Position numbers and translations under genes: made by a program. The notes beneath the pieces were generated by a model. That model had not been told where the DNA came from. It saw only the letters and a list, made by a program, of their open reading frames with translations, and made no database searches. Below are positions 1 to 49,573 of a stretch of 49,573 nt of DNA, one piece after another (position 1 is the stretch's first letter; every line of letters starts with the position of its first letter). The stretch comes from a virus. Location of the stretch: IMG/VR virus record IMGVR_UViG_3300029309_000062, positions 2,910 to 52,482 of that record. The stretch is one strand, 5' to 3'.

Positions 1-108
1 TTGTTGTTTACTCATACCACGAAAAGCCCATACCTTGTGAGTATGAGCTACCAATCCCTGGACCTATAATAAGTTACACTATTCCGTGTCTCGGTTTGTC
101 GTTCGTGG
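1..108 (-). other. Left-edge spacer with inverted repeat and a possible truncated gene start
   Basis: No complete gene is visible here. On the minus strand an ATG at 15-13 opens a frame reading MSKQQ that leaves the window, so it may be the start of the next small minus-strand gene. The arms ctcatac (11-17) and gtatgag (41-47) are perfectly complementary and enclose 23 bases. They could form an RNA hairpin between the 77-residue gene and the next gene. There is no T-run, so a terminator call is not justified. Confidence 0.3.
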
Positions 109-342
109 TTATCTTAACATAGTACCATAACCTTTACGTCTAGTTAGTTTTGCTATTTTAATAGCATCTTCACGACTAAGTATTTGTATACTATTACCAG
201 TTTTATGGTTGATAACTGGAGCGCAACCATAACGCTCTACATTGCTACAGCTGACACAGTTGTCATAACCGTACTTAATTCTTACTGGATGTAGCTCTTC
301 GCCACATTTACATGCTTTTGTTTGTATTGTTGTTGTATTCAT
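109..342 (-). CDS. Small zinc-ribbon-like protein (77 aa)
   Basis: The protein has cysteines at 11, 13, 29, 32 and 40 (CKC, then CVSC, then C), which looks like a small zinc-binding ribbon, followed by a basic C-terminus. Such peptides in phage early regions often bind nucleic acid or host protein, but no specific function can be assigned. An upstream in-frame TTG at 357 would add MDNIY. I prefer the ATG at 342 because the TTG lies inside the GGATAAT box of the repeated promoter motif. The ATG begins 6 bases after that box, so the transcript could be leaderless or nearly so. Confidence 0.7.
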   Translation of the reverse strand: MNTTTIQTKACKCGEELHPVRIKYGYDNCVSCSNVERYGCAPVINHKTGNSIQILSREDAIKIAKLTRRKGYGTMLR

Positions 343-348
343 GTATAT

Positions 349-380
349 ATTATCCAATAGTGTTCGTATTTAGTCTGTAA
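349..380 (-). promoter_or_regulatory. Repeated early promoter-like motif, copy 1
   Basis: On the minus strand this reads ACAGACTAAATACGA, 8 bases, GGATAAT. It is one of five copies with identical spacing. The -35-like half overlaps the stop codon of the upstream 47-residue gene, and the GGATAAT box ends 6 bases before the ATG of the zinc-ribbon gene. The promoter role is inferred from position and conservation. Confidence 0.65.
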
Positions 381-513
381 CAAATGTTAAACCTTTATAG
401 TTAAACCATGCGTTTCTTTCATATGGTACATCATTTAGAGTGTAACCTCTGTATAGTTTTCCATCTAATCTGATTAGTGACCTGTCACTTGGGTAAAATT
501 TAATTGTTTTCAT
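370..513 (-). CDS. Small early protein of unknown function (47 aa)
   Basis: The frame encodes MKTIKFYPSDRSLIRLDGK and ends in GLTFVTD. It is rich in aromatic and charged residues, without cysteines or a membrane segment. The ATG at 513 overlaps the stop of the upstream gene (stop at 500-502), which indicates translational coupling and supports this being a real gene despite its length. Its stop codon lies inside copy 1 of the early promoter-like motif. I do not recognise the family. Confidence 0.6.
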   Translation of the reverse strand: MKTIKFYPSDRSLIRLDGKLYRGYTLNDVPYERNAWFNYKGLTFVTD

Positions 514-703
514 TGTTTTCTTTATTAAAGTTTAATACTATTTTTCTTATTTGTTTACCTAATTCTTGATCGTTAGGTATTTTTCTTACATTTTCTTGTA
601 TCATTAAGAACATTACTGCTTTTAATGTTTTAGAATCTTCAAAATCACTACTAGTGATATTGTCTAAAGAATCCCACTCATGAGCTCTATTAATTACTCC
701 CAT
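500..703 (-). CDS. Small early protein of unknown function (67 aa)
   Basis: It starts MGVINRAHEWDSLDNITSSDFED and ends in an Asn/Glu-rich tail (NFNKENNENN). The middle, LKAVMFLMIQENVRKIPNDQELGKQIRKIVL, looks helical and amphipathic, consistent with a small helical adaptor or inhibitor. The ATG at 703 overlaps the last codons of the 690-860 gene by 14 bases, so it is part of the coupled early cluster. No known family was recognised. Confidence 0.65.
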   Translation of the reverse strand: MGVINRAHEWDSLDNITSSDFEDSKTLKAVMFLMIQENVRKIPNDQELGKQIRKIVLNFNKENNENN

Positions 704-860
704 TTTCTAAGTCTATTATTAGTTCACCATCATATATTTTTCTTGCTTGCATTAGTGAGTATGTCCACTTCTGCCACTCTGTTCCACATTTCTGTGTCCA
801 ACCGTAGATACCATCCTGTATATCATTAGCGATTGCTTCAATTGCTTGTTGTTCTGTCAT
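690..860 (-). CDS. Small early protein beginning MTEQ (56 aa)
   Basis: The protein starts MTEQQAIEAIANDIQDGIYG and has a Trp-rich middle (GWTQKCGTEWQKWTYSL). Its start resembles that of its upstream neighbour (MTEQDVIDKV), so the two may be diverged duplicates. The ATG at 860 overlaps the neighbour's TGA (857-859) as ATGA, and its own end overlaps the next ATG. Function unknown; the coupling is the main evidence that it is expressed. Confidence 0.65.
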   Translation of the reverse strand: MTEQQAIEAIANDIQDGIYGWTQKCGTEWQKWTYSLMQARKIYDGELIIDLENGSN

Positions 861-1027
861 TTTGTTAGTTCTTTTATAATTAATCTTGCTATTCTATCAG
901 CTTCTTTTACATATTTGTCGTCAGTTTCAGTGTGACCTAATTCTTCAAACATATAGTAATCTAGCTCATTATACAAAGTTATAACCATTCTGTCACACAC
1001 TTTGTCTATTACATCTTGCTCTGTCAT
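857..1027 (-). CDS. Small early protein beginning MTEQ (56 aa)
   Basis: The protein starts MTEQDVIDKVCDRMVITLYN and continues through a tyrosine-rich acidic stretch (ELDYYMFEELGHTETDDKY) to a helical end (ARLIIKELTK). It has the same length as the downstream MTEQ protein and a similar start. The start ATG shares a base with the stop of the upstream membrane peptide (TAATG). It is likely a small, fully helical early protein of unknown role. Confidence 0.65.
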   Translation of the reverse strand: MTEQDVIDKVCDRMVITLYNELDYYMFEELGHTETDDKYVKEADRIARLIIKELTK

Positions 1028-1191
1028 TACTTAAATATTGGTAATATTACTTGTTCGATTACATTTTTGATTGCTATGAACATAGTTGGTATCCATAAAC
1101 ATAAGAAAGCTGTTGTCATAACGGTAGCATATATTTTTAGCATGTGCCACTCAGTTAAATATGTAGCTATTTTTTTAATAGTTTTAGCCAT
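1027..1191 (-). CDS. Small single-span membrane peptide (54 aa)
   Basis: The sequence begins MAKTIKKIATYLTEWHMLKI and contains one hydrophobic segment at about residues 20-40 (ATVMTTAFLCLWIPTMFIAI), with a basic N-terminus that should stay in the cytoplasm. It sits inside the coupled early cluster: the ATG overlaps the end of the 83-residue gene and the stop overlaps the next ATG as TAATG. Early location argues against a holin. A superinfection-exclusion or membrane-modifying peptide is possible, but this is inference. Confidence 0.6.
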   Translation of the reverse strand: MAKTIKKIATYLTEWHMLKIYATVMTTAFLCLWIPTMFIAIKNVIEQVILPIFK

Positions 1192-1435
1192 TTTGTTTGT
1201 TTAATTTAGTTAATAATTCGTGTATTTCGTCATAATTGAAAGTAGAATACACTTTGTCTACTTCTTGTTGTACATATTTGTACGTAATTTCTTTAATTGG
1301 TTTACCGAAAAGAGATGTAATAAGACTACGTGGTGACCAACCATAAGGAGATTTATGTTTATTGTAGATTTGTAGCTTGGCACTACCATCACCGTAGTTA
1401 ATAATTGTTAAGTTATTTGTTTGTATATATTTCAT
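1184..1435 (-). CDS. Small early protein of unknown function (83 aa)
   Basis: The N-terminal part, NNLTIINYGDGSAKLQIYN, looks like a short beta-hairpin and resembles the 63-residue protein at 1572-1763 (NQTLTILDFGSGEVHQYHD), so the two may be paralogues. The rest is helical with a Lys/Asn-rich end. An upstream in-frame ATG at 1450 exists. I chose 1435 because it forms an ATGA overlap with the preceding gene and leaves the GGATAAT box 6 bases upstream, as for the 109-342 gene. Confidence 0.65.
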   Translation of the reverse strand: MKYIQTNNLTIINYGDGSAKLQIYNKHKSPYGWSPRSLITSLFGKPIKEITYKYVQQEVDKVYSTFNYDEIHELLTKLNKQNG

Positions 1436-1575
1436 ATTGTTATTATCCATCTCATTTCGTATTTAGTTTGTATTGTAAATGCTGTTTTTATTTTCTCAAT
1501 ATAATCTACTCTTGTTCCATCAGGTTGACTGTTGAGTCCACTCATTAAGCCAATAGTTATTATTAGTTTACTCAT
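1432..1575 (-). CDS. Short early peptide (47 aa)
   Basis: The frame starts MSKLIITIGLMSGLNSQPDG and ends AFTIQTKYEMRWIITI. Both ends make ATGA overlaps with neighbours (1572-1575 and 1432-1435), which is the main support. Its last 14 codons run through copy 2 of the early promoter-like motif, so this stretch is probably both coding and regulatory. No family recognised. Confidence 0.55.
   Translation of the reverse strand: MSKLIITIGLMSGLNSQPDGTRVDYIEKIKTAFTIQTKYEMRWIITI
1442..1472 (-). promoter_or_regulatory. Repeated early promoter-like motif, copy 2
   Basis: On the minus strand this reads ACAAACTAAATACGA, 8 bases, GGATAAT. It lies within the 3' coding part of the 47-residue gene and ends 6 bases before the chosen ATG (1435) of the 83-residue gene. 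It would be an internal promoter of the early cluster. Confidence 0.65.
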
Positions 1576-1763
1576 AGTTCATTAGTTAAATCGTAAATAG
1601 TTTTATCAGTATGGAACATATATTCTACTTCATTTAAGTTATATCCGAGCTGTACAGAGACAAACTCATCAAGTTCCATATGGTATTTATCGTAGTTTAT
1701 ATCATGGTATTGATGCACTTCACCACTACCAAAGTCTAATATAGTTAATGTTTGATTATTCAT
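1572..1763 (-). CDS. Small acidic early protein (63 aa)
   Basis: The protein reads MNNQTLTILDFGSGEVHQYH and is acidic and aromatic. The frame is open further upstream, but the ATG at 1763 overlaps the stop of the upstream gene by 8 bases, typical of this cluster, so it is the likely start. The TILDFGSGEV segment resembles TIINYGDGSAKLQ in the 83-residue protein nearby, suggesting a small paralogous family. Function unknown. Confidence 0.65.
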   Translation of the reverse strand: MNNQTLTILDFGSGEVHQYHDINYDKYHMELDEFVSVQLGYNLNEVEYMFHTDKTIYDLTNEL

Positions 1764-1989
1764 AGTAATTAGATTTAGGCTCAGCACAAGTATACCATGG
1801 TTCAATTCCAAGAATCCACTTGTCTACTTGACATATATAACCTGGTTGTTTCCAGTCTGGTTGTAACCACTTTGGATTATTTACCATTTCATCGTGACAT
1901 AATTGTTTATCGTCATCACTAAGTTGATAGTAGTGCATGTCAAACTTTGACATTGCTACTTTGTCGATTGTAGTATTTAAATTATTCAT
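1756..1989 (-). CDS. Small Trp-rich early protein (77 aa)
   Basis: The frame begins MNNLNTTIDKVAMSKFDMHY and has a distinctive tryptophan-rich second half (NPKWLQPDWKQPGYICQVDKW, then PWYTCAEPK) with three cysteines. The start ATG overlaps the TGA of the upstream gene (ATGA, 1986-1989). It is soluble by composition. Family not recognised; the dense aromatic pattern suggests a compact fold or a protein-binding surface. Confidence 0.65.
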   Translation of the reverse strand: MNNLNTTIDKVAMSKFDMHYYQLSDDDKQLCHDEMVNNPKWLQPDWKQPGYICQVDKWILGIEPWYTCAEPKSNYYE

Positions 1990-2186
1990 AGTATTTGATT
2001 TAGTATTTCGTAAACATCATCTTGTTGAGTTTTAGTTAGTGACATATAAAGGCCATTAGCTTCACCCGGATAGTTTAGTAAGTGATTTATAATTTGCTGA
2101 GTAAGTTCAGCTTGATTTACAGTCTTTTCCATTTCGTCAAAAGCTTTTGACCAAGACCAGTTTGAAGGATTATTTACATTATACAT
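1986..2186 (-). CDS. Small helical early protein (66 aa)
   Basis: The protein begins MYNVNNPSNWSWSKAFDEME and is predicted from sequence to be mainly helical (EKTVNQAELTQQIINHLLN, then KTQQDDVYEILNQIL). It is the first gene of the run going down to about 1435 and has copy 3 of the early promoter-like motif about 28 bases upstream, followed by an A/T-only leader. It overlaps the next gene by ATGA. Function unknown. Confidence 0.65.
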   Translation of the reverse strand: MYNVNNPSNWSWSKAFDEMEKTVNQAELTQQIINHLLNYPGEANGLYMSLTKTQQDDVYEILNQIL

Positions 2187-2213
2187 AGTTATATTTTTTA
2201 ATTAGTTTATTAT

Positions 2214-2245
2214 ATTATCCTACGACTTTCGTAGTTAGTTTGTAA
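2214..2245 (-). promoter_or_regulatory. Repeated early promoter-like motif, copy 3
   Basis: On the minus strand this reads ACAAACTAACTACGA, 8 bases, GGATAAT, about 28 bases ahead of the 66-residue gene. Its distal end touches the 3' end of the tRNA-like fragment, so processing of that element and transcription from here would be physically linked. Confidence 0.65.
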
Positions 2246-2300
2246 CCCGGAGAGGAATCGAACCTCTCGTCTAACCATTCAGGCTATGTGGTGAGTCATA
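2243..2300 (-). pseudogene. tRNA-like fragment lacking an anticodon arm
   Basis: On the minus strand the stretch contains a T-arm with a 5-base stem (AGAGG/CCTCT) closing the canonical loop TTCGATT, followed by an acceptor-like CCGGGTT and A. Immediately before it is TAGCCTGAATGGTTAGACG, which looks like a tRNA D-arm with the GG of the D-loop. There is no anticodon arm between them, and no matching 5' acceptor strand (AACCCGG) was found upstream. It could be a tRNA remnant, a tRNA-mimicking RNA or an attachment-type sequence. A complete decoding tRNA is not supported. Confidence 0.45.
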
Positions 2301-2369
2301 TGTTCGTATTGTTTTATACTCGCTAAATTATGACTATCAACTACGAGTCAAGTATATATTTTACTTTGT

Positions 2370-2606
2370 TTATTTAATTTCACTTAATTCTCTGCAGAAT
2401 TTTGGTACAGTATTTGAATTAGTGTAACTTTTGTACTCTTGAAAACACGGCATACTTTCAAACTTTTCTTGAAATGTTGAGTATATTTCGTCATGGTCAT
2501 AAGTAAATGTAATATCTTTTTTGTTAGTAAAAGTGATTACAGTGTTTGTACCGAGTAATGATTTTCTGATTACAAATCTTTTAGTAGTTAGTTTATTAGT
2601 TTTCAT
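2370..2606 (-). CDS. Small basic early protein (78 aa)
   Basis: The sequence starts MKTNKLTTKRFVIRKSLLGT and then alternates beta-like stretches (NTVITFTNKKDITFTYDHDE) with a helical, cysteine-containing end (FESMPCFQEYKSY, KFCRELSEIK). It is preceded by an A/T-only leader of about 28 bases and copy 4 of the early promoter-like motif, so it probably starts its own transcript. Function unknown. Confidence 0.65.
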   Translation of the reverse strand: MKTNKLTTKRFVIRKSLLGTNTVITFTNKKDITFTYDHDEIYSTFQEKFESMPCFQEYKSYTNSNTVPKFCRELSEIK

Positions 2607-2633
2607 ATTTATTTTATTTTATTTATTTATATT

Positions 2634-2667
2634 TAGTTATCCAGTTTAGTTCGTTTTTAGTTTGTAA
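2634..2667 (-). promoter_or_regulatory. Repeated early promoter-like motif, copy 4
   Basis: On the minus strand this reads ACAAACTAAAAACGA, 8 bases, GGATAAC: the most divergent of the five copies, with one change in each half. It stands about 28 bases ahead of the 78-residue gene and directly after the stop of the 33-residue membrane peptide. Confidence 0.55.
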
Positions 2668-2769
2668 TTAAATTCCGTTAAATGAAATATAATTTATAAT
2701 TCCGTGAGTTAAAATATTGTAAGTTATTAAAGTTATTAATGTTAGTAAAGATATTATTAAAGTTTTCAT
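2668..2769 (-). CDS. Possible 33-residue membrane peptide
   Basis: The frame reads MKTLIISLLTLITLITYNIL and continues HGIINYISFNGI, so most of it is hydrophobic and would form one membrane span. No overlap or clear promoter supports it, and hydrophobic frames arise easily in AT-rich DNA. It fills the gap between two early genes on the same strand and has an A-rich leader. Plausible but weak. Confidence 0.35.
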   Translation of the reverse strand: MKTLIISLLTLITLITYNILTHGIINYISFNGI

Positions 2770-2838
2770 AGAGTGTATATTTGTTTATTAGTTTAAAATT
2801 AGTTTATAGTGTTGCACACATTTTCTCATTAATTTACA

Positions 2839-3087
2839 TTATATTATTATATAGTTTAAATCTAATTCGTCAGTATGTATACTATATTCAATATTATTAT
2901 TAGTTAATAGTTGTAAAGTAGTATACCAGTTTGAAGTGTATTCAAATAATATGAATGTATTGTTTTTAAATTTAGACATGTCAATATTATTTTCTTCAAA
3001 GAAATTGTCTGAGTCAATTATGTAATGTATTTCAGAATTATCTTTTAGTATTTTATTTAGTTGATTATATTTTAAATTAGTAGTCAT
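2839..3087 (-). CDS. Small acidic early protein (82 aa)
   Basis: It begins MTTNLKYNQLNKILKDNSEI and is rich in Asn, Asp and Glu with aromatic beta-like segments (TFILFEYTSNWYTTLQLL) and an acidic end (HTDELDLNYIII). It is the first minus-strand gene next to the divergent intergenic region, with copy 5 of the early promoter-like motif about 23 bases upstream. Acidic early proteins sometimes mimic DNA or bind host enzymes, but nothing here demonstrates that. Confidence 0.65.
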   Translation of the reverse strand: MTTNLKYNQLNKILKDNSEIHYIIDSDNFFEENNIDMSKFKNNTFILFEYTSNWYTTLQLLTNNNIEYSIHTDELDLNYIII

Positions 3088-3109
3088 ATTATTTATTTTA
3101 TTTACATTT

Positions 3110-3143
3110 AATTATCCAAACATAGTCGTATTTAGTTTGTATG
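3110..3143 (-). promoter_or_regulatory. Repeated early promoter-like motif, copy 5
   Basis: On the minus strand this reads ACAAACTAAATACGA, 8 bases, GGATAAT. It lies in the divergent intergenic region ahead of the 82-residue gene, so it is probably the outermost start of the early cluster. Confidence 0.65.
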
Positions 3144-3152
3144 TTTGTAATC

Positions 3153-3240
3153 AAAACATAGACACACAATAATATATTAATAAAAATCGTATATATATAA
3201 TAATATTTTAAAAAACATAGGGGACCCGCAATAATATATT
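3153..3240. repeat. Spaced direct repeat in the divergent region
   Basis: The blocks aaaacatag and caataatatatt occur together twice, at 3153-3178 and 3212-3240, with different bases between the two blocks. The start-to-start distance is about 60 bases. Such paired repeats can be regulator or replication-initiator binding sites; the function is open. Confidence 0.5.
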
Positions 3241-3318
3241 TCATTTTATATTTTACACAAAATTATATTGTGGTGGGGCTACCCTACACTTCTATATTTC
3301 TAATAATTTAAAAAAAAC

Positions 3319-3365
3319 AGTGACATTAGCCTTATAATATATACTAATAACAGGCAAGTGTCACT
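3319..3365. repeat. Interrupted inverted repeat around a TATAAT-like box
   Basis: The arm agtgaca-tta-gcc (3319-3331) is mirrored by ggc-aag-tgtcact (3353-3365): seven plus three complementary bases with a three-base mismatch. The 21-base centre includes ttataat. It is either an operator over the promoter of the late block or a stem in its leader. Confidence 0.45.
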
Positions 3366-3468
3366 ATGTATCAAGGTAAATTTTACAAAATACATGTAAA
3401 TAACTATATTATACCGTAAGGTTAAGAATTACAACGATAACACAAAATAAAAACTTAAAAAAATAATT

Positions 3469-4314
3469 ATGGCATTACCAGTAGTAGCGGCAGCAGTCGC
3501 AGGTAAGCGTCTTTCTAAAAAAGGAAGAGCTAAAGCTAAAGATAAAAGAGCTGCACGACAAGAAAAGCGTGCTGAAAGAAAAGAAAAAAGAGCTGATAAA
3601 TTAGAAGCTAAAGGAAAAGGAGCTAAGGCTGCAGTAAAAAGAGCTAAAGCAGAAGTAAAAAGAGATAAAGCTGCTAAAAATAAAGCAAGAGCTGGAGAAT
3701 TAAAAAGTAAAGCTGCAGAAAATAAAGCTAAAAGACAAGAAGTTGGAAAGAAAGTAAAAAGAGGTGTAAAAGCTGCAGGTAAAAAAATAGCTAAGGAAGC
3801 TGTTAAAGCAGGTAAAAAAGCTATTGCTAAAAATCCAGCAGTAAAAGCCGCTAAAAAAGTAGGTAAAGCTGCTAAAGTAGCTAAAAAAGTAGCTAAGGCT
3901 GCAGTTGTTGCAGGTAAAGACGCTGCAGCAATGATGAAGAAAGGGCCTAGCATGATGAAGAAAGGACCTAAAATGGCTAAGAAAAAAGGTATGTCTATGG
4001 ACAATCAAGCTAAAAGAATTGCAAAAAGAGAAGAAAAAGGAAAAGGCGTTGGTCTTGGATCTATGAGTGATGGAAATGCTATGGCTAAGGATGGTATGTC
4101 TATGGCTAAAGATGGTATGTCTATGTCTAAGAAATCAATGCCAATGATGAGAGCTGGAATGAAGGGACCTTCTATGATGAAAATTCAATATGGACATAAT
4201 TCAGGCATGAAAATGGGAAGTTACGCAAAAGGTAACGGAAAACCAATGTCTGGAGGACCTGGTATGGTTTTATCAAAGCATATGAAAGGACCTAAAATGG
4301 GCCATAAGAAATAA
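3469..4314 (+). CDS. Histone-H1-like, Lys/Ala-rich basic protein (281 aa)
   Basis: Residues 10-154 are almost only Lys, Ala, Arg and Glu in H1-tail style (KAAKKVGKAAKVAKKVAKAA). Residues 155-281 are rich in Met, Gly, Lys and Ser, with short repeats such as MMKKGPS/MMKKGPK and AKDGMSM twice. The end, MVLSKHMKGPKMGHKK, shares the SKHMK motif with the basic protein at 12426-12794. The composition fits a DNA-condensing or nucleoid-associated protein, perhaps packaged with the genome. It is the first gene of the late block, after an A-rich leader. The low-complexity composition produces a long open frame on the other strand, which is an artefact. DNA binding is inferred from charge only. Confidence 0.8.
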   Translation: MALPVVAAAVAGKRLSKKGRAKAKDKRAARQEKRAERKEKRADKLEAKGKGAKAAVKRAKAEVKRDKAAKNKARAGELKSKAAENKAKRQEVGKKVKRGVKAAGKKIAKEAVKAGKKAIAKNPAVKAAKKVGKAAKVAKKVAKAAVVAGKDAAAMMKKGPSMMKKGPKMAKKKGMSMDNQAKRIAKREEKGKGVGLGSMSDGNAMAKDGMSMAKDGMSMSKKSMPMMRAGMKGPSMMKIQYGHNSGMKMGSYAKGNGKPMSGGPGMVLSKHMKGPKMGHKK

Positions 4315-4323
4315 GATCATTTT

Positions 4324-4815
4324 GTGGCTGTTATATATTCTTACCCATTAAAAACTACTCCCGTCGGGGAAGATCGTATGATCATCTCCGACATGGGAGA
4401 CGGTAAGCGTACAAAACAAGTTAAGCTAACTGATCTTAAAACTTTAGTAAATACTACTTATACATTAACATCGGAAGTTGTAGCCTCGCCGTCAAATCAT
4501 GCGGATATAAAACTAACAGGCAACGACGCAACAGTTTCTTCAGTACGTTTAAAAGCAAGTACTGGTATAAGTTTAACTTCACTATCCGCTAACGAGATTT
4601 CAATAGCATCGTTAAATGATGATGCTAATTTTGTATTTACACAAGGTATACCTTCAGCTACATGGAATATAACACATAACTTAAAAAAATTTCCATCAGT
4701 AACTGTAGTAGATACAAGTAAACAAATTGTAATAGGTGATGTAACCTATACAAACATTAATTCATTAGTAATAACATTTAGTGCTCCTTTTTCAGGGGAA
4801 GCATACTTAAACTAA
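4324..4815 (+). CDS. Fibre or spike accessory protein (163 aa)
   Basis: The most upstream start in frame is GTG at 4324, directly after the preceding stop. The N-terminus (MAVIYSYPLKTTPVGEDRMI) is of a type common in phage fibre proteins. The C-terminal 55 residues (WNITHNLKKFPSVTVVDTSK onward) form a beta domain also seen at the end of the next protein (HTITHNLGTRDVIVQIYDSS). This points to a shared receptor-binding or trimer-tip domain. It is probably a short fibre or a fibre-associated adhesin. Confidence 0.65.
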   Translation: MAVIYSYPLKTTPVGEDRMIISDMGDGKRTKQVKLTDLKTLVNTTYTLTSEVVASPSNHADIKLTGNDATVSSVRLKASTGISLTSLSANEISIASLNDDANFVFTQGIPSATWNITHNLKKFPSVTVVDTSKQIVIGDVTYTNINSLVITFSAPFSGEAYLN

Positions 4816-4819
4816 ACAA

Positions 4820-6505
4820 ATGGCAGTAAAATTTTTAGATAACTTAGATTTAAACGACAATCAGTTATTAAATGCTAGATTAGAAAATTTAGCTTCAGAC
4901 CCTGGAAGTGCAAACGCAGGAGATATAATATTTAACACCACTGTTAATAAAATGAAGTATTACAGTGGATCAGCTTGGGTAACTTTACAAGCCGATACTA
5001 CAGTAGACGTAGCCACTGCAACTACTTTAGGAGCAGTAAAACTTTTTTCTGATACTGCACAATCTGTTGCAGCTAACAGTGTAACCGCTACTGCATCTAG
5101 AACATATGGTGTTCAACTCAACTCAAGCAATCAAGCTGTAGTTAATGTACCGTGGACTGCTTTTAACCCTTCGAGTATTGAATATGAGTTTGCAGCAGGC
5201 AGTGGATCTGCAAGTGTCATGACACCAGGTAGTACAGTAACTTTTGCTGAAGGCACAGGTATAACAACTGCTAGTAATGGATCTGGAACTATAACTATTA
5301 CAAATGCAAGACCTTTTAATAACCTAACATTACGTAGTACATCAGGTTCTGATTCTACTATAACAAACTCAGGCACTATAACTGTAGCAGCAGGTACAGG
5401 TATTACAACTACAAACAACGGTTCTGGTACAGTAACTATTGCAGCTACAGGATCTGGATCAATGAGTTCTTTTACACTTGCAGGTGATACTGGTTCTAGC
5501 CAAACAATATCAGATGGTAATACAGTGACTTTAACAGGTGGCGTTGGTATAGATACAGCAGCAGGAGCTACTGATACTGTAACTTTTACTTTAGATTTAG
5601 AAGAATTAAGCGATGTTGGTTTAAATTCTCCATCAGAAGATAAAATGGTTTTTCTTTCTGATGGATCAAATCAAGGATTAATAGCACAAGAAAATATACC
5701 TTTAAGTGTATGGGGTGCACCAGCTGGTAACATAAGTTTCAATAGTAAGAAAATAACTAACTTACTAGATCCAACTGCCGCTCAAGATGCTGCTACTAAA
5801 AACTATGTTGATACAAATATAGTTGGCAACCTAGTATTTCAAGGTGGTTATAATGCCGCCACTAATACACCTGATCTTGATTCTTCACCATCATCAAGTA
5901 TTAAAAAAGGTTGGTCGTATGTTGTAACAGCTGCTGGTAGTTTCTTTACTGAAACTGTTGAAGTAGGTGATTTCTTAATATCACAACAAGACTCACCAAC
6001 TACATTAGCAAACTGGGTTACTGTTCAAAATAACATTGGCATAGCATCAGCTACTACGCCTGGTATTGCAAGCTTTCCAACTGCTGGAGGTTTAGCTGTA
6101 ACAGCTGCAGGTGAAGTAAGCATGGCAACCTTAGGTTCTGCTGGAACTGGTGGTGCTAGTGCTACAGCTACAACAGGTGTAACTATAGATACAAAAGGTA
6201 GAGTAACAGGTTTTACTAGTAATAATATAGCTATAACTACTTCTCAAGTAACTAATTTTACTACAGCTGTAAATAGTAATATTTCTGCTAGAGAATTTCA
6301 AGGGCAAAATGGTAGTTCTGGAACTTCACATACTATAACACATAACTTAGGTACTAGAGATGTAATAGTACAAATATATGATAGTTCAACTTATGAAACA
6401 GTATTTGCTAAAGTTGTCAGAACTTCAACTAATGTTGTTACTATTACAACTGCATCAAGTATTGCAACAGAAGCAATAACAGTACTAGTAAGAACAATTG
6501 GATAA
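4820..6505 (+). CDS. Tail fibre protein (561 aa)
   Basis: The N-terminus MAVKFLDNLDLNDNQLLNAR resembles that of the next fibre (MGVKFIDDIAVTG), suggesting a shared virion-anchoring motif. The middle is Ser/Thr/Gly-rich and repetitive, for example GTGITTASNGSGTITI and GTGITTTNNGSGTVTI, as expected of a trimeric beta-structured shaft. A DPTAAQDAATKNYVDT segment is the motif often found in phage fibre shafts. The C-terminus carries the ITHNL-type beta domain. It likely recognises the host surface. Confidence 0.85.
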   Translation: MAVKFLDNLDLNDNQLLNARLENLASDPGSANAGDIIFNTTVNKMKYYSGSAWVTLQADTTVDVATATTLGAVKLFSDTAQSVAANSVTATASRTYGVQLNSSNQAVVNVPWTAFNPSSIEYEFAAGSGSASVMTPGSTVTFAEGTGITTASNGSGTITITNARPFNNLTLRSTSGSDSTITNSGTITVAAGTGITTTNNGSGTVTIAATGSGSMSSFTLAGDTGSSQTISDGNTVTLTGGVGIDTAAGATDTVTFTLDLEELSDVGLNSPSEDKMVFLSDGSNQGLIAQENIPLSVWGAPAGNISFNSKKITNLLDPTAAQDAATKNYVDTNIVGNLVFQGGYNAATNTPDLDSSPSSSIKKGWSYVVTAAGSFFTETVEVGDFLISQQDSPTTLANWVTVQNNIGIASATTPGIASFPTAGGLAVTAAGEVSMATLGSAGTGGASATATTGVTIDTKGRVTGFTSNNIAITTSQVTNFTTAVNSNISAREFQGQNGSSGTSHTITHNLGTRDVIVQIYDSSTYETVFAKVVRTSTNVVTITTASSIATEAITVLVRTIG

Positions 6506-6510
6506 TAAAA

Positions 6511-6535
6511 TAAATTAAATTAAATTAAATTAAAT
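6511..6535 (+). repeat. Five tandem TAAAT pentamers abutting a start codon
   Basis: The unit taaat occurs five times in a row, the last overlapping the ATG of the S74 fibre gene. No Shine-Dalgarno sequence is present, so this A/T tract is the ribosome-binding leader. Short tandem repeats here could change in number by slippage, which would alter the leader without touching the coding frame. Confidence 0.7.
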
Positions 6536-7130
6536 GGGAGTCAAATTTATAGACGATATAGCTGTTACTGGCTCAGTAACTATATCAGACACACTTGCTT
6601 TAACAGGTGACGTACCTCAAACCGAAGAACTCACAGAAGCACTTATTTATAATTCAGACGGTGGTACTGTCGAAAGAAGAACATTAGGTGATAATGCATT
6701 TACCAGCGGCGCAGTACTTACTTCAGGTAATCAAAGTATATCTGGTTTAAAAACTTTTACTGATTCTACAGCTGGTATTAAAGCTAAGTATAAGTCTTCT
6801 GATGGAAGTACTGGACAGACATCTACATTTACAGTTAGAAATGGTAACAACTCTGCTTCTTTAACTTTTGTTATAAAAGATGGTATTGTTACTTCTGTTA
6901 CTAGTAGTGATAGAAGATTAAAGAAAAACATAAAGCTTATTGGTCAATCACCAAGTGGAATTAATATATACGAATTTCAATACAAAGCTAAGTATGCACA
7001 AAACTATGGCACAGGTAAGTTTCAAGGCGTTATGTCAGATGAAGTTCCATGGAGAGCTGTCAGTGTTGATAAAGGTGGATATGACATGGTAGACTATAGC
7101 ATGATAGACGTGGAGTTTAAACAGCTGTAG
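6534..7130 (+). CDS. Tail fibre with C-terminal peptidase S74-type chaperone domain (198 aa)
   Basis: After an N-terminal anchor-like motif (MGVKFIDDIAVTGSVTI) the protein has a short beta-rich stalk. From about residue 122 it shows the intramolecular chaperone signature SDRRLKKNIKLIG, then INIYEFQYK and FQGVMSDEVP. In this family a Ser and a Lys five residues apart catalyse self-cleavage after trimerisation. Here they correspond to S125 and K130. It is therefore likely a fibre that assembles with a self-releasing chaperone. It is short for such fibres, and it ends next to the nucleotidyltransferase gene. Confidence 0.85.
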   Translation: MGVKFIDDIAVTGSVTISDTLALTGDVPQTEELTEALIYNSDGGTVERRTLGDNAFTSGAVLTSGNQSISGLKTFTDSTAGIKAKYKSSDGSTGQTSTFTVRNGNNSASLTFVIKDGIVTSVTSSDRRLKKNIKLIGQSPSGINIYEFQYKAKYAQNYGTGKFQGVMSDEVPWRAVSVDKGGYDMVDYSMIDVEFKQL

Positions 7131-7131
7131 T

Positions 7132-7554
7132 ATGAAGTTAATACAAAACTGGAATAACCAAGACAAAACTAAACTTCTAAATAGAATACTGGAAATAATA
7201 GGTGATAAAGAATATTTAGATATAGTTGTATACGGAAGCAGGGTAAGTGGTGATTTTAAAGTTGACTCTGATTTAGATGTAGGTGTTTATGTAAATGAAA
7301 TAAAAAGATGTCCATGTTGTAAGTTACATCCAAGAGAGATTACAAGTTATGTAAATGGTATATATAGACCTGAGAACGATTTAGGTAATTTCTTTGTAAT
7401 GGATATAACTTATTACACTGCTAAAGACTTAGATAACGGTAACTGGACTCAATTTGGAGAAACATATGATTTACCTAAGTATTCTTTAATAACAAACAAA
7501 TATTATCCAGGCAATAAAGAACAAACCAAAGCTTTTAAAAATAAAAAATATTAA
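7132..7554 (+). CDS. Minimal nucleotidyltransferase-fold protein (140 aa)
   Basis: The N-terminal half carries the nucleotidyltransferase signature of the MNT/pol-beta superfamily: VVYGSRVSG with GS at 35-36, then DSDLDVGVYV with the metal-binding D47 and D49. A CPCC cluster (KRCPCCKLHPREI) follows, perhaps a zinc knuckle. No HEPN or AbiE partner is next to it. The known family transfers nucleotides to proteins, small molecules or RNA, and the substrate here is unknown. Its ATG is 2 bases after the fibre stop, so it is co-transcribed with the fibres. Confidence 0.75.
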   Translation: MKLIQNWNNQDKTKLLNRILEIIGDKEYLDIVVYGSRVSGDFKVDSDLDVGVYVNEIKRCPCCKLHPREITSYVNGIYRPENDLGNFFVMDITYYTAKDLDNGNWTQFGETYDLPKYSLITNKYYPGNKEQTKAFKNKKY

Positions 7555-7562
7555 ATAACCGA

Positions 7563-7578
7563 ACTATCAAGTGATAGT
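7563..7578. repeat. Small inverted repeat upstream of the chaperonin genes
   Basis: The bases actatc and gatagt flank a 4-base centre and are followed by tatataataac. There is no T-run, so this is not a typical terminator. It may be an operator or mRNA-processing hairpin in front of the 96-residue protein and GroEL genes. Confidence 0.35.
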
Positions 7579-7614
7579 ATATAATAACCAACGTTTAACT
7601 TAAAACCAAATACA

Positions 7615-7905
7615 ATGACGTTTTTATATACCCGCACTAATACGTGGTCTAGTGCACCACAACCAAATGAAGATACCATTAAGTTATGGGAACATATTAC
7701 CAAAAAATCAAACTGGAGAATAGTTCAACTACCTAATGGATTTTTACAAACCGAATACAAATCAATAGACTCTGATGAGTGGATAGATGTAACTAGAAGA
7801 GAAACTATAGATGGCGCTGAAAAAGCTATCGATGCCTCAATAGAACATTATCTAAGAAAATTAGAGTTTACCAAAGGACCGAAAGTAGTTAAAACCTTCG
7901 AGTAA
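7615..7905 (+). CDS. Conserved-looking phage protein of unknown function (96 aa)
   Basis: The protein begins MTFLYTRTNTWSSAPQPNED and has alternating beta-like and helical segments (WRIVQLPNGFLQTEYKSI, then EKAIDASIEHYLRKLEF). It is preceded by about 60 non-coding bases with a small inverted repeat and followed by the GroEL gene, so it may be the first gene of a chaperonin transcript. I do not recognise a family. Confidence 0.65.
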   Translation: MTFLYTRTNTWSSAPQPNEDTIKLWEHITKKSNWRIVQLPNGFLQTEYKSIDSDEWIDVTRRETIDGAEKAIDASIEHYLRKLEFTKGPKVVKTFE

Positions 7906-7938
7906 AGTATTCATATAAATATAATTTAATTAAATATA

Positions 7939-9492
7939 ATGGAAGATATAAAGCTAGTTAAAGACTTGGCTTTTGGTGAAACAGCTAAAAGCCAGGTATT
8001 AACTGGTGTTGAGAAACTAACTAATGCGGTAGGCTCAACACTAGGTGCAAGTGGTAAATGTGTTATTATAGAAGATAACCATGGTGATCCACAAATAACA
8101 AAAGATGGTGTTACTGTAGCAAACAGTATTACATTAAGAGATCCACTAGAAAATATAGGTGCAACATTAATAAAGCAAGCTGCTCAACGTACAGTTAAAG
8201 AAGCAGGTGATGGAACTACAACAGCAACTATATTAGCTCATGCAATATTAAAAGAAGCTAATGATCATAGCTTGTTAGATGATATTAGAGCAATGAAAGA
8301 AGGAATTAATCAAGGCGTTACAAAAGTTATAGAGTATATAACAAAAAACTCAAAGTCAGTAAGTGGTGATAAAATTACGCAAGTAGCTACTATATCTGCT
8401 AACAATGATAAAGAGTTAGGTAACACAATAGGCGAGGCTTTTAAAATGGTTGATGAAACAGGTGTAGTTGTAATGGAAATAAATGATCAACCTAAAACTA
8501 CTGTAGAACTTATAGACGGTGTACAGTACGATAAAGGCTTATTAAGTAATAACTTCATGACTGATAAGACTAGAGGTATTGTAGAGCTTAATAATCCTTT
8601 AGTATTAATTGTAGAGTCACACATAGAAAACATTAGAAAAATACAACCAGTATTAGAATATGTTATCAAGAATAACGAAAGTTTGTTAATTATTGCAGAT
8701 GTAGATAAGCAAGTTATGAATGCTTTAGCAATGAATAAAATAAAAGGTAATATAAAAATAAATATTATCAATGCACCTACATATGGTGTTAGTAAAGCAG
8801 AAACACTTAGTGATTTATGTTTGCTAACAGGTGCTAAATTAATTAACGAAGACTTAGGTGATGATATGAATATCATACAACCTGATTACTTAGGTAGATG
8901 TATTAAAGCTACTACAACAAAGCAAGAGACTATATTAAAGGTCGATGCTAGTAAAGATGTAGATGAAGTAATTAAATCTCTACAAAAAGATTTAAAGAAA
9001 GCTAAAAACCCAGGCAAAGTAATTCAAATAGAAAAAAGATTAGCTAGATTAAAAGCTAAAGTTGCTACGGTAAAAGTAGGCGCTAATTCTGATATAGAAT
9101 TAAAAGAAAAGAGAGATAGAGTTGAAGATGCTATATGCGCTACAAAAGCCGCGATCAAAGATGGTATTGTCCCAGGTGGTGGTATCGCTTTGTTAAATGC
9201 TTCTCAAAATTTAAAACCAACTTGCATTGGTGAAGAAGTATTATATTGCGCTATACGTAAACCTTACGAAACAATATTGCGTAATGCTGGTATACAAGAA
9301 TATGTAGATCCAGATGAAGACGGTAGAGGACTAGACGTGGTTACAGGAAATACGGTAGATATGGTTAAAACCGGTATTATAGATCCTTTATTAGTTACTA
9401 AAAGCGCGTTAATGAACGCGGCTTCAGTAGCAACCACTATATTATCAACCGATTGTGTAATCAATAATGTTAGAGATGAAAGCAGTAGGTAA
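7939..9492 (+). CDS. groEL: Chaperonin GroEL-like (517 aa)
   Basis: Conserved chaperonin features are in order: ITKDGVTVANSI (53-64), GDGTTTATILA (90-100), and near the end GIVPGGGIALLNAS. The protein folds client proteins in an ATP-driven ring with GroES. It is shorter than the usual 540-550 residues, lacks the C-terminal Gly/Met tail and has TLGASGK where bacterial GroEL has the GPKGR segment, so it is divergent. The GroES-like gene overlaps its end. It is probably a phage-specific ring for virion or fibre proteins; it could alternatively form mixed rings with the host protein. Confidence 0.9.
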   Translation: MEDIKLVKDLAFGETAKSQVLTGVEKLTNAVGSTLGASGKCVIIEDNHGDPQITKDGVTVANSITLRDPLENIGATLIKQAAQRTVKEAGDGTTTATILAHAILKEANDHSLLDDIRAMKEGINQGVTKVIEYITKNSKSVSGDKITQVATISANNDKELGNTIGEAFKMVDETGVVVMEINDQPKTTVELIDGVQYDKGLLSNNFMTDKTRGIVELNNPLVLIVESHIENIRKIQPVLEYVIKNNESLLIIADVDKQVMNALAMNKIKGNIKINIINAPTYGVSKAETLSDLCLLTGAKLINEDLGDDMNIIQPDYLGRCIKATTTKQETILKVDASKDVDEVIKSLQKDLKKAKNPGKVIQIEKRLARLKAKVATVKVGANSDIELKEKRDRVEDAICATKAAIKDGIVPGGGIALLNASQNLKPTCIGEEVLYCAIRKPYETILRNAGIQEYVDPDEDGRGLDVVTGNTVDMVKTGIIDPLLVTKSALMNAASVATTILSTDCVINNVRDESSR

Positions 9493-9736
9493 GTATATAG
9501 TAATTGATCCAGTTAAAGAAGATAACATCAAAACACAAGGTGGTCTAATACTGGGAGAACAACAGAGAGAAGATATAAGATACAGAAGAGCTAAGGTTGT
9601 AGAACCTGGCTCTGATGTAGATGTGTTAAAAACAGGTGATGAAATTTACTATGATAGATCGTCTGGCTTCAACATAGAACTAAATAATAAAGAATACAAA
9701 GTCATAAAAGAATTTGATGTTGTAGTAATTTTGTAA
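9476..9736 (+). CDS. groES: Co-chaperonin GroES-like (86 aa)
   Basis: The sequence MKAVGKYIVIDPVKEDNIKT continues QGGLILGEQ, which matches the GroES mobile loop with its hydrophobic tripeptide (LIL). Later GDEIYYDRSSG and the end IKEFDVVVIL fit the GroES beta barrel. It overlaps the end of GroEL by 17 bases. An in-frame ATG at 9467 would add MLE; 9476 aligns better with the family. The order GroEL then GroES is the reverse of the usual bacterial operon. Confidence 0.85.
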   Translation: MKAVGKYIVIDPVKEDNIKTQGGLILGEQQREDIRYRRAKVVEPGSDVDVLKTGDEIYYDRSSGFNIELNNKEYKVIKEFDVVVIL

Positions 9737-9738
9737 TT

Positions 9739-10425
9739 ATGAGTAGACTACGAAAAGGTAAAAAATTTAAAGGCGGATCGTTTGCAAAAACGTTTAGACA
9801 AGGTATATCTAGTAATACGCCTTTTGCTAAAGTAGTAGTAGCTGGTGAAGATACTGAAGAGCCAACACAAGATCTTGAAAATAAAACAGAAGAAGATCCT
9901 AATACTGCTGAAGCTGCTAAGACTAGTTTAGGTCCTAAAGATGAAGTACCAAGCGATACTGATTATTCAAGAGAAGAAGTAGATGCTTATTTTCAAAGAA
10001 GAAAATTAGCTAAAGAAAAAGAAGCGCTAGAAAAAGCTAAACAAGAAGAACAACAAAAAGCAGAAGAAGAAGCTGTAAATGAAGAAGAAGAAAGAGAAGC
10101 TACTAGTCAAGGTGAGAATATAGCTGATAGTTTTGAAAACGAGTATGATCCTACAATGACTGGTAAACAAAGAAGATCAGAGTCTAGAGAAAATAAAAAG
10201 CAAATAAGAGGTGCTAAAAAAGAAGCTAAAGCAGCTGCTAAAGACGAGTTTAAAAACAAGAAGCAAGCTATTAAAGATGCAGGCTTAAAAGGCCAAGAAA
10301 AGAGAGACGCTAAAAAATCTGCTAGACAAGACAAAAGATCTGATAAAAAATCCATAAGACAAAATAAAAGAGCAGCAAAGAAATCAAATAGAAAAGCTAA
10401 AAGAAAAGCAAGAAAGAATAAATGA
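9739..10425 (+). CDS. Highly charged protein with Lys/Arg-rich tail (228 aa)
   Basis: The start is basic (MSRLRKGKKFKGGSFAKTFR), the middle is a Glu/Lys-rich coiled-coil-like helix (EKEALEKAKQEEQQKAEEEA), and the end is extremely basic (SNRKAKRKARKNK). The layout suggests an elongated protein whose tail binds DNA or the inside of the capsid. It follows GroES by 2 bases and overlaps the next gene by 4. Function unknown; it joins the H1-like protein in a group of basic late proteins. Confidence 0.7.
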   Translation: MSRLRKGKKFKGGSFAKTFRQGISSNTPFAKVVVAGEDTEEPTQDLENKTEEDPNTAEAAKTSLGPKDEVPSDTDYSREEVDAYFQRRKLAKEKEALEKAKQEEQQKAEEEAVNEEEEREATSQGENIADSFENEYDPTMTGKQRRSESRENKKQIRGAKKEAKAAAKDEFKNKKQAIKDAGLKGQEKRDAKKSARQDKRSDKKSIRQNKRAAKKSNRKAKRKARKNK

Positions 10426-10868
10426 GAAGATTAACTTCTAAGGATTTAAAAGAATTAAATTTACTTAAACATTATAGAATTATTAGAAAGTGGGCGTGTA
10501 AGACTACTGGTTTAAACGATGCAGATCTAGAACTATTAATATACTTAGATGCCATTGAACACTTTACCAAAGATGATTTTAAAAAAGGTACGTACTCATA
10601 TAGTTGGGACAACAGACGCTGGAACAGATTATTGAAACAAGGGTGGATAGTCGTGTGGAGAGAGAGAAATCGCACTACCCAAAAATATCATATATATAAA
10701 GTTTCCTACAAGTGTAAACAACTAATCAGTCGTATGTACCGTATCATGCTAGGTGAAGAAGATATGCCCACTAAAGTATTAGAGAGTAACAATAAATACT
10801 CTTGGAAAGTTACAGCTAAGGCTATAGCTTTTGTTAACAGAGATAAAACAAGAACAAATGCCATATAA
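10422..10868 (+). CDS. Putative winged-helix DNA-binding protein (148 aa)
   Basis: The pattern LLKHYRIIRKWACKTTGLND, DADLELLIYLDAIEHFTKDDF, NRRWNRLLKQGWIVVWRERN, then KYHIYKVSYKCKQLISRMYR, fits a MarR-like winged helix: helices, a recognition helix, a beta wing, and a C-terminal dimerisation helix. It would be the only candidate transcription regulator seen in the late block. The assignment rests on pattern only and would need a structure prediction. It overlaps both neighbours. Confidence 0.55.
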   Translation: MRRLTSKDLKELNLLKHYRIIRKWACKTTGLNDADLELLIYLDAIEHFTKDDFKKGTYSYSWDNRRWNRLLKQGWIVVWRERNRTTQKYHIYKVSYKCKQLISRMYRIMLGEEDMPTKVLESNNKYSWKVTAKAIAFVNRDKTRTNAI

Positions 10869-12057
10869 AAAAGAAAGTCCATTTGCTAGCTTTAGAGATC
10901 CTAAAAGACCTACTAGAAATTATAATCCGACAAACTTTCAAATGCCGGATATAAACGCTATATTTAATAAGACTGCTGACGGAGATAAAGTTGAAGAACC
11001 TCAAAAGTCAGATGAAAAAGATCCTACAAAAGCAAATTATCAGGATCTTGTAAAGAAAATAGATAATCCAGAGCCTGAAAAAATAACTAGAAAAAGTTTA
11101 AAGCAAGATCGTAAAACTGGAGAAAAAGATTTTAATAAAGAACTACGTAGAGTAAAAAGATTATCTAAAGCAAGTACTAAAGATATTACAGATCAAGAAA
11201 GAAAAGATTTAGAAAGAGCAGTAGTAGACATGCAGCAAGAAAAAGACTTTATAAAAGAAGCTAAAAAAGAAGGCTTTAATCCTGCAGATTATAAAAAAAT
11301 AATTGAAGAGCAAAAAGAAGAACAAAGAAAAGCTGACTATGAAGCTAGTAAAACAGATCAAGATTATCAGTATCAAACAATAGGACTAGGTCCAAAAATG
11401 ATTAAAAATATGAAACAAGTAAATAGTAAAGGATCTGGCTTTCCAATGTTGCAGCCAAATCAAAACATGGCAGAGCCAGAACAAATAAAAAATAGAGCAG
11501 GTAGACCTCAGGACAGTAATATACTTACTAATGATCCTAATATTAACCAGCCAATGAATAAAGTTGCAGCTAGTAATTTTCAAAGAAATACAAAGTTTAA
11601 TGATATAGCAAGTGGTCAAGGTATTTATAATCCGCCTCAAAGCACTATGCCTATGCCTAATCAGCCTGCAAGTAATCAAACGCCTCAGCAACAAATATTT
11701 CCACAGCAGAATTCTTTTTCTATGTATGATGGTCCTGAATTTAATGAAGGTTTAAGAAAAGCTTCTGAAGAAGGTAAGCTAGATAATAATCCAAAATTCA
11801 AAGCTGCGGTAGACAATGCGCCAGCTATGAAAAGCGCTTTTAAAGCTTTTAAAAATGACCATTTAAAAACTAAAGTTACTAAAGATAATTTAAAAGCTAC
11901 CGAAAGAGATGATGCAGCTCATATGAGTTATTTAAAAAGAGATATTAAGTATGACAATACTCACGGCGGTAGTAAAAAGCAAATGCTAGATGACGAAAAG
12001 CATATATCTAAGTTAGCTGGTGATTTAAAATACGATGCTAAAAAGAAGAGATCGTAA
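10858..12057 (+). CDS. Gln/Lys/Asn-rich structural-type protein (399 aa)
   Basis: The ATG at 10858 gives MPYKKESPFASFRDPKRPTR and overlaps the upstream gene by 11 bases. The protein is charged and mostly helical up to residue 190, then Pro/Gln/Asn-rich and probably disordered (NPPQSTMPMPNQPASNQTPQ), then helical and basic. No catalytic motif was seen. Possibly a scaffold or internal virion protein. It lies among other basic proteins of unknown role. Confidence 0.65.
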   Translation: MPYKKESPFASFRDPKRPTRNYNPTNFQMPDINAIFNKTADGDKVEEPQKSDEKDPTKANYQDLVKKIDNPEPEKITRKSLKQDRKTGEKDFNKELRRVKRLSKASTKDITDQERKDLERAVVDMQQEKDFIKEAKKEGFNPADYKKIIEEQKEEQRKADYEASKTDQDYQYQTIGLGPKMIKNMKQVNSKGSGFPMLQPNQNMAEPEQIKNRAGRPQDSNILTNDPNINQPMNKVAASNFQRNTKFNDIASGQGIYNPPQSTMPMPNQPASNQTPQQQIFPQQNSFSMYDGPEFNEGLRKASEEGKLDNNPKFKAAVDNAPAMKSAFKAFKNDHLKTKVTKDNLKATERDDAAHMSYLKRDIKYDNTHGGSKKQMLDDEKHISKLAGDLKYDAKKKRS

Positions 12058-12107
12058 AACATTAATAAATAATGTAATTATAATAATAACACATTAAAAA
12101 TAAAAAG

Positions 12108-12272
12108 ATGAAATATATGAATCAACAGCCTGCAGGTAAAGAAATAAAAACTAAGCAAAAGCCTCTTGGTACAAGAGTTATGGTTTCTAATAATGCTACA
12201 ATAATGCCAACGTTAAAAAAGATTGACAATATTGAATATAAAGGTAACGCAGTGCTTAATGCTAATAAATAA
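12108..12272 (+). CDS. Small basic protein (54 aa)
   Basis: The frame starts MKYMNQQPAGKEIKTKQKPL and continues GTRVMVSNNATIMPTLKKID. It is preceded by about 50 A/T-rich non-coding bases and its stop overlaps the next ATG as TAATG. Such coupling supports expression. Function unknown. Confidence 0.6.
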   Translation: MKYMNQQPAGKEIKTKQKPLGTRVMVSNNATIMPTLKKIDNIEYKGNAVLNANK

Positions 12273-12424
12273 TGGGACTAGAAGATTTAAAGTTATATTG
12301 CTTAAATATAACATCCTTTACTATCGCAAGTTTAGACTGGATGGAGCCAATATTAGAAGTAACACTATTGTTAATGACCATTGGGTATACAGCTCATAAA
12401 TGGTGGAAACTTAAAAATAAATAA
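12272..12424 (+). CDS. Small membrane protein near the lysis genes (50 aa)
   Basis: The protein has an acidic N-terminus (MGLEDLKLYC), one clear hydrophobic segment at about residues 25-43 (EPILEVTLLLMTIGYTA) and a basic C-terminus (HKWWKLKNK). Its position about 370 bases before the amidase makes a holin, antiholin or lysis accessory role possible. No lysis protein family can be named from sequence. Confidence 0.6.
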   Translation: MGLEDLKLYCLNITSFTIASLDWMEPILEVTLLLMTIGYTAHKWWKLKNK

Positions 12425-12425
12425 A

Positions 12426-12794
12426 ATGCCAAGTATATTAAGTAAACACATGAAATCTCCTTTATCAATGAAAAGGAGAATACCTGATTCGCAAGTAAGA
12501 TCTAAAACTACTATTAATCAAGACCAAAAAAAAGGTAAGTTTAAAAGTCAAACTAGAAGTACTATAGAAGCTCATGATATTGAAGGAAAGAAAAAAGGTG
12601 TTAAAACTTATATAGATACTAAACAAAAAACTAAAGGTAGTAAATCTAAGTTTAAGCAGTTTGCAGGAACTGAAGGTGAAAAAGGATATGTAAGAAAGAT
12701 AAATAGAAGAGGTAAAGAAACTGAGAAAAGAACTACTAAAGGTGGCACTGGAAGAAGAATTAAAAAAGCAGAAAAAAATCTTAAAGACATATGA
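12426..12794 (+). CDS. Very basic Lys-rich protein (122 aa)
   Basis: The ATG at 12426, directly after the previous stop, gives MPSILSKHMKSPLSMKRRIP. The ILSKHMK motif recurs near the end of the H1-like protein (VLSKHMKGP). The rest is Lys, Gly, Thr and Arg rich (RKINRRGKETEKRTTKGGTG). DNA or RNA binding is likely from charge. The frame is open further upstream, but that would overlap the membrane gene. It overlaps the amidase by 4 bases. Confidence 0.65.
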   Translation: MPSILSKHMKSPLSMKRRIPDSQVRSKTTINQDQKKGKFKSQTRSTIEAHDIEGKKKGVKTYIDTKQKTKGSKSKFKQFAGTEGEKGYVRKINRRGKETEKRTTKGGTGRRIKKAEKNLKDI

Positions 12795-13204
12795 GAAATA
12801 TTAAAGAAATAATAATTCACTGCTCAGCTACTAGAGAAGGCCAAGATATAAGTGTTGACACCATAAGAAAATGGCACGTTGAAGGTCGAGGCTGGTCAGA
12901 CATAGGCTATCATTTCTACATCGACATAAATGGAGATATACAAAAAGGTAGAGATATAGCTAAAATCGGGGCTCATTGTTCAGGGCATAATCGTAATTCT
13001 ATCGGTATATGCTATTGTGGTGGCGTTGAGGAAGACGGTAAGACCCCGAAGGATACTAGAACACTAGAACAAAAAGAAGGTCTGTTACATGTGCTTAAAA
13101 CATTAAAAGCTATGTATCCGGACGCTGCTATTTATTCACACAATGAGTTTGCTAACAAAGCATGCCCATCATTTGACGCAACTAATGAGTACAAAGATCT
13201 CTGA
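12791..13204 (+). CDS. Endolysin: N-acetylmuramoyl-L-alanine amidase (137 aa)
   Basis: This is an Amidase_2-type enzyme, which cuts the amide bond between MurNAc and the stem peptide during lysis. The motifs are EIIIHCSATREGQ with zinc ligand H10, GWSDIGYHFYIDINGDIQKG, AHCSGHNRNSIGICY, and YSHNEFANKACPSFD, where H117 and C125 complete the zinc site and K123 matches the catalytic lysine of T7 lysozyme. Length is normal for a single-domain phage amidase, and there is no signal peptide, so release needs a holin. Confidence 0.93.
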   Translation: MRNIKEIIIHCSATREGQDISVDTIRKWHVEGRGWSDIGYHFYIDINGDIQKGRDIAKIGAHCSGHNRNSIGICYCGGVEEDGKTPKDTRTLEQKEGLLHVLKTLKAMYPDAAIYSHNEFANKACPSFDATNEYKDL

Positions 13205-13595
13205 GAACACGAACATACAACTTGACTTAAAAACTGTAGTAGCTATAATAATGGTTACAGCCTCTTTTGTAGGTATGTACTATACACTACAAGCAGATAT
13301 TGAAGAAGCTAGAAAATTACCACCTATAGAAGTTACTCGTTTAGAGTATGAACTAAAAGAAAAGTGGAACGAGAAAATGATAATACAACTAAAAAATCAA
13401 GTTGAAGTAATAGAAGCAACTCAAGATATATTAAAAGAAGAAGTTAAAATTACTTCTAGTTTAGTAAAAGACGGAACTGAAGCAGATGGAAAGCTAGAAG
13501 AATTAAATAAACAATTAGAGGAACTAAAAAATAGAAAACCTAAAACAACTGTTATAGTTAAAGAAGTAGAAGTTCCAAAAAAGAAGAAATGGTAG
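13185..13595 (+). CDS. Membrane-anchored coiled-coil protein, lysis cluster (136 aa)
   Basis: The start MSTKISENTNIQLDLK at 13185 overlaps the amidase end by 20 bases; an upstream in-frame ATG would overlap far more. A membrane segment lies at about 16-36 (TVVAIIMVTASFVGMYYTL), followed by a long charged coiled coil and a basic end (VEVPKKKKW). The layout resembles a spanin-like or holin-associated protein connecting the membrane to the periplasm. Its position right after the amidase fits. The name remains open. Confidence 0.6.
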   Translation: MSTKISENTNIQLDLKTVVAIIMVTASFVGMYYTLQADIEEARKLPPIEVTRLEYELKEKWNEKMIIQLKNQVEVIEATQDILKEEVKITSSLVKDGTEADGKLEELNKQLEELKNRKPKTTVIVKEVEVPKKKKW

Positions 13596-13858
13596 AATCA
13601 CCTTTAAATAAACTTAGAAAAACTACTCGCGGTAAAGGCAGGCATTTTCTTAGTGCTAAAGAAGGTGGTGGGATGACAGCTAAAGGTAGAGCTGCTTATA
13701 AAAAACAAAATCCAGGCAGCACGCTTTCTGCTCCTGTGACAAAGAAAAATGTTAAACCTGGAAGTAAAGATGCTGCTAGAAGAAAATCTTTTTGCGCTAG
13801 ATCAAGGTCGTGGACTAGTGAAAGAGGTAAAGCAGCTAGAAAACGTTGGAGATGTTGA
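13589..13858 (+). CDS. Small basic conserved phage protein (89 aa)
   Basis: The sequence MTAKGRAAYKKQNPGSTLSA followed by KPGSKDAARRKSFCARSRSW and ending RKRWRC belongs to a type of small basic protein I know from many marine phage genomes, where it has no known function (possibly DUF6321; not verified). Conserved elements visible are NPGS, PGSKDAARRKSFCAR and the C-terminal cysteine. Nucleic-acid binding is a guess from charge. It overlaps the upstream gene by 7 bases. Confidence 0.7.
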   Translation: MVESPLNKLRKTTRGKGRHFLSAKEGGGMTAKGRAAYKKQNPGSTLSAPVTKKNVKPGSKDAARRKSFCARSRSWTSERGKAARKRWRC

Positions 13859-13859
13859 T

Positions 13860-15296
13860 ATGGCAAAGTTTAAATTAAAAGCACCTTATAGTATAGATCC
13901 TGTACCTAGGTATGAAGTTCCTTTTACACCAGACAACACTGGTGATGATGATGGGTTAGTAGCTAAAGCTAACAAAAACGGCACAATGATCGTAAATAAA
14001 AATATTCCTAAAGATTCAAAGCTTAGAAAACAAGCTGAGTCTCATGAAGACCACCATTTGAAAGATATGATGCAGGGTAAATTAGATTATGATGACGATG
14101 CTGTATATCATAATTTAGATGGCAAAGGCGTAAAAAGAGTTGATAGAAAAAACTTTGATGAAAGCAATAAAAACCTACCTTGGGAAAAAGAAGCTTATAG
14201 AGCTGGAGATAAAATGGAAGAAAAGGATATGCGACCTAATCCTAATAAGTTAGATGGTCCGCCTAGTATGAGAGACGAAACACCTCTTGCTTTTCAAAAA
14301 ATAGGATCAAGACATAAGTTTGGTAGAACTGGAGATAAAAATAAAGTATCAGCTAACGAAAACTTTGGACCAGCTATGGTTAAGAAGTTTTATGGCGTAA
14401 GCCAAAAGTTATCTGGAGTTAACCCAGGCGCTACAGGTCCAGGTGGTAATTCTCAAAGTGAAAAAACACCTTATAGTGGAAGCTTTGTGCAGTTTAATCC
14501 TAGCACTGGTAGGTTTATAGAAAGCCAGCGTATTAGAAGTAATGAACGTGGTGATAGCGGTTTTAATACTAAGTATATAAATGCTGATAATTTTCAAGGA
14601 ATAGGTGTTGATAAAACGCTTGAAAATTCAGCAAGTTATAATAAATTTAAGAAAAACAACGAAGGCACTGATGCAAATTATAATCAACAGTTTACTAATC
14701 AGATGCAAAATGTTATGAATGAATACGATGACTTTACGAAAAGTTATAGTACATATCGTGACAGATTAAAATCTGCTGCAGAAACTGGTGATAAAAAAGT
14801 ATTACAAATTCCTTATGGCACTGGTGGTTCAACTGTAGAAATAGTACCAGGGCAAGATTACGACAGTCTTGGTAAAACTACTAAAGAAAGAGTAAACAAC
14901 ATGAAGTTTGTTTATACTAAAGTAAATAAAAAAGGTAAAGTTGTTCCTGGTGGTACTGCGACTCTTGCTGATTTAATGAAAGAAGCAAAGGAAAAAGGAG
15001 GGGTAAATGCTAATGCAGCTCTTATTTCTAAAAGTTTATTTGGAACTAACAGCGCGGATAGAGCTTCTGCTTATGAAAAACAATCAAAAGCTTTACAACA
15101 ATTCCAAACTGATTTTCCAGATGTTTTCAAAGGAACTAATACTCAAGAGAAATTAAGAAAAAAAGAATCTGAAAGGCTTAGTGAGCAGTTTAAAAAAGAC
15201 AAAGCAAACGCTCCGCATTCTAACGCTGTAAGAAGAATAGAAGAGCAGTATGCTAAAAACATGGAAGCTTTAAAAACTAAAAAATTTGATTTTTAA
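13860..15296 (+). CDS. Putative zinc metallopeptidase-containing late protein (478 aa)
   Basis: The ATG at 13860 follows the previous stop. Near the N-terminus ESHEDHHLKDM contains an HExxH motif (H62, E63, H66), the usual core of zinc peptidases. Acidic residues in PWEKEAYRAGDKM (E109/E111) could supply the third ligand. The remaining 350 residues are hydrophilic and look structural, with coiled-coil stretches at the end. It may be a virion-associated protease or a structural protein with a degenerate fold. HExxH alone occurs by chance, but HExxH followed by WEKEAY is more suggestive. Confidence 0.55.
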   Translation: MAKFKLKAPYSIDPVPRYEVPFTPDNTGDDDGLVAKANKNGTMIVNKNIPKDSKLRKQAESHEDHHLKDMMQGKLDYDDDAVYHNLDGKGVKRVDRKNFDESNKNLPWEKEAYRAGDKMEEKDMRPNPNKLDGPPSMRDETPLAFQKIGSRHKFGRTGDKNKVSANENFGPAMVKKFYGVSQKLSGVNPGATGPGGNSQSEKTPYSGSFVQFNPSTGRFIESQRIRSNERGDSGFNTKYINADNFQGIGVDKTLENSASYNKFKKNNEGTDANYNQQFTNQMQNVMNEYDDFTKSYSTYRDRLKSAAETGDKKVLQIPYGTGGSTVEIVPGQDYDSLGKTTKERVNNMKFVYTKVNKKGKVVPGGTATLADLMKEAKEKGGVNANAALISKSLFGTNSADRASAYEKQSKALQQFQTDFPDVFKGTNTQEKLRKKESERLSEQFKKDKANAPHSNAVRRIEEQYAKNMEALKTKKFDF

Positions 15297-15745
15297 TGGA
15301 AAAGAAAACATTTAAAGAAACTAAAATAGGAGGGTTTTTAGCTTCTAAAGCACCTAAAGTATTAGCTGCTATAGGCGATATACTTCCTGATCAAGGCGGA
15401 CTAGGCGTAGTAAAAAATATTATAACAAGTGATAGTAAGATCAAGCCTGCTGACAAAGAAATGGCTATCAAGCTCATAGAGCAAGATATGCAAGAATTAA
15501 AAGAAGTGTCAAGCAGGTGGAGAGCAGATATGAAATCTGACTCTTGGCTAAGTAAAAATACTAGACCTTTAGCTTTAATATTTTTAACTGTTGCTGCTGT
15601 GTTTATAATGTCTGTAGATTCATTTCATTTACAGTTTGAAGTAAACTCTGCTTGGGTAGACTTATTAAAAACATTGCTGGTTACAGTTTATGTAGCGTAC
15701 TTTGGTAGTAGAGGCGCAGAAAAAATAACAAAAATAAAACAATAA
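15296..15745 (+). CDS. Holin, GTA-type 3TM family (149 aa)
   Basis: The segment SRWRADMKSDSWLSKNTRPL, then two hydrophobic stretches at about 90-108 and 121-138 and the end YFGSRGAEKITKI, is characteristic of the holin family first described for gene transfer agent release (GTA_holin_3TM). An amphipathic N-terminal region (FLASKAPKVLAAIGDILPD) may be the third membrane element. It would open the inner membrane so that the amidase can reach peptidoglycan. It shares its start base region with the upstream stop (1-base overlap). Confidence 0.82.
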   Translation: MEKKTFKETKIGGFLASKAPKVLAAIGDILPDQGGLGVVKNIITSDSKIKPADKEMAIKLIEQDMQELKEVSSRWRADMKSDSWLSKNTRPLALIFLTVAAVFIMSVDSFHLQFEVNSAWVDLLKTLLVTVYVAYFGSRGAEKITKIKQ

Positions 15746-15747
15746 AT

Positions 15748-16335
15748 ATGGCACAATTTAACGACTGGGAACCAAAACTAGGTCCCGTAACTGGAAAATT
15801 ACAAGAAGAGCCTAGGGTATTTGGTCATGATGCCAAAGTAGTTGTACCTGGAGCTTTAAATCTAAGATTACCTGACTCAAGAGTTTTAAAAGTAACTACA
15901 GCTGGTAGTGGTTATGACTCAAGTGATGTAGGTGATACATTAACTCAATCATCAACAGGAGGTAGTGGAACAGGTATGGAAGTTAATATAACTGAAATTA
16001 ACGGCACTACGTTAGGAGCAGTAACTGTAATTACTGCTGGATCTGGATATGTACCAGGTGATACAATTACTTTTTCAGCTGCTTCAAGTGGCGGATCAGG
16101 TGGTAAAGCAACTGTACAAGCAGATGGTATTACTTTACCAGATGTAACTACTAGAGGAGCTGTTATATATAATGGTAAAAATGCAGCACAAGATATTACA
16201 ATAATAACTGAAGGTGGTAGTCAAATTGAATTTAAACAAGTTCAATCTGGCGACGTTGTAGGAAGTAAAACACCTATGTTAGCAATGGCTGTTAGAAATG
16301 ATGATACGCCAACAGATTTAGTAGCTATATACTAA
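15748..16335 (+). CDS. Gly/Ser/Thr-rich virion surface-type protein (195 aa)
   Basis: The protein contains two copies of a beta-strand motif, TTAGSGYDSSDVGDTLTQSS and ITAGSGYVPGDTITFSAASS, each with a Gly/Ser-rich loop. Such TAGSGY repeats are seen in phage decoration and spike proteins. The C-terminal region (TRGAVIYNGKNAAQDITI, then VQSGDVVGSK) is also beta-rich. A capsid decoration or head fibre role is likely but unproven. Confidence 0.6.
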   Translation: MAQFNDWEPKLGPVTGKLQEEPRVFGHDAKVVVPGALNLRLPDSRVLKVTTAGSGYDSSDVGDTLTQSSTGGSGTGMEVNITEINGTTLGAVTVITAGSGYVPGDTITFSAASSGGSGGKATVQADGITLPDVTTRGAVIYNGKNAAQDITIITEGGSQIEFKQVQSGDVVGSKTPMLAMAVRNDDTPTDLVAIY

Positions 16336-16362
16336 AACAATAAAACAATTAAATTAAATCAA

Positions 16363-16635
16363 ATGTCAAATATAAAAAACAGACTGCGTGGTAAAATTAC
16401 TAAAGCAGAACTAGAGAAAATTCAACAACAACAAAACAAAGTAAACTCTATATTAATGGAGTTAGGTTATCTTGAATCTAAAAAACACGCTCTATTACAT
16501 GAACTAGCTGATGCTAATGTTGTAGTAGAAAATACTAAAAAAGAATTACAAGATAAATACGGTCATATAAATATTGATCTTTCTACTGGTGATTGGAAGA
16601 GAAACGAAGAAGATGTCAGTAATAAGGAAAATTAG
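16363..16635 (+). CDS. Small coiled-coil protein (90 aa)
   Basis: The sequence is almost entirely helical with heptad-like spacing (AELEKIQQQQNKVNSILMEL, then SKKHALLHELADANVVVENT) and ends in an acidic tail. The start follows an A/T-only leader. It overlaps the next gene by 23 bases. Similar small coiled coils are common just upstream of terminase genes, but the role is unknown. Confidence 0.65.
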   Translation: MSNIKNRLRGKITKAELEKIQQQQNKVNSILMELGYLESKKHALLHELADANVVVENTKKELQDKYGHINIDLSTGDWKRNEEDVSNKEN

Positions 16636-16837
16636 TATAGGTTCTGATTATAAAAATGATGCTATGCATTATTCTTTAGATCAGGAAGTTTACGGCGGCC
16701 ATAGAATATCAGACATATTATTTGATGATAAGGATAATTCATACAATATTTTTATAAGTAAGAATAGTGAAGTATTACCTTGGAAAAAGTTTAATAATAA
16801 TATGGCTATATCTGTTGAATACGATCTAAAGTATTAA
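16613..16837 (+). CDS. Small protein upstream of terminase (74 aa)
   Basis: The ATG at 16613 gives MSVIRKISIGSDYKNDAMHY; the frame is open further upstream but would run deep into the previous gene. The body (GHRISDILFDDKDNSYNIFI, SEVLPWKKFNNNMAISVEYD) looks like a compact alpha/beta protein. Function unknown. The stop shares a base with the next ATG (TAATG). Confidence 0.65.
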   Translation: MSVIRKISIGSDYKNDAMHYSLDQEVYGGHRISDILFDDKDNSYNIFISKNSEVLPWKKFNNNMAISVEYDLKY

Positions 16838-17430
16838 TGAACAGTTTATATAATTTCATTGTCAAGCCTTTAAATCAAAGGTATGACAACGTTAGAAAAA
16901 TAGGTGATAAAACACTTATTATTAATACCACTATAGAACACCACCAATTTGTGAGCAAGGAAGCAGTTGTTGTTTCGGTACCAGCTGCTTATAGCTCACC
17001 TATAAAACCTGGTGACAAAGTTTACGTACATCATAATTTATTTCGTAGATGGTATGATCAAAAAGGCAAAGAACGTAATAGCTCAACTTATTTTAAAGAC
17101 GACTTATATTTTTGCTCTCCTCAGCAAATATATATGTATAATGGAAAGTGCTTTAATAATTATTGTTTTATTATGCCTGTTTTTAATCAGGACGAGTTTA
17201 AGACAATAAAAGAAAAACCTAATGTTGGTATAGTAAAATATAGCAATGATGCCTTAGAAGCCGTTAAAATAACACCTGGAACACTTGTAACGTTTACACC
17301 AAACTCAGAGTTTGAGTTTATTATAGGTGATGAACGACTTTATTGTATGAAATCAAATGATATAGCTTTAACTCATGAAAACAAAGGAGACGAGAAAGAA
17401 TATAATCCAAGCTGGGCGAAAAGCAGTTGA
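16837..17430 (+). CDS. Second GroES-like (co-chaperonin-fold) protein (197 aa)
   Basis: The first 120 residues follow a GroES-like barrel pattern: LYNFIVKPLNQRYDNVRKIG, then VVVSVPAAYSSPIKPGDKVYVHHNLFRRW, comparable to the hydrophobic strand, PGD turn and strand of GroES. The second half repeats this theme with ITPGTLVTFTPNSEFEF and ERLYCMKSNDIAL. It may be an internal duplication of the fold. It is distinct from the short GroES at 9476. The fold call is from pattern and memory of similar phage proteins. A co-chaperonin or assembly role near the head genes is inferred. Confidence 0.5.
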   Translation: MNSLYNFIVKPLNQRYDNVRKIGDKTLIINTTIEHHQFVSKEAVVVSVPAAYSSPIKPGDKVYVHHNLFRRWYDQKGKERNSSTYFKDDLYFCSPQQIYMYNGKCFNNYCFIMPVFNQDEFKTIKEKPNVGIVKYSNDALEAVKITPGTLVTFTPNSEFEFIIGDERLYCMKSNDIALTHENKGDEKEYNPSWAKSS

Positions 17431-17650
17431 TGAGTTAATTAAGGTTGCTAAAGAACCTATAGTAGATACAGGTGAAGATGTGTCAGCTGATAGATTAAAA
17501 AACGCTGCAGCAACTAAAAAGCTTTGTATTATGGATGCATTTGAGATACTTCAACGTATAGAAGAAGAAGAAGATATATTAAATGGAACTGCAAAAGAAG
17601 TTAAAGAACAAAAGTCTTTTAGAGGTTTTGCAGAAGGGAGAAGTAAATGA
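17375..17650 (+). CDS. Possible small terminase subunit (91 aa)
   Basis: This short helical protein (RKNIIQAGRKAVDELIKVAK, then SADRLKNAAATKKLCIMDAF) lies directly before the large terminase and overlaps it by 4 bases, the standard place of the small, DNA-recognising terminase subunit. No clear helix-turn-helix can be read, and it is short for that role. It overlaps the preceding gene by 56 bases, so translation is coupled. Confidence 0.55.
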   Translation: MKTKETRKNIIQAGRKAVDELIKVAKEPIVDTGEDVSADRLKNAAATKKLCIMDAFEILQRIEEEEDILNGTAKEVKEQKSFRGFAEGRSK

Positions 17651-19869
17651 GTTACGAGCAAACACTTTGGAAAGAAATTAAGGACGTTGTAAATCCTAAA
17701 ATATTAGCTAAAAACAACAGGTATAAAAAGTGGGAGTATGGTTATAATGTGGAGTATGATTTTGTAGTAATAAGTAAAACAGGTAAAATTGGATCAGTCA
17801 TTGAAATACAAGGTCTCCGCATTGCTTTACCAACAGCAGATGAACCGTTTAAACGAAGCAAAAAACAAGAGGAACAATATTGGGAAAGATTTGAATATCC
17901 AAAAGAACTACAAAGAATAAAAAGTAGATTTGACTGGGAAGAATACCCATTAGATTTTAAAGAAAAATGGTACGATTATATTGATTATGAATTTACTAGA
18001 CGAGAACAAGGATTTTGGTTTTGTAACAATGGTGTTGATACTTACATTACTGGCACTCATTACATGTACTTGCAGTGGTCAAAAATTGACATTGGAGCAC
18101 CTGAATATAGAGAGTCAAACAGACTCTTCTTTATATTTTGGGAAGCTTGCAAAGCAGATCACAGGTGCTACGGAATGTGCTACCTCAAAAACAGACGATC
18201 TGGATTCTCTTTTATGTCAAGCGCGGAACTTGTCAACCAAGCTACAATATCTTCCGATGCTAGATTCGGTATACTTTCCAAGTCTGGTTCCGATGCCAAA
18301 AAAATGTTTACAGATAAAGTTGTCCCAATATCCGTTAATTATCCGTTTTTCTTCAAACCAATTCAAGACGGTATGGATCGGCCAAAGACTGAGTTGGCAT
18401 ATAGGGTTCCGGCATCCAAACTTACTAGAAGAAAGTTGGAAACGAATGAACAACTTACAGAATTAGAAGGACTTGATACAACTATTGATTGGAAAAATAC
18501 TGGTGATAACTCTTACGATGGTGAAAAGCTAAAGCTATTAGCTCATGATGAAAGTGGTAAATGGGAAAGACCTGATAATATATTAAATAACTGGAGAGTT
18601 ACAAAAACTACATTACGTCTAGGATCTAGAGTTGTAGGTAAATGTATGATGGGCTCAACTTCAAATGCTTTAGACAAAGGTGGAGACAATTTCAAAAAAC
18701 TATACTACAATTCAGACGTTACTAAAAGAAATAAAAACGGACAAACAACTTCTGGGCTCTATAGCTTGTTCATACCTATGGAGTGGAACTACGAAGGATT
18801 CATGGATTCTTTCGGACTACCTATCTTTACAAACCCAAAAGATCCAGTCAAAACAATTGATGGTGGAACTATTACAACAGGAGTTATCCAACACTGGAAC
18901 AACGAAGTTGAAGGGCTCAAATCAGATCAAGACGCATTAAACGAATACTACAGACAGTTTCCAAGAACTGAAGCTCATGCTTTTAGAGATGAAACAAAAG
19001 ATAGTTTATTTAATTTAACTAAAATATATCAACAAATAGATATTAATGAAGAATTAAACAACATATCATCAGTTGCTCAAGGTAGTTTTCAATGGTTAAA
19101 TGGAGTAAAAGATACTCAAGTAGAATTTTATCCAAATAAAAATGGCAGATTTCTAGTTTCTTGGGTGCCACCATTAAAACTACAAAATAACATAATTAAT
19201 AAAAATGGAAGCAAATACCCTGGTAACGAACATATTGGAGCTTTCGGCTGTGACTCTTACGATATTAGCGGTACTGTTGATGGTCGTGGCAGTAAAGGAG
19301 CATTACATGGATTAACTAAGTTTAGTATGGAGGATGCTCCACCTAATCACTTCTTTTTAGAATATATTGCTAGACCACAGACAGCTGAAATATTTTTTGA
19401 AGATGTACTTATGGCATTAGCTTTTTATGGCATGCCTATACTAGCTGAAAACAATAAACCAAGATTATTATATTATTTAAAACGTAGAGGCTACAGAGCT
19501 TTTAGCATGAATAGGCCTGATAAAATATATAATAAGCTTTCTGTAGCTGAAAGAGAAATAGGTGGAATACCTAATTCAAGCGAAGATATTAAGCAAGCAC
19601 ACGCTGCTGCTATTGAATTTTATATTGAAAATTATGTAGGTCAACTTGAAAATAAAGTTGGTGATATGTATTTTCAAAAAACTTTAGACGACTGGAGTCG
19701 ATTTAATATTAACAACAGAACTAAATACGATGCTTCGATAAGTTCTGGTTTAGCCATTATGGCTTGTAATAAAAATAAATATAGACCTGTTCCAACTCGA
19801 GTTAAACAAGATATTAATTTAGGAATACGTAGATATAACAACAAAGGATCTATTTCACAAATAATATAA
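17647..19869 (+). CDS. terL: Terminase large subunit (740 aa)
   Basis: This is the ATP-driven motor and nuclease that packages DNA. A long N-terminal region leads to a Walker-A-like loop NRRSGFSFMSS (182-192), in which the usual Lys is absent and Arg residues precede the glycine. Walker B LKLLAHDE ends in D301-E302. FGCDSYDISG (D536) should be the first acidic residue of the RNase H-like nuclease domain. The gene is followed by the portal after 3 bases. The segment about 18090-18480 uses more C-ending codons than its neighbours, hinting at a mosaic origin. Confidence 0.88.
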   Translation: MSYEQTLWKEIKDVVNPKILAKNNRYKKWEYGYNVEYDFVVISKTGKIGSVIEIQGLRIALPTADEPFKRSKKQEEQYWERFEYPKELQRIKSRFDWEEYPLDFKEKWYDYIDYEFTRREQGFWFCNNGVDTYITGTHYMYLQWSKIDIGAPEYRESNRLFFIFWEACKADHRCYGMCYLKNRRSGFSFMSSAELVNQATISSDARFGILSKSGSDAKKMFTDKVVPISVNYPFFFKPIQDGMDRPKTELAYRVPASKLTRRKLETNEQLTELEGLDTTIDWKNTGDNSYDGEKLKLLAHDESGKWERPDNILNNWRVTKTTLRLGSRVVGKCMMGSTSNALDKGGDNFKKLYYNSDVTKRNKNGQTTSGLYSLFIPMEWNYEGFMDSFGLPIFTNPKDPVKTIDGGTITTGVIQHWNNEVEGLKSDQDALNEYYRQFPRTEAHAFRDETKDSLFNLTKIYQQIDINEELNNISSVAQGSFQWLNGVKDTQVEFYPNKNGRFLVSWVPPLKLQNNIINKNGSKYPGNEHIGAFGCDSYDISGTVDGRGSKGALHGLTKFSMEDAPPNHFFLEYIARPQTAEIFFEDVLMALAFYGMPILAENNKPRLLYYLKRRGYRAFSMNRPDKIYNKLSVAEREIGGIPNSSEDIKQAHAAAIEFYIENYVGQLENKVGDMYFQKTLDDWSRFNINNRTKYDASISSGLAIMACNKNKYRPVPTRVKQDINLGIRRYNNKGSISQII

Positions 19870-19872
19870 TAA

Positions 19873-22254
19873 ATGGCAAAAATTACAAATACTTACAGTT
19901 CTTTTCCAGATCAGGTTGTACCTGATGAAGTTAAGCAAAGCATGGATTATGGCCGCCAGGTTGGTATGGCTATTGAAGGTGATTGGTTTAGCGGAACTAG
20001 ATCAGGGGTTGAAAATAGATTTAATACTAACTACAATAATTTTAGAATGCGTAGGTTGTATGCAAGAGCAGAACAACCTGTACAAAAATATAAAGATGAA
20101 TTAGCTATTAATGGTGACTTAAGCTACTTAAACTTGGACTGGAAGCCTGTACCTATAATACCTAAATTTGTAGACATTGTTGTTAATGGTATGGATGACA
20201 AGCTGTATGACATTAGAGCTTTTGCTCAAGATCCTGAGTCAAGACGTATTAGGTCTAAGTATGCTGAAGACATATTGAGAGATATGCAAGCTAAAGAGTT
20301 CTTAAATGAAATACAAGGTGTTTTAAGTATGGATTTATTTAATACAGACAATCCTGAAGAACTTCCAGAAAATAAAGATGAGCTTGATTTACATATGCAA
20401 TTAAGTTATAAGCAAGCAAGCGAAATAGCATGTGAACAGGCTATTAATAACACTTTAGAATTTAATAGATTTAATTTAAAGAAAAAACGTGTAATAGAAG
20501 ACTTAGTAATATTAGGTATTGGTTGTGTAAAAACTAACTGGAACAGAGCAGAAGGAGTTAAAGTAGATTATGTAGATCCATCTAAATTAGTTTATTCTTA
20601 TAGTGAAGATCCAAACTTTGAAGATCTTTGGTATGTTGGAGAAGTAAAAGCATTATCACTAGCTGATTGTAAGAAACAGTTTCCTAACTTAACTGATTCA
20701 GAGTTACAAAGACTACAAGAGTATCAAGGTAATGGTAATTTTTTATATAATTACAACGGTAGACGTGATGGTAATTATATTTATGTATTATACTTTGAAT
20801 ATAAAACCTATAGTGAACAAGTATTTAAAATAAAAAAGACTGCTACAGGTTTAGAAAAAGCTTTAGAAAAGCCAGATACATTTAATCCAGAAGAAAACGA
20901 TAATTTTGATAGAGTTAGTAGATCAATAGAAACACTTTATACTGGTGCTAAAGTTTTAGGATACGATATGATGTTAGACTGGGGACTTGCTAAAAATATG
21001 ACTAGGCCAAAGTCTAATTTAGTAAAGGTAAATATGAACTATAACATATGTTGTCCTAAAATGTATAATGGTAGAATAGAAAGCTTAGTAAGTCGTATGA
21101 TGGGCTTTGCCGATATGATACAATTAACTCATTTAAAAATACAACAAGTAATATCTAAAGTAATACCTGATGGTGTTTATCTAGATGTAGACGGTTTAGC
21201 AGAAGTAGATCTTGGAAATGGTACAACATATAATGCTAAAGAAGCTTTAAATATGTATTTCCAAACTGGTAGTATATTAGGTAGATCTATGACAACTGAT
21301 GGTGATCCTAATCCAGGTAGAATACCAATACAAGAATTAGTTAAAAGTGATGGTGGCAATAAAGTTACTTCACTTATAAACACTTATCAGTATTATCTAC
21401 AAATGATAAGAGATGTTACCGGGCTTAATGAAGCTAGAGATGGTAGTATGCCAAATTCAGACTCGTTAGTAGGTTTACAAAAACTAGCAGCTGCTAATTC
21501 AAATACAGCTACTAAACATATATTAAACTCTTATTTATATTTAACAGTTAAGACTTGTGAAAATATAGTACTTAGAACTTCTGACAGTATTGAGTTTGCT
21601 CTAACAGAGGAGGCTTTAAAAAATAGTATATCTACATGGAGTGTTGGTCAATTGCAAGATTTATCAAATATACACTTATACGACTTTGGTATTTATTTTG
21701 ATTTAGTACCAGATGAAACAGAAAAAGAACAATTAGAAGCTAATATACAAGCTGCATTGTCTAGTGGTAGTATAAACTTAGAAGATGCTATAGATATTAG
21801 ACAAATAAGAAATTTAAAGTTAGCTAATCAAATGATTAAGCTAAAACGTAAGAAAGCTGCTGAAGCTGCTCAAGCTGCTAATTTAGCAAACATACAAGCT
21901 CAAGGTCAAGCAAATGCTCAAGCTTCTGAAGCCGCTGCATTAGCAGAAGTACAAAAATCAGAAGCTCAACTAGATACTAAACTTAAATTTGAAAAAGGTA
22001 AAGCTAGTTTTGAAGTAGAACGTATGCGTGTTGAAGCTCAAATTAAACGTGAGTTAATGGATCTTGAATTTAACTACAACATGCAGTTAGGTCAGCAGAA
22101 AATAAACAGAGAAGCTGAACGTGAGCAAGACATTGAAAACAGAAAAGATAAAAGAGCTAAGATAATAGGCACTCAACAAAGTGCTATAGCTGATCAAAAG
22201 CAAAATAACTTATTACCCATAAATTTTGAGAATAATCAAGATTTAAATATTTAA
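19873..22254 (+). CDS. Portal protein (793 aa)
   Basis: It has the position and size of a podovirus or crAss-like portal, directly after terminase. Portal-like features are the wing/stem region with ILGIGCVKTNWNRAEGVKVD and the crown-side segment IRDVTGLNEARDGSMPNSDS. The C-terminal 150 residues are a long charged coiled coil (QAANLANIQAQGQANAQASE onward), probably the barrel inside the capsid. Portals form a 12-mer ring through which DNA passes. The start codon is ATG at 19873 after a short A-rich spacer. Confidence 0.85.
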   Translation: MAKITNTYSSFPDQVVPDEVKQSMDYGRQVGMAIEGDWFSGTRSGVENRFNTNYNNFRMRRLYARAEQPVQKYKDELAINGDLSYLNLDWKPVPIIPKFVDIVVNGMDDKLYDIRAFAQDPESRRIRSKYAEDILRDMQAKEFLNEIQGVLSMDLFNTDNPEELPENKDELDLHMQLSYKQASEIACEQAINNTLEFNRFNLKKKRVIEDLVILGIGCVKTNWNRAEGVKVDYVDPSKLVYSYSEDPNFEDLWYVGEVKALSLADCKKQFPNLTDSELQRLQEYQGNGNFLYNYNGRRDGNYIYVLYFEYKTYSEQVFKIKKTATGLEKALEKPDTFNPEENDNFDRVSRSIETLYTGAKVLGYDMMLDWGLAKNMTRPKSNLVKVNMNYNICCPKMYNGRIESLVSRMMGFADMIQLTHLKIQQVISKVIPDGVYLDVDGLAEVDLGNGTTYNAKEALNMYFQTGSILGRSMTTDGDPNPGRIPIQELVKSDGGNKVTSLINTYQYYLQMIRDVTGLNEARDGSMPNSDSLVGLQKLAAANSNTATKHILNSYLYLTVKTCENIVLRTSDSIEFALTEEALKNSISTWSVGQLQDLSNIHLYDFGIYFDLVPDETEKEQLEANIQAALSSGSINLEDAIDIRQIRNLKLANQMIKLKRKKAAEAAQAANLANIQAQGQANAQASEAAALAEVQKSEAQLDTKLKFEKGKASFEVERMRVEAQIKRELMDLEFNYNMQLGQQKINREAEREQDIENRKDKRAKIIGTQQSAIADQKQNNLLPINFENNQDLNI

Positions 22255-22258
22255 TAAC

Positions 22259-22275
22259 TTATATTATATTATATT
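22259..22275 (+). repeat. TTATA pentamer leader before the scaffold gene
   Basis: Three TTATA units and TT stand directly before the ATG. The same 17 bases precede the gene at 25462, so this is a recurring translation leader without a Shine-Dalgarno sequence. Confidence 0.65.
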
Positions 22276-23451
22276 ATGTCAAAAATAAAAACAGAAGCAG
22301 AGGTGGATACAAAACAGCCTTTGAAAATGAAAAGAAAACCTGGTAGACCTAAGAAGTTAACTCAGGAAAAGAAAGTAACTAAATTAGAAATAAAAGAAGA
22401 TGCCGTTCCAGAGCAAAGCACAGGAGTCGTGGATGCGAATAAACAAACCGAAGATGTGGAAAAAGTGGAGGAGAGAGCACCCGAGCCAAGACTTGAAGAA
22501 ATTACCAAAGAGGTCGAGAACAAAGATGAGAACAAAGAGATCGAGGTAATACAAGAAAAACCTGTAGAACAAGAAGCTAAAGAATTACAAAAACAGGCTA
22601 ATGAAGCTATAAGAGATGAAAAAATCTCTGGTGCAGAATTACCTGAAAATGTAGAAAAGCTTATAAACTTTATGAAAGATACAGGTGGAACTGTTGAAGA
22701 TTATGTTACTTTAAATAAAGATTATAACAAGTATGATGATAAATTACTTGTAAGAGAATATTATAAAAAAACTAGACCGCATCTTAACGAAGAAGAGGTT
22801 TCTTTTATTATGGAAGATAACTTTTCTTACGATGAAGAAGCGGACGAAGAAAGATTTGTACGTAAGCAAAAGCTTGCATACAAAGAAGAAGTTGCGAAAG
22901 CCAAGAACTTTTTAGAGCAAATGAAGAGTAAATATTATGATGAAATCAAGTTGAGGCCATCTGTTACTAACGAGCAGAAAAAAGCTATGGACTTTTTCCA
23001 ACGATACAACCAAGAACAACAACAAATAACAGCTAAAAGAAATGAGTTTGTAAACAATACAAAAAACTTTTTTCAAGAACAATTCAAAGGTTTTGAATTT
23101 AATGTTGGAGAAAAAGCTTTTAGATACAGTGTTTCAAACCCACAAGATATGATAAACAACCAAACTGATGTTTCTAAATTTATAAGTAAATTTACTGATA
23201 AAGAAGGTAACATAACAAATATGGAAGATTATCACAAAGCTATTTACGCAGCTAGAAATGCTGATAGATTAGCACAACATTTCTATGAGCAAGGTAAAGC
23301 CGATGCTACTAGAGATGTTATAGCAAAATCTAAAAACATTAATAATGAGGCTAGACCGGTTGCTACTGAGTCAACAATGCCTAATGGCTGGAAAGTAAAA
23401 GCGATAACTGGAGTTGATAGTTCAAAGTTGAAAATTAAGAAAAAATCATAA
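22276..23451 (+). CDS. Putative capsid scaffolding protein (391 aa)
   Basis: The protein lies between portal and capsid genes, the usual site of the scaffold. It is strongly charged and largely helical: an N-terminal Lys/Pro stretch (LKMKRKPGRPKK, an AT-hook-like GRPKK), then Glu/Lys-rich helices (EEITKEVENKDENKEIEV) and long coiled-coil regions. The end is basic (SKLKIKKKS), as in scaffolds whose C-terminus binds the capsid protein. Assignment is from context and composition. Confidence 0.7.
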   Translation: MSKIKTEAEVDTKQPLKMKRKPGRPKKLTQEKKVTKLEIKEDAVPEQSTGVVDANKQTEDVEKVEERAPEPRLEEITKEVENKDENKEIEVIQEKPVEQEAKELQKQANEAIRDEKISGAELPENVEKLINFMKDTGGTVEDYVTLNKDYNKYDDKLLVREYYKKTRPHLNEEEVSFIMEDNFSYDEEADEERFVRKQKLAYKEEVAKAKNFLEQMKSKYYDEIKLRPSVTNEQKKAMDFFQRYNQEQQQITAKRNEFVNNTKNFFQEQFKGFEFNVGEKAFRYSVSNPQDMINNQTDVSKFISKFTDKEGNITNMEDYHKAIYAARNADRLAQHFYEQGKADATRDVIAKSKNINNEARPVATESTMPNGWKVKAITGVDSSKLKIKKKS

Positions 23452-23466
23452 TAAAAAAATACAAAA

Positions 23467-24945
23467 ATGAGTTTTGTAAATGGAGGATCGTTCCCTGCAT
23501 CAATTACGCCAATGCCAAATCAGGTTACCGTACAGGATAACTATATTGATTTTGCTGACACTAATTTCGATACATGGGCACAACAATATCTACCTGAGTT
23601 ATATGAGCAAGAGGTAGAAAGATATGGAAACAGAACATTAGCTGGTTTCCTACGAATGGTTGGCGCTGAAATGCCAATGACATCGGATCAAGTAATTTGG
23701 TCTGAACAAAATAGATTACACATCGCGTATGATAATTGTGCTGTTGCAGCTAATGCTGGTTCAAGTATTACAATTACTATTACTAAAGGTGCAGATAATC
23801 CAGCTACATCAGCTATTAGAAACGGTAATACAATTTTAATTACCGATAATGCTACAGGTTTAGCTTCTGCTAAAGCTTTAGTAGTTGATAGAACTTCTGG
23901 AGGTACTACAGATGGTTATACAATTGACTGTGTTGTATATGAAACTAATGCTGCTGGTGTACCTGCTGCTATCACTGGAGGTACTTGTAGCTTATTCGTA
24001 TACGGATCTGAATTTCCAAAAGGAAGTAACGGAATGTCTGGAGCTATTGAGCCAGGTTTCACGAGATACTTTAACTCACCAATTATCTTAAAAGATAATT
24101 ATGAGTTAAGTGGATCTGATACTGCTCAAATAGGTTGGATCGAAGTTGCTACTGAAGACGGAACATCTGGTTATTTGTGGTACTTAAAGTCTGAATCTGA
24201 AACAAGATTAAGATTTGAAGATTACTTAGAAATGGCTATGGTTGAAGGTGAACTTCAACCTAACACAGTAGCTTTTGGTGCTGAGTTTGGACCAAGTGGT
24301 GCTTCTCAGAACATTAAAGGTTCTGAAGGTTTATTTGCTGCTATTGAAAAAAGAGGTAATGTATTCTCTGGTTTTGCTGGTGCTGCTGCTCCTGGTTCAG
24401 GTGCATTAGGAGATTTCGATGAGATCTTAAAGCAATTAGACAAGCAAGGTGCTATTGAAGAAAACATGTTATTCTTATCAAGAGAAACTGCTCTAGATTT
24501 TGATGATATGTTAGCTGCTACTAACGGTGGTTATGCTTCAACTAATGCTGCTTCTTACGGTTTATTTGATAACGAAGCTGAAATGGCTCTTAACTTTGGA
24601 TTTTCAGGTTTTAGAAGAGGTTCTTATGACTTCTATAAAACTGATTGGAAATACTTAAATGATGCAACAACAAGAGGTTTATCTAAAGCTATTGATGGTG
24701 TATTAATTCCAGCTGGAACTTCTACAGTGTATGATCAAATGTTAGGATCAAACATCAGACGTCCTTTCTTACACGTAAGATATAGAGCTTCTGAAACTGA
24801 AGATAGAAGATTTAAAGCTTGGATCACTGGATCTGTTGGTGGTGCTTACACTACTGATTTAGATACTATGAGAGTTAATTTCTTATCTGAAAGATGTTTA
24901 ATTACACAAGCTGCTAACAACTTCGTATTGTTCAAAGGAGCTTAA
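23467..24945 (+). CDS. Major capsid protein (492 aa)
   Basis: The protein follows the scaffold and has the size and composition of an HK97-fold capsid subunit, similar in length to crAss-like capsid proteins. The N-terminal helix region contains FADTNFDTWAQQYLPELYEQ. A mid-protein Gly/Ala/Thr-rich part (SSITITITKGADNPATSAIR) looks like an inserted beta domain. The last third (FGFSGFRRGSYDFYKTDWKY, then MRVNFLSERCLITQAANNFV) resembles the P- and A-domain ends. Codons are strongly biased towards the AT-rich optimum, consistent with very high expression. Confidence 0.87.
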   Translation: MSFVNGGSFPASITPMPNQVTVQDNYIDFADTNFDTWAQQYLPELYEQEVERYGNRTLAGFLRMVGAEMPMTSDQVIWSEQNRLHIAYDNCAVAANAGSSITITITKGADNPATSAIRNGNTILITDNATGLASAKALVVDRTSGGTTDGYTIDCVVYETNAAGVPAAITGGTCSLFVYGSEFPKGSNGMSGAIEPGFTRYFNSPIILKDNYELSGSDTAQIGWIEVATEDGTSGYLWYLKSESETRLRFEDYLEMAMVEGELQPNTVAFGAEFGPSGASQNIKGSEGLFAAIEKRGNVFSGFAGAAAPGSGALGDFDEILKQLDKQGAIEENMLFLSRETALDFDDMLAATNGGYASTNAASYGLFDNEAEMALNFGFSGFRRGSYDFYKTDWKYLNDATTRGLSKAIDGVLIPAGTSTVYDQMLGSNIRRPFLHVRYRASETEDRRFKAWITGSVGGAYTTDLDTMRVNFLSERCLITQAANNFVLFKGA

Positions 24946-24975
24946 TTATTTATTAACATTTAAAAGATAGAAATT

Positions 24976-25401
24976 ATGAGTTCATTTTTAAAATTAAACA
25001 ACGCAGCTAATAATAAATTTATTAACTGTGACAATGTAGTAAACATTCAAGCTGCAATTTCAGGTTCAGGTGCTACTGCTGTAGCTACTGTAAACATAGT
25101 TTACAATATACCTACTGCAGCTGGAGAAGCTAACGAAGGTGGTTTACTTCAAACTATAGTAACTTATGCTGCTCCAGGTACTAGTAATGAGTACACTGGA
25201 TTTACTGCTGCTACTTTGCAATCTCACTTTGAGGATGCAATTATGGAAATGCAAAATCCAGAAGCTAAAGCTGGTAAAGGTAATTATACTGGTTTTAAAG
25301 TGCTAAGTAGTATAGTTGGTGTTAAAGTAACTGCTACAGATGCTCCATTAACGGACGCTGTACCTACTATTACACAAGGACATACTGCTAACTTAGCATA
25401 A
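24976..25401 (+). CDS. Head decoration or minor head protein (141 aa)
   Basis: This small Ala/Thr/Gly-rich protein (NIQAAISGSGATAVATVNIV) comes directly after the capsid gene and before a strong terminator, so it shares the capsid transcript and should be made in high amounts. It is beta-rich by composition. A capsid decoration or head-fibre role is inferred from place and abundance only. Confidence 0.6.
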   Translation: MSSFLKLNNAANNKFINCDNVVNIQAAISGSGATAVATVNIVYNIPTAAGEANEGGLLQTIVTYAAPGTSNEYTGFTAATLQSHFEDAIMEMQNPEAKAGKGNYTGFKVLSSIVGVKVTATDAPLTDAVPTITQGHTANLA

Positions 25402-25415
25402 CATGTTCATAATAA

Positions 25416-25440
25416 GATCCCGCTTCGGCGGGGTCTTTAT
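25416..25440 (+). terminator. Rho-independent terminator after the capsid genes
   Basis: An 8-base stem (gatcccgc/gcggggtc, one G-T pair) closes a ttcg tetraloop and is followed by tttat. It stands 15 bases after the stop of the 141-residue protein. The T-run is short, so partial read-through to the next genes is likely. Confidence 0.85.
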
Positions 25441-25444
25441 TAAT

Positions 25445-25461
25445 TTATATTATATTATATT
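25445..25461 (+). repeat. TTATA pentamer leader, second copy
   Basis: The 17 bases are identical to those at 22259-22275 and abut the ATG of the 262-residue protein, right after the terminator. Confidence 0.65.
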
Positions 25462-26250
25462 ATGGAAGAAACAAAAACAAAAAAGGCTCCAGTCAAGAAG
25501 GCTGCAGCACCAGTAGATAACTGGGAATACAAAGATAGAAACTATTACTTAATAGGTAATAAAACACCGTTAACATATACTTTACCAAGTAAGCACTCTA
25601 AAAGATACCCTTTAGTTTGGTTTGATCCAGAGCAAGGATATGAAAGAGAAATGAGATATGCTACTAATATGAAAAGTATATTTGTTGATGAACAAAAAGG
25701 ATCAGCCACTTTAAAGCATGTAGTTTTTGATAGTGGTCATTTACATGTTCCAAAAGAAAAAAGAAATTTACAAGAGTTCTTAGAACATCATCCTCATAAA
25801 GGAATAGTGTTTCAAGAGTTTGATCCAATAGTAGAAGCAGAAGATCAGTTTGAAGATTTACAATACGAAATACAAGCTATGAATATGGCTTACGAAATGG
25901 ATATTGAACAAGCTGAAGCAATATTAAGAGTTGAGTTTGGATCATCTGTTACTTCTTTATCATCTAAAGAATTAAGAAGAGATTTGTTATTATTTGCAAA
26001 GAGAAATCCAGAGTTATTTATTAACTTAGCAAATGATGAAAATGTAGTTCTTAGAAACTTCGCTATCCGAGCTGTTGAAGAAAGAATAATAGATCTATCA
26101 CAAGATCAAAGAAGCTTTACTTGGAAGAGCAACGGTAGAAAATTAATGAATATTCCGTTTGATGAAAACCCATATTCAGCTATGGCTGCTTGGTTTAAAA
26201 CCGACGAAGGCATGGAAGTTTATAAATCAATAGAGAAAAAATTCAAATAA
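25462..26250 (+). CDS. Conserved-type structural module protein (262 aa)
   Basis: It starts with a Lys/Ala/Pro tail (MEETKTKKAPVKKAAAPVDN), followed by a beta region (RNYYLIGNKTPLTYTLPSKH) and a helical second half (EAILRVEFGSSVTSLSSKEL and RDLLLFAKRNPELFINLAND). It lies between two terminators, so it may have its own level of expression. Proteins of this kind occupy the same place in related phages, without a known function. Possibly a neck or capsid-vertex component. Confidence 0.65.
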   Translation: MEETKTKKAPVKKAAAPVDNWEYKDRNYYLIGNKTPLTYTLPSKHSKRYPLVWFDPEQGYEREMRYATNMKSIFVDEQKGSATLKHVVFDSGHLHVPKEKRNLQEFLEHHPHKGIVFQEFDPIVEAEDQFEDLQYEIQAMNMAYEMDIEQAEAILRVEFGSSVTSLSSKELRRDLLLFAKRNPELFINLANDENVVLRNFAIRAVEERIIDLSQDQRSFTWKSNGRKLMNIPFDENPYSAMAAWFKTDEGMEVYKSIEKKFK

Positions 26251-26270
26251 CAAGTGATTATAATTACTAT

Positions 26271-26296
26271 GGGGCCGCAGCTAGCGGTCCCTTTTT
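26271..26296 (+). terminator. Rho-independent terminator before the connector genes
   Basis: An 8-base stem (ggggccgc/gcggtccc, one G-T pair) encloses agcta and is followed directly by five Ts. It is a canonical terminator located 20 bases after the preceding stop. Confidence 0.9.
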
Positions 26297-26307
26297 AAAA
26301 TATTAAA

Positions 26308-27054
26308 ATGGCATTAAACGTAAACACTGTATACACTACTGTCCTTACTATTCTTAACAAAGAACAAAGAGGTTTCTTAACACCTTATGAGTTTAACAAC
26401 TTAGGTAGACAAGTACAATTAGAAATATTTGAAAGTTACTTTGAAAACTTAAATCAAATGTTGAGACAACCTAGCAACGATACAGAGTATGCAAACAGAG
26501 TTAAATTGCTAGAAGAAAAAATAGCTACATTTGAAACACAAGCCACTGCAACTGTAGCTTTATCCGGTATATTCGGTCAAACAACATTACCTTCTGATGT
26601 TCATAGATTTGGTATGTTAGAATATACAGACAGTGCTAAACTTCCAGTTGAAGTTGAAAAATTATCACGTCACGAGTTTTTACAAGCTAGACGTTCTCAG
26701 TTAACATCACCTACAAGCAGTCACCCAATATGTTATTTGGAGGGAAACACATTAAATATATTACCAGGTATAGCCACAGCAGCTGCTAATGCAGCTAACG
26801 GTACAGGTGCTCAAAGTTATATTATAGAATACGTTAAAAAACCTGCTGACCCAGTATTCGGTTTTACAATTAACAGTGTAGGTGGATATGTATATGCTCC
26901 TGGTTCTTCTACTGATTTTGAAATATCAGATGTAGATCAAACTGAACTTATATTAAAAATATTAATGTACGCTGGTGTCATAGTAAGAGATCAGGAAATA
27001 GTACAACAAGCTGCTCAAGCTGCAGTTGCACAAGATTCACTAGAACAAAGTTAA
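26308..27054 (+). CDS. Head-tail connector or neck protein (248 aa)
   Basis: The N-terminus MALNVNTVYTTVLTILNKEQ continues RGFLTPYEFNNLGRQVQLEI, a helical pattern seen in podovirus adaptor proteins that dock under the portal. The second part (PICYLEGNTLNILPGIATAA, then YIIEYVKKPADPVFG) is beta-rich, and the end is helical. It is the first gene of the tail-completion series. The adaptor role is inferred from position. Confidence 0.6.
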   Translation: MALNVNTVYTTVLTILNKEQRGFLTPYEFNNLGRQVQLEIFESYFENLNQMLRQPSNDTEYANRVKLLEEKIATFETQATATVALSGIFGQTTLPSDVHRFGMLEYTDSAKLPVEVEKLSRHEFLQARRSQLTSPTSSHPICYLEGNTLNILPGIATAAANAANGTGAQSYIIEYVKKPADPVFGFTINSVGGYVYAPGSSTDFEISDVDQTELILKILMYAGVIVRDQEIVQQAAQAAVAQDSLEQS

Positions 27055-27060
27055 TAAATT

Positions 27061-28281
27061 ATGCCAAATAAAACAGCAGCAACAATTCCACTAACTGAAA
27101 ATGATCAGCAGTATTATTCAGGACAATACGGTCCGTTGCAAAATACTACTGGTGGTACAAAAGATGTATGGGAGTTTCCAGATTTAAACACAACACTTAT
27201 AAGTAATTTTGATGCTATAGGAGGCGCTCAAGTAAGAGATACTGGTAACTTTGCTGTTCATGCTCTAGCTACTGGAAAAACTGTTCCTAGCGCTGCTAAC
27301 TTAATTACACCTAGCAATGTTATTGTAACTGACACTACTAATAATACTATAAAGATAAGTCCAGCTATTGCTAACGGACAATTTATATTTTTAGATTTAA
27401 CAGACATAGCTACAGGTGACAACTACGGTAGTTATAGCTATTTAACGCTAAATGATATTATAAGTAATTTTCAATTAGCGTATACAGGCAATGGTCAAAT
27501 ACTAACTCAAGTAAGTAGAAGCCAAATATTGTTTCATACTAGAAGAGCTATGCAAGAACTATCTTATGATGTTTTAAAAGCTTATAAATCACAAGAATTA
27601 ACTGTACCTACTAATTTAACTGTACCAATACCAAGAGACTATGTTAATTATACTAATGTATCTTGGGCAGATCAATTAGGTATATTGCACACTATATATC
27701 CATTATGGGGATTAAGTGGTAATCCTGATGAACTTCCTATAATTGATGGTGCTACTGGTGTACCTACACAAAGCTCTTATGGAAATAACTTAGAAGCTTC
27801 ACAGTCTGTTATAGAAGATAGATGGAAAGATGCAAACGATAGAGAAGTTGTAGGCGATTATGATCCATTTGATGATAGTGGAGTTTATAATTATCAATGG
27901 TGGAAACAAGCTTATGGTGGTAGATACGGTTTAGATCCTGAAACTACACAAAGAAATGGTTGGTTTAGTATAAATCAAAGAACAGGTATGTTTACTTTTA
28001 GCGCTAGCTTAGTCGGACAAGTAATACAGTTAAGTTATATATCTGATGGATTAAGTATTGATTTTAATAGTATTGTACCTAAACTTGCTGAAGAAGCTTT
28101 TTATGCGCAGATATTGTATAGAATTGCTATGACTAGAAACGATGTAGATGGTGGAACTAAAGCTTTTTTAAAAAGAGATTCATATGTTAAAACAAGAAAC
28201 GCCAAATTAAGATTATCTGAATTAAAACTAGATGAGATAGTTCAAATATTTAGAGGTCAGTCTAAATGGATTAAACATTAA
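27061..28281 (+). CDS. Tail tubular or adaptor protein (406 aa)
   Basis: The centre has SRSQILFHTRRAMQELSYDV followed by KAYKSQELTVPTNLTVPIPR, a pattern typical of gp11/gatekeeper-like tail completion proteins. The C-terminal region (GRYGLDPETTQRNGWFSINQ, then IAMTRNDVDGGTKAFLKRDS) is conserved-looking. It lies 6 bases after the previous gene and immediately before the long stabilisation protein. It probably forms a ring in the short tail. Confidence 0.65.
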   Translation: MPNKTAATIPLTENDQQYYSGQYGPLQNTTGGTKDVWEFPDLNTTLISNFDAIGGAQVRDTGNFAVHALATGKTVPSAANLITPSNVIVTDTTNNTIKISPAIANGQFIFLDLTDIATGDNYGSYSYLTLNDIISNFQLAYTGNGQILTQVSRSQILFHTRRAMQELSYDVLKAYKSQELTVPTNLTVPIPRDYVNYTNVSWADQLGILHTIYPLWGLSGNPDELPIIDGATGVPTQSSYGNNLEASQSVIEDRWKDANDREVVGDYDPFDDSGVYNYQWWKQAYGGRYGLDPETTQRNGWFSINQRTGMFTFSASLVGQVIQLSYISDGLSIDFNSIVPKLAEEAFYAQILYRIAMTRNDVDGGTKAFLKRDSYVKTRNAKLRLSELKLDEIVQIFRGQSKWIKH

Positions 28282-28286
28282 ATTAA

Positions 28287-31200
28287 ATGCAAAGAAAATT
28301 TAACCATACATTTACTAAGTCTAAAATGAATAAAGACTTAGATGCTAGACTATTGAGTAATGACGAATATAGAGATGCTCAAAATGTTGCTGTCTCTAGG
28401 TCAGAGTCTAGTGATGTAGGCGCTTTAGAAAATATTTTAGGAAATTTACTTTTTAGTCAATTAACTTCTGACACTGCATCAACTCCAAATGTATATTTAC
28501 TACAATTTATTGGTTGGTTTATAAACAACGATACTGATAAAGTATATATATTTGCAACTGACTTTCAAGATAGTTCAGCAGATCAAATATCTTTATTTGC
28601 TTCACCTAATAGTTCACACAAAATAATTGTAGCAGATTTAACAGCAAATACTATATCTACTATAGTGTCTGGTAGATTTTTAAATTTTTCTTACAATAGC
28701 CCTATACTTGATGTAGCAATGATAGAAAATCAGTTGTTTTGGACAGATAATAGAAACCAACCAAGAATTATAAATGTTGAAACTGCTGAATCAAACCCTA
28801 ATTATTATTTCCACGAAGATCATATATCGTTAGCTAAGTACTATCCTCACAAGCCAATGCAGCTTTTTGAAGAATATTCTCAAGCAGCATTAATGGTTAC
28901 TGCTAGTGGTTTAAGAATAGCAGGAGTAGCTACTTTTGATGCTATATATCCTTTCTGGTTGTTTAAAACAGCAGACATGAGCGCTACGATGCTAGCTGCT
29001 ATTACTGATAATGTTGGACTACAAGGATATGTTAAAGGTAATGATAATAAAACTTATGAGTTTAAAGTTGCTTACGTTCAGCAATTGTCTGGACTTCTAC
29101 AACCTTTTAATGCTGGTGCAGTAGCTGTATTTATTGACAGAGATTTAACTGCTCAAATTACAGAAGTTACAGATCCTGAAGATGAAGATTTAAATTATAC
29201 AGTTTATTTTGTAGATCAAACTTCAAAAGATGTAGCTTCACCTTGGTTAAGAGAAGATCAAGTAAAGCTTAAACTTGATAGTGTTACCGCTAGTTCTAGT
29301 GGATATTTCTACACAAGCGGTGCTACTGGAAATTATGACTATGCACAAGCATTATATAAGTTTGGTACAAGATCACCTTATAATTACTTAGAAGATACAG
29401 CAGGCGGTGGTGACTGGTCATCTTTTCAAATAGCAAATCATTTTCCTAAAAACACTAGTACAGCAGCTATAGGCTTTCCTAGAATAACACATCCTAGTCT
29501 AGATCCTAATAAGTATTACGTAATAACAGATGTTGGTGATCCTGCTGCAGCAAATAAAAGTTTTAGTGTAAGCGAACTTAGTGGTTTTGTTAATGGAACT
29601 TTAACGCAAGTTAACGCCAATACAATATTTACAGCAGGCGACATTGTTACCGTACATTGGCCTAATAAATATTATAACTACAGTTTTCCAGGTGATCAAA
29701 AATTTTTAGAAGATAAGTTTGTAAGATTTTCTTATAGGTTTAAATATGATGATGGACAGTATTCTGTTATTGCACCTTTTACTCAAGAAGTTTTTATACC
29801 AAAACAAAAAGGATATTTTTTGAAAGAAGTTGGTAGACAGAAAAGTTCAGGATCAAGTGACAATAATTATATTCCACAAGAGTATAAAGCAGGTCAAAAT
29901 ACTATAGTTGACTTTATGGAAAATGAAGTTACTGAAGTTAAACTAAGAATACCTTGTGAATATGCTATAAATACTTTAGCTAATAATTTAAAAGTAAAAG
30001 AAATAGATATATTATATAAAGAGTCTATGGGACTAAGCATTAAAGTTGCTGAAACAATAGACATAGATGATACTTCTATAACTTCTAATACAACTAATTT
30101 TTTAGAATACATCTATCAGTCTAAACAGCCAATTAAAACTTTAAGATCTTCTGAAACTACTAGAGTATATGATAATGTGCCTGTGCGTGCCAAAACTTTA
30201 ACATCATCAGGTAATAGAGTAATATTAGGTAATTTTTTTGATAAACATACATCACCTGAAAGCTTAGCATATTATGTTTCTGCAGGTAAAAAACTAACAC
30301 CAAGCACTACATCGCAAAACCAATCAAAAAATATAAGCACTAATTTACCAGGTAAATTTAGTAACGTGTCATATCCTAATCACACTTTAAAACAGAACAG
30401 AACTTATCAAGTAGGTTTAATATTACAAGATAGATACGGCAGATCTTCTGATGTAATATTGTCAAAATTTACTGACACTAACTTTACTTTACAATCAGGT
30501 ACATTTGCAGATGATCCAATAACATTTTTTGGCTCAACAATTTATCATGGCTATTTGCCTTCAGTAGTAGCACCTTTATCTACTACACCTTTTAAAAACG
30601 CGGTTAATTCTGGTATTGTTAACTGGCCAGGAGATTCTTTAAAGGTTTTATTTACTGAGCAAGTACCTCAAACAATTAGCTATGCAAGTGGTTATCCAGG
30701 TTTATATGAAGATCCTTTAGCAACAGCTACAATAACTACATCTAGTACTACTAATAAGTTTATTGAAATACAATCTGGTGGAGCAAATGATTCAATACAA
30801 CCAGGAGATATTATGAAGTGGACAGCTTCAGGTGTTAATTATGAAGTAGTAGTTCAATGGGCTATAGCTCCGTTTCCTGGTTCTTCTCCACAAGAAAATA
30901 GATACGGTATAGTTACACAAGACGGGCAAGATCCAGCTGTTTATCCAGCTGTATTACAGTCTGTAGATTTCATTAAAGCTGGAAATGCTACTGGATGGTA
31001 TAGTTATAAAGTTGTAGTTAAACAACTAGAACAAGATTATTATAACGTATATTTACCTAGTTTATTAAATGGAATACCTGTTATAAAGCCTTTTGATTTA
31101 ACATGTACTTTTGTTAGTGGTCAAAAAATAGCGACAGTAGATGCTGTAACAGGTATAGAGAATTTAACGTTTCCCTTATTAGAAGGAATGAAAGTAGTTA

Positions 31201-32651
31201 CGCCAGGTGGTAAAACTTATTATATAAATAACGTTTTGAATTTTACTCAGTTTGAATTAACCTCAACGGCTACAGCAAGTGAAAGTAGCGTAGAAGCTTC
31301 TTTTAGCACAGAGTCTAGCACAGGCGTTTTAAATGTAACTACTTTACTAACCGACAATGCTAATAAAGTACCACCAGCTTTGAATGAAACAACACCTGTT
31401 CAACAACAGTATTCTACTAGTGATATAGAATTAATACCTAGACTAGCTGAGTTAAGTAGTTCTTTTACTGTAGATAGACCTTATTTTGCTTCTGCTACAA
31501 CTGCTTCAGGTCCTGTATTTCCAGGATTACAAACAATGAAAGTACAGTCAATTGGTAATTTTGAAAACTTGTTTAGAAGAGGTAGTTATAACGGTTTATA
31601 TAATGCTGACACAGATCCACCTACAGCCATAATACAAAATACTTTTAACTTAGGATCAGATTCACAAATAGCTAAACCTTCGTCTGAAGCTGAAACATTA
31701 CCTGCTATATATGAAACAAATCCTACAATAAGTAATATAGAAATATATTATGAAACAAGTACATCAGGTACTGTAAGAGAATTAAACACTTTAATAAGAG
31801 ATAACTTAACTGTACCAACACAATTTGTGACAGCACTAGTAGGTGGTACGGGTACATCTCCTTTAGGCACAGTAAGTTTTAACGAAAGTTTACAATACTC
31901 TGCGGCTGCTACTATAGTTGAGTTTCAATTAGTAGATCAAAATGGTAATTTAATAACATATGCTAATGCTGAAAATTTTGCTGTAAGTACAGCTACGTAT
32001 CAAAATGGAACTACAATCACGTCAGCACCTTTTACTGTAAGTCAAAAAGGTAGTGATAATATTTACTTATTAAAGCCAACAGCGACTAATCCAATGTACA
32101 GTTCTGGCGATGCTGGCTTAGATAATGTTAATTTTAATATTACTTTTGATTTTTTACAATTCTCAATATTGCCTGTACCGTACAGTATTAATGTTTCTAC
32201 TTTTGTGGTTAATACAGCTCCGGTATTTAATACTAGAAGAGTTGATGCACCTGGCACTGTTTATTACGTTACATCAAACTTAGGCACTGGCGCGCCAGTA
32301 GCACCAGGCCCTACCAACTGGGGAAATGATGATGGCTCAAACACTACTAGGTCTCGAGCAACAAATGGATCTAATAGTAGCAATGCAGAATCTGGCACAG
32401 GTATTAGTTGGCAATTATTTGTTAAAAGTGCAAGCATGTTTGGAGACTCTAACTTCATACTAGCTAGTTCAGTAGAATCATTAGATTTAAGTTTATTAAT
32501 TCAAGGTGATCAATGTAGTTTAAATGTTGGAAAATATAGCAATGAGTATACAGTTGCAAATATAAGCGTAGAAATAAGAGCTATAGATCAAAGCGGCAAT
32601 GGATTATCAACTGTAATATCTGAGTTTGATTTAAGGTTAACTGAAAGTTAA
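28287..32651 (+). CDS. Very long tail stabilisation or hub protein (1454 aa)
   Basis: The N-terminus KMNKDLDARLLSNDEYRDAQ followed by NVAVSRSESSDVGALENILG is the signature of the stabilisation/tail tubular B-like proteins I know from marine podovirus-type phages, in which a beta-propeller-type structure forms the tail nozzle. The next region (MIENQLFWTDNRNQPRIIN) is propeller-like. The remaining 1000 residues are Ser/Thr-rich beta structure, unusually long for this family. It probably forms the tail tube and parts of the host-contacting tip. Confidence 0.72.
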   Translation: MQRKFNHTFTKSKMNKDLDARLLSNDEYRDAQNVAVSRSESSDVGALENILGNLLFSQLTSDTASTPNVYLLQFIGWFINNDTDKVYIFATDFQDSSADQISLFASPNSSHKIIVADLTANTISTIVSGRFLNFSYNSPILDVAMIENQLFWTDNRNQPRIINVETAESNPNYYFHEDHISLAKYYPHKPMQLFEEYSQAALMVTASGLRIAGVATFDAIYPFWLFKTADMSATMLAAITDNVGLQGYVKGNDNKTYEFKVAYVQQLSGLLQPFNAGAVAVFIDRDLTAQITEVTDPEDEDLNYTVYFVDQTSKDVASPWLREDQVKLKLDSVTASSSGYFYTSGATGNYDYAQALYKFGTRSPYNYLEDTAGGGDWSSFQIANHFPKNTSTAAIGFPRITHPSLDPNKYYVITDVGDPAAANKSFSVSELSGFVNGTLTQVNANTIFTAGDIVTVHWPNKYYNYSFPGDQKFLEDKFVRFSYRFKYDDGQYSVIAPFTQEVFIPKQKGYFLKEVGRQKSSGSSDNNYIPQEYKAGQNTIVDFMENEVTEVKLRIPCEYAINTLANNLKVKEIDILYKESMGLSIKVAETIDIDDTSITSNTTNFLEYIYQSKQPIKTLRSSETTRVYDNVPVRAKTLTSSGNRVILGNFFDKHTSPESLAYYVSAGKKLTPSTTSQNQSKNISTNLPGKFSNVSYPNHTLKQNRTYQVGLILQDRYGRSSDVILSKFTDTNFTLQSGTFADDPITFFGSTIYHGYLPSVVAPLSTTPFKNAVNSGIVNWPGDSLKVLFTEQVPQTISYASGYPGLYEDPLATATITTSSTTNKFIEIQSGGANDSIQPGDIMKWTASGVNYEVVVQWAIAPFPGSSPQENRYGIVTQDGQDPAVYPAVLQSVDFIKAGNATGWYSYKVVVKQLEQDYYNVYLPSLLNGIPVIKPFDLTCTFVSGQKIATVDAVTGIENLTFPLLEGMKVVTPGGKTYYINNVLNFTQFELTSTATASESSVEASFSTESSTGVLNVTTLLTDNANKVPPALNETTPVQQQYSTSDIELIPRLAELSSSFTVDRPYFASATTASGPVFPGLQTMKVQSIGNFENLFRRGSYNGLYNADTDPPTAIIQNTFNLGSDSQIAKPSSEAETLPAIYETNPTISNIEIYYETSTSGTVRELNTLIRDNLTVPTQFVTALVGGTGTSPLGTVSFNESLQYSAAATIVEFQLVDQNGNLITYANAENFAVSTATYQNGTTITSAPFTVSQKGSDNIYLLKPTATNPMYSSGDAGLDNVNFNITFDFLQFSILPVPYSINVSTFVVNTAPVFNTRRVDAPGTVYYVTSNLGTGAPVAPGPTNWGNDDGSNTTRSRATNGSNSSNAESGTGISWQLFVKSASMFGDSNFILASSVESLDLSLLIQGDQCSLNVGKYSNEYTVANISVEIRAIDQSGNGLSTVISEFDLRLTES

Positions 32652-32689
32652 TATAGTAAATTAAGTAATAAAATAAGTGATTATATAAT

Positions 32690-34621
32690 ATGGCAAATAC
32701 ACTACCGTTAATAGAAGTAGATTATTATAATTCTATTTGGAACAAAAGAGTTTTAACGCCTCAACCAGTGAAGCAGATAGGAACAACAGACGCGGTACCA
32801 GGTGGTACTGGATCAGCTGCTAATTTAGGTACGTGGCCTCTTAACAATGTGTTTGCTCCGCCTTTAACATTTAATCCTCTTTTTATTACTGATGGATCTG
32901 ATAGAATTACTACTACTGAGTCTGTGAGTACACAAAATTTTTATACTGAAGAAATGTACATTAGAGGAGGTTTTAACAACAACTCTATGTCTTATGGTGT
33001 AAGGGCTTACTTAGATGAAGAAGAACCATTACAGCAGCATAGGTTCAACACTTTAATACATTCAGGCATATTCAACTCTAGAACTGGTATTAATAGAACA
33101 AATGAATTTCCAGTAGGAACTAACATTACTAGATCAACTAATCCTCAATACGGTTCTATACAGAAAATATATGCTGATGAAAACGATGTAGTAGTTTTAC
33201 AAGAGAATAAATGTAGTAGAGCTTTAATAGATAAAAATGCTATATATAATGCTGAAGGTGGAGGTAGTGTAACTACTACTAACCAAGTTTTAGGAGAAAT
33301 AGTACCTTATTCTGGAGAGTATGGTATTAGTCAAAATCCAGAATCTTTTGCAGTATATGCTTTTAGAAAGTATTTTGTTGATAGAAATAGAAATGCTGTA
33401 TTAAGATTATCTGGAGACGGTATAACTGAAATATCAGAGTATGGTATGCGTGATTTTTTTAGAGATAATTTATCTACATTAAATGATAATTATACCAACG
33501 AATACACTCAAGATTTGAGAATAACAGCAATAAACAATTCTCAAGGTAATGATGTAAGTTATTTTTCAGTAACTGCAACGCCAAATTTAAACAAATCTCA
33601 AACAATACCAGGTTCTAAAATATTTATTTCTACTGATCAAGGTCTTACTTATACTGACACTACAGCTACAGTATTAGGATTTGGTTTTGTAAGTATTAAT
33701 ACAGTATTATTTACTGATAAAATACTAGATGGCTCAATTATGAATGCTGGTAGTAATGGTAGATTAAAATTAATAGCTCCATATAGAAGTAGAGTTTATG
33801 GTGGTTGGGACGCTTACAATAAACAATATGTTGTTTCTTTACAGTATAACAATGCTAGAACAGGTGATCCTAGTAGTGTAAGCGGATCCAATGCTTTACC
33901 AAGGCGTGACACTACATTTTTTACTTTAGGTTTTGATGAGAGTGTAAATGGTTGGCCAAGCTTTTATAGCTATATGCCAGGAGCAATAGGTAGTTTAAAA
34001 AATAAATTATTAACATTTAATAACCAACCATATGCGCCTAATGACTATACATCACAAGGTACTAATCAATTAACAGGCTTATACACTCATTATGAAATAT
34101 CAAGTTCTCATGGAAATTTTTATGGTACTAGTAATGCATCTACAGTTTCAATAGTAGCAAACTCTCAACCTTCATTGCAGAAAAACTTTTTAACAATAGA
34201 CTATGAAGGCGATAGTGGCTGGAAAGCCAGTGTGATAACGTCTGATCAAACAGGTAAAAATATAAACAGAACAACCGGTGGTGCTTTATCAGGTGGCTTT
34301 AGCTTTAGTGATGATAATGCTAAAGTAATTAATAGCTACATAGAAGGAGCTTATGATGGCCTAGGTAATACAGGTACAGCTGCTAGTCCAGCTAATCAAC
34401 CATTATTAAGAGGTGGTTTTGACAGAAAAGAAAATAGATACGTAGCAAACTTTATTAATAATTCAACACAAGCACCAGGCGAAATTATATTTGGTGATAG
34501 TATTAGCGGCTTAAAAGGTTATTATTTAGATATAACATTTAGTACTGATACTAATACAGATCCAGGCGGCATGAAAGAATTATACTCAATAGGTGTAAAC
34601 TACAATGTATCTTCATTTTAA
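32690..34621 (+). CDS. Tail protein, beta-rich (643 aa)
   Basis: The protein is rich in Ser, Asn, Gly and aromatic residues, with beta-propeller-like elements (YGSIQKIYADENDVVVLQEN, then YRSRVYGGWDAYNKQYVVSL). This recalls the second half of the tail nozzle proteins of related phages. It comes after a 38-base A/T-rich gap from the 1454-residue protein. It may form the nozzle together with it. No enzymatic motif found. Confidence 0.65.
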   Translation: MANTLPLIEVDYYNSIWNKRVLTPQPVKQIGTTDAVPGGTGSAANLGTWPLNNVFAPPLTFNPLFITDGSDRITTTESVSTQNFYTEEMYIRGGFNNNSMSYGVRAYLDEEEPLQQHRFNTLIHSGIFNSRTGINRTNEFPVGTNITRSTNPQYGSIQKIYADENDVVVLQENKCSRALIDKNAIYNAEGGGSVTTTNQVLGEIVPYSGEYGISQNPESFAVYAFRKYFVDRNRNAVLRLSGDGITEISEYGMRDFFRDNLSTLNDNYTNEYTQDLRITAINNSQGNDVSYFSVTATPNLNKSQTIPGSKIFISTDQGLTYTDTTATVLGFGFVSINTVLFTDKILDGSIMNAGSNGRLKLIAPYRSRVYGGWDAYNKQYVVSLQYNNARTGDPSSVSGSNALPRRDTTFFTLGFDESVNGWPSFYSYMPGAIGSLKNKLLTFNNQPYAPNDYTSQGTNQLTGLYTHYEISSSHGNFYGTSNASTVSIVANSQPSLQKNFLTIDYEGDSGWKASVITSDQTGKNINRTTGGALSGGFSFSDDNAKVINSYIEGAYDGLGNTGTAASPANQPLLRGGFDRKENRYVANFINNSTQAPGEIIFGDSISGLKGYYLDITFSTDTNTDPGGMKELYSIGVNYNVSSF

Positions 34622-34627
34622 TTTAAT

Positions 34628-35032
34628 ATGAATATAAGAAAATTAACAGAAGCTGATTATAAAGCTTTAGAAAAATGGTGGAAAGCTTGGAACTGGCCAC
34701 CTATTGAAAAAGATTTTTTACCAGAAAATGGTACTGGTGGATTAATGGTACAATCAAAAGATGGCACACCTATTGTTGCTGGCTTTTTATATATGACAAA
34801 CTCTAAGGCAGTTTTGCTTGAATGGATTATATCTAATCCAGAATATAGAGAACCTGACAGAGACGCAGCGATAACAGCTTTAATAATGGGAGCTGAAGCT
34901 GTAGTTAAAAACGCAGATAAAAAATATATGTTTACTATTGGTAGAAACAAAAACTTAATTAAAAAACATAAAGAATTAGGGTGGAGTGTAGATGAAAAAC
35001 CATCTTACGAAATAGTTAAAAATTTAAAATAA
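34628..35032 (+). CDS. GNAT-like acetyltransferase fold protein (134 aa)
   Basis: The pattern MNIRKLTEADYKALEKWWKAW, then GLMVQSKDGTPIVAGFLYMT, LLEWIISNPEYREPDRDAAI and the end NKNLIKKHKELGWSVDEKPS follows the GNAT order: N-terminal helix, central strands, the acetyl-CoA binding helix, and a final strand. The usual Q/RxxGxG/A loop is not clear, so catalysis is uncertain. Similar small proteins sit among tail genes in related phages. It may modify a virion or host protein, or be structural. Confidence 0.6.
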   Translation: MNIRKLTEADYKALEKWWKAWNWPPIEKDFLPENGTGGLMVQSKDGTPIVAGFLYMTNSKAVLLEWIISNPEYREPDRDAAITALIMGAEAVVKNADKKYMFTIGRNKNLIKKHKELGWSVDEKPSYEIVKNLK

Positions 35033-35037
35033 CAAAC

Positions 35038-35724
35038 ATGGGAGTTATGACAGGCCTAGCTATAGCTGGAACTATAGCTGGAATTACATCAAACGCAATA
35101 GCTGCTAAACGTGCTAAAGACGAAGCCGCTAATCAGAAAGAAATAAAAGATACTCAACAAACAGCATTAGACTCTTTAGTTGAAGAAAGACCTGCTTTTA
35201 ACAATCCTTATGAAAATATGACAAATCAGTTTGCTAACTTAGATAATCCATATGCTAATTTAACTGTAGCTACTGAAGCTTTTAAAATGCAAGCTGAACA
35301 AGCAGATCAAGCATTGGCAAATAGTTTAGATGTAATGATGGAGACCGGTCAAGCTGCTGGTGGTGCAACTGCTTTAGCACAAGCTGCACTGCAAAGTAAA
35401 AGAGGTATTGCTGCTAGTATACAAGCACAAGAAACACAAAACAAAGCAATGGCTGCAGAAGGTGAAGCTAATGTTCAGAAGATGAAAGCTGAAGGCGCTC
35501 AAAGACTAGATGAAATGAAAGCTCAAGGAGATATAATGGAACAACAAGATGCTATTAACTTTCATGAAGCTAAAATGGATCGAACAGCTAAGTTGCTAGA
35601 CAATGCTGCTCAAAACGAAATGGATCAAAGAGCTGCTAGAAGTGCTGCGATCATGGGTATAGGTAATGCTGCTGTATCAGGAGCTGGTAGTATAATTTCA
35701 GGCTATAAAGCCGACAATCCTTAA
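35038..35724 (+). CDS. Internal virion protein, gp14-like (228 aa)
   Basis: The N-terminus MTGLAIAGTIAGITSNAIAA is a hydrophobic Gly/Ala helix, followed by a long Ala/Gln/Glu helical body (TALAQAALQSKRGIAASIQA) and a Gly/Ala-rich end (AAIMGIGNAAVSGAGSIISG). This architecture matches the small ejected proteins that form a pore in the outer membrane in T7-like phages. It is followed by two larger internal protein genes, as in T7 (gp14, gp15, gp16). Confidence 0.7.
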   Translation: MGVMTGLAIAGTIAGITSNAIAAKRAKDEAANQKEIKDTQQTALDSLVEERPAFNNPYENMTNQFANLDNPYANLTVATEAFKMQAEQADQALANSLDVMMETGQAAGGATALAQAALQSKRGIAASIQAQETQNKAMAAEGEANVQKMKAEGAQRLDEMKAQGDIMEQQDAINFHEAKMDRTAKLLDNAAQNEMDQRAARSAAIMGIGNAAVSGAGSIISGYKADNP

Positions 35725-35729
35725 TAAAT

Positions 35730-37532
35730 ATGAGTTTTACTAATCCACAAAGAATAATAAATAAGCAGTTTGACTCTTTTGTTAATAGTAGTAAAAACAT
35801 TACTAACAATGTAGCTACTAGTGTAGAGCAAATGAGACAGCAAGTAGCTAAACAAAAAGAGTATACTAAAAAACTAGAACAAGCTGATCAGCAAGAAGGT
35901 TTTCAATTAAGATCAAAGTTGAATGAAGTTGGAACTACAGGCAACAAAGTGTTAGATGAAAACATACAAGCTTTTTGGAACGAAAAAGTAGACGACTATT
36001 TTAAAATTAAAAATGCCATGCAAGATGGTACTATTACTAAGCAAGAAGGTAATAGAGGCTTATCTCAAATAATGGCACTAGTGCCTCAATTCAAAAGACA
36101 AGTACAAATTATAGGTGCACAGTCAGCTGCATTTAAAGAAGATGCTGCTAATGGCAATGTATCTTCTATAGGTTCTATAGAAAATAAAAGCTTTCTAAAG
36201 CGAGCTGGTCAAGGCGGTAATATAGGTATAGTAGAGCGTGGAGGTCAATTATACTTCTTTGCGCCAGAAGAAGACGGTGAACCTGCGTCTATGATAAATG
36301 GCAATGAGTTGTTAACAATGGAAAACTCAGGTCAAAACATGTATCAAACAAAGCCTAACTTAACAGAGCCTGGTACAGCTATATTTAACAAGATAATACA
36401 ACCTGAAAGCTTAGAAAGTGATTTTGTAGAAACTATACCAGTTAAAAAAGGAGATATTAATCCTGTGACTGGTAAGCCAATTCAAAACTTAGAAGACGGT
36501 AAAATATATAGTTATAGAACTATAAAACAAGATAAAAAACAAGGTGCTATTGAAGCTATGCAAAAAAGTCCTGCTATAAGTAGCATGATAGGTAATGACA
36601 ACTTAATGAAAAGAGTTTGGCAAGATGAAATACCTGATGAAGAAATAGAGCGTATAGCTGGAGAACAAGGTTTTGATACATCGTTATATAAAGACGGTTG
36701 GCATGAGTATACTCAAAATATGTCAGAAGATCAGATTAGTAAAATTAATAATGAGCAAAATGAGATAATGAAAATTTATTTAGCTAATAAATTTTACAAT
36801 GACAATGCTACAATGGATAACACTCTTAAGTATGTTAAAGAAGAAGTAATAAATCCTACAGATACAAACGAAAAAACAGGTGAACCATATTACATGGACA
36901 TTGTAAATGATACAGTATCTTTCTTTGAAAATCCATTAGAAAACAAAAACCTATTGCTAAATCATAGTATTACTAGTGGTGGTAAAACTTTCAATATTGA
37001 CAATATTAGAGTTCAAGATGACATGGTGTTTATAGAGACAGAAGATTATCAACCTGTAGATGAAGAAACTGGAGAACCAGTAGGAAAACCAGTTTACAAA
37101 GTAATTGAGTCGTTTAACATGAAAGATCCTTCACAACAAGCTGTATTAGCTCAAGACTTACAAAGAGCTGCAGGTGGTAATAACAAAGATAACAATGAAG
37201 TTATAGCAATGTTTAGAAGGTTATATCCTGAAGTATATAAGAAAAGACAAGTAGAACTAAGCAAGACAGCGAGCAAGAACAACGTTCCTACTGGTTTTGC
37301 TTTTAAAGATCAAAAAGCTTACAACAATTGGAAAGATAAACATCCACTTGACGAAGAAGGAAAACAATACCTTAGAACTAATAAAAAGTTAATAGCTGCT
37401 CAAGCAGCAGTTGATGCTGCCGGTATAGATCCTATAGCTAGATCTATGGCTCAAAAAGAATTTATGGAACTAGAATATGAAATTTATCAAGAAGCTTTAA
37501 TACAAGGATCATTAAACAAACTACAAGGTTAG
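35730..37532 (+). CDS. Internal virion protein (600 aa)
   Basis: The protein is hydrophilic and mostly helical (ITNNVATSVEQMRQQVAKQK, then GNRGLSQIMALVPQFKRQVQ), without signal or membrane segments. It lies between the gp14-like gene and the 2850-residue gene, the position of gp15-like ejected proteins in T7-type phages. Likely carried in the capsid and injected. No catalytic motif noted. Confidence 0.65.
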   Translation: MSFTNPQRIINKQFDSFVNSSKNITNNVATSVEQMRQQVAKQKEYTKKLEQADQQEGFQLRSKLNEVGTTGNKVLDENIQAFWNEKVDDYFKIKNAMQDGTITKQEGNRGLSQIMALVPQFKRQVQIIGAQSAAFKEDAANGNVSSIGSIENKSFLKRAGQGGNIGIVERGGQLYFFAPEEDGEPASMINGNELLTMENSGQNMYQTKPNLTEPGTAIFNKIIQPESLESDFVETIPVKKGDINPVTGKPIQNLEDGKIYSYRTIKQDKKQGAIEAMQKSPAISSMIGNDNLMKRVWQDEIPDEEIERIAGEQGFDTSLYKDGWHEYTQNMSEDQISKINNEQNEIMKIYLANKFYNDNATMDNTLKYVKEEVINPTDTNEKTGEPYYMDIVNDTVSFFENPLENKNLLLNHSITSGGKTFNIDNIRVQDDMVFIETEDYQPVDEETGEPVGKPVYKVIESFNMKDPSQQAVLAQDLQRAAGGNNKDNNEVIAMFRRLYPEVYKKRQVELSKTASKNNVPTGFAFKDQKAYNNWKDKHPLDEEGKQYLRTNKKLIAAQAAVDAAGIDPIARSMAQKEFMELEYEIYQEALIQGSLNKLQG

Positions 37533-37536
37533 TAAT

Positions 37537-40500
37537 ATGTACGAAATAGAAGGCGTAAAGATAACTAGAGAACAGCTAGAAGCTGAAGCTAAAAGAAGAG
37601 GTATAACTTTTGAAGCTTTACTTGAGGCCAATAAAGGCAAGATAGTAGAACTAAGAGAAGATGGTACGCGAATACTAGAAGCTGAAATTGTTCCTTTAGT
37701 AGAAGAGGACAAACCTGATGTATCAAGGCCTTTAACTATTGAAGAACAAAATAGATTTGCTGACTCTATAATGAATCCAGCTAAGTATGATCCTGCAAAT
37801 CAAAACGTACAAACAGTAATGGGACAGCCTGTTATTTCAGGTGAGTTTAAAACTCAAGATATAGTTGGTCCTGATGACGTGTCTCTTAGTGCAGAAGAAA
37901 GAACCGCGTTGAGTGAACAGAACTATGATAGTAAAGTTGAGTCATATAATCAGAAGATTAAAAGTATAATGGAGATGCCAGGCGTTTCTCAAGAAGAAAA
38001 AATAAAGTTAGTTAATGAACAGCCAATGCCTGAGTTCAACATGCAGAATACTTATCCCAGCGTGCCTGGTTTTGTAGAAGATGAATCTGTACCTTCATTA
38101 GATGCTTTTATTCCTGAAAGCGATGAAGCTAAAGGTGATATTAATAGAAACAATGAATACTTAATGTCTAATAAAAGGAACGAAGTAAATGAAGTTATTG
38201 GGCCAGTAGGTAATTCAGAAGATTTTAGAAAAGAAGACGGAATAAAAACAAACGAGGAGTTAGATAAAAAAGCAACTGAAGCTTTTGTATCACTTAGACA
38301 AAACGATCCTATAATTAAAAGTAGATTAGAAGCTTATAAAAAAATGTATCTTCCAAATGTTGAAGCTTACATGAATGATCTTATAGAAAAAGATGTTTAC
38401 GACACTACAACTCAAACTGGTATTAATGCTTTTCAAGAAGCTCTTGGTATTTACTATGCTAACTTAATAGAGCAAGCAATGCTAAAAGATAATGCTGTTA
38501 CTTCTCAAAGCGAAAAAATAGCTGAACTAGTAGAACAAGAAATAGCAAACAAGCAAGTTGCTTTAGGTAGAAGTCAAAGTGATTTTTATAGCGCTATAGA
38601 TAAATTACAGTCTTATATAAAGCCTTTTGATATTGGAACACCAACAATGCTTAATCCAGCTAGGTTTTTATCAGGAACTTTAGATTTTGCTGAAAGTTTA
38701 GCAGTGAATACTGCAGATTTACTTTATGATGCTCCAAACACTATTGGTGCTCAAGTAGATGGCATGCAGATTAAAGCTAATAAAGAGATGCTTGAAAAGC
38801 TAGAAAAACTTAGAAGTGAAGGTAAATCAGATGATGATGAAGTTGTTATAAAAATACAAAATCCTCTTGGGCCTTCATATCCACAAATAGAAAAAAGAGG
38901 TACTATATTTAGTTTAGAACAAGACGCAAAAGTAAATATAGGTCAAGGTTCTGAATCTTTAGTAGAAAATATAGAACAAATAGAAGATTTTAAAGGCTTT
39001 TCTGAGTTGCAAAAAAAAGCTAAATTTACTGATGGAATAAGTTTTTCTGATTTATCAGTAGCTTTAGGACAGTCGTTACCTACAATGGCAGCAGTTTCTG
39101 CTGGAGTTGGAGCTTCTATGGTGCCAGGTCTTGGTCCAGTTGCTGTTGGTATGGTAGGTGCTATGGGACAAGTTGCTGCTACAGGTTATTTTTATGCTGA
39201 TGAATATATTAACGGTGTAAGGCAAGGTGTATTAGATAACCCAGATAAATACCCAGGTGGAGACACTAAAGAAAATATGCTTAAAGCTATTGAAAGCGGT
39301 GAGTTTGACGATGTAGCTCAAGACATAGCAATGGCTAGTACGATGAGTCTTTTAGAAAGAGTTGGTGCGGGTAGTCAAATAAAAGCAGCTCAAGCAATAT
39401 TTAAACAAGCTAAAATTACAGGTGGTTTAAACAAAATGTATTACGATGGTGTAAAACATTATTTAAACAAAGTAAAAAATAATGCTGTATTATTAAATAA
39501 GTCAGGTAGAAACGAGCTTGTAACTGAGTTTTTTCAAACAGGATTATCTCAAGTTAATAAAGGTATTAAAGGTGAAGGTGGTATAAACGATGCACTAAGA
39601 TTTGTAGAACCTAAAGAACTGTTAGAAGCATCTCTTGCTGGTTATTCTATGGGTGTTGCTCTTCCTTTCGCAAGTAATATTAGATCTAACACTTCAGATG
39701 CTAAAAATTTAGCTCTTAATTATGTAAGAGAATTTAATTTTAAAAAGCCATCAGCTAATATAGTTAGAACAGAAAAGTTTTTTGCAGAATTACAAAACAA
39801 AATAAAACAAAAATACTCTGATGCTGATGGTAATATTATAGCTACTAAAGAATATAACGACGAAATATCTGCTTTATCAGACATAAGAAATGCTGGTTTA
39901 AAAATGCCTATAAACTTTAGCAAAGTACAAAGACAAGAAGCTACAGATTTAATACTAGAAAGAAGCAAGTTACAAAGAGAAAACGAAGGTATTGACCCAC
40001 AGTTTCAAGCTAAGAACAAGGCAAGAATAAATCAAATAAATAAAAGACTAAACGATCTAGCTGAGGTTGAGATACAAACAAGAGGTGTTGAAGACGTTAC
40101 CGCTCAACTAGATGATGATATAGTAGATTCTTTTTTAACCTTTGATACTTCAAAAGAACTAGAAGAGTGGTTAGAAGGTAAAGGCGTTGAAAATGCAGAG
40201 CAAAAATCACAACAAAGAGGATTAAGTTTAAACATAGACGGAGTAGAATATTCTATTCAAAATAATGAAAAAAATTCTAAAAGTGGTTTCTTCTCAGGCA
40301 TGCATGAAACATTACATAAGTTTCTTAAAAACACATTAAAAACTAATCCTGATGTTGTTTTTCCAGTAGCTAAAATATTAAAGAAAAGATTAATAGAGTT
40401 AGAAAACGATCCTAGAGTTAATTCACAAGATTTAAAATTATTAAATAATACTTTACAAAAATATAAAGACGATGTAGAAGTTGATAGCGCTATAGAAGCA

Positions 40501-43500
40501 GAAGAAGTAATTACCTTGTTTAGTGAGTTTGCTAATAAAGGTATTATACCTTTTGATACTCAAAAATTTCAAGGTGTTAGAGATGCTACTAGAAGACTAC
40601 TTCAGAACTTACCGGGTGCTAAAAACTTAAAGTTTGAAAATGAACTAGATGTATTTAATTTTATAAAAGATTATAATAGATCTATACGTAAGGGAAGGTT
40701 TACTAGAGCTCAAGTAAGAGCTGCTAGAGAGGGTATAGACATAGGAGAAGATATACAACAAGTTGCTGACGCAGACGAAGCAGCAAGAAAACCTAGTAAT
40801 AGAGATTTAAAGCAAGCAAAAGACATTGCAATAGACGAAATAATAGAAAATAAAAACACTAATGATCCTAGTGTTCAGATGGAATTAGCTTATCAATTTT
40901 ATCCTGACGTTGTTAATTATATAAAATCTGGAAGATTTAAAATAGGTAATGAACGTGTTATTGACAATCCTAAAATAGCAGGCGTTATAGATGAAGATGG
41001 TTTTAGAAGAGAAGGAGCTGTTACTATAGAAGACTTAGCTATGGATATAGTTACATCTGATAGAGGAGTAAAAGGTATTGTAGCTGACTATTTTAAAAAA
41101 CCTGCTAGTGAAAGAGGTACTTTAGGACAGTTTGTTGGTGGTGGTAAATTTGATTTATATAGAGCTACTGAAATTGCTGCTAATACTTTAGGCATGCAGT
41201 CTCAAGAAATTAAACAGGAAACAACTGAAGATTTTAGTAAAGAAGAAAAGCCTTCATTAAGAAAGACTATGACAGATCTAGCTCAAGAGTTAAATTTTGA
41301 TGAACAGTCTACTGAAGAAGCTGCTATAGAGCAAGCAGAAGTAGAATCTTTAGCTAGTGATATGGCTGAAGCAGCTAGTAAAATATTAAAAGGTAAATTA
41401 AAAGCTCCAACATCAAAAGAGTTTATTCAAGATTTACAAAAACAGTCTAGTGATTTAGCTTTTAAAAGAGTTAAAGAATTAATGGGTAAGCCAAAGTCAG
41501 AGCAGTATACGAAGTTTATAGAAGACTATGCTTTAGCTATATTAAACAAAACGGCTCAGACTACTTTAAATAAAAGATTTAATAAGCTTACTCAGCCTGT
41601 AATAGATCCAGAGACTGGAAAGCAGGCTAGAACATTGACAGAAGAATCAAGAGCTGAAGGGTCGAGAATTAAAAATCCTTATGCTGGTAATCCCAAAAGA
41701 GAATTAATACCTGATCTTGATGTTCAAGATATGGTAGAATATTTTACACCTGAAAAAGGTAGAAGAGATGCTAAGCAAAATACATTAGCAGAAGTAGCGG
41801 CATTTGAGTTTGTTGTAGATGCTATGCCTGAAGCTCTTAAAACAAAATTAGATGATGGTACTACTATAGCTGAAAGAAGAGCAGATTTATTTGGTCAAGA
41901 CGTTGTTAATGCAGAAATAGCTTATATAGCTAGAGAGCTAGGTAGAGGAGTAGATTATAAAGCTGCTAAAAATATAGTGTTACCTGCTGACCTTGCAGAG
42001 GAGTTTGAAACTGTTGCACCTGAAATAGTTGAAGCTGCTCAAAAGTTTGGTATTGGTATTGATGAAGATTATACCGAAGGTTTTGCTCAAGCAATTGAAG
42101 GTGTTGATCCTAGAATTACAGAAGCATTAGTAGATGTAATGTTTACTGAAAGTCCTGAGCTAGCTGAAGGTGGTGAGTTTATAAAAGAAGTTGTTGGAGT
42201 TTTAGAAGAACTAAATCCAGATCTTGCAGCAGCTATAAAAAGAAGAGAGTTTGTAACTGCTAGTAAAAAACAAGGTGTTAGGGTTATAAACGAAAGGCCA
42301 GCAAAAAACCTAAATAAACTTGCACAAAGAATCACGAGCAGCTTATTAGATAATAGATTAGTTAAAGCTTTTAATCCTACATTAGAGTTTGTAGGTTATG
42401 CTAATAGATTATTAAATGCTGCAAAAGAAACTGGACCTAACAAAGTTAATGCACCATTTTATGCTGACAGATTGAGAGCACAAGGTTCTAACTATATAGA
42501 TAACTCTCAGTTAAAAGATATTATTCCTGCACATATAAAGCCAATGAATAAAAGCTTTGGTTTTATGGCTAAAACATTAAAAAATATTTTTTCTACTACT
42601 AGCTTAGAATCTAAATTAGCTATGGTTGAAAAAGAAAGAAATGTAATTGAGTTGGCTAACATAGCTAATAAAAAAGTTATAAGTAAATTAATTTTAGCTA
42701 TGCAAAAAGATCTTGCTTCTGGCAAAGGAATTACTAAGTCTCAAGTGTATCAGTTCTTTCAACTACAAACAGGTGTAGTAAAAGGTTTAAGAGCTTTAAC
42801 TAGTCTTGATTATCTTTACTTAATAGAAGGCAATCAATGGATTGAAGGTAAAGCAAGACCAAAAATACTTTCATTTTTAGAACTTACAGAAGAAGCACAG
42901 CAAGCTAAAATACAAGAGTTTATTGATGAGTTTCCTGAGTTTAAAGATAGATATGACATAAGATTAGAAGAAAAGTTAAACGCTGTTGATAGTAAAACTG
43001 GTGAGAAAAAATATACTTTTGAAGAAGCTAGAGCGAGAGCAGCGTTTGATCCTACTCTTTCTGCTTATAGAGATTTAAAAACTAAAGGAGAACATTTAGT
43101 ACCTAATTCAGTAACTATGATTGAATTAGCAGAAGGTGTGTTAAGAAATAACTTAGATCAAGCTAAGCTAGATCAGATACTAGCTGGTCACGGTCAGTTT
43201 TTTGGGCCTAATTATGTTATGGATCTTTTAGATACTAAAGGTATTGAAGGTGGTAAAAAAATAGCTTTAACTAGTAAAGAAGGTATATTTAGATTAAGTA
43301 AGTTTTTAAAAAATACACCTAGTGTAAGTAACAATATATATGCTTTAAACGGTAATAAAGCTTTTAATGAAATACTAAATACAGAAATATTTTTTAAAGC
43401 TTCTGAAGATCTTGACAACTCTATAAAAGAAGCTAAAGATTTTGATGTTGATATGCTTAAAGCTTTAGATGTAGTAGAGTTTAGTGAAGCGCCAAGTATG

Positions 43501-46089
43501 AATCAAGTTTTAGAAAAAGCTAAAATTATAGATGACGCTTTAAAAGTAGCTCGTAATCCTTTAGCTCCTATTAAAAAAATTAGAGTATTTGATTTTGACG
43601 ACACGCTAGCTACAAGCAATAACATAGTAATAGCTACTAGTCCTGATGGTACTACTATAGAACTAAACGCTGAAGAGTTTGCAGAGAAAGGACAAGACTT
43701 AAAAAACCAAGGTTATAAAATGGACTTTAGTGATTTTAATAGAGTAACAGATGGTGGTCGTGGTCCTTTATTTGAAGTAGCTGAAAAGATTAGAAATGCA
43801 AGAGGCAACGAAGATTTATTTGTGCTAACAGCACGAGCACCTGAAGCACAAGGAGCAATATACGATTTTTTAAAGTCACAAGGTTTAGAATTTAAAAGAC
43901 AGAATATAATCGGGTTAGGTAACTCTACGGGTGAAGCGAAAGCAAATTGGATAATTAGTAAAGCAGCTGAAGGATATAATGATTTTTACTTTGCAGATGA
44001 TGCAATGCAAAATGTTAACGCAGTGAGAAAAGCTTTAGATGTTATAGACGTTAAGTCTCAAGTACAACAAGCTAAGATAAAGTTTGCTAAAGATGTAGAT
44101 GTTGACTTTAATAAAATAATTCAACAGAAAACAGGTATTGCTGCAGAAAAAGAATTTAGTGATGCTAAAGCTCAAGTAAGAGGTGCTAATAAAGGTAATT
44201 ATAAGTTTTTTATACCTTATTCAGCTGAAGATTTTCAAGGTTTATTATACCCACTTCTTTCAAAAGGATCATTAGGTGATGCTCAAATGGCTTGGTTTAA
44301 AACACATTTAATGGATCCATACGCAAGAGCAATGGAAAACTTATCTCAAGATAGGTTAAATTTAATGGAAGATTTTAAAGAGTTAAAACGAAGATTAGAT
44401 GTACCTAAGAACTTGAGACAAGAAAATGAAAGTGGTTTTTCAAACGAGCAAGCAGTAAGAGTTTATTTATGGAACCAACAGGGAGTTGATATGCAAGACT
44501 TTGGACTGTCTAAAACTGATCAAAGAGATTTAGTTAAACAAGTAGAAACAGATCTTACTTTAAAAGAATTTGCAGATCAATTAGTTGAAATAAATAAAGC
44601 CTCATATCCTACGCCAGATAAATCTTGGCTAGCAGGTAGCATAACTTCTGATTTGTTAAGAGGTTTAAAAGAAGTAAAAAGACCTAAGTATTTAAAAGAG
44701 TGGCAAGACAATGTTGATTTAATATTTAGCAAGAAAAATTTAAATAAATTAGAAGCTGCTTATGGGCCTAAGTATAGAGAAGCAATGGAAAATATACTTA
44801 AACGTATGAAGTCTGGCAGTAATAGAGTTGGAGAGTCTAGTAGATTAGGAGGTAAAATACTTAATTATATAAATGGATCAAATGCTGCTATAATGTTTTT
44901 TAATACTAGATCTGCTATACTTCAAACTATATCTAGTATAAACTTTTTAAATTGGAACTTTAATAATCCATTGAAAGCTGGACAAGCTTTTGCTAATCAA
45001 CCTCAGTACTGGAAAGATTTTATGACGTTAATGAACTCTGATTTTTTAAAAGATAGACGTAACGGTTTAAGAATAAACATAACTGAATCTGAAATAGCTG
45101 ATGCTGCAAAAACATCTAAGAATAAAGCAAAAGCAGCTTTAGCTTATATATTAAGTAAAGGTTATTTACCAACACAGTATGCTGATAGCTTTGCTATTGC
45201 TTCTGGTGGTGCTACATTTTATCGTAATAGAATAAAAGATTTAGTTAAAAATCAAAGCATGTCTGAAGCTGATGCTGAGAAACAAGCACTGCGAGAGTTT
45301 AGAGAAATATCAGAAGAAAATCAACAGTCAAGTAGACCTGATAAAATATCACAACAACAGGCTAGTGATGCTGGTCGTTTAATACTTATGTTTGCTAATA
45401 CACCTATGCAGTATGCTCGTTTACAGAAAAGAGCTTTTCAAGATTTAGTTAATGGCAGAGGGGACTCAAAAACAAACGTTAGTAAACTTATATACTATGG
45501 CGTAGTACAAAACATAATATTTAACTCTTTACAACAAGCTATGTTTGCTATAGGTTTTGGTGATGAAGATGAAGAAAAAGATGAGAAAAGAGTTACAAGA
45601 ACACTAAACGGTATGCTTGACTCTTTATTAAGAGGTTTAGGTATAGCTGGTGCTACTACATCTATAGTTAAAAACTTTTTAGCTGATGTATATGAAAGAT
45701 CAGGAAGATCAAGACCAGAATACGTAGACTCTGTATATGAGTTACTAAGAATATCTCCACCTATAAGTAGTAAAATATCTAGAATAAGACAAGCTGCTTA
45801 CATGTTTGATAGTAAGAAAAGACGTGAAGAGATAATGGATATGGGTTTTAGTATTAAAAATCCTGCTTTCATGGCGTTTGCTAAAGTTGTTTCAGCTACT
45901 GCTAATATACCTCTTGATAGAGTTTTACAAAAGTTTGACAATATTGAAGGTGCTTTAAGTGAAGACGCTGAGACATGGCAAAGAATAGCAATGCTAGCAG
46001 GTTGGCCTAAATGGGATATACAACCTGATGGTAAGAGCGAAGATAAAAAGAAAAATAAAAAACGAAAAATTAGAAAACAAAGAAGATGA
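37537..46089 (+). CDS. Giant internal virion or cargo protein with HExxH and HAD-like motifs (2850 aa)
   Basis: At 8.55 kb this is a sixth of the window and far longer than T7 gp16. From the N-terminus: charged helical region; a Gly/Ala/Val-rich hydrophobic segment (508-560, PTMAAVSAGVGASMVPGLGP) that could enter membranes; HETLH at 923-927, a zinc-peptidase HExxH motif; long helical regions; a HAD-like phosphatase region with RVFDFDDT (nucleophile D2019, D2021), VLTARA (about 2096) and FADDAMQNV (D2154, D2155); then a helical C-terminus with a basic tail. It is probably ejected into the host with the DNA. Whether either enzyme motif is active cannot be judged. It overlaps the next gene by ATGA. 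Confidence 0.78.
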   Translation: MYEIEGVKITREQLEAEAKRRGITFEALLEANKGKIVELREDGTRILEAEIVPLVEEDKPDVSRPLTIEEQNRFADSIMNPAKYDPANQNVQTVMGQPVISGEFKTQDIVGPDDVSLSAEERTALSEQNYDSKVESYNQKIKSIMEMPGVSQEEKIKLVNEQPMPEFNMQNTYPSVPGFVEDESVPSLDAFIPESDEAKGDINRNNEYLMSNKRNEVNEVIGPVGNSEDFRKEDGIKTNEELDKKATEAFVSLRQNDPIIKSRLEAYKKMYLPNVEAYMNDLIEKDVYDTTTQTGINAFQEALGIYYANLIEQAMLKDNAVTSQSEKIAELVEQEIANKQVALGRSQSDFYSAIDKLQSYIKPFDIGTPTMLNPARFLSGTLDFAESLAVNTADLLYDAPNTIGAQVDGMQIKANKEMLEKLEKLRSEGKSDDDEVVIKIQNPLGPSYPQIEKRGTIFSLEQDAKVNIGQGSESLVENIEQIEDFKGFSELQKKAKFTDGISFSDLSVALGQSLPTMAAVSAGVGASMVPGLGPVAVGMVGAMGQVAATGYFYADEYINGVRQGVLDNPDKYPGGDTKENMLKAIESGEFDDVAQDIAMASTMSLLERVGAGSQIKAAQAIFKQAKITGGLNKMYYDGVKHYLNKVKNNAVLLNKSGRNELVTEFFQTGLSQVNKGIKGEGGINDALRFVEPKELLEASLAGYSMGVALPFASNIRSNTSDAKNLALNYVREFNFKKPSANIVRTEKFFAELQNKIKQKYSDADGNIIATKEYNDEISALSDIRNAGLKMPINFSKVQRQEATDLILERSKLQRENEGIDPQFQAKNKARINQINKRLNDLAEVEIQTRGVEDVTAQLDDDIVDSFLTFDTSKELEEWLEGKGVENAEQKSQQRGLSLNIDGVEYSIQNNEKNSKSGFFSGMHETLHKFLKNTLKTNPDVVFPVAKILKKRLIELENDPRVNSQDLKLLNNTLQKYKDDVEVDSAIEAEEVITLFSEFANKGIIPFDTQKFQGVRDATRRLLQNLPGAKNLKFENELDVFNFIKDYNRSIRKGRFTRAQVRAAREGIDIGEDIQQVADADEAARKPSNRDLKQAKDIAIDEIIENKNTNDPSVQMELAYQFYPDVVNYIKSGRFKIGNERVIDNPKIAGVIDEDGFRREGAVTIEDLAMDIVTSDRGVKGIVADYFKKPASERGTLGQFVGGGKFDLYRATEIAANTLGMQSQEIKQETTEDFSKEEKPSLRKTMTDLAQELNFDEQSTEEAAIEQAEVESLASDMAEAASKILKGKLKAPTSKEFIQDLQKQSSDLAFKRVKELMGKPKSEQYTKFIEDYALAILNKTAQTTLNKRFNKLTQPVIDPETGKQARTLTEESRAEGSRIKNPYAGNPKRELIPDLDVQDMVEYFTPEKGRRDAKQNTLAEVAAFEFVVDAMPEALKTKLDDGTTIAERRADLFGQDVVNAEIAYIARELGRGVDYKAAKNIVLPADLAEEFETVAPEIVEAAQKFGIGIDEDYTEGFAQAIEGVDPRITEALVDVMFTESPELAEGGEFIKEVVGVLEELNPDLAAAIKRREFVTASKKQGVRVINERPAKNLNKLAQRITSSLLDNRLVKAFNPTLEFVGYANRLLNAAKETGPNKVNAPFYADRLRAQGSNYIDNSQLKDIIPAHIKPMNKSFGFMAKTLKNIFSTTSLESKLAMVEKERNVIELANIANKKVISKLILAMQKDLASGKGITKSQVYQFFQLQTGVVKGLRALTSLDYLYLIEGNQWIEGKARPKILSFLELTEEAQQAKIQEFIDEFPEFKDRYDIRLEEKLNAVDSKTGEKKYTFEEARARAAFDPTLSAYRDLKTKGEHLVPNSVTMIELAEGVLRNNLDQAKLDQILAGHGQFFGPNYVMDLLDTKGIEGGKKIALTSKEGIFRLSKFLKNTPSVSNNIYALNGNKAFNEILNTEIFFKASEDLDNSIKEAKDFDVDMLKALDVVEFSEAPSMNQVLEKAKIIDDALKVARNPLAPIKKIRVFDFDDTLATSNNIVIATSPDGTTIELNAEEFAEKGQDLKNQGYKMDFSDFNRVTDGGRGPLFEVAEKIRNARGNEDLFVLTARAPEAQGAIYDFLKSQGLEFKRQNIIGLGNSTGEAKANWIISKAAEGYNDFYFADDAMQNVNAVRKALDVIDVKSQVQQAKIKFAKDVDVDFNKIIQQKTGIAAEKEFSDAKAQVRGANKGNYKFFIPYSAEDFQGLLYPLLSKGSLGDAQMAWFKTHLMDPYARAMENLSQDRLNLMEDFKELKRRLDVPKNLRQENESGFSNEQAVRVYLWNQQGVDMQDFGLSKTDQRDLVKQVETDLTLKEFADQLVEINKASYPTPDKSWLAGSITSDLLRGLKEVKRPKYLKEWQDNVDLIFSKKNLNKLEAAYGPKYREAMENILKRMKSGSNRVGESSRLGGKILNYINGSNAAIMFFNTRSAILQTISSINFLNWNFNNPLKAGQAFANQPQYWKDFMTLMNSDFLKDRRNGLRINITESEIADAAKTSKNKAKAALAYILSKGYLPTQYADSFAIASGGATFYRNRIKDLVKNQSMSEADAEKQALREFREISEENQQSSRPDKISQQQASDAGRLILMFANTPMQYARLQKRAFQDLVNGRGDSKTNVSKLIYYGVVQNIIFNSLQQAMFAIGFGDEDEEKDEKRVTRTLNGMLDSLLRGLGIAGATTSIVKNFLADVYERSGRSRPEYVDSVYELLRISPPISSKISRIRQAAYMFDSKKRREEIMDMGFSIKNPAFMAFAKVVSATANIPLDRVLQKFDNIEGALSEDAETWQRIAMLAGWPKWDIQPDGKSEDKKKNKKRKIRKQRR

Positions 46090-46253
46090 AACATAGATCA
46101 TGCGCAATACCTATGACTAAATATGAGACGCCAATGGCATTAAAAGATGCTTGCTATTACAAAGCTAAGGCAGCTCATAAAGTTTTTCCATCAGCTTATG
46201 CTAGCGGTATGATAGCTAAGTGTAGAAAAAACAAAGGTAAAAAGAAAAAATGA
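46086..46253 (+). CDS. Small Cys-containing basic protein with PSAYASG motif (55 aa)
   Basis: The protein MKHRSCAIPMTKYETPMALK continues DACYYKAKAAHKVFPSAYAS and GMIAKCRKNKGKKKK. The Y-K-A-K, V-F-P-S-A-Y-A-S-G and K-C-R-K elements form a motif I know from small proteins of marine phages, of unknown function. Start and stop both make ATGA overlaps with their neighbours, which strongly supports it. Confidence 0.72.
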   Translation: MKHRSCAIPMTKYETPMALKDACYYKAKAAHKVFPSAYASGMIAKCRKNKGKKKK

Positions 46254-46432
46254 AAAAGCGTGGCGGTGAATATCGCGGCACGTTAAAGGCTAGAGTATCT
46301 AAACTATACGGTGGTAAAGTTACATGTGGTAAAGTAAATAAACTTAAACGCAGAACTAATGCTACGTCTAGAGATAAGCAACTAGCTAATTGGTTTATTA
46401 ACATGCAAGACTGTAAAAGATGGCGAAGTTAA
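46250..46432 (+). CDS. Small basic protein (60 aa)
   Basis: The sequence MKKRGGEYRGTLKARVSKLY continues GGKVTCGKVNKLKRRTNATS and ends in MQDCKRWRS. Two cysteines and a high Lys/Arg content suggest a nucleic-acid-binding or packaged basic peptide. It overlaps the previous gene (ATGA) and the next by 13 bases. Function unknown. Confidence 0.62.
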   Translation: MKKRGGEYRGTLKARVSKLYGGKVTCGKVNKLKRRTNATSRDKQLANWFINMQDCKRWRS

Positions 46433-46953
46433 AAGACTTTGATTACGACAAGTTTAAAAATATGAAACCACCTAAAGATAATTCTTTAGAGACATTTAAA
46501 GAAATACAGTCTATAAATAAACTTAGACAAGATAAAGATTTTGTAAAAGACAATGATGATGTATATGCTAATTTTGTAAACATCGTTGGAAAAGAAGATG
46601 GCAAACAAATAGAAGAATTAATTAATGATTCAAGAATTATAATTACAAAATTAAAAAACTATTTTAATAGACCTAGACCTAAAAAACTTGCTAAAAACTT
46701 TGGTATAAAACTTGAAGACATAGAGCTTGAGTCTATGAAAACACCTTCATATCCATCGGGTCACTCAACACAAGGTTATTTGATAGCTGAAGTGTTAAAA
46801 GATAAATATCCAAATAAATCGAAACAGCTAGATAAAAAAGCAAAAGATATTTCTGATAGTAGAAATGTAGCTCGAGCACACTATAAATCTGATAGTGAGT
46901 TAGGTAAAAAGTTAGGATTAGATATGGCTAAATATTTAAAAGGTAACGTATGA
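46420..46953 (+). CDS. PAP2-type phosphatase, soluble (177 aa)
   Basis: All three catalytic motifs of the PAP2/class A acid phosphatase superfamily are present with exact spacing: K-x6-RP (K77, R84-P85), PSGH (112-115) and SR-x5-H-x3-D (S147-R148, H154, D158). The family removes phosphate from lipids, nucleotides or sugars through a phosphohistidine. Unlike lipid phosphatases, this protein shows no membrane spans, and unlike class A acid phosphatases no signal peptide, so it should act in the cytoplasm or in the virion. The substrate is unknown. Confidence 0.85.
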   Translation: MAKLKDFDYDKFKNMKPPKDNSLETFKEIQSINKLRQDKDFVKDNDDVYANFVNIVGKEDGKQIEELINDSRIIITKLKNYFNRPRPKKLAKNFGIKLEDIELESMKTPSYPSGHSTQGYLIAEVLKDKYPNKSKQLDKKAKDISDSRNVARAHYKSDSELGKKLGLDMAKYLKGNV

Positions 46954-47348
46954 TTAAGTTTATTAAGAGTCCGTTAAACTGTTGGAAAGGTTATGAAAGA
47001 GTACCAGGTACTGTACCAGGAACTAAAGGCAGCTGTAAAAAGTCAGGACCATCTATGAAAGATCCAAAAGTAGGAACAGGTAAAAAGCCTAAAGGCTCAG
47101 GTAGAAGATTATATACAGATGAAAACCCAAAAGATACTGTACCTATAAAGTTTGCTGAGCCATCAGATGCTACAGCGTCTGTTAAAAGAGTTTTAAATTC
47201 TAGTAAACCTTATGCTAGAAAAATGCAAATACTAACTGTTGGTGAGCAAAGATCTAGATATTCTAAAACACCTAAGCGCAAGCAACAAAGTATATTTAAA
47301 AAAGGTAAAGATAAATTAAGAAAACAACATGGCAAAGAAAAGACTTAA
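46950..47348 (+). CDS. Basic protein with CWKGYERVPG motif (132 aa)
   Basis: The N-terminus contains NCWKGYERVPGTVPGTKGSC, a short two-cysteine Gly/Pro element that recurs in small phage proteins of unknown role. The rest is Lys/Arg/Ser-rich (KRKQQSIFKKGKDKLRKQHG), suggesting nucleic-acid or capsid interaction. It overlaps the phosphatase by 4 bases and the next gene by 20. Confidence 0.62.
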   Translation: MIKFIKSPLNCWKGYERVPGTVPGTKGSCKKSGPSMKDPKVGTGKKPKGSGRRLYTDENPKDTVPIKFAEPSDATASVKRVLNSSKPYARKMQILTVGEQRSRYSKTPKRKQQSIFKKGKDKLRKQHGKEKT

Positions 47349-47862
47349 GTGGCACGACTCAGATGCTCCTGATGCTAAAGGTAAATTTAAAGAACTTGGC
47401 GCGGAAGAACTAGCTAAATGGGTGTATAAAACTAGAAAAGGTAATGCTCAAAAGATTAATGGTGCTTTTGTACAACAGAGAAACTTTAATAAGAAAAGAC
47501 CTGCTTATGCTGCTAAAATGGAAAGAGCTAGAAAAATAGCTATGAAAATGGCAGACAAAGAAAAAGGTAAAGCTATGGCTATGTATATGACATCACGATC
47601 GCCATTAGCTGCCGTTAGAAAAACTAAAGAAGGAGCTAATTTAAAAAGGTGGTTTAAAGAAGAGTGGAAAGATGAAAAAGGAAATGTTTGCGGATCTGAA
47701 AAGAATAAAAATACTAAAGTATGTAGACCGTCTAAAAGAGTTAGTAAAGACTCACCTAAATCTTGGAGCGAAATGAGTGGCTCAGAAAAATCTAAAGTAG
47801 TTAGAGCTAAAAAGAAAGTTGGTATGGGAAGAAGAAGAGCTTCTTCTAGTAATGTATCATAG
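47329..47862 (+). CDS. Conserved-type basic phage protein, two-part (177 aa)
   Basis: The first half (GAEELAKWVYKTRKGNAQKI, then GAFVQQRNFNKKRPAYAAKM) resembles a helical domain common in aquatic virus genomes. The second half has LKRWFKEEWKDEKGNVCGSE and VCRPSKRVSKDSPKSWSEMS, a short Cys-containing basic domain that I associate with DUF5872 (not verified). The C-terminus is basic. Function unknown. It is the last gene before the late-block terminator. Confidence 0.65.
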   Translation: MAKKRLKWHDSDAPDAKGKFKELGAEELAKWVYKTRKGNAQKINGAFVQQRNFNKKRPAYAAKMERARKIAMKMADKEKGKAMAMYMTSRSPLAAVRKTKEGANLKRWFKEEWKDEKGNVCGSEKNKNTKVCRPSKRVSKDSPKSWSEMSGSEKSKVVRAKKKVGMGRRRASSSNVS

Positions 47863-47910
47863 GAACAAAAAAAAACTGGGCACCATACCCAAAAGTTCCT
47901 GTAACCAAGA

Positions 47911-47940
47911 AAGGGAGGCCGCAAGACCTCCCTTTTATTA
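47911..47940. terminator. Terminator at the end of the late block, probably bidirectional
   Basis: The stem gggagg/cctccc (47913-47918, 47927-47932) encloses ccgcaaga and is followed by ttttatta on the plus strand. On the minus strand the same stem is followed by ttt, a weaker tail. It separates the plus-strand late genes from the converging minus-strand genes. Confidence 0.87.
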
Positions 47941-47983
47941 TTTAGCAGCTACCGCAGTAGCTGTTACAAAATGGACACATAAC

Positions 47984-48139
47984 TTATATTTTAATAGTTA
48001 TACCTATTGACACTATAAAAGCGCCGCTTGCTATTGCAAGTGTGTTTGCATTGTTACCTAGCTTTTGTTTATGCCAGATCATATTAGTACCCGCCATTGT
48101 CATCATGCCAATACCTCCTATTATTGCTAATCGTTTCAT
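47984..48139 (-). CDS. Small membrane peptide downstream of RNR (51 aa)
   Basis: The sequence MKRLAIIGGIGMMTMAGTNM continues IWHKQKLGNNANTLAIASGA and ends FIVSIGITIKI, giving two hydrophobic segments around a basic loop, a helical hairpin. The ATG overlaps the RNR stop as ATGA, so the two are co-translated. Function unknown. Confidence 0.6.
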   Translation of the reverse strand: MKRLAIIGGIGMMTMAGTNMIWHKQKLGNNANTLAIASGAFIVSIGITIKI

Positions 48140-49573
48140 ACTATTTCACACGCGCCTCCTGCACAAGCTAATTCACCAGCTAGATCAGTTTCATCTTCAA
48201 CTTCTACTATATTAGTAAGATTAACATCAGTTAAACTCTTCATCATAGTCTCATATTTAGATTTATCTATATCTTCAAATGGTGCTTGAGTATATGTACC
48301 GCCATCATATGGTAGGACAGATAGCCCATTATAGTAATCCCTATTGTCCCACATCCAATTACCTGCTTTATCCCACTCATCTGCTTTTAAACTAACAGTA
48401 GCTGAAACATTATGAGTATTACTACCGCGCTTGTGGCCTGGTTTTACCCACTCAGTTGCTACTTTCTTTATACGTTCAAGCAAGTCAAATGGTGATTCAG
48501 TTCTTAGTATAGCATTAGCCGGAGCTTTTTGTGGTATACTAATTACAGCAGTATCATGAGGTCTAAAATATTCATCTTCAATTAAATCAGGGTGATTATT
48601 AACTAAGTATTTATACATACTTTCGTTTTTACCAACTCTAACTCTACGGACATAATAATCATTATGCCACGCATGAATACCAGACGAAGTTCCTAATGCC
48701 AGAGATGTTGTCCCAGCAGGCTTCACGGTTGTACATCTAGCAGCAGGTTTAATCCCTATTTGTTTTGCTACCTTTTTGTTTTGACTTACTACTATATCTG
48801 CAGCGGCCTTCATATCCAACTGCAGCACAGCGGCAGAGCCTATTCCTGTCATTGATACACCTATAAGGGCGTCCTTCTCTGTCGTATCTTTCCATACGTC
48901 TCTTAAATAATGAAAGTCAGTGTAGCCTGCCTGTAATGTACCTATAAAAGAAGCTACTTGACATCTCTTGTTAAAATCATTTTGATCTTTAATATCACTA
49001 GCATTTACCTCACATAGGTTACAAAACTGAAAAGGTCTTAATGCTATTTCACAACAAGGATTAGTTCCCCAGTCTTTATCGTTATTAAAATAAATACCTG
49101 GCTCACCTGCTCCTGATAGCTCAACACGCTTCCATAAATCCATAAAAAATTGTTTACTTATTTTATGTCTCATTAGCACTGCTGAGTTATTAGCTCTACC
49201 TCGTTGAGGCGCTTCTTCCCACCAGTGACCTGACTTACAGCCTATCATGGCTTCATCATCTGCTGAGAACAAACTAATAAGCGCTGCTCTACGTATACCG
49301 CCTGCTAATACAGCATCAGCTATATGGCAAACAATATCGTGAGCTTGTAGTGTAGTTAAATGATCACCATCTTCTACATCTTGAAGTATTCCTTGTACTT
49401 TTACAATACATTCTTTTAATGGTTGTGGACCTGGCGCTTTACCACCAGACGTAACTAATTGTGCGCCCTTTGGTCTTATATCAGAATAATCAAAAACTAT
49501 CTTAGATGATCTCTTAGAGCCCATATAAGACGTGATTAATATCTTTATTGCATCAGCCCAGCCTTCAATACTG
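48136..49573 (-). CDS. nrdJ: Class II (B12-dependent) ribonucleotide reductase, 5' part outside window
   Basis: The partial protein (about 478 codons, start beyond 49573) shows SIEGWADAIKILITSYMGSK, FDYSDIRPKGAQLVTSGGKA, the active-site segment NPCCEIALRPFQFCNLCEVN and VKPAGTTSLALGTSSGIHAW. These match the monomeric adenosylcobalamin-dependent family, in which Cys in NPC forms the thiyl radical, Glu follows, and the second Cys in FC closes the disulfide. The C-terminal CAGGACEIV supplies the usual redox-shuttle cysteines. NPCC has Cys where NPCG is normal. The enzyme makes deoxynucleotides for phage replication. Confidence 0.9.
   Translation of the reverse strand, partial: SIEGWADAIKILITSYMGSKRSSKIVFDYSDIRPKGAQLVTSGGKAPGPQPLKECIVKVQGILQDVEDGDHLTTLQAHDIVCHIADAVLAGGIRRAALISLFSADDEAMIGCKSGHWWEEAPQRGRANNSAVLMRHKISKQFFMDLWKRVELSGAGEPGIYFNNDKDWGTNPCCEIALRPFQFCNLCEVNASDIKDQNDFNKRCQVASFIGTLQAGYTDFHYLRDVWKDTTEKDALIGVSMTGIGSAAVLQLDMKAAADIVVSQNKKVAKQIGIKPAARCTTVKPAGTTSLALGTSSGIHAWHNDYYVRRVRVGKNESMYKYLVNNHPDLIEDEYFRPHDTAVISIPQKAPANAILRTESPFDLLERIKKVATEWVKPGHKRGSNTHNVSATVSLKADEWDKAGNWMWDNRDYYNGLSVLPYDGGTYTQAPFEDIDKSKYETMMKSLTDVNLTNIVEVEDETDLAGELACAGGACEIV

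Follow-up and report, generated by a model that had tools for sequence, protein, structure and literature searches.

A two-block motif that recurs in the leftward gene module of the analysed virus is, as its conservation across genomes indicates, a real promoter common to a large group of uncultured marine viruses. It probably has sigma70 architecture and serves the leftward module, being read by the host core RNA polymerase equipped with a phage-encoded sigma factor. The clade consists of uncultured marine phages related to Elemovirus and Pervagoviridae, and the hosts of the motif-bearing viruses are probably Bacteroidota bacteria.

The window, i.e. the whole 49,573-nucleotide stretch analysed here, comprises bases 2910-52482 of a 52,482-base record. 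With up to three mismatches allowed, the pattern ACAAACTAAATACGA-N8-GGATAAT occurs exactly five times in it, always on the minus strand, and no match was obtained in dinucleotide shuffles of the window (n=100). The whole record contains 7 copies, all on one strand, the two additional ones being located at record positions 485 and 1932. The copies in the window are as follows.

349..378, minus strand: predicted promoter copy, 1 mismatch; predicted start at 342, coinciding with the first base of an ATG (no leader); overlap with the upstream ORF's stop codon
1442..1471, minus strand: predicted promoter copy, 0 mismatches; predicted start at 1435, coinciding with the first base of an ATG (no leader); overlap with the upstream ORF at its end
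2214..2243, minus strand: predicted promoter copy, 1 mismatch; predicted start at 2207; 21-nt leader
2636..2665, minus strand: predicted promoter copy with GGATAAC, 2 mismatches; predicted start at about 2629-2630; 23-nt leader
3111..3140, minus strand: predicted promoter copy, 0 mismatches; predicted start at about 3104-3105; 17-nt leader

The first-pass annotation had described five two-block copies with an invariant 8-base spacing, wholly different spacers and a gene behind each copy, two of them lying inside upstream coding sequence. This description holds: each copy deviates from the pattern by 0-2 mismatches, pairs of spacers share 1-4 of 8 identities and appear unrelated, and the copies at 349 and 1442 are those inside coding sequence. 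The gene ATG is located 0-23 nt from motif position 32 (0, 0, 21, 23 and 17 nt for the copies at 349, 1442, 2214, 2636 and 3111, respectively). The five sites had been placed correctly, with ends that were off by an immaterial 1-3 bases.

A scan of IMG/VR with the exact pattern revealed at least 118 stretches carrying the motif. Among the matches listed, 50 records contain 1-12 copies each, confined to a single strand in 49 of the 50, and a reversed control pattern had 0 occurrences in the same 50 records. The consensus of the aligned instances is TTACAAACTAAATACGA-N7-T-GGATAATAT. To avoid circularity, the instances were also anchored on the upstream 15-mer alone; GATAAT then follows at one exact distance, 9 nt on, in 244 of 246 unique instances. 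The loci behind these instances had been located either by scanning for the two blocks or by searching for sigma, and a share of the instances was thus found through the pattern itself. In the 15-mer-anchored instances the base ahead of GATAAT is G in 84% and A in 15%, and the information content of the spacer is low. The upstream block varies between clades (ACAAACTAAATACGA, ACAAACAAAATA, TCGAAACTTAATACGA, CGGACTTAATA), while the spacing is constant.

The position of the transcription start was deduced from two features of the sequences downstream of the motif. Counting the first ATG that begins an ORF of 35 codons or longer, 86 of 272 copies have it exactly at motif position 32, and every other position accounts for 12 or fewer. 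Among the 155 copies that have leaders, a purine occupies position 32 in 95% of cases (A 0.50, G 0.45), and G is rare around it. From this ATG placement and purine preference we infer that position 32 is the probable start; in the two of the five window copies with T at this position, the predicted start lies one base earlier. With position 32 as +1, GATAAT occupies -12 to -7 and the upstream block -36 to -22, which is the geometry of a bacterial promoter. The hallmarks of a sigma70-type promoter (a hexamer at -12 to -7, an element near -35 and a purine start) are thus present, given the predicted start. Since the predicted +1 falls on the A of the ATG in these cases, about a third of the transcripts (~32%) are predicted to be leaderless. 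In Flavobacterium psychrophilum, 5.5% of mRNAs are leaderless (PMC9723704).

The motif copies sit in a leftward run of small genes without assigned function, which diverges from the structural genes (terminase, portal), a module transcribed rightward. The position of these promoters and genes is early-like, and the label "early" that they had been given would follow from that position. The genes led by the five copies in the window are listed below.

109..342, minus strand: Cys-rich, zinc-ribbon-like gene, led by the copy at 349-378; begins at the predicted +1
1184..1435, minus strand: gene without assigned function, led by the copy at 1442-1471; begins at the predicted +1
1986..2186, minus strand: gene without assigned function (66 aa), led by the copy at 2214-2243
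2370..2606, minus strand: gene without assigned function (78 aa), led by the copy at 2636-2665
2839..3087, minus strand: gene without assigned function (82 aa), led by the copy at 3111-3140

A PHROG search with the 82-aa product of 2839..3087 gave no match. Four families of motif-led genes from the window record were followed into relatives, as the first-pass annotation had suggested, and the motif was present there: among members with enough upstream sequence, it lies directly upstream of 81 of 112 homologues of the 78-aa gene (2370..2606), 60 of 83 homologues of the Cys-rich gene (109..342), and 41 of 66 and 40 of 71 members of the other two families. Control genes of the same module had the motif upstream in 0 of 94 (ERF), 0 of 102 (sigma) and 14 of 80 (thymidylate synthase) cases.

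The candidate reader was recognized in relatives of the window phage. In G015, a 68-kb relative whose alignable parts are mostly 67-92% identical in nucleotides to the window genome, a 249-aa protein matches Sigma70_r2 (PF04542; 2.5e-5, 24.4 bits, cut-off 24), Sigma70_r4 (PF04545; 0.0013, below the Pfam cut-off) and, over residues 9-238, phrog_351 "RNA polymerase sigma factor" (3.7e-20). Homology to both region 2 and region 4 of sigma70-family factors is therefore found in this protein, which also matches SigA/RpoD chains by sequence, and its C-terminal helices are conserved in 39 sequences. SigA chains were likewise matched in a fold search, with a weak superposition and low whole-chain TM-scores, because the two domains are separate. 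The gene is transcribed in the same direction as the leftward module, typically about 2.3-2.8 kb beyond its last motif copy. The window record begins in a ligase gene and ends in a ribonucleotide reductase gene, and the segment between them, where sigma is located in relatives, lies outside the record. The sigma of the window phage is therefore predicted from relatives, of which G015 is the nearest. In genomes of GTDB species the sigma occurs in seven MAG contigs only, apparently of phage origin; the bins are of mixed phyla, so the information they give on hosts is weak.

The sigma gene and the motif occur together. The gene was found in 10 of 10 long genomes examined (split in one) and in 42 of the 50 motif-bearing records among the IMG/VR matches listed. 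As for the eight records without sigma, G035 begins in the primase gene and ends in the ligase gene, the two sides of the sigma segment, the motif cluster of G049 runs to the contig end, and the others have motif copies close to the contig end that faces sigma. The motif played no part in collecting the contigs with sigma, and at all 41 loci with at least 8 kb upstream there are three or more two-block copies on sigma's strand, as against 0 of 41 on the opposite strand. Six sigma loci initially scored as lacking the motif were reclassified, as GATAAT and the spacing are retained in them and the upstream block has diverged. A motif variant is present even upstream of a sigma with 52% identity, on a MAG contig. 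Named relatives are MW202828 (terminase, 64%), Elemovirus (terminase, 45%) and Panino (portal, 43%); neither motif nor sigma was detected in these three or in Cellulophaga phage phi38:1 (4/4 examined). This co-occurrence could stem from shared ancestry of the clade.

The promoters of a genome also change in concert. At position -13, every copy has G in many genomes, and in others most copies have a different base; within-genome identity at this position, which was not used for copy selection, has z = 22. Copy selection did rely on positions -6 to 10, and the z values there are inflated. Promoters that change together within a genome indicate one trans-acting reader. Mantel distance correlation of the motif with sigma, the HTH protein (see below) and control proteins revealed no specific signal, and the link between sigma and motif therefore rests on co-occurrence, geometry and concerted change. 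Residue 227 of sigma (E/Q, in a region-4 helix) is associated with motif position 1 (p = 0.0012, uncorrected for phylogeny and multiple tests), which may serve as a lead only, single-column associations being confounded by phylogeny.

We therefore propose the following scheme. The host RNA polymerase core would engage the motif promoters with the phage sigma70-family factor bound to it; GATAAT (-12 to -7) would be recognized by sigma region 2, and the block at -36 to -22 by region 4, possibly with assistance. Transcription would start at the conserved purine 7 nt past GATAAT, which in about one third of cases is predicted to be the A of the gene's ATG, yielding a leaderless mRNA, and the promoters would serve the leftward (early/replication) module. 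The sigma gene has the same transcription direction, so these promoters could feed forward onto it. Promoters of the host type (TTG-TAnnTTTG), from which the first sigma could be made, are not above chance in the clade genomes, which speaks against the scheme. That sigma is present from the first minute, delivered by the virion or made from another start signal such as the conserved GTGACA...TGTCA dyad that covers the point where the HTH-sigma gene pair begins, is an improbable extension of the scheme; if it were true, all early transcription would be sigma-directed and often leaderless.

The strongest competitor is a two-factor promoter, on which a phage DNA-binding protein would occupy the 15-bp block and a host or phage sigma would bind GATAAT. 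Such an arrangement resembles T4 middle promoters, in which a MotA box is combined with a -10 element, TATAAT, recognized by host sigma70. The resemblance lies in an activator-like upstream block joined to a -10 element; the differences are that the -10 here departs from the host consensus and that a phage sigma is present. The block, at about 15 bp (-36 to -22), extends beyond the normal length of a -35 element, which keeps a second DNA-binding protein a live rival. A candidate block binder is available: next to the sigma gene, the long genomes encode a protein of roughly 206 aa that has an HTH at its C-terminus (PF08279, 7.7e-4, below cut-off). In addition, the clades differ in the block but not in GATAATA, which had itself been the search anchor. 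However, no co-variation with the motif was seen for the HTH protein, a fold search with it gave no significant hit, and a different dyad overlaps the start of its own gene and may be its real target. A host sigma on GATAAT is unlikely, since this hexamer differs from the flavobacterial sigma-A element TAnnTTTG (PMC9723704); the T4-type combination of a host-consensus -10 with an activator box is thus not seen. On balance we consider the two-factor promoter rather unlikely.

The first-pass annotation had offered a phage-modified host polymerase or a phage RNA polymerase as readers. The former agrees with the co-occurring phage sigma and the bacterial-type start, whereas a promoter for a phage-encoded polymerase (T7-like or virion multisubunit) starting at GG is very improbable. 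In its favour, AAATACGA...CACTATAGG in one record copy is superficially like a T7 promoter and giant virion proteins exist, one of 2,850 aa being encoded in the window. The Rpb1 and Rpb2 families were, however, absent from 21 of 21 long genomes, with controls positive in 14 of 14, and a GG start leaves the purine/ATG constraint 12-13 nt downstream unexplained; the T7-type family PF00940 matched none of the 21 long genomes, nor any of the control genomes. The T7-like promoter (TACGAACACTATAGG in one copy) was rejected, as many genomes have A in place of its first G and the purine/ATG signal is located 12-13 nt further downstream, and so was a virion RNA polymerase within the 2,850-aa protein, which has no Pfam match and no DxDGD motif.

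Phages often use the host sigma for their early genes. A host alternative sigma or sigma-A promoter is nevertheless equally improbable here, because the motif is unlike flavobacterial sigma-A, sigma-54 and ECF motifs (PMC9723704), is absent from the four related phages and tracks the phage sigma gene. Neither the TTG near -33 nor the TAnnTTTG at -7 of Bacteroidota sigma-A promoters is found in it, in agreement with the earlier remark that it falls outside the Bacteroidetes consensus.

Phage sigma factors with dedicated promoters are already known, and the system proposed here, host core polymerase with a phage sigma, differs in sequence, in the module served and in its predicted leaderless starts. 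The most similar case found is the phiEco32-like phage 7-11, which encodes sigma SaPh711_gp47 and has bipartite late promoters GTAAtg-(16)-aCTA (PMC8948821). Both cases combine a podovirus sigma with region 4, bipartite promoters of phage genes, oppositely transcribed modules and, in the scheme proposed here, use of the host core. In contrast to the late, unrelated promoters of 7-11, those described here lie in the module opposite the structural genes, have a longer block and are predicted to give leaderless starts in about a third of cases. The promoters of phiEco32 gp36 (tAATGTAtA) consist of a single element, and gp36 is without region 4 (PMC8948821); a phage sigma, promoters dedicated to phage genes and a start 6-8 nt downstream of the element are shared, while the promoters here have two blocks and the sigma has both region 2 and region 4. 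Flavobacterial sigma-A promoters, with TAnnTTTG at -12 to -5 (PMC9723704), share the probable host machinery and a similarly placed -10-type element, but differ in sequence and in the leaderless fraction (5.5% in the host species studied vs ~32% predicted here).

The motif was not found described in the literature searched, and the North Sea flavophage paper proposing Pervagoviridae makes no mention of a promoter or sigma. The present analysis gives the promoter sequence of these many uncultured marine phages a named candidate reader, the four examined relatives being without both. Transcription in these phages thereby becomes predictable from sequence (start sites, operons, sigma-led genes). 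The pair may also provide an orthogonal promoter-sigma combination for Bacteroidota, in which genetic tools of other bacteria work poorly, and it raises the question of leaderless translation in hosts without Shine-Dalgarno sites.

Rfam and tRNA scans of the region returned nothing. A second conserved element was distinguished between the leftward and rightward modules.

3320..3363, no strand assigned: dyad GTGACATTAGCC...GGCAAGTGTCA, between the leftward and rightward modules

This dyad is separate from the promoter motif and is a possible regulator site; in relatives it lies over the start of the gene adjoining sigma.

In G015, a 68-kb contig from a relative of the window phage, and in other relatives, the gene encoding the sigma70-family factor, the candidate reader of the two-block promoter motif, is directly preceded upstream by a gene for a conserved protein with a C-terminal helix-turn-helix (HTH) domain. 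This protein gave no PHROG match, and a fold search yielded no significant match. A dyad, GTGACAnnAGCC...GGCTnnTGTCA, spans the HTH gene's start codon in 51 of the 74 loci, with an almost constant offset of about -37; the chance expectation for the dyad is 0.15 per 68-kb strand. A second site lies between the two gene modules in the window record and in several long relatives. The dyad may serve as an operator for the HTH protein, or it may represent a second class of promoter or an origin. These and other features are as follows:

G015 (stretch L138), 3354-3971, minus strand: HTH protein of about 206 aa, conserved in relatives
Window, 3320-3363: dyad (43-46 bp), also present near the HTH gene start in stretches L255-L334 from relatives
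Window, 7939-9492 and 9467-9736: adjacent GroEL- and GroES-like genes
Window, 37537-46089: 2,850-aa protein, end of the structural module

The ends of G015 (L135-L138), bases 1-2729 and 64604-67321, carry the same gene set, from the ligase gene to the LKPHIKAK gene. The two copies are alike but not identical, which suggests that the assembly mixes strains or that a duplication has diverged.

The minus-strand promoter copy at 2214 is immediately preceded by a sequence resembling a tRNA 3′ half (GAGGTTCGATTCCTCTC; window ~2236-2310, minus strand), in which ARAGORN and Rfam scans detected no tRNA or RNA match. A comparable sequence precedes one promoter copy in L125, a stretch from a relative.

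GroEL- and GroES-like genes are also present in the named relatives of the window phage. No Pfam family was found for the 2,850-aa protein, and its residues 2010-2183 matched phrog_415 (polynucleotide kinase; 8.1e-6).
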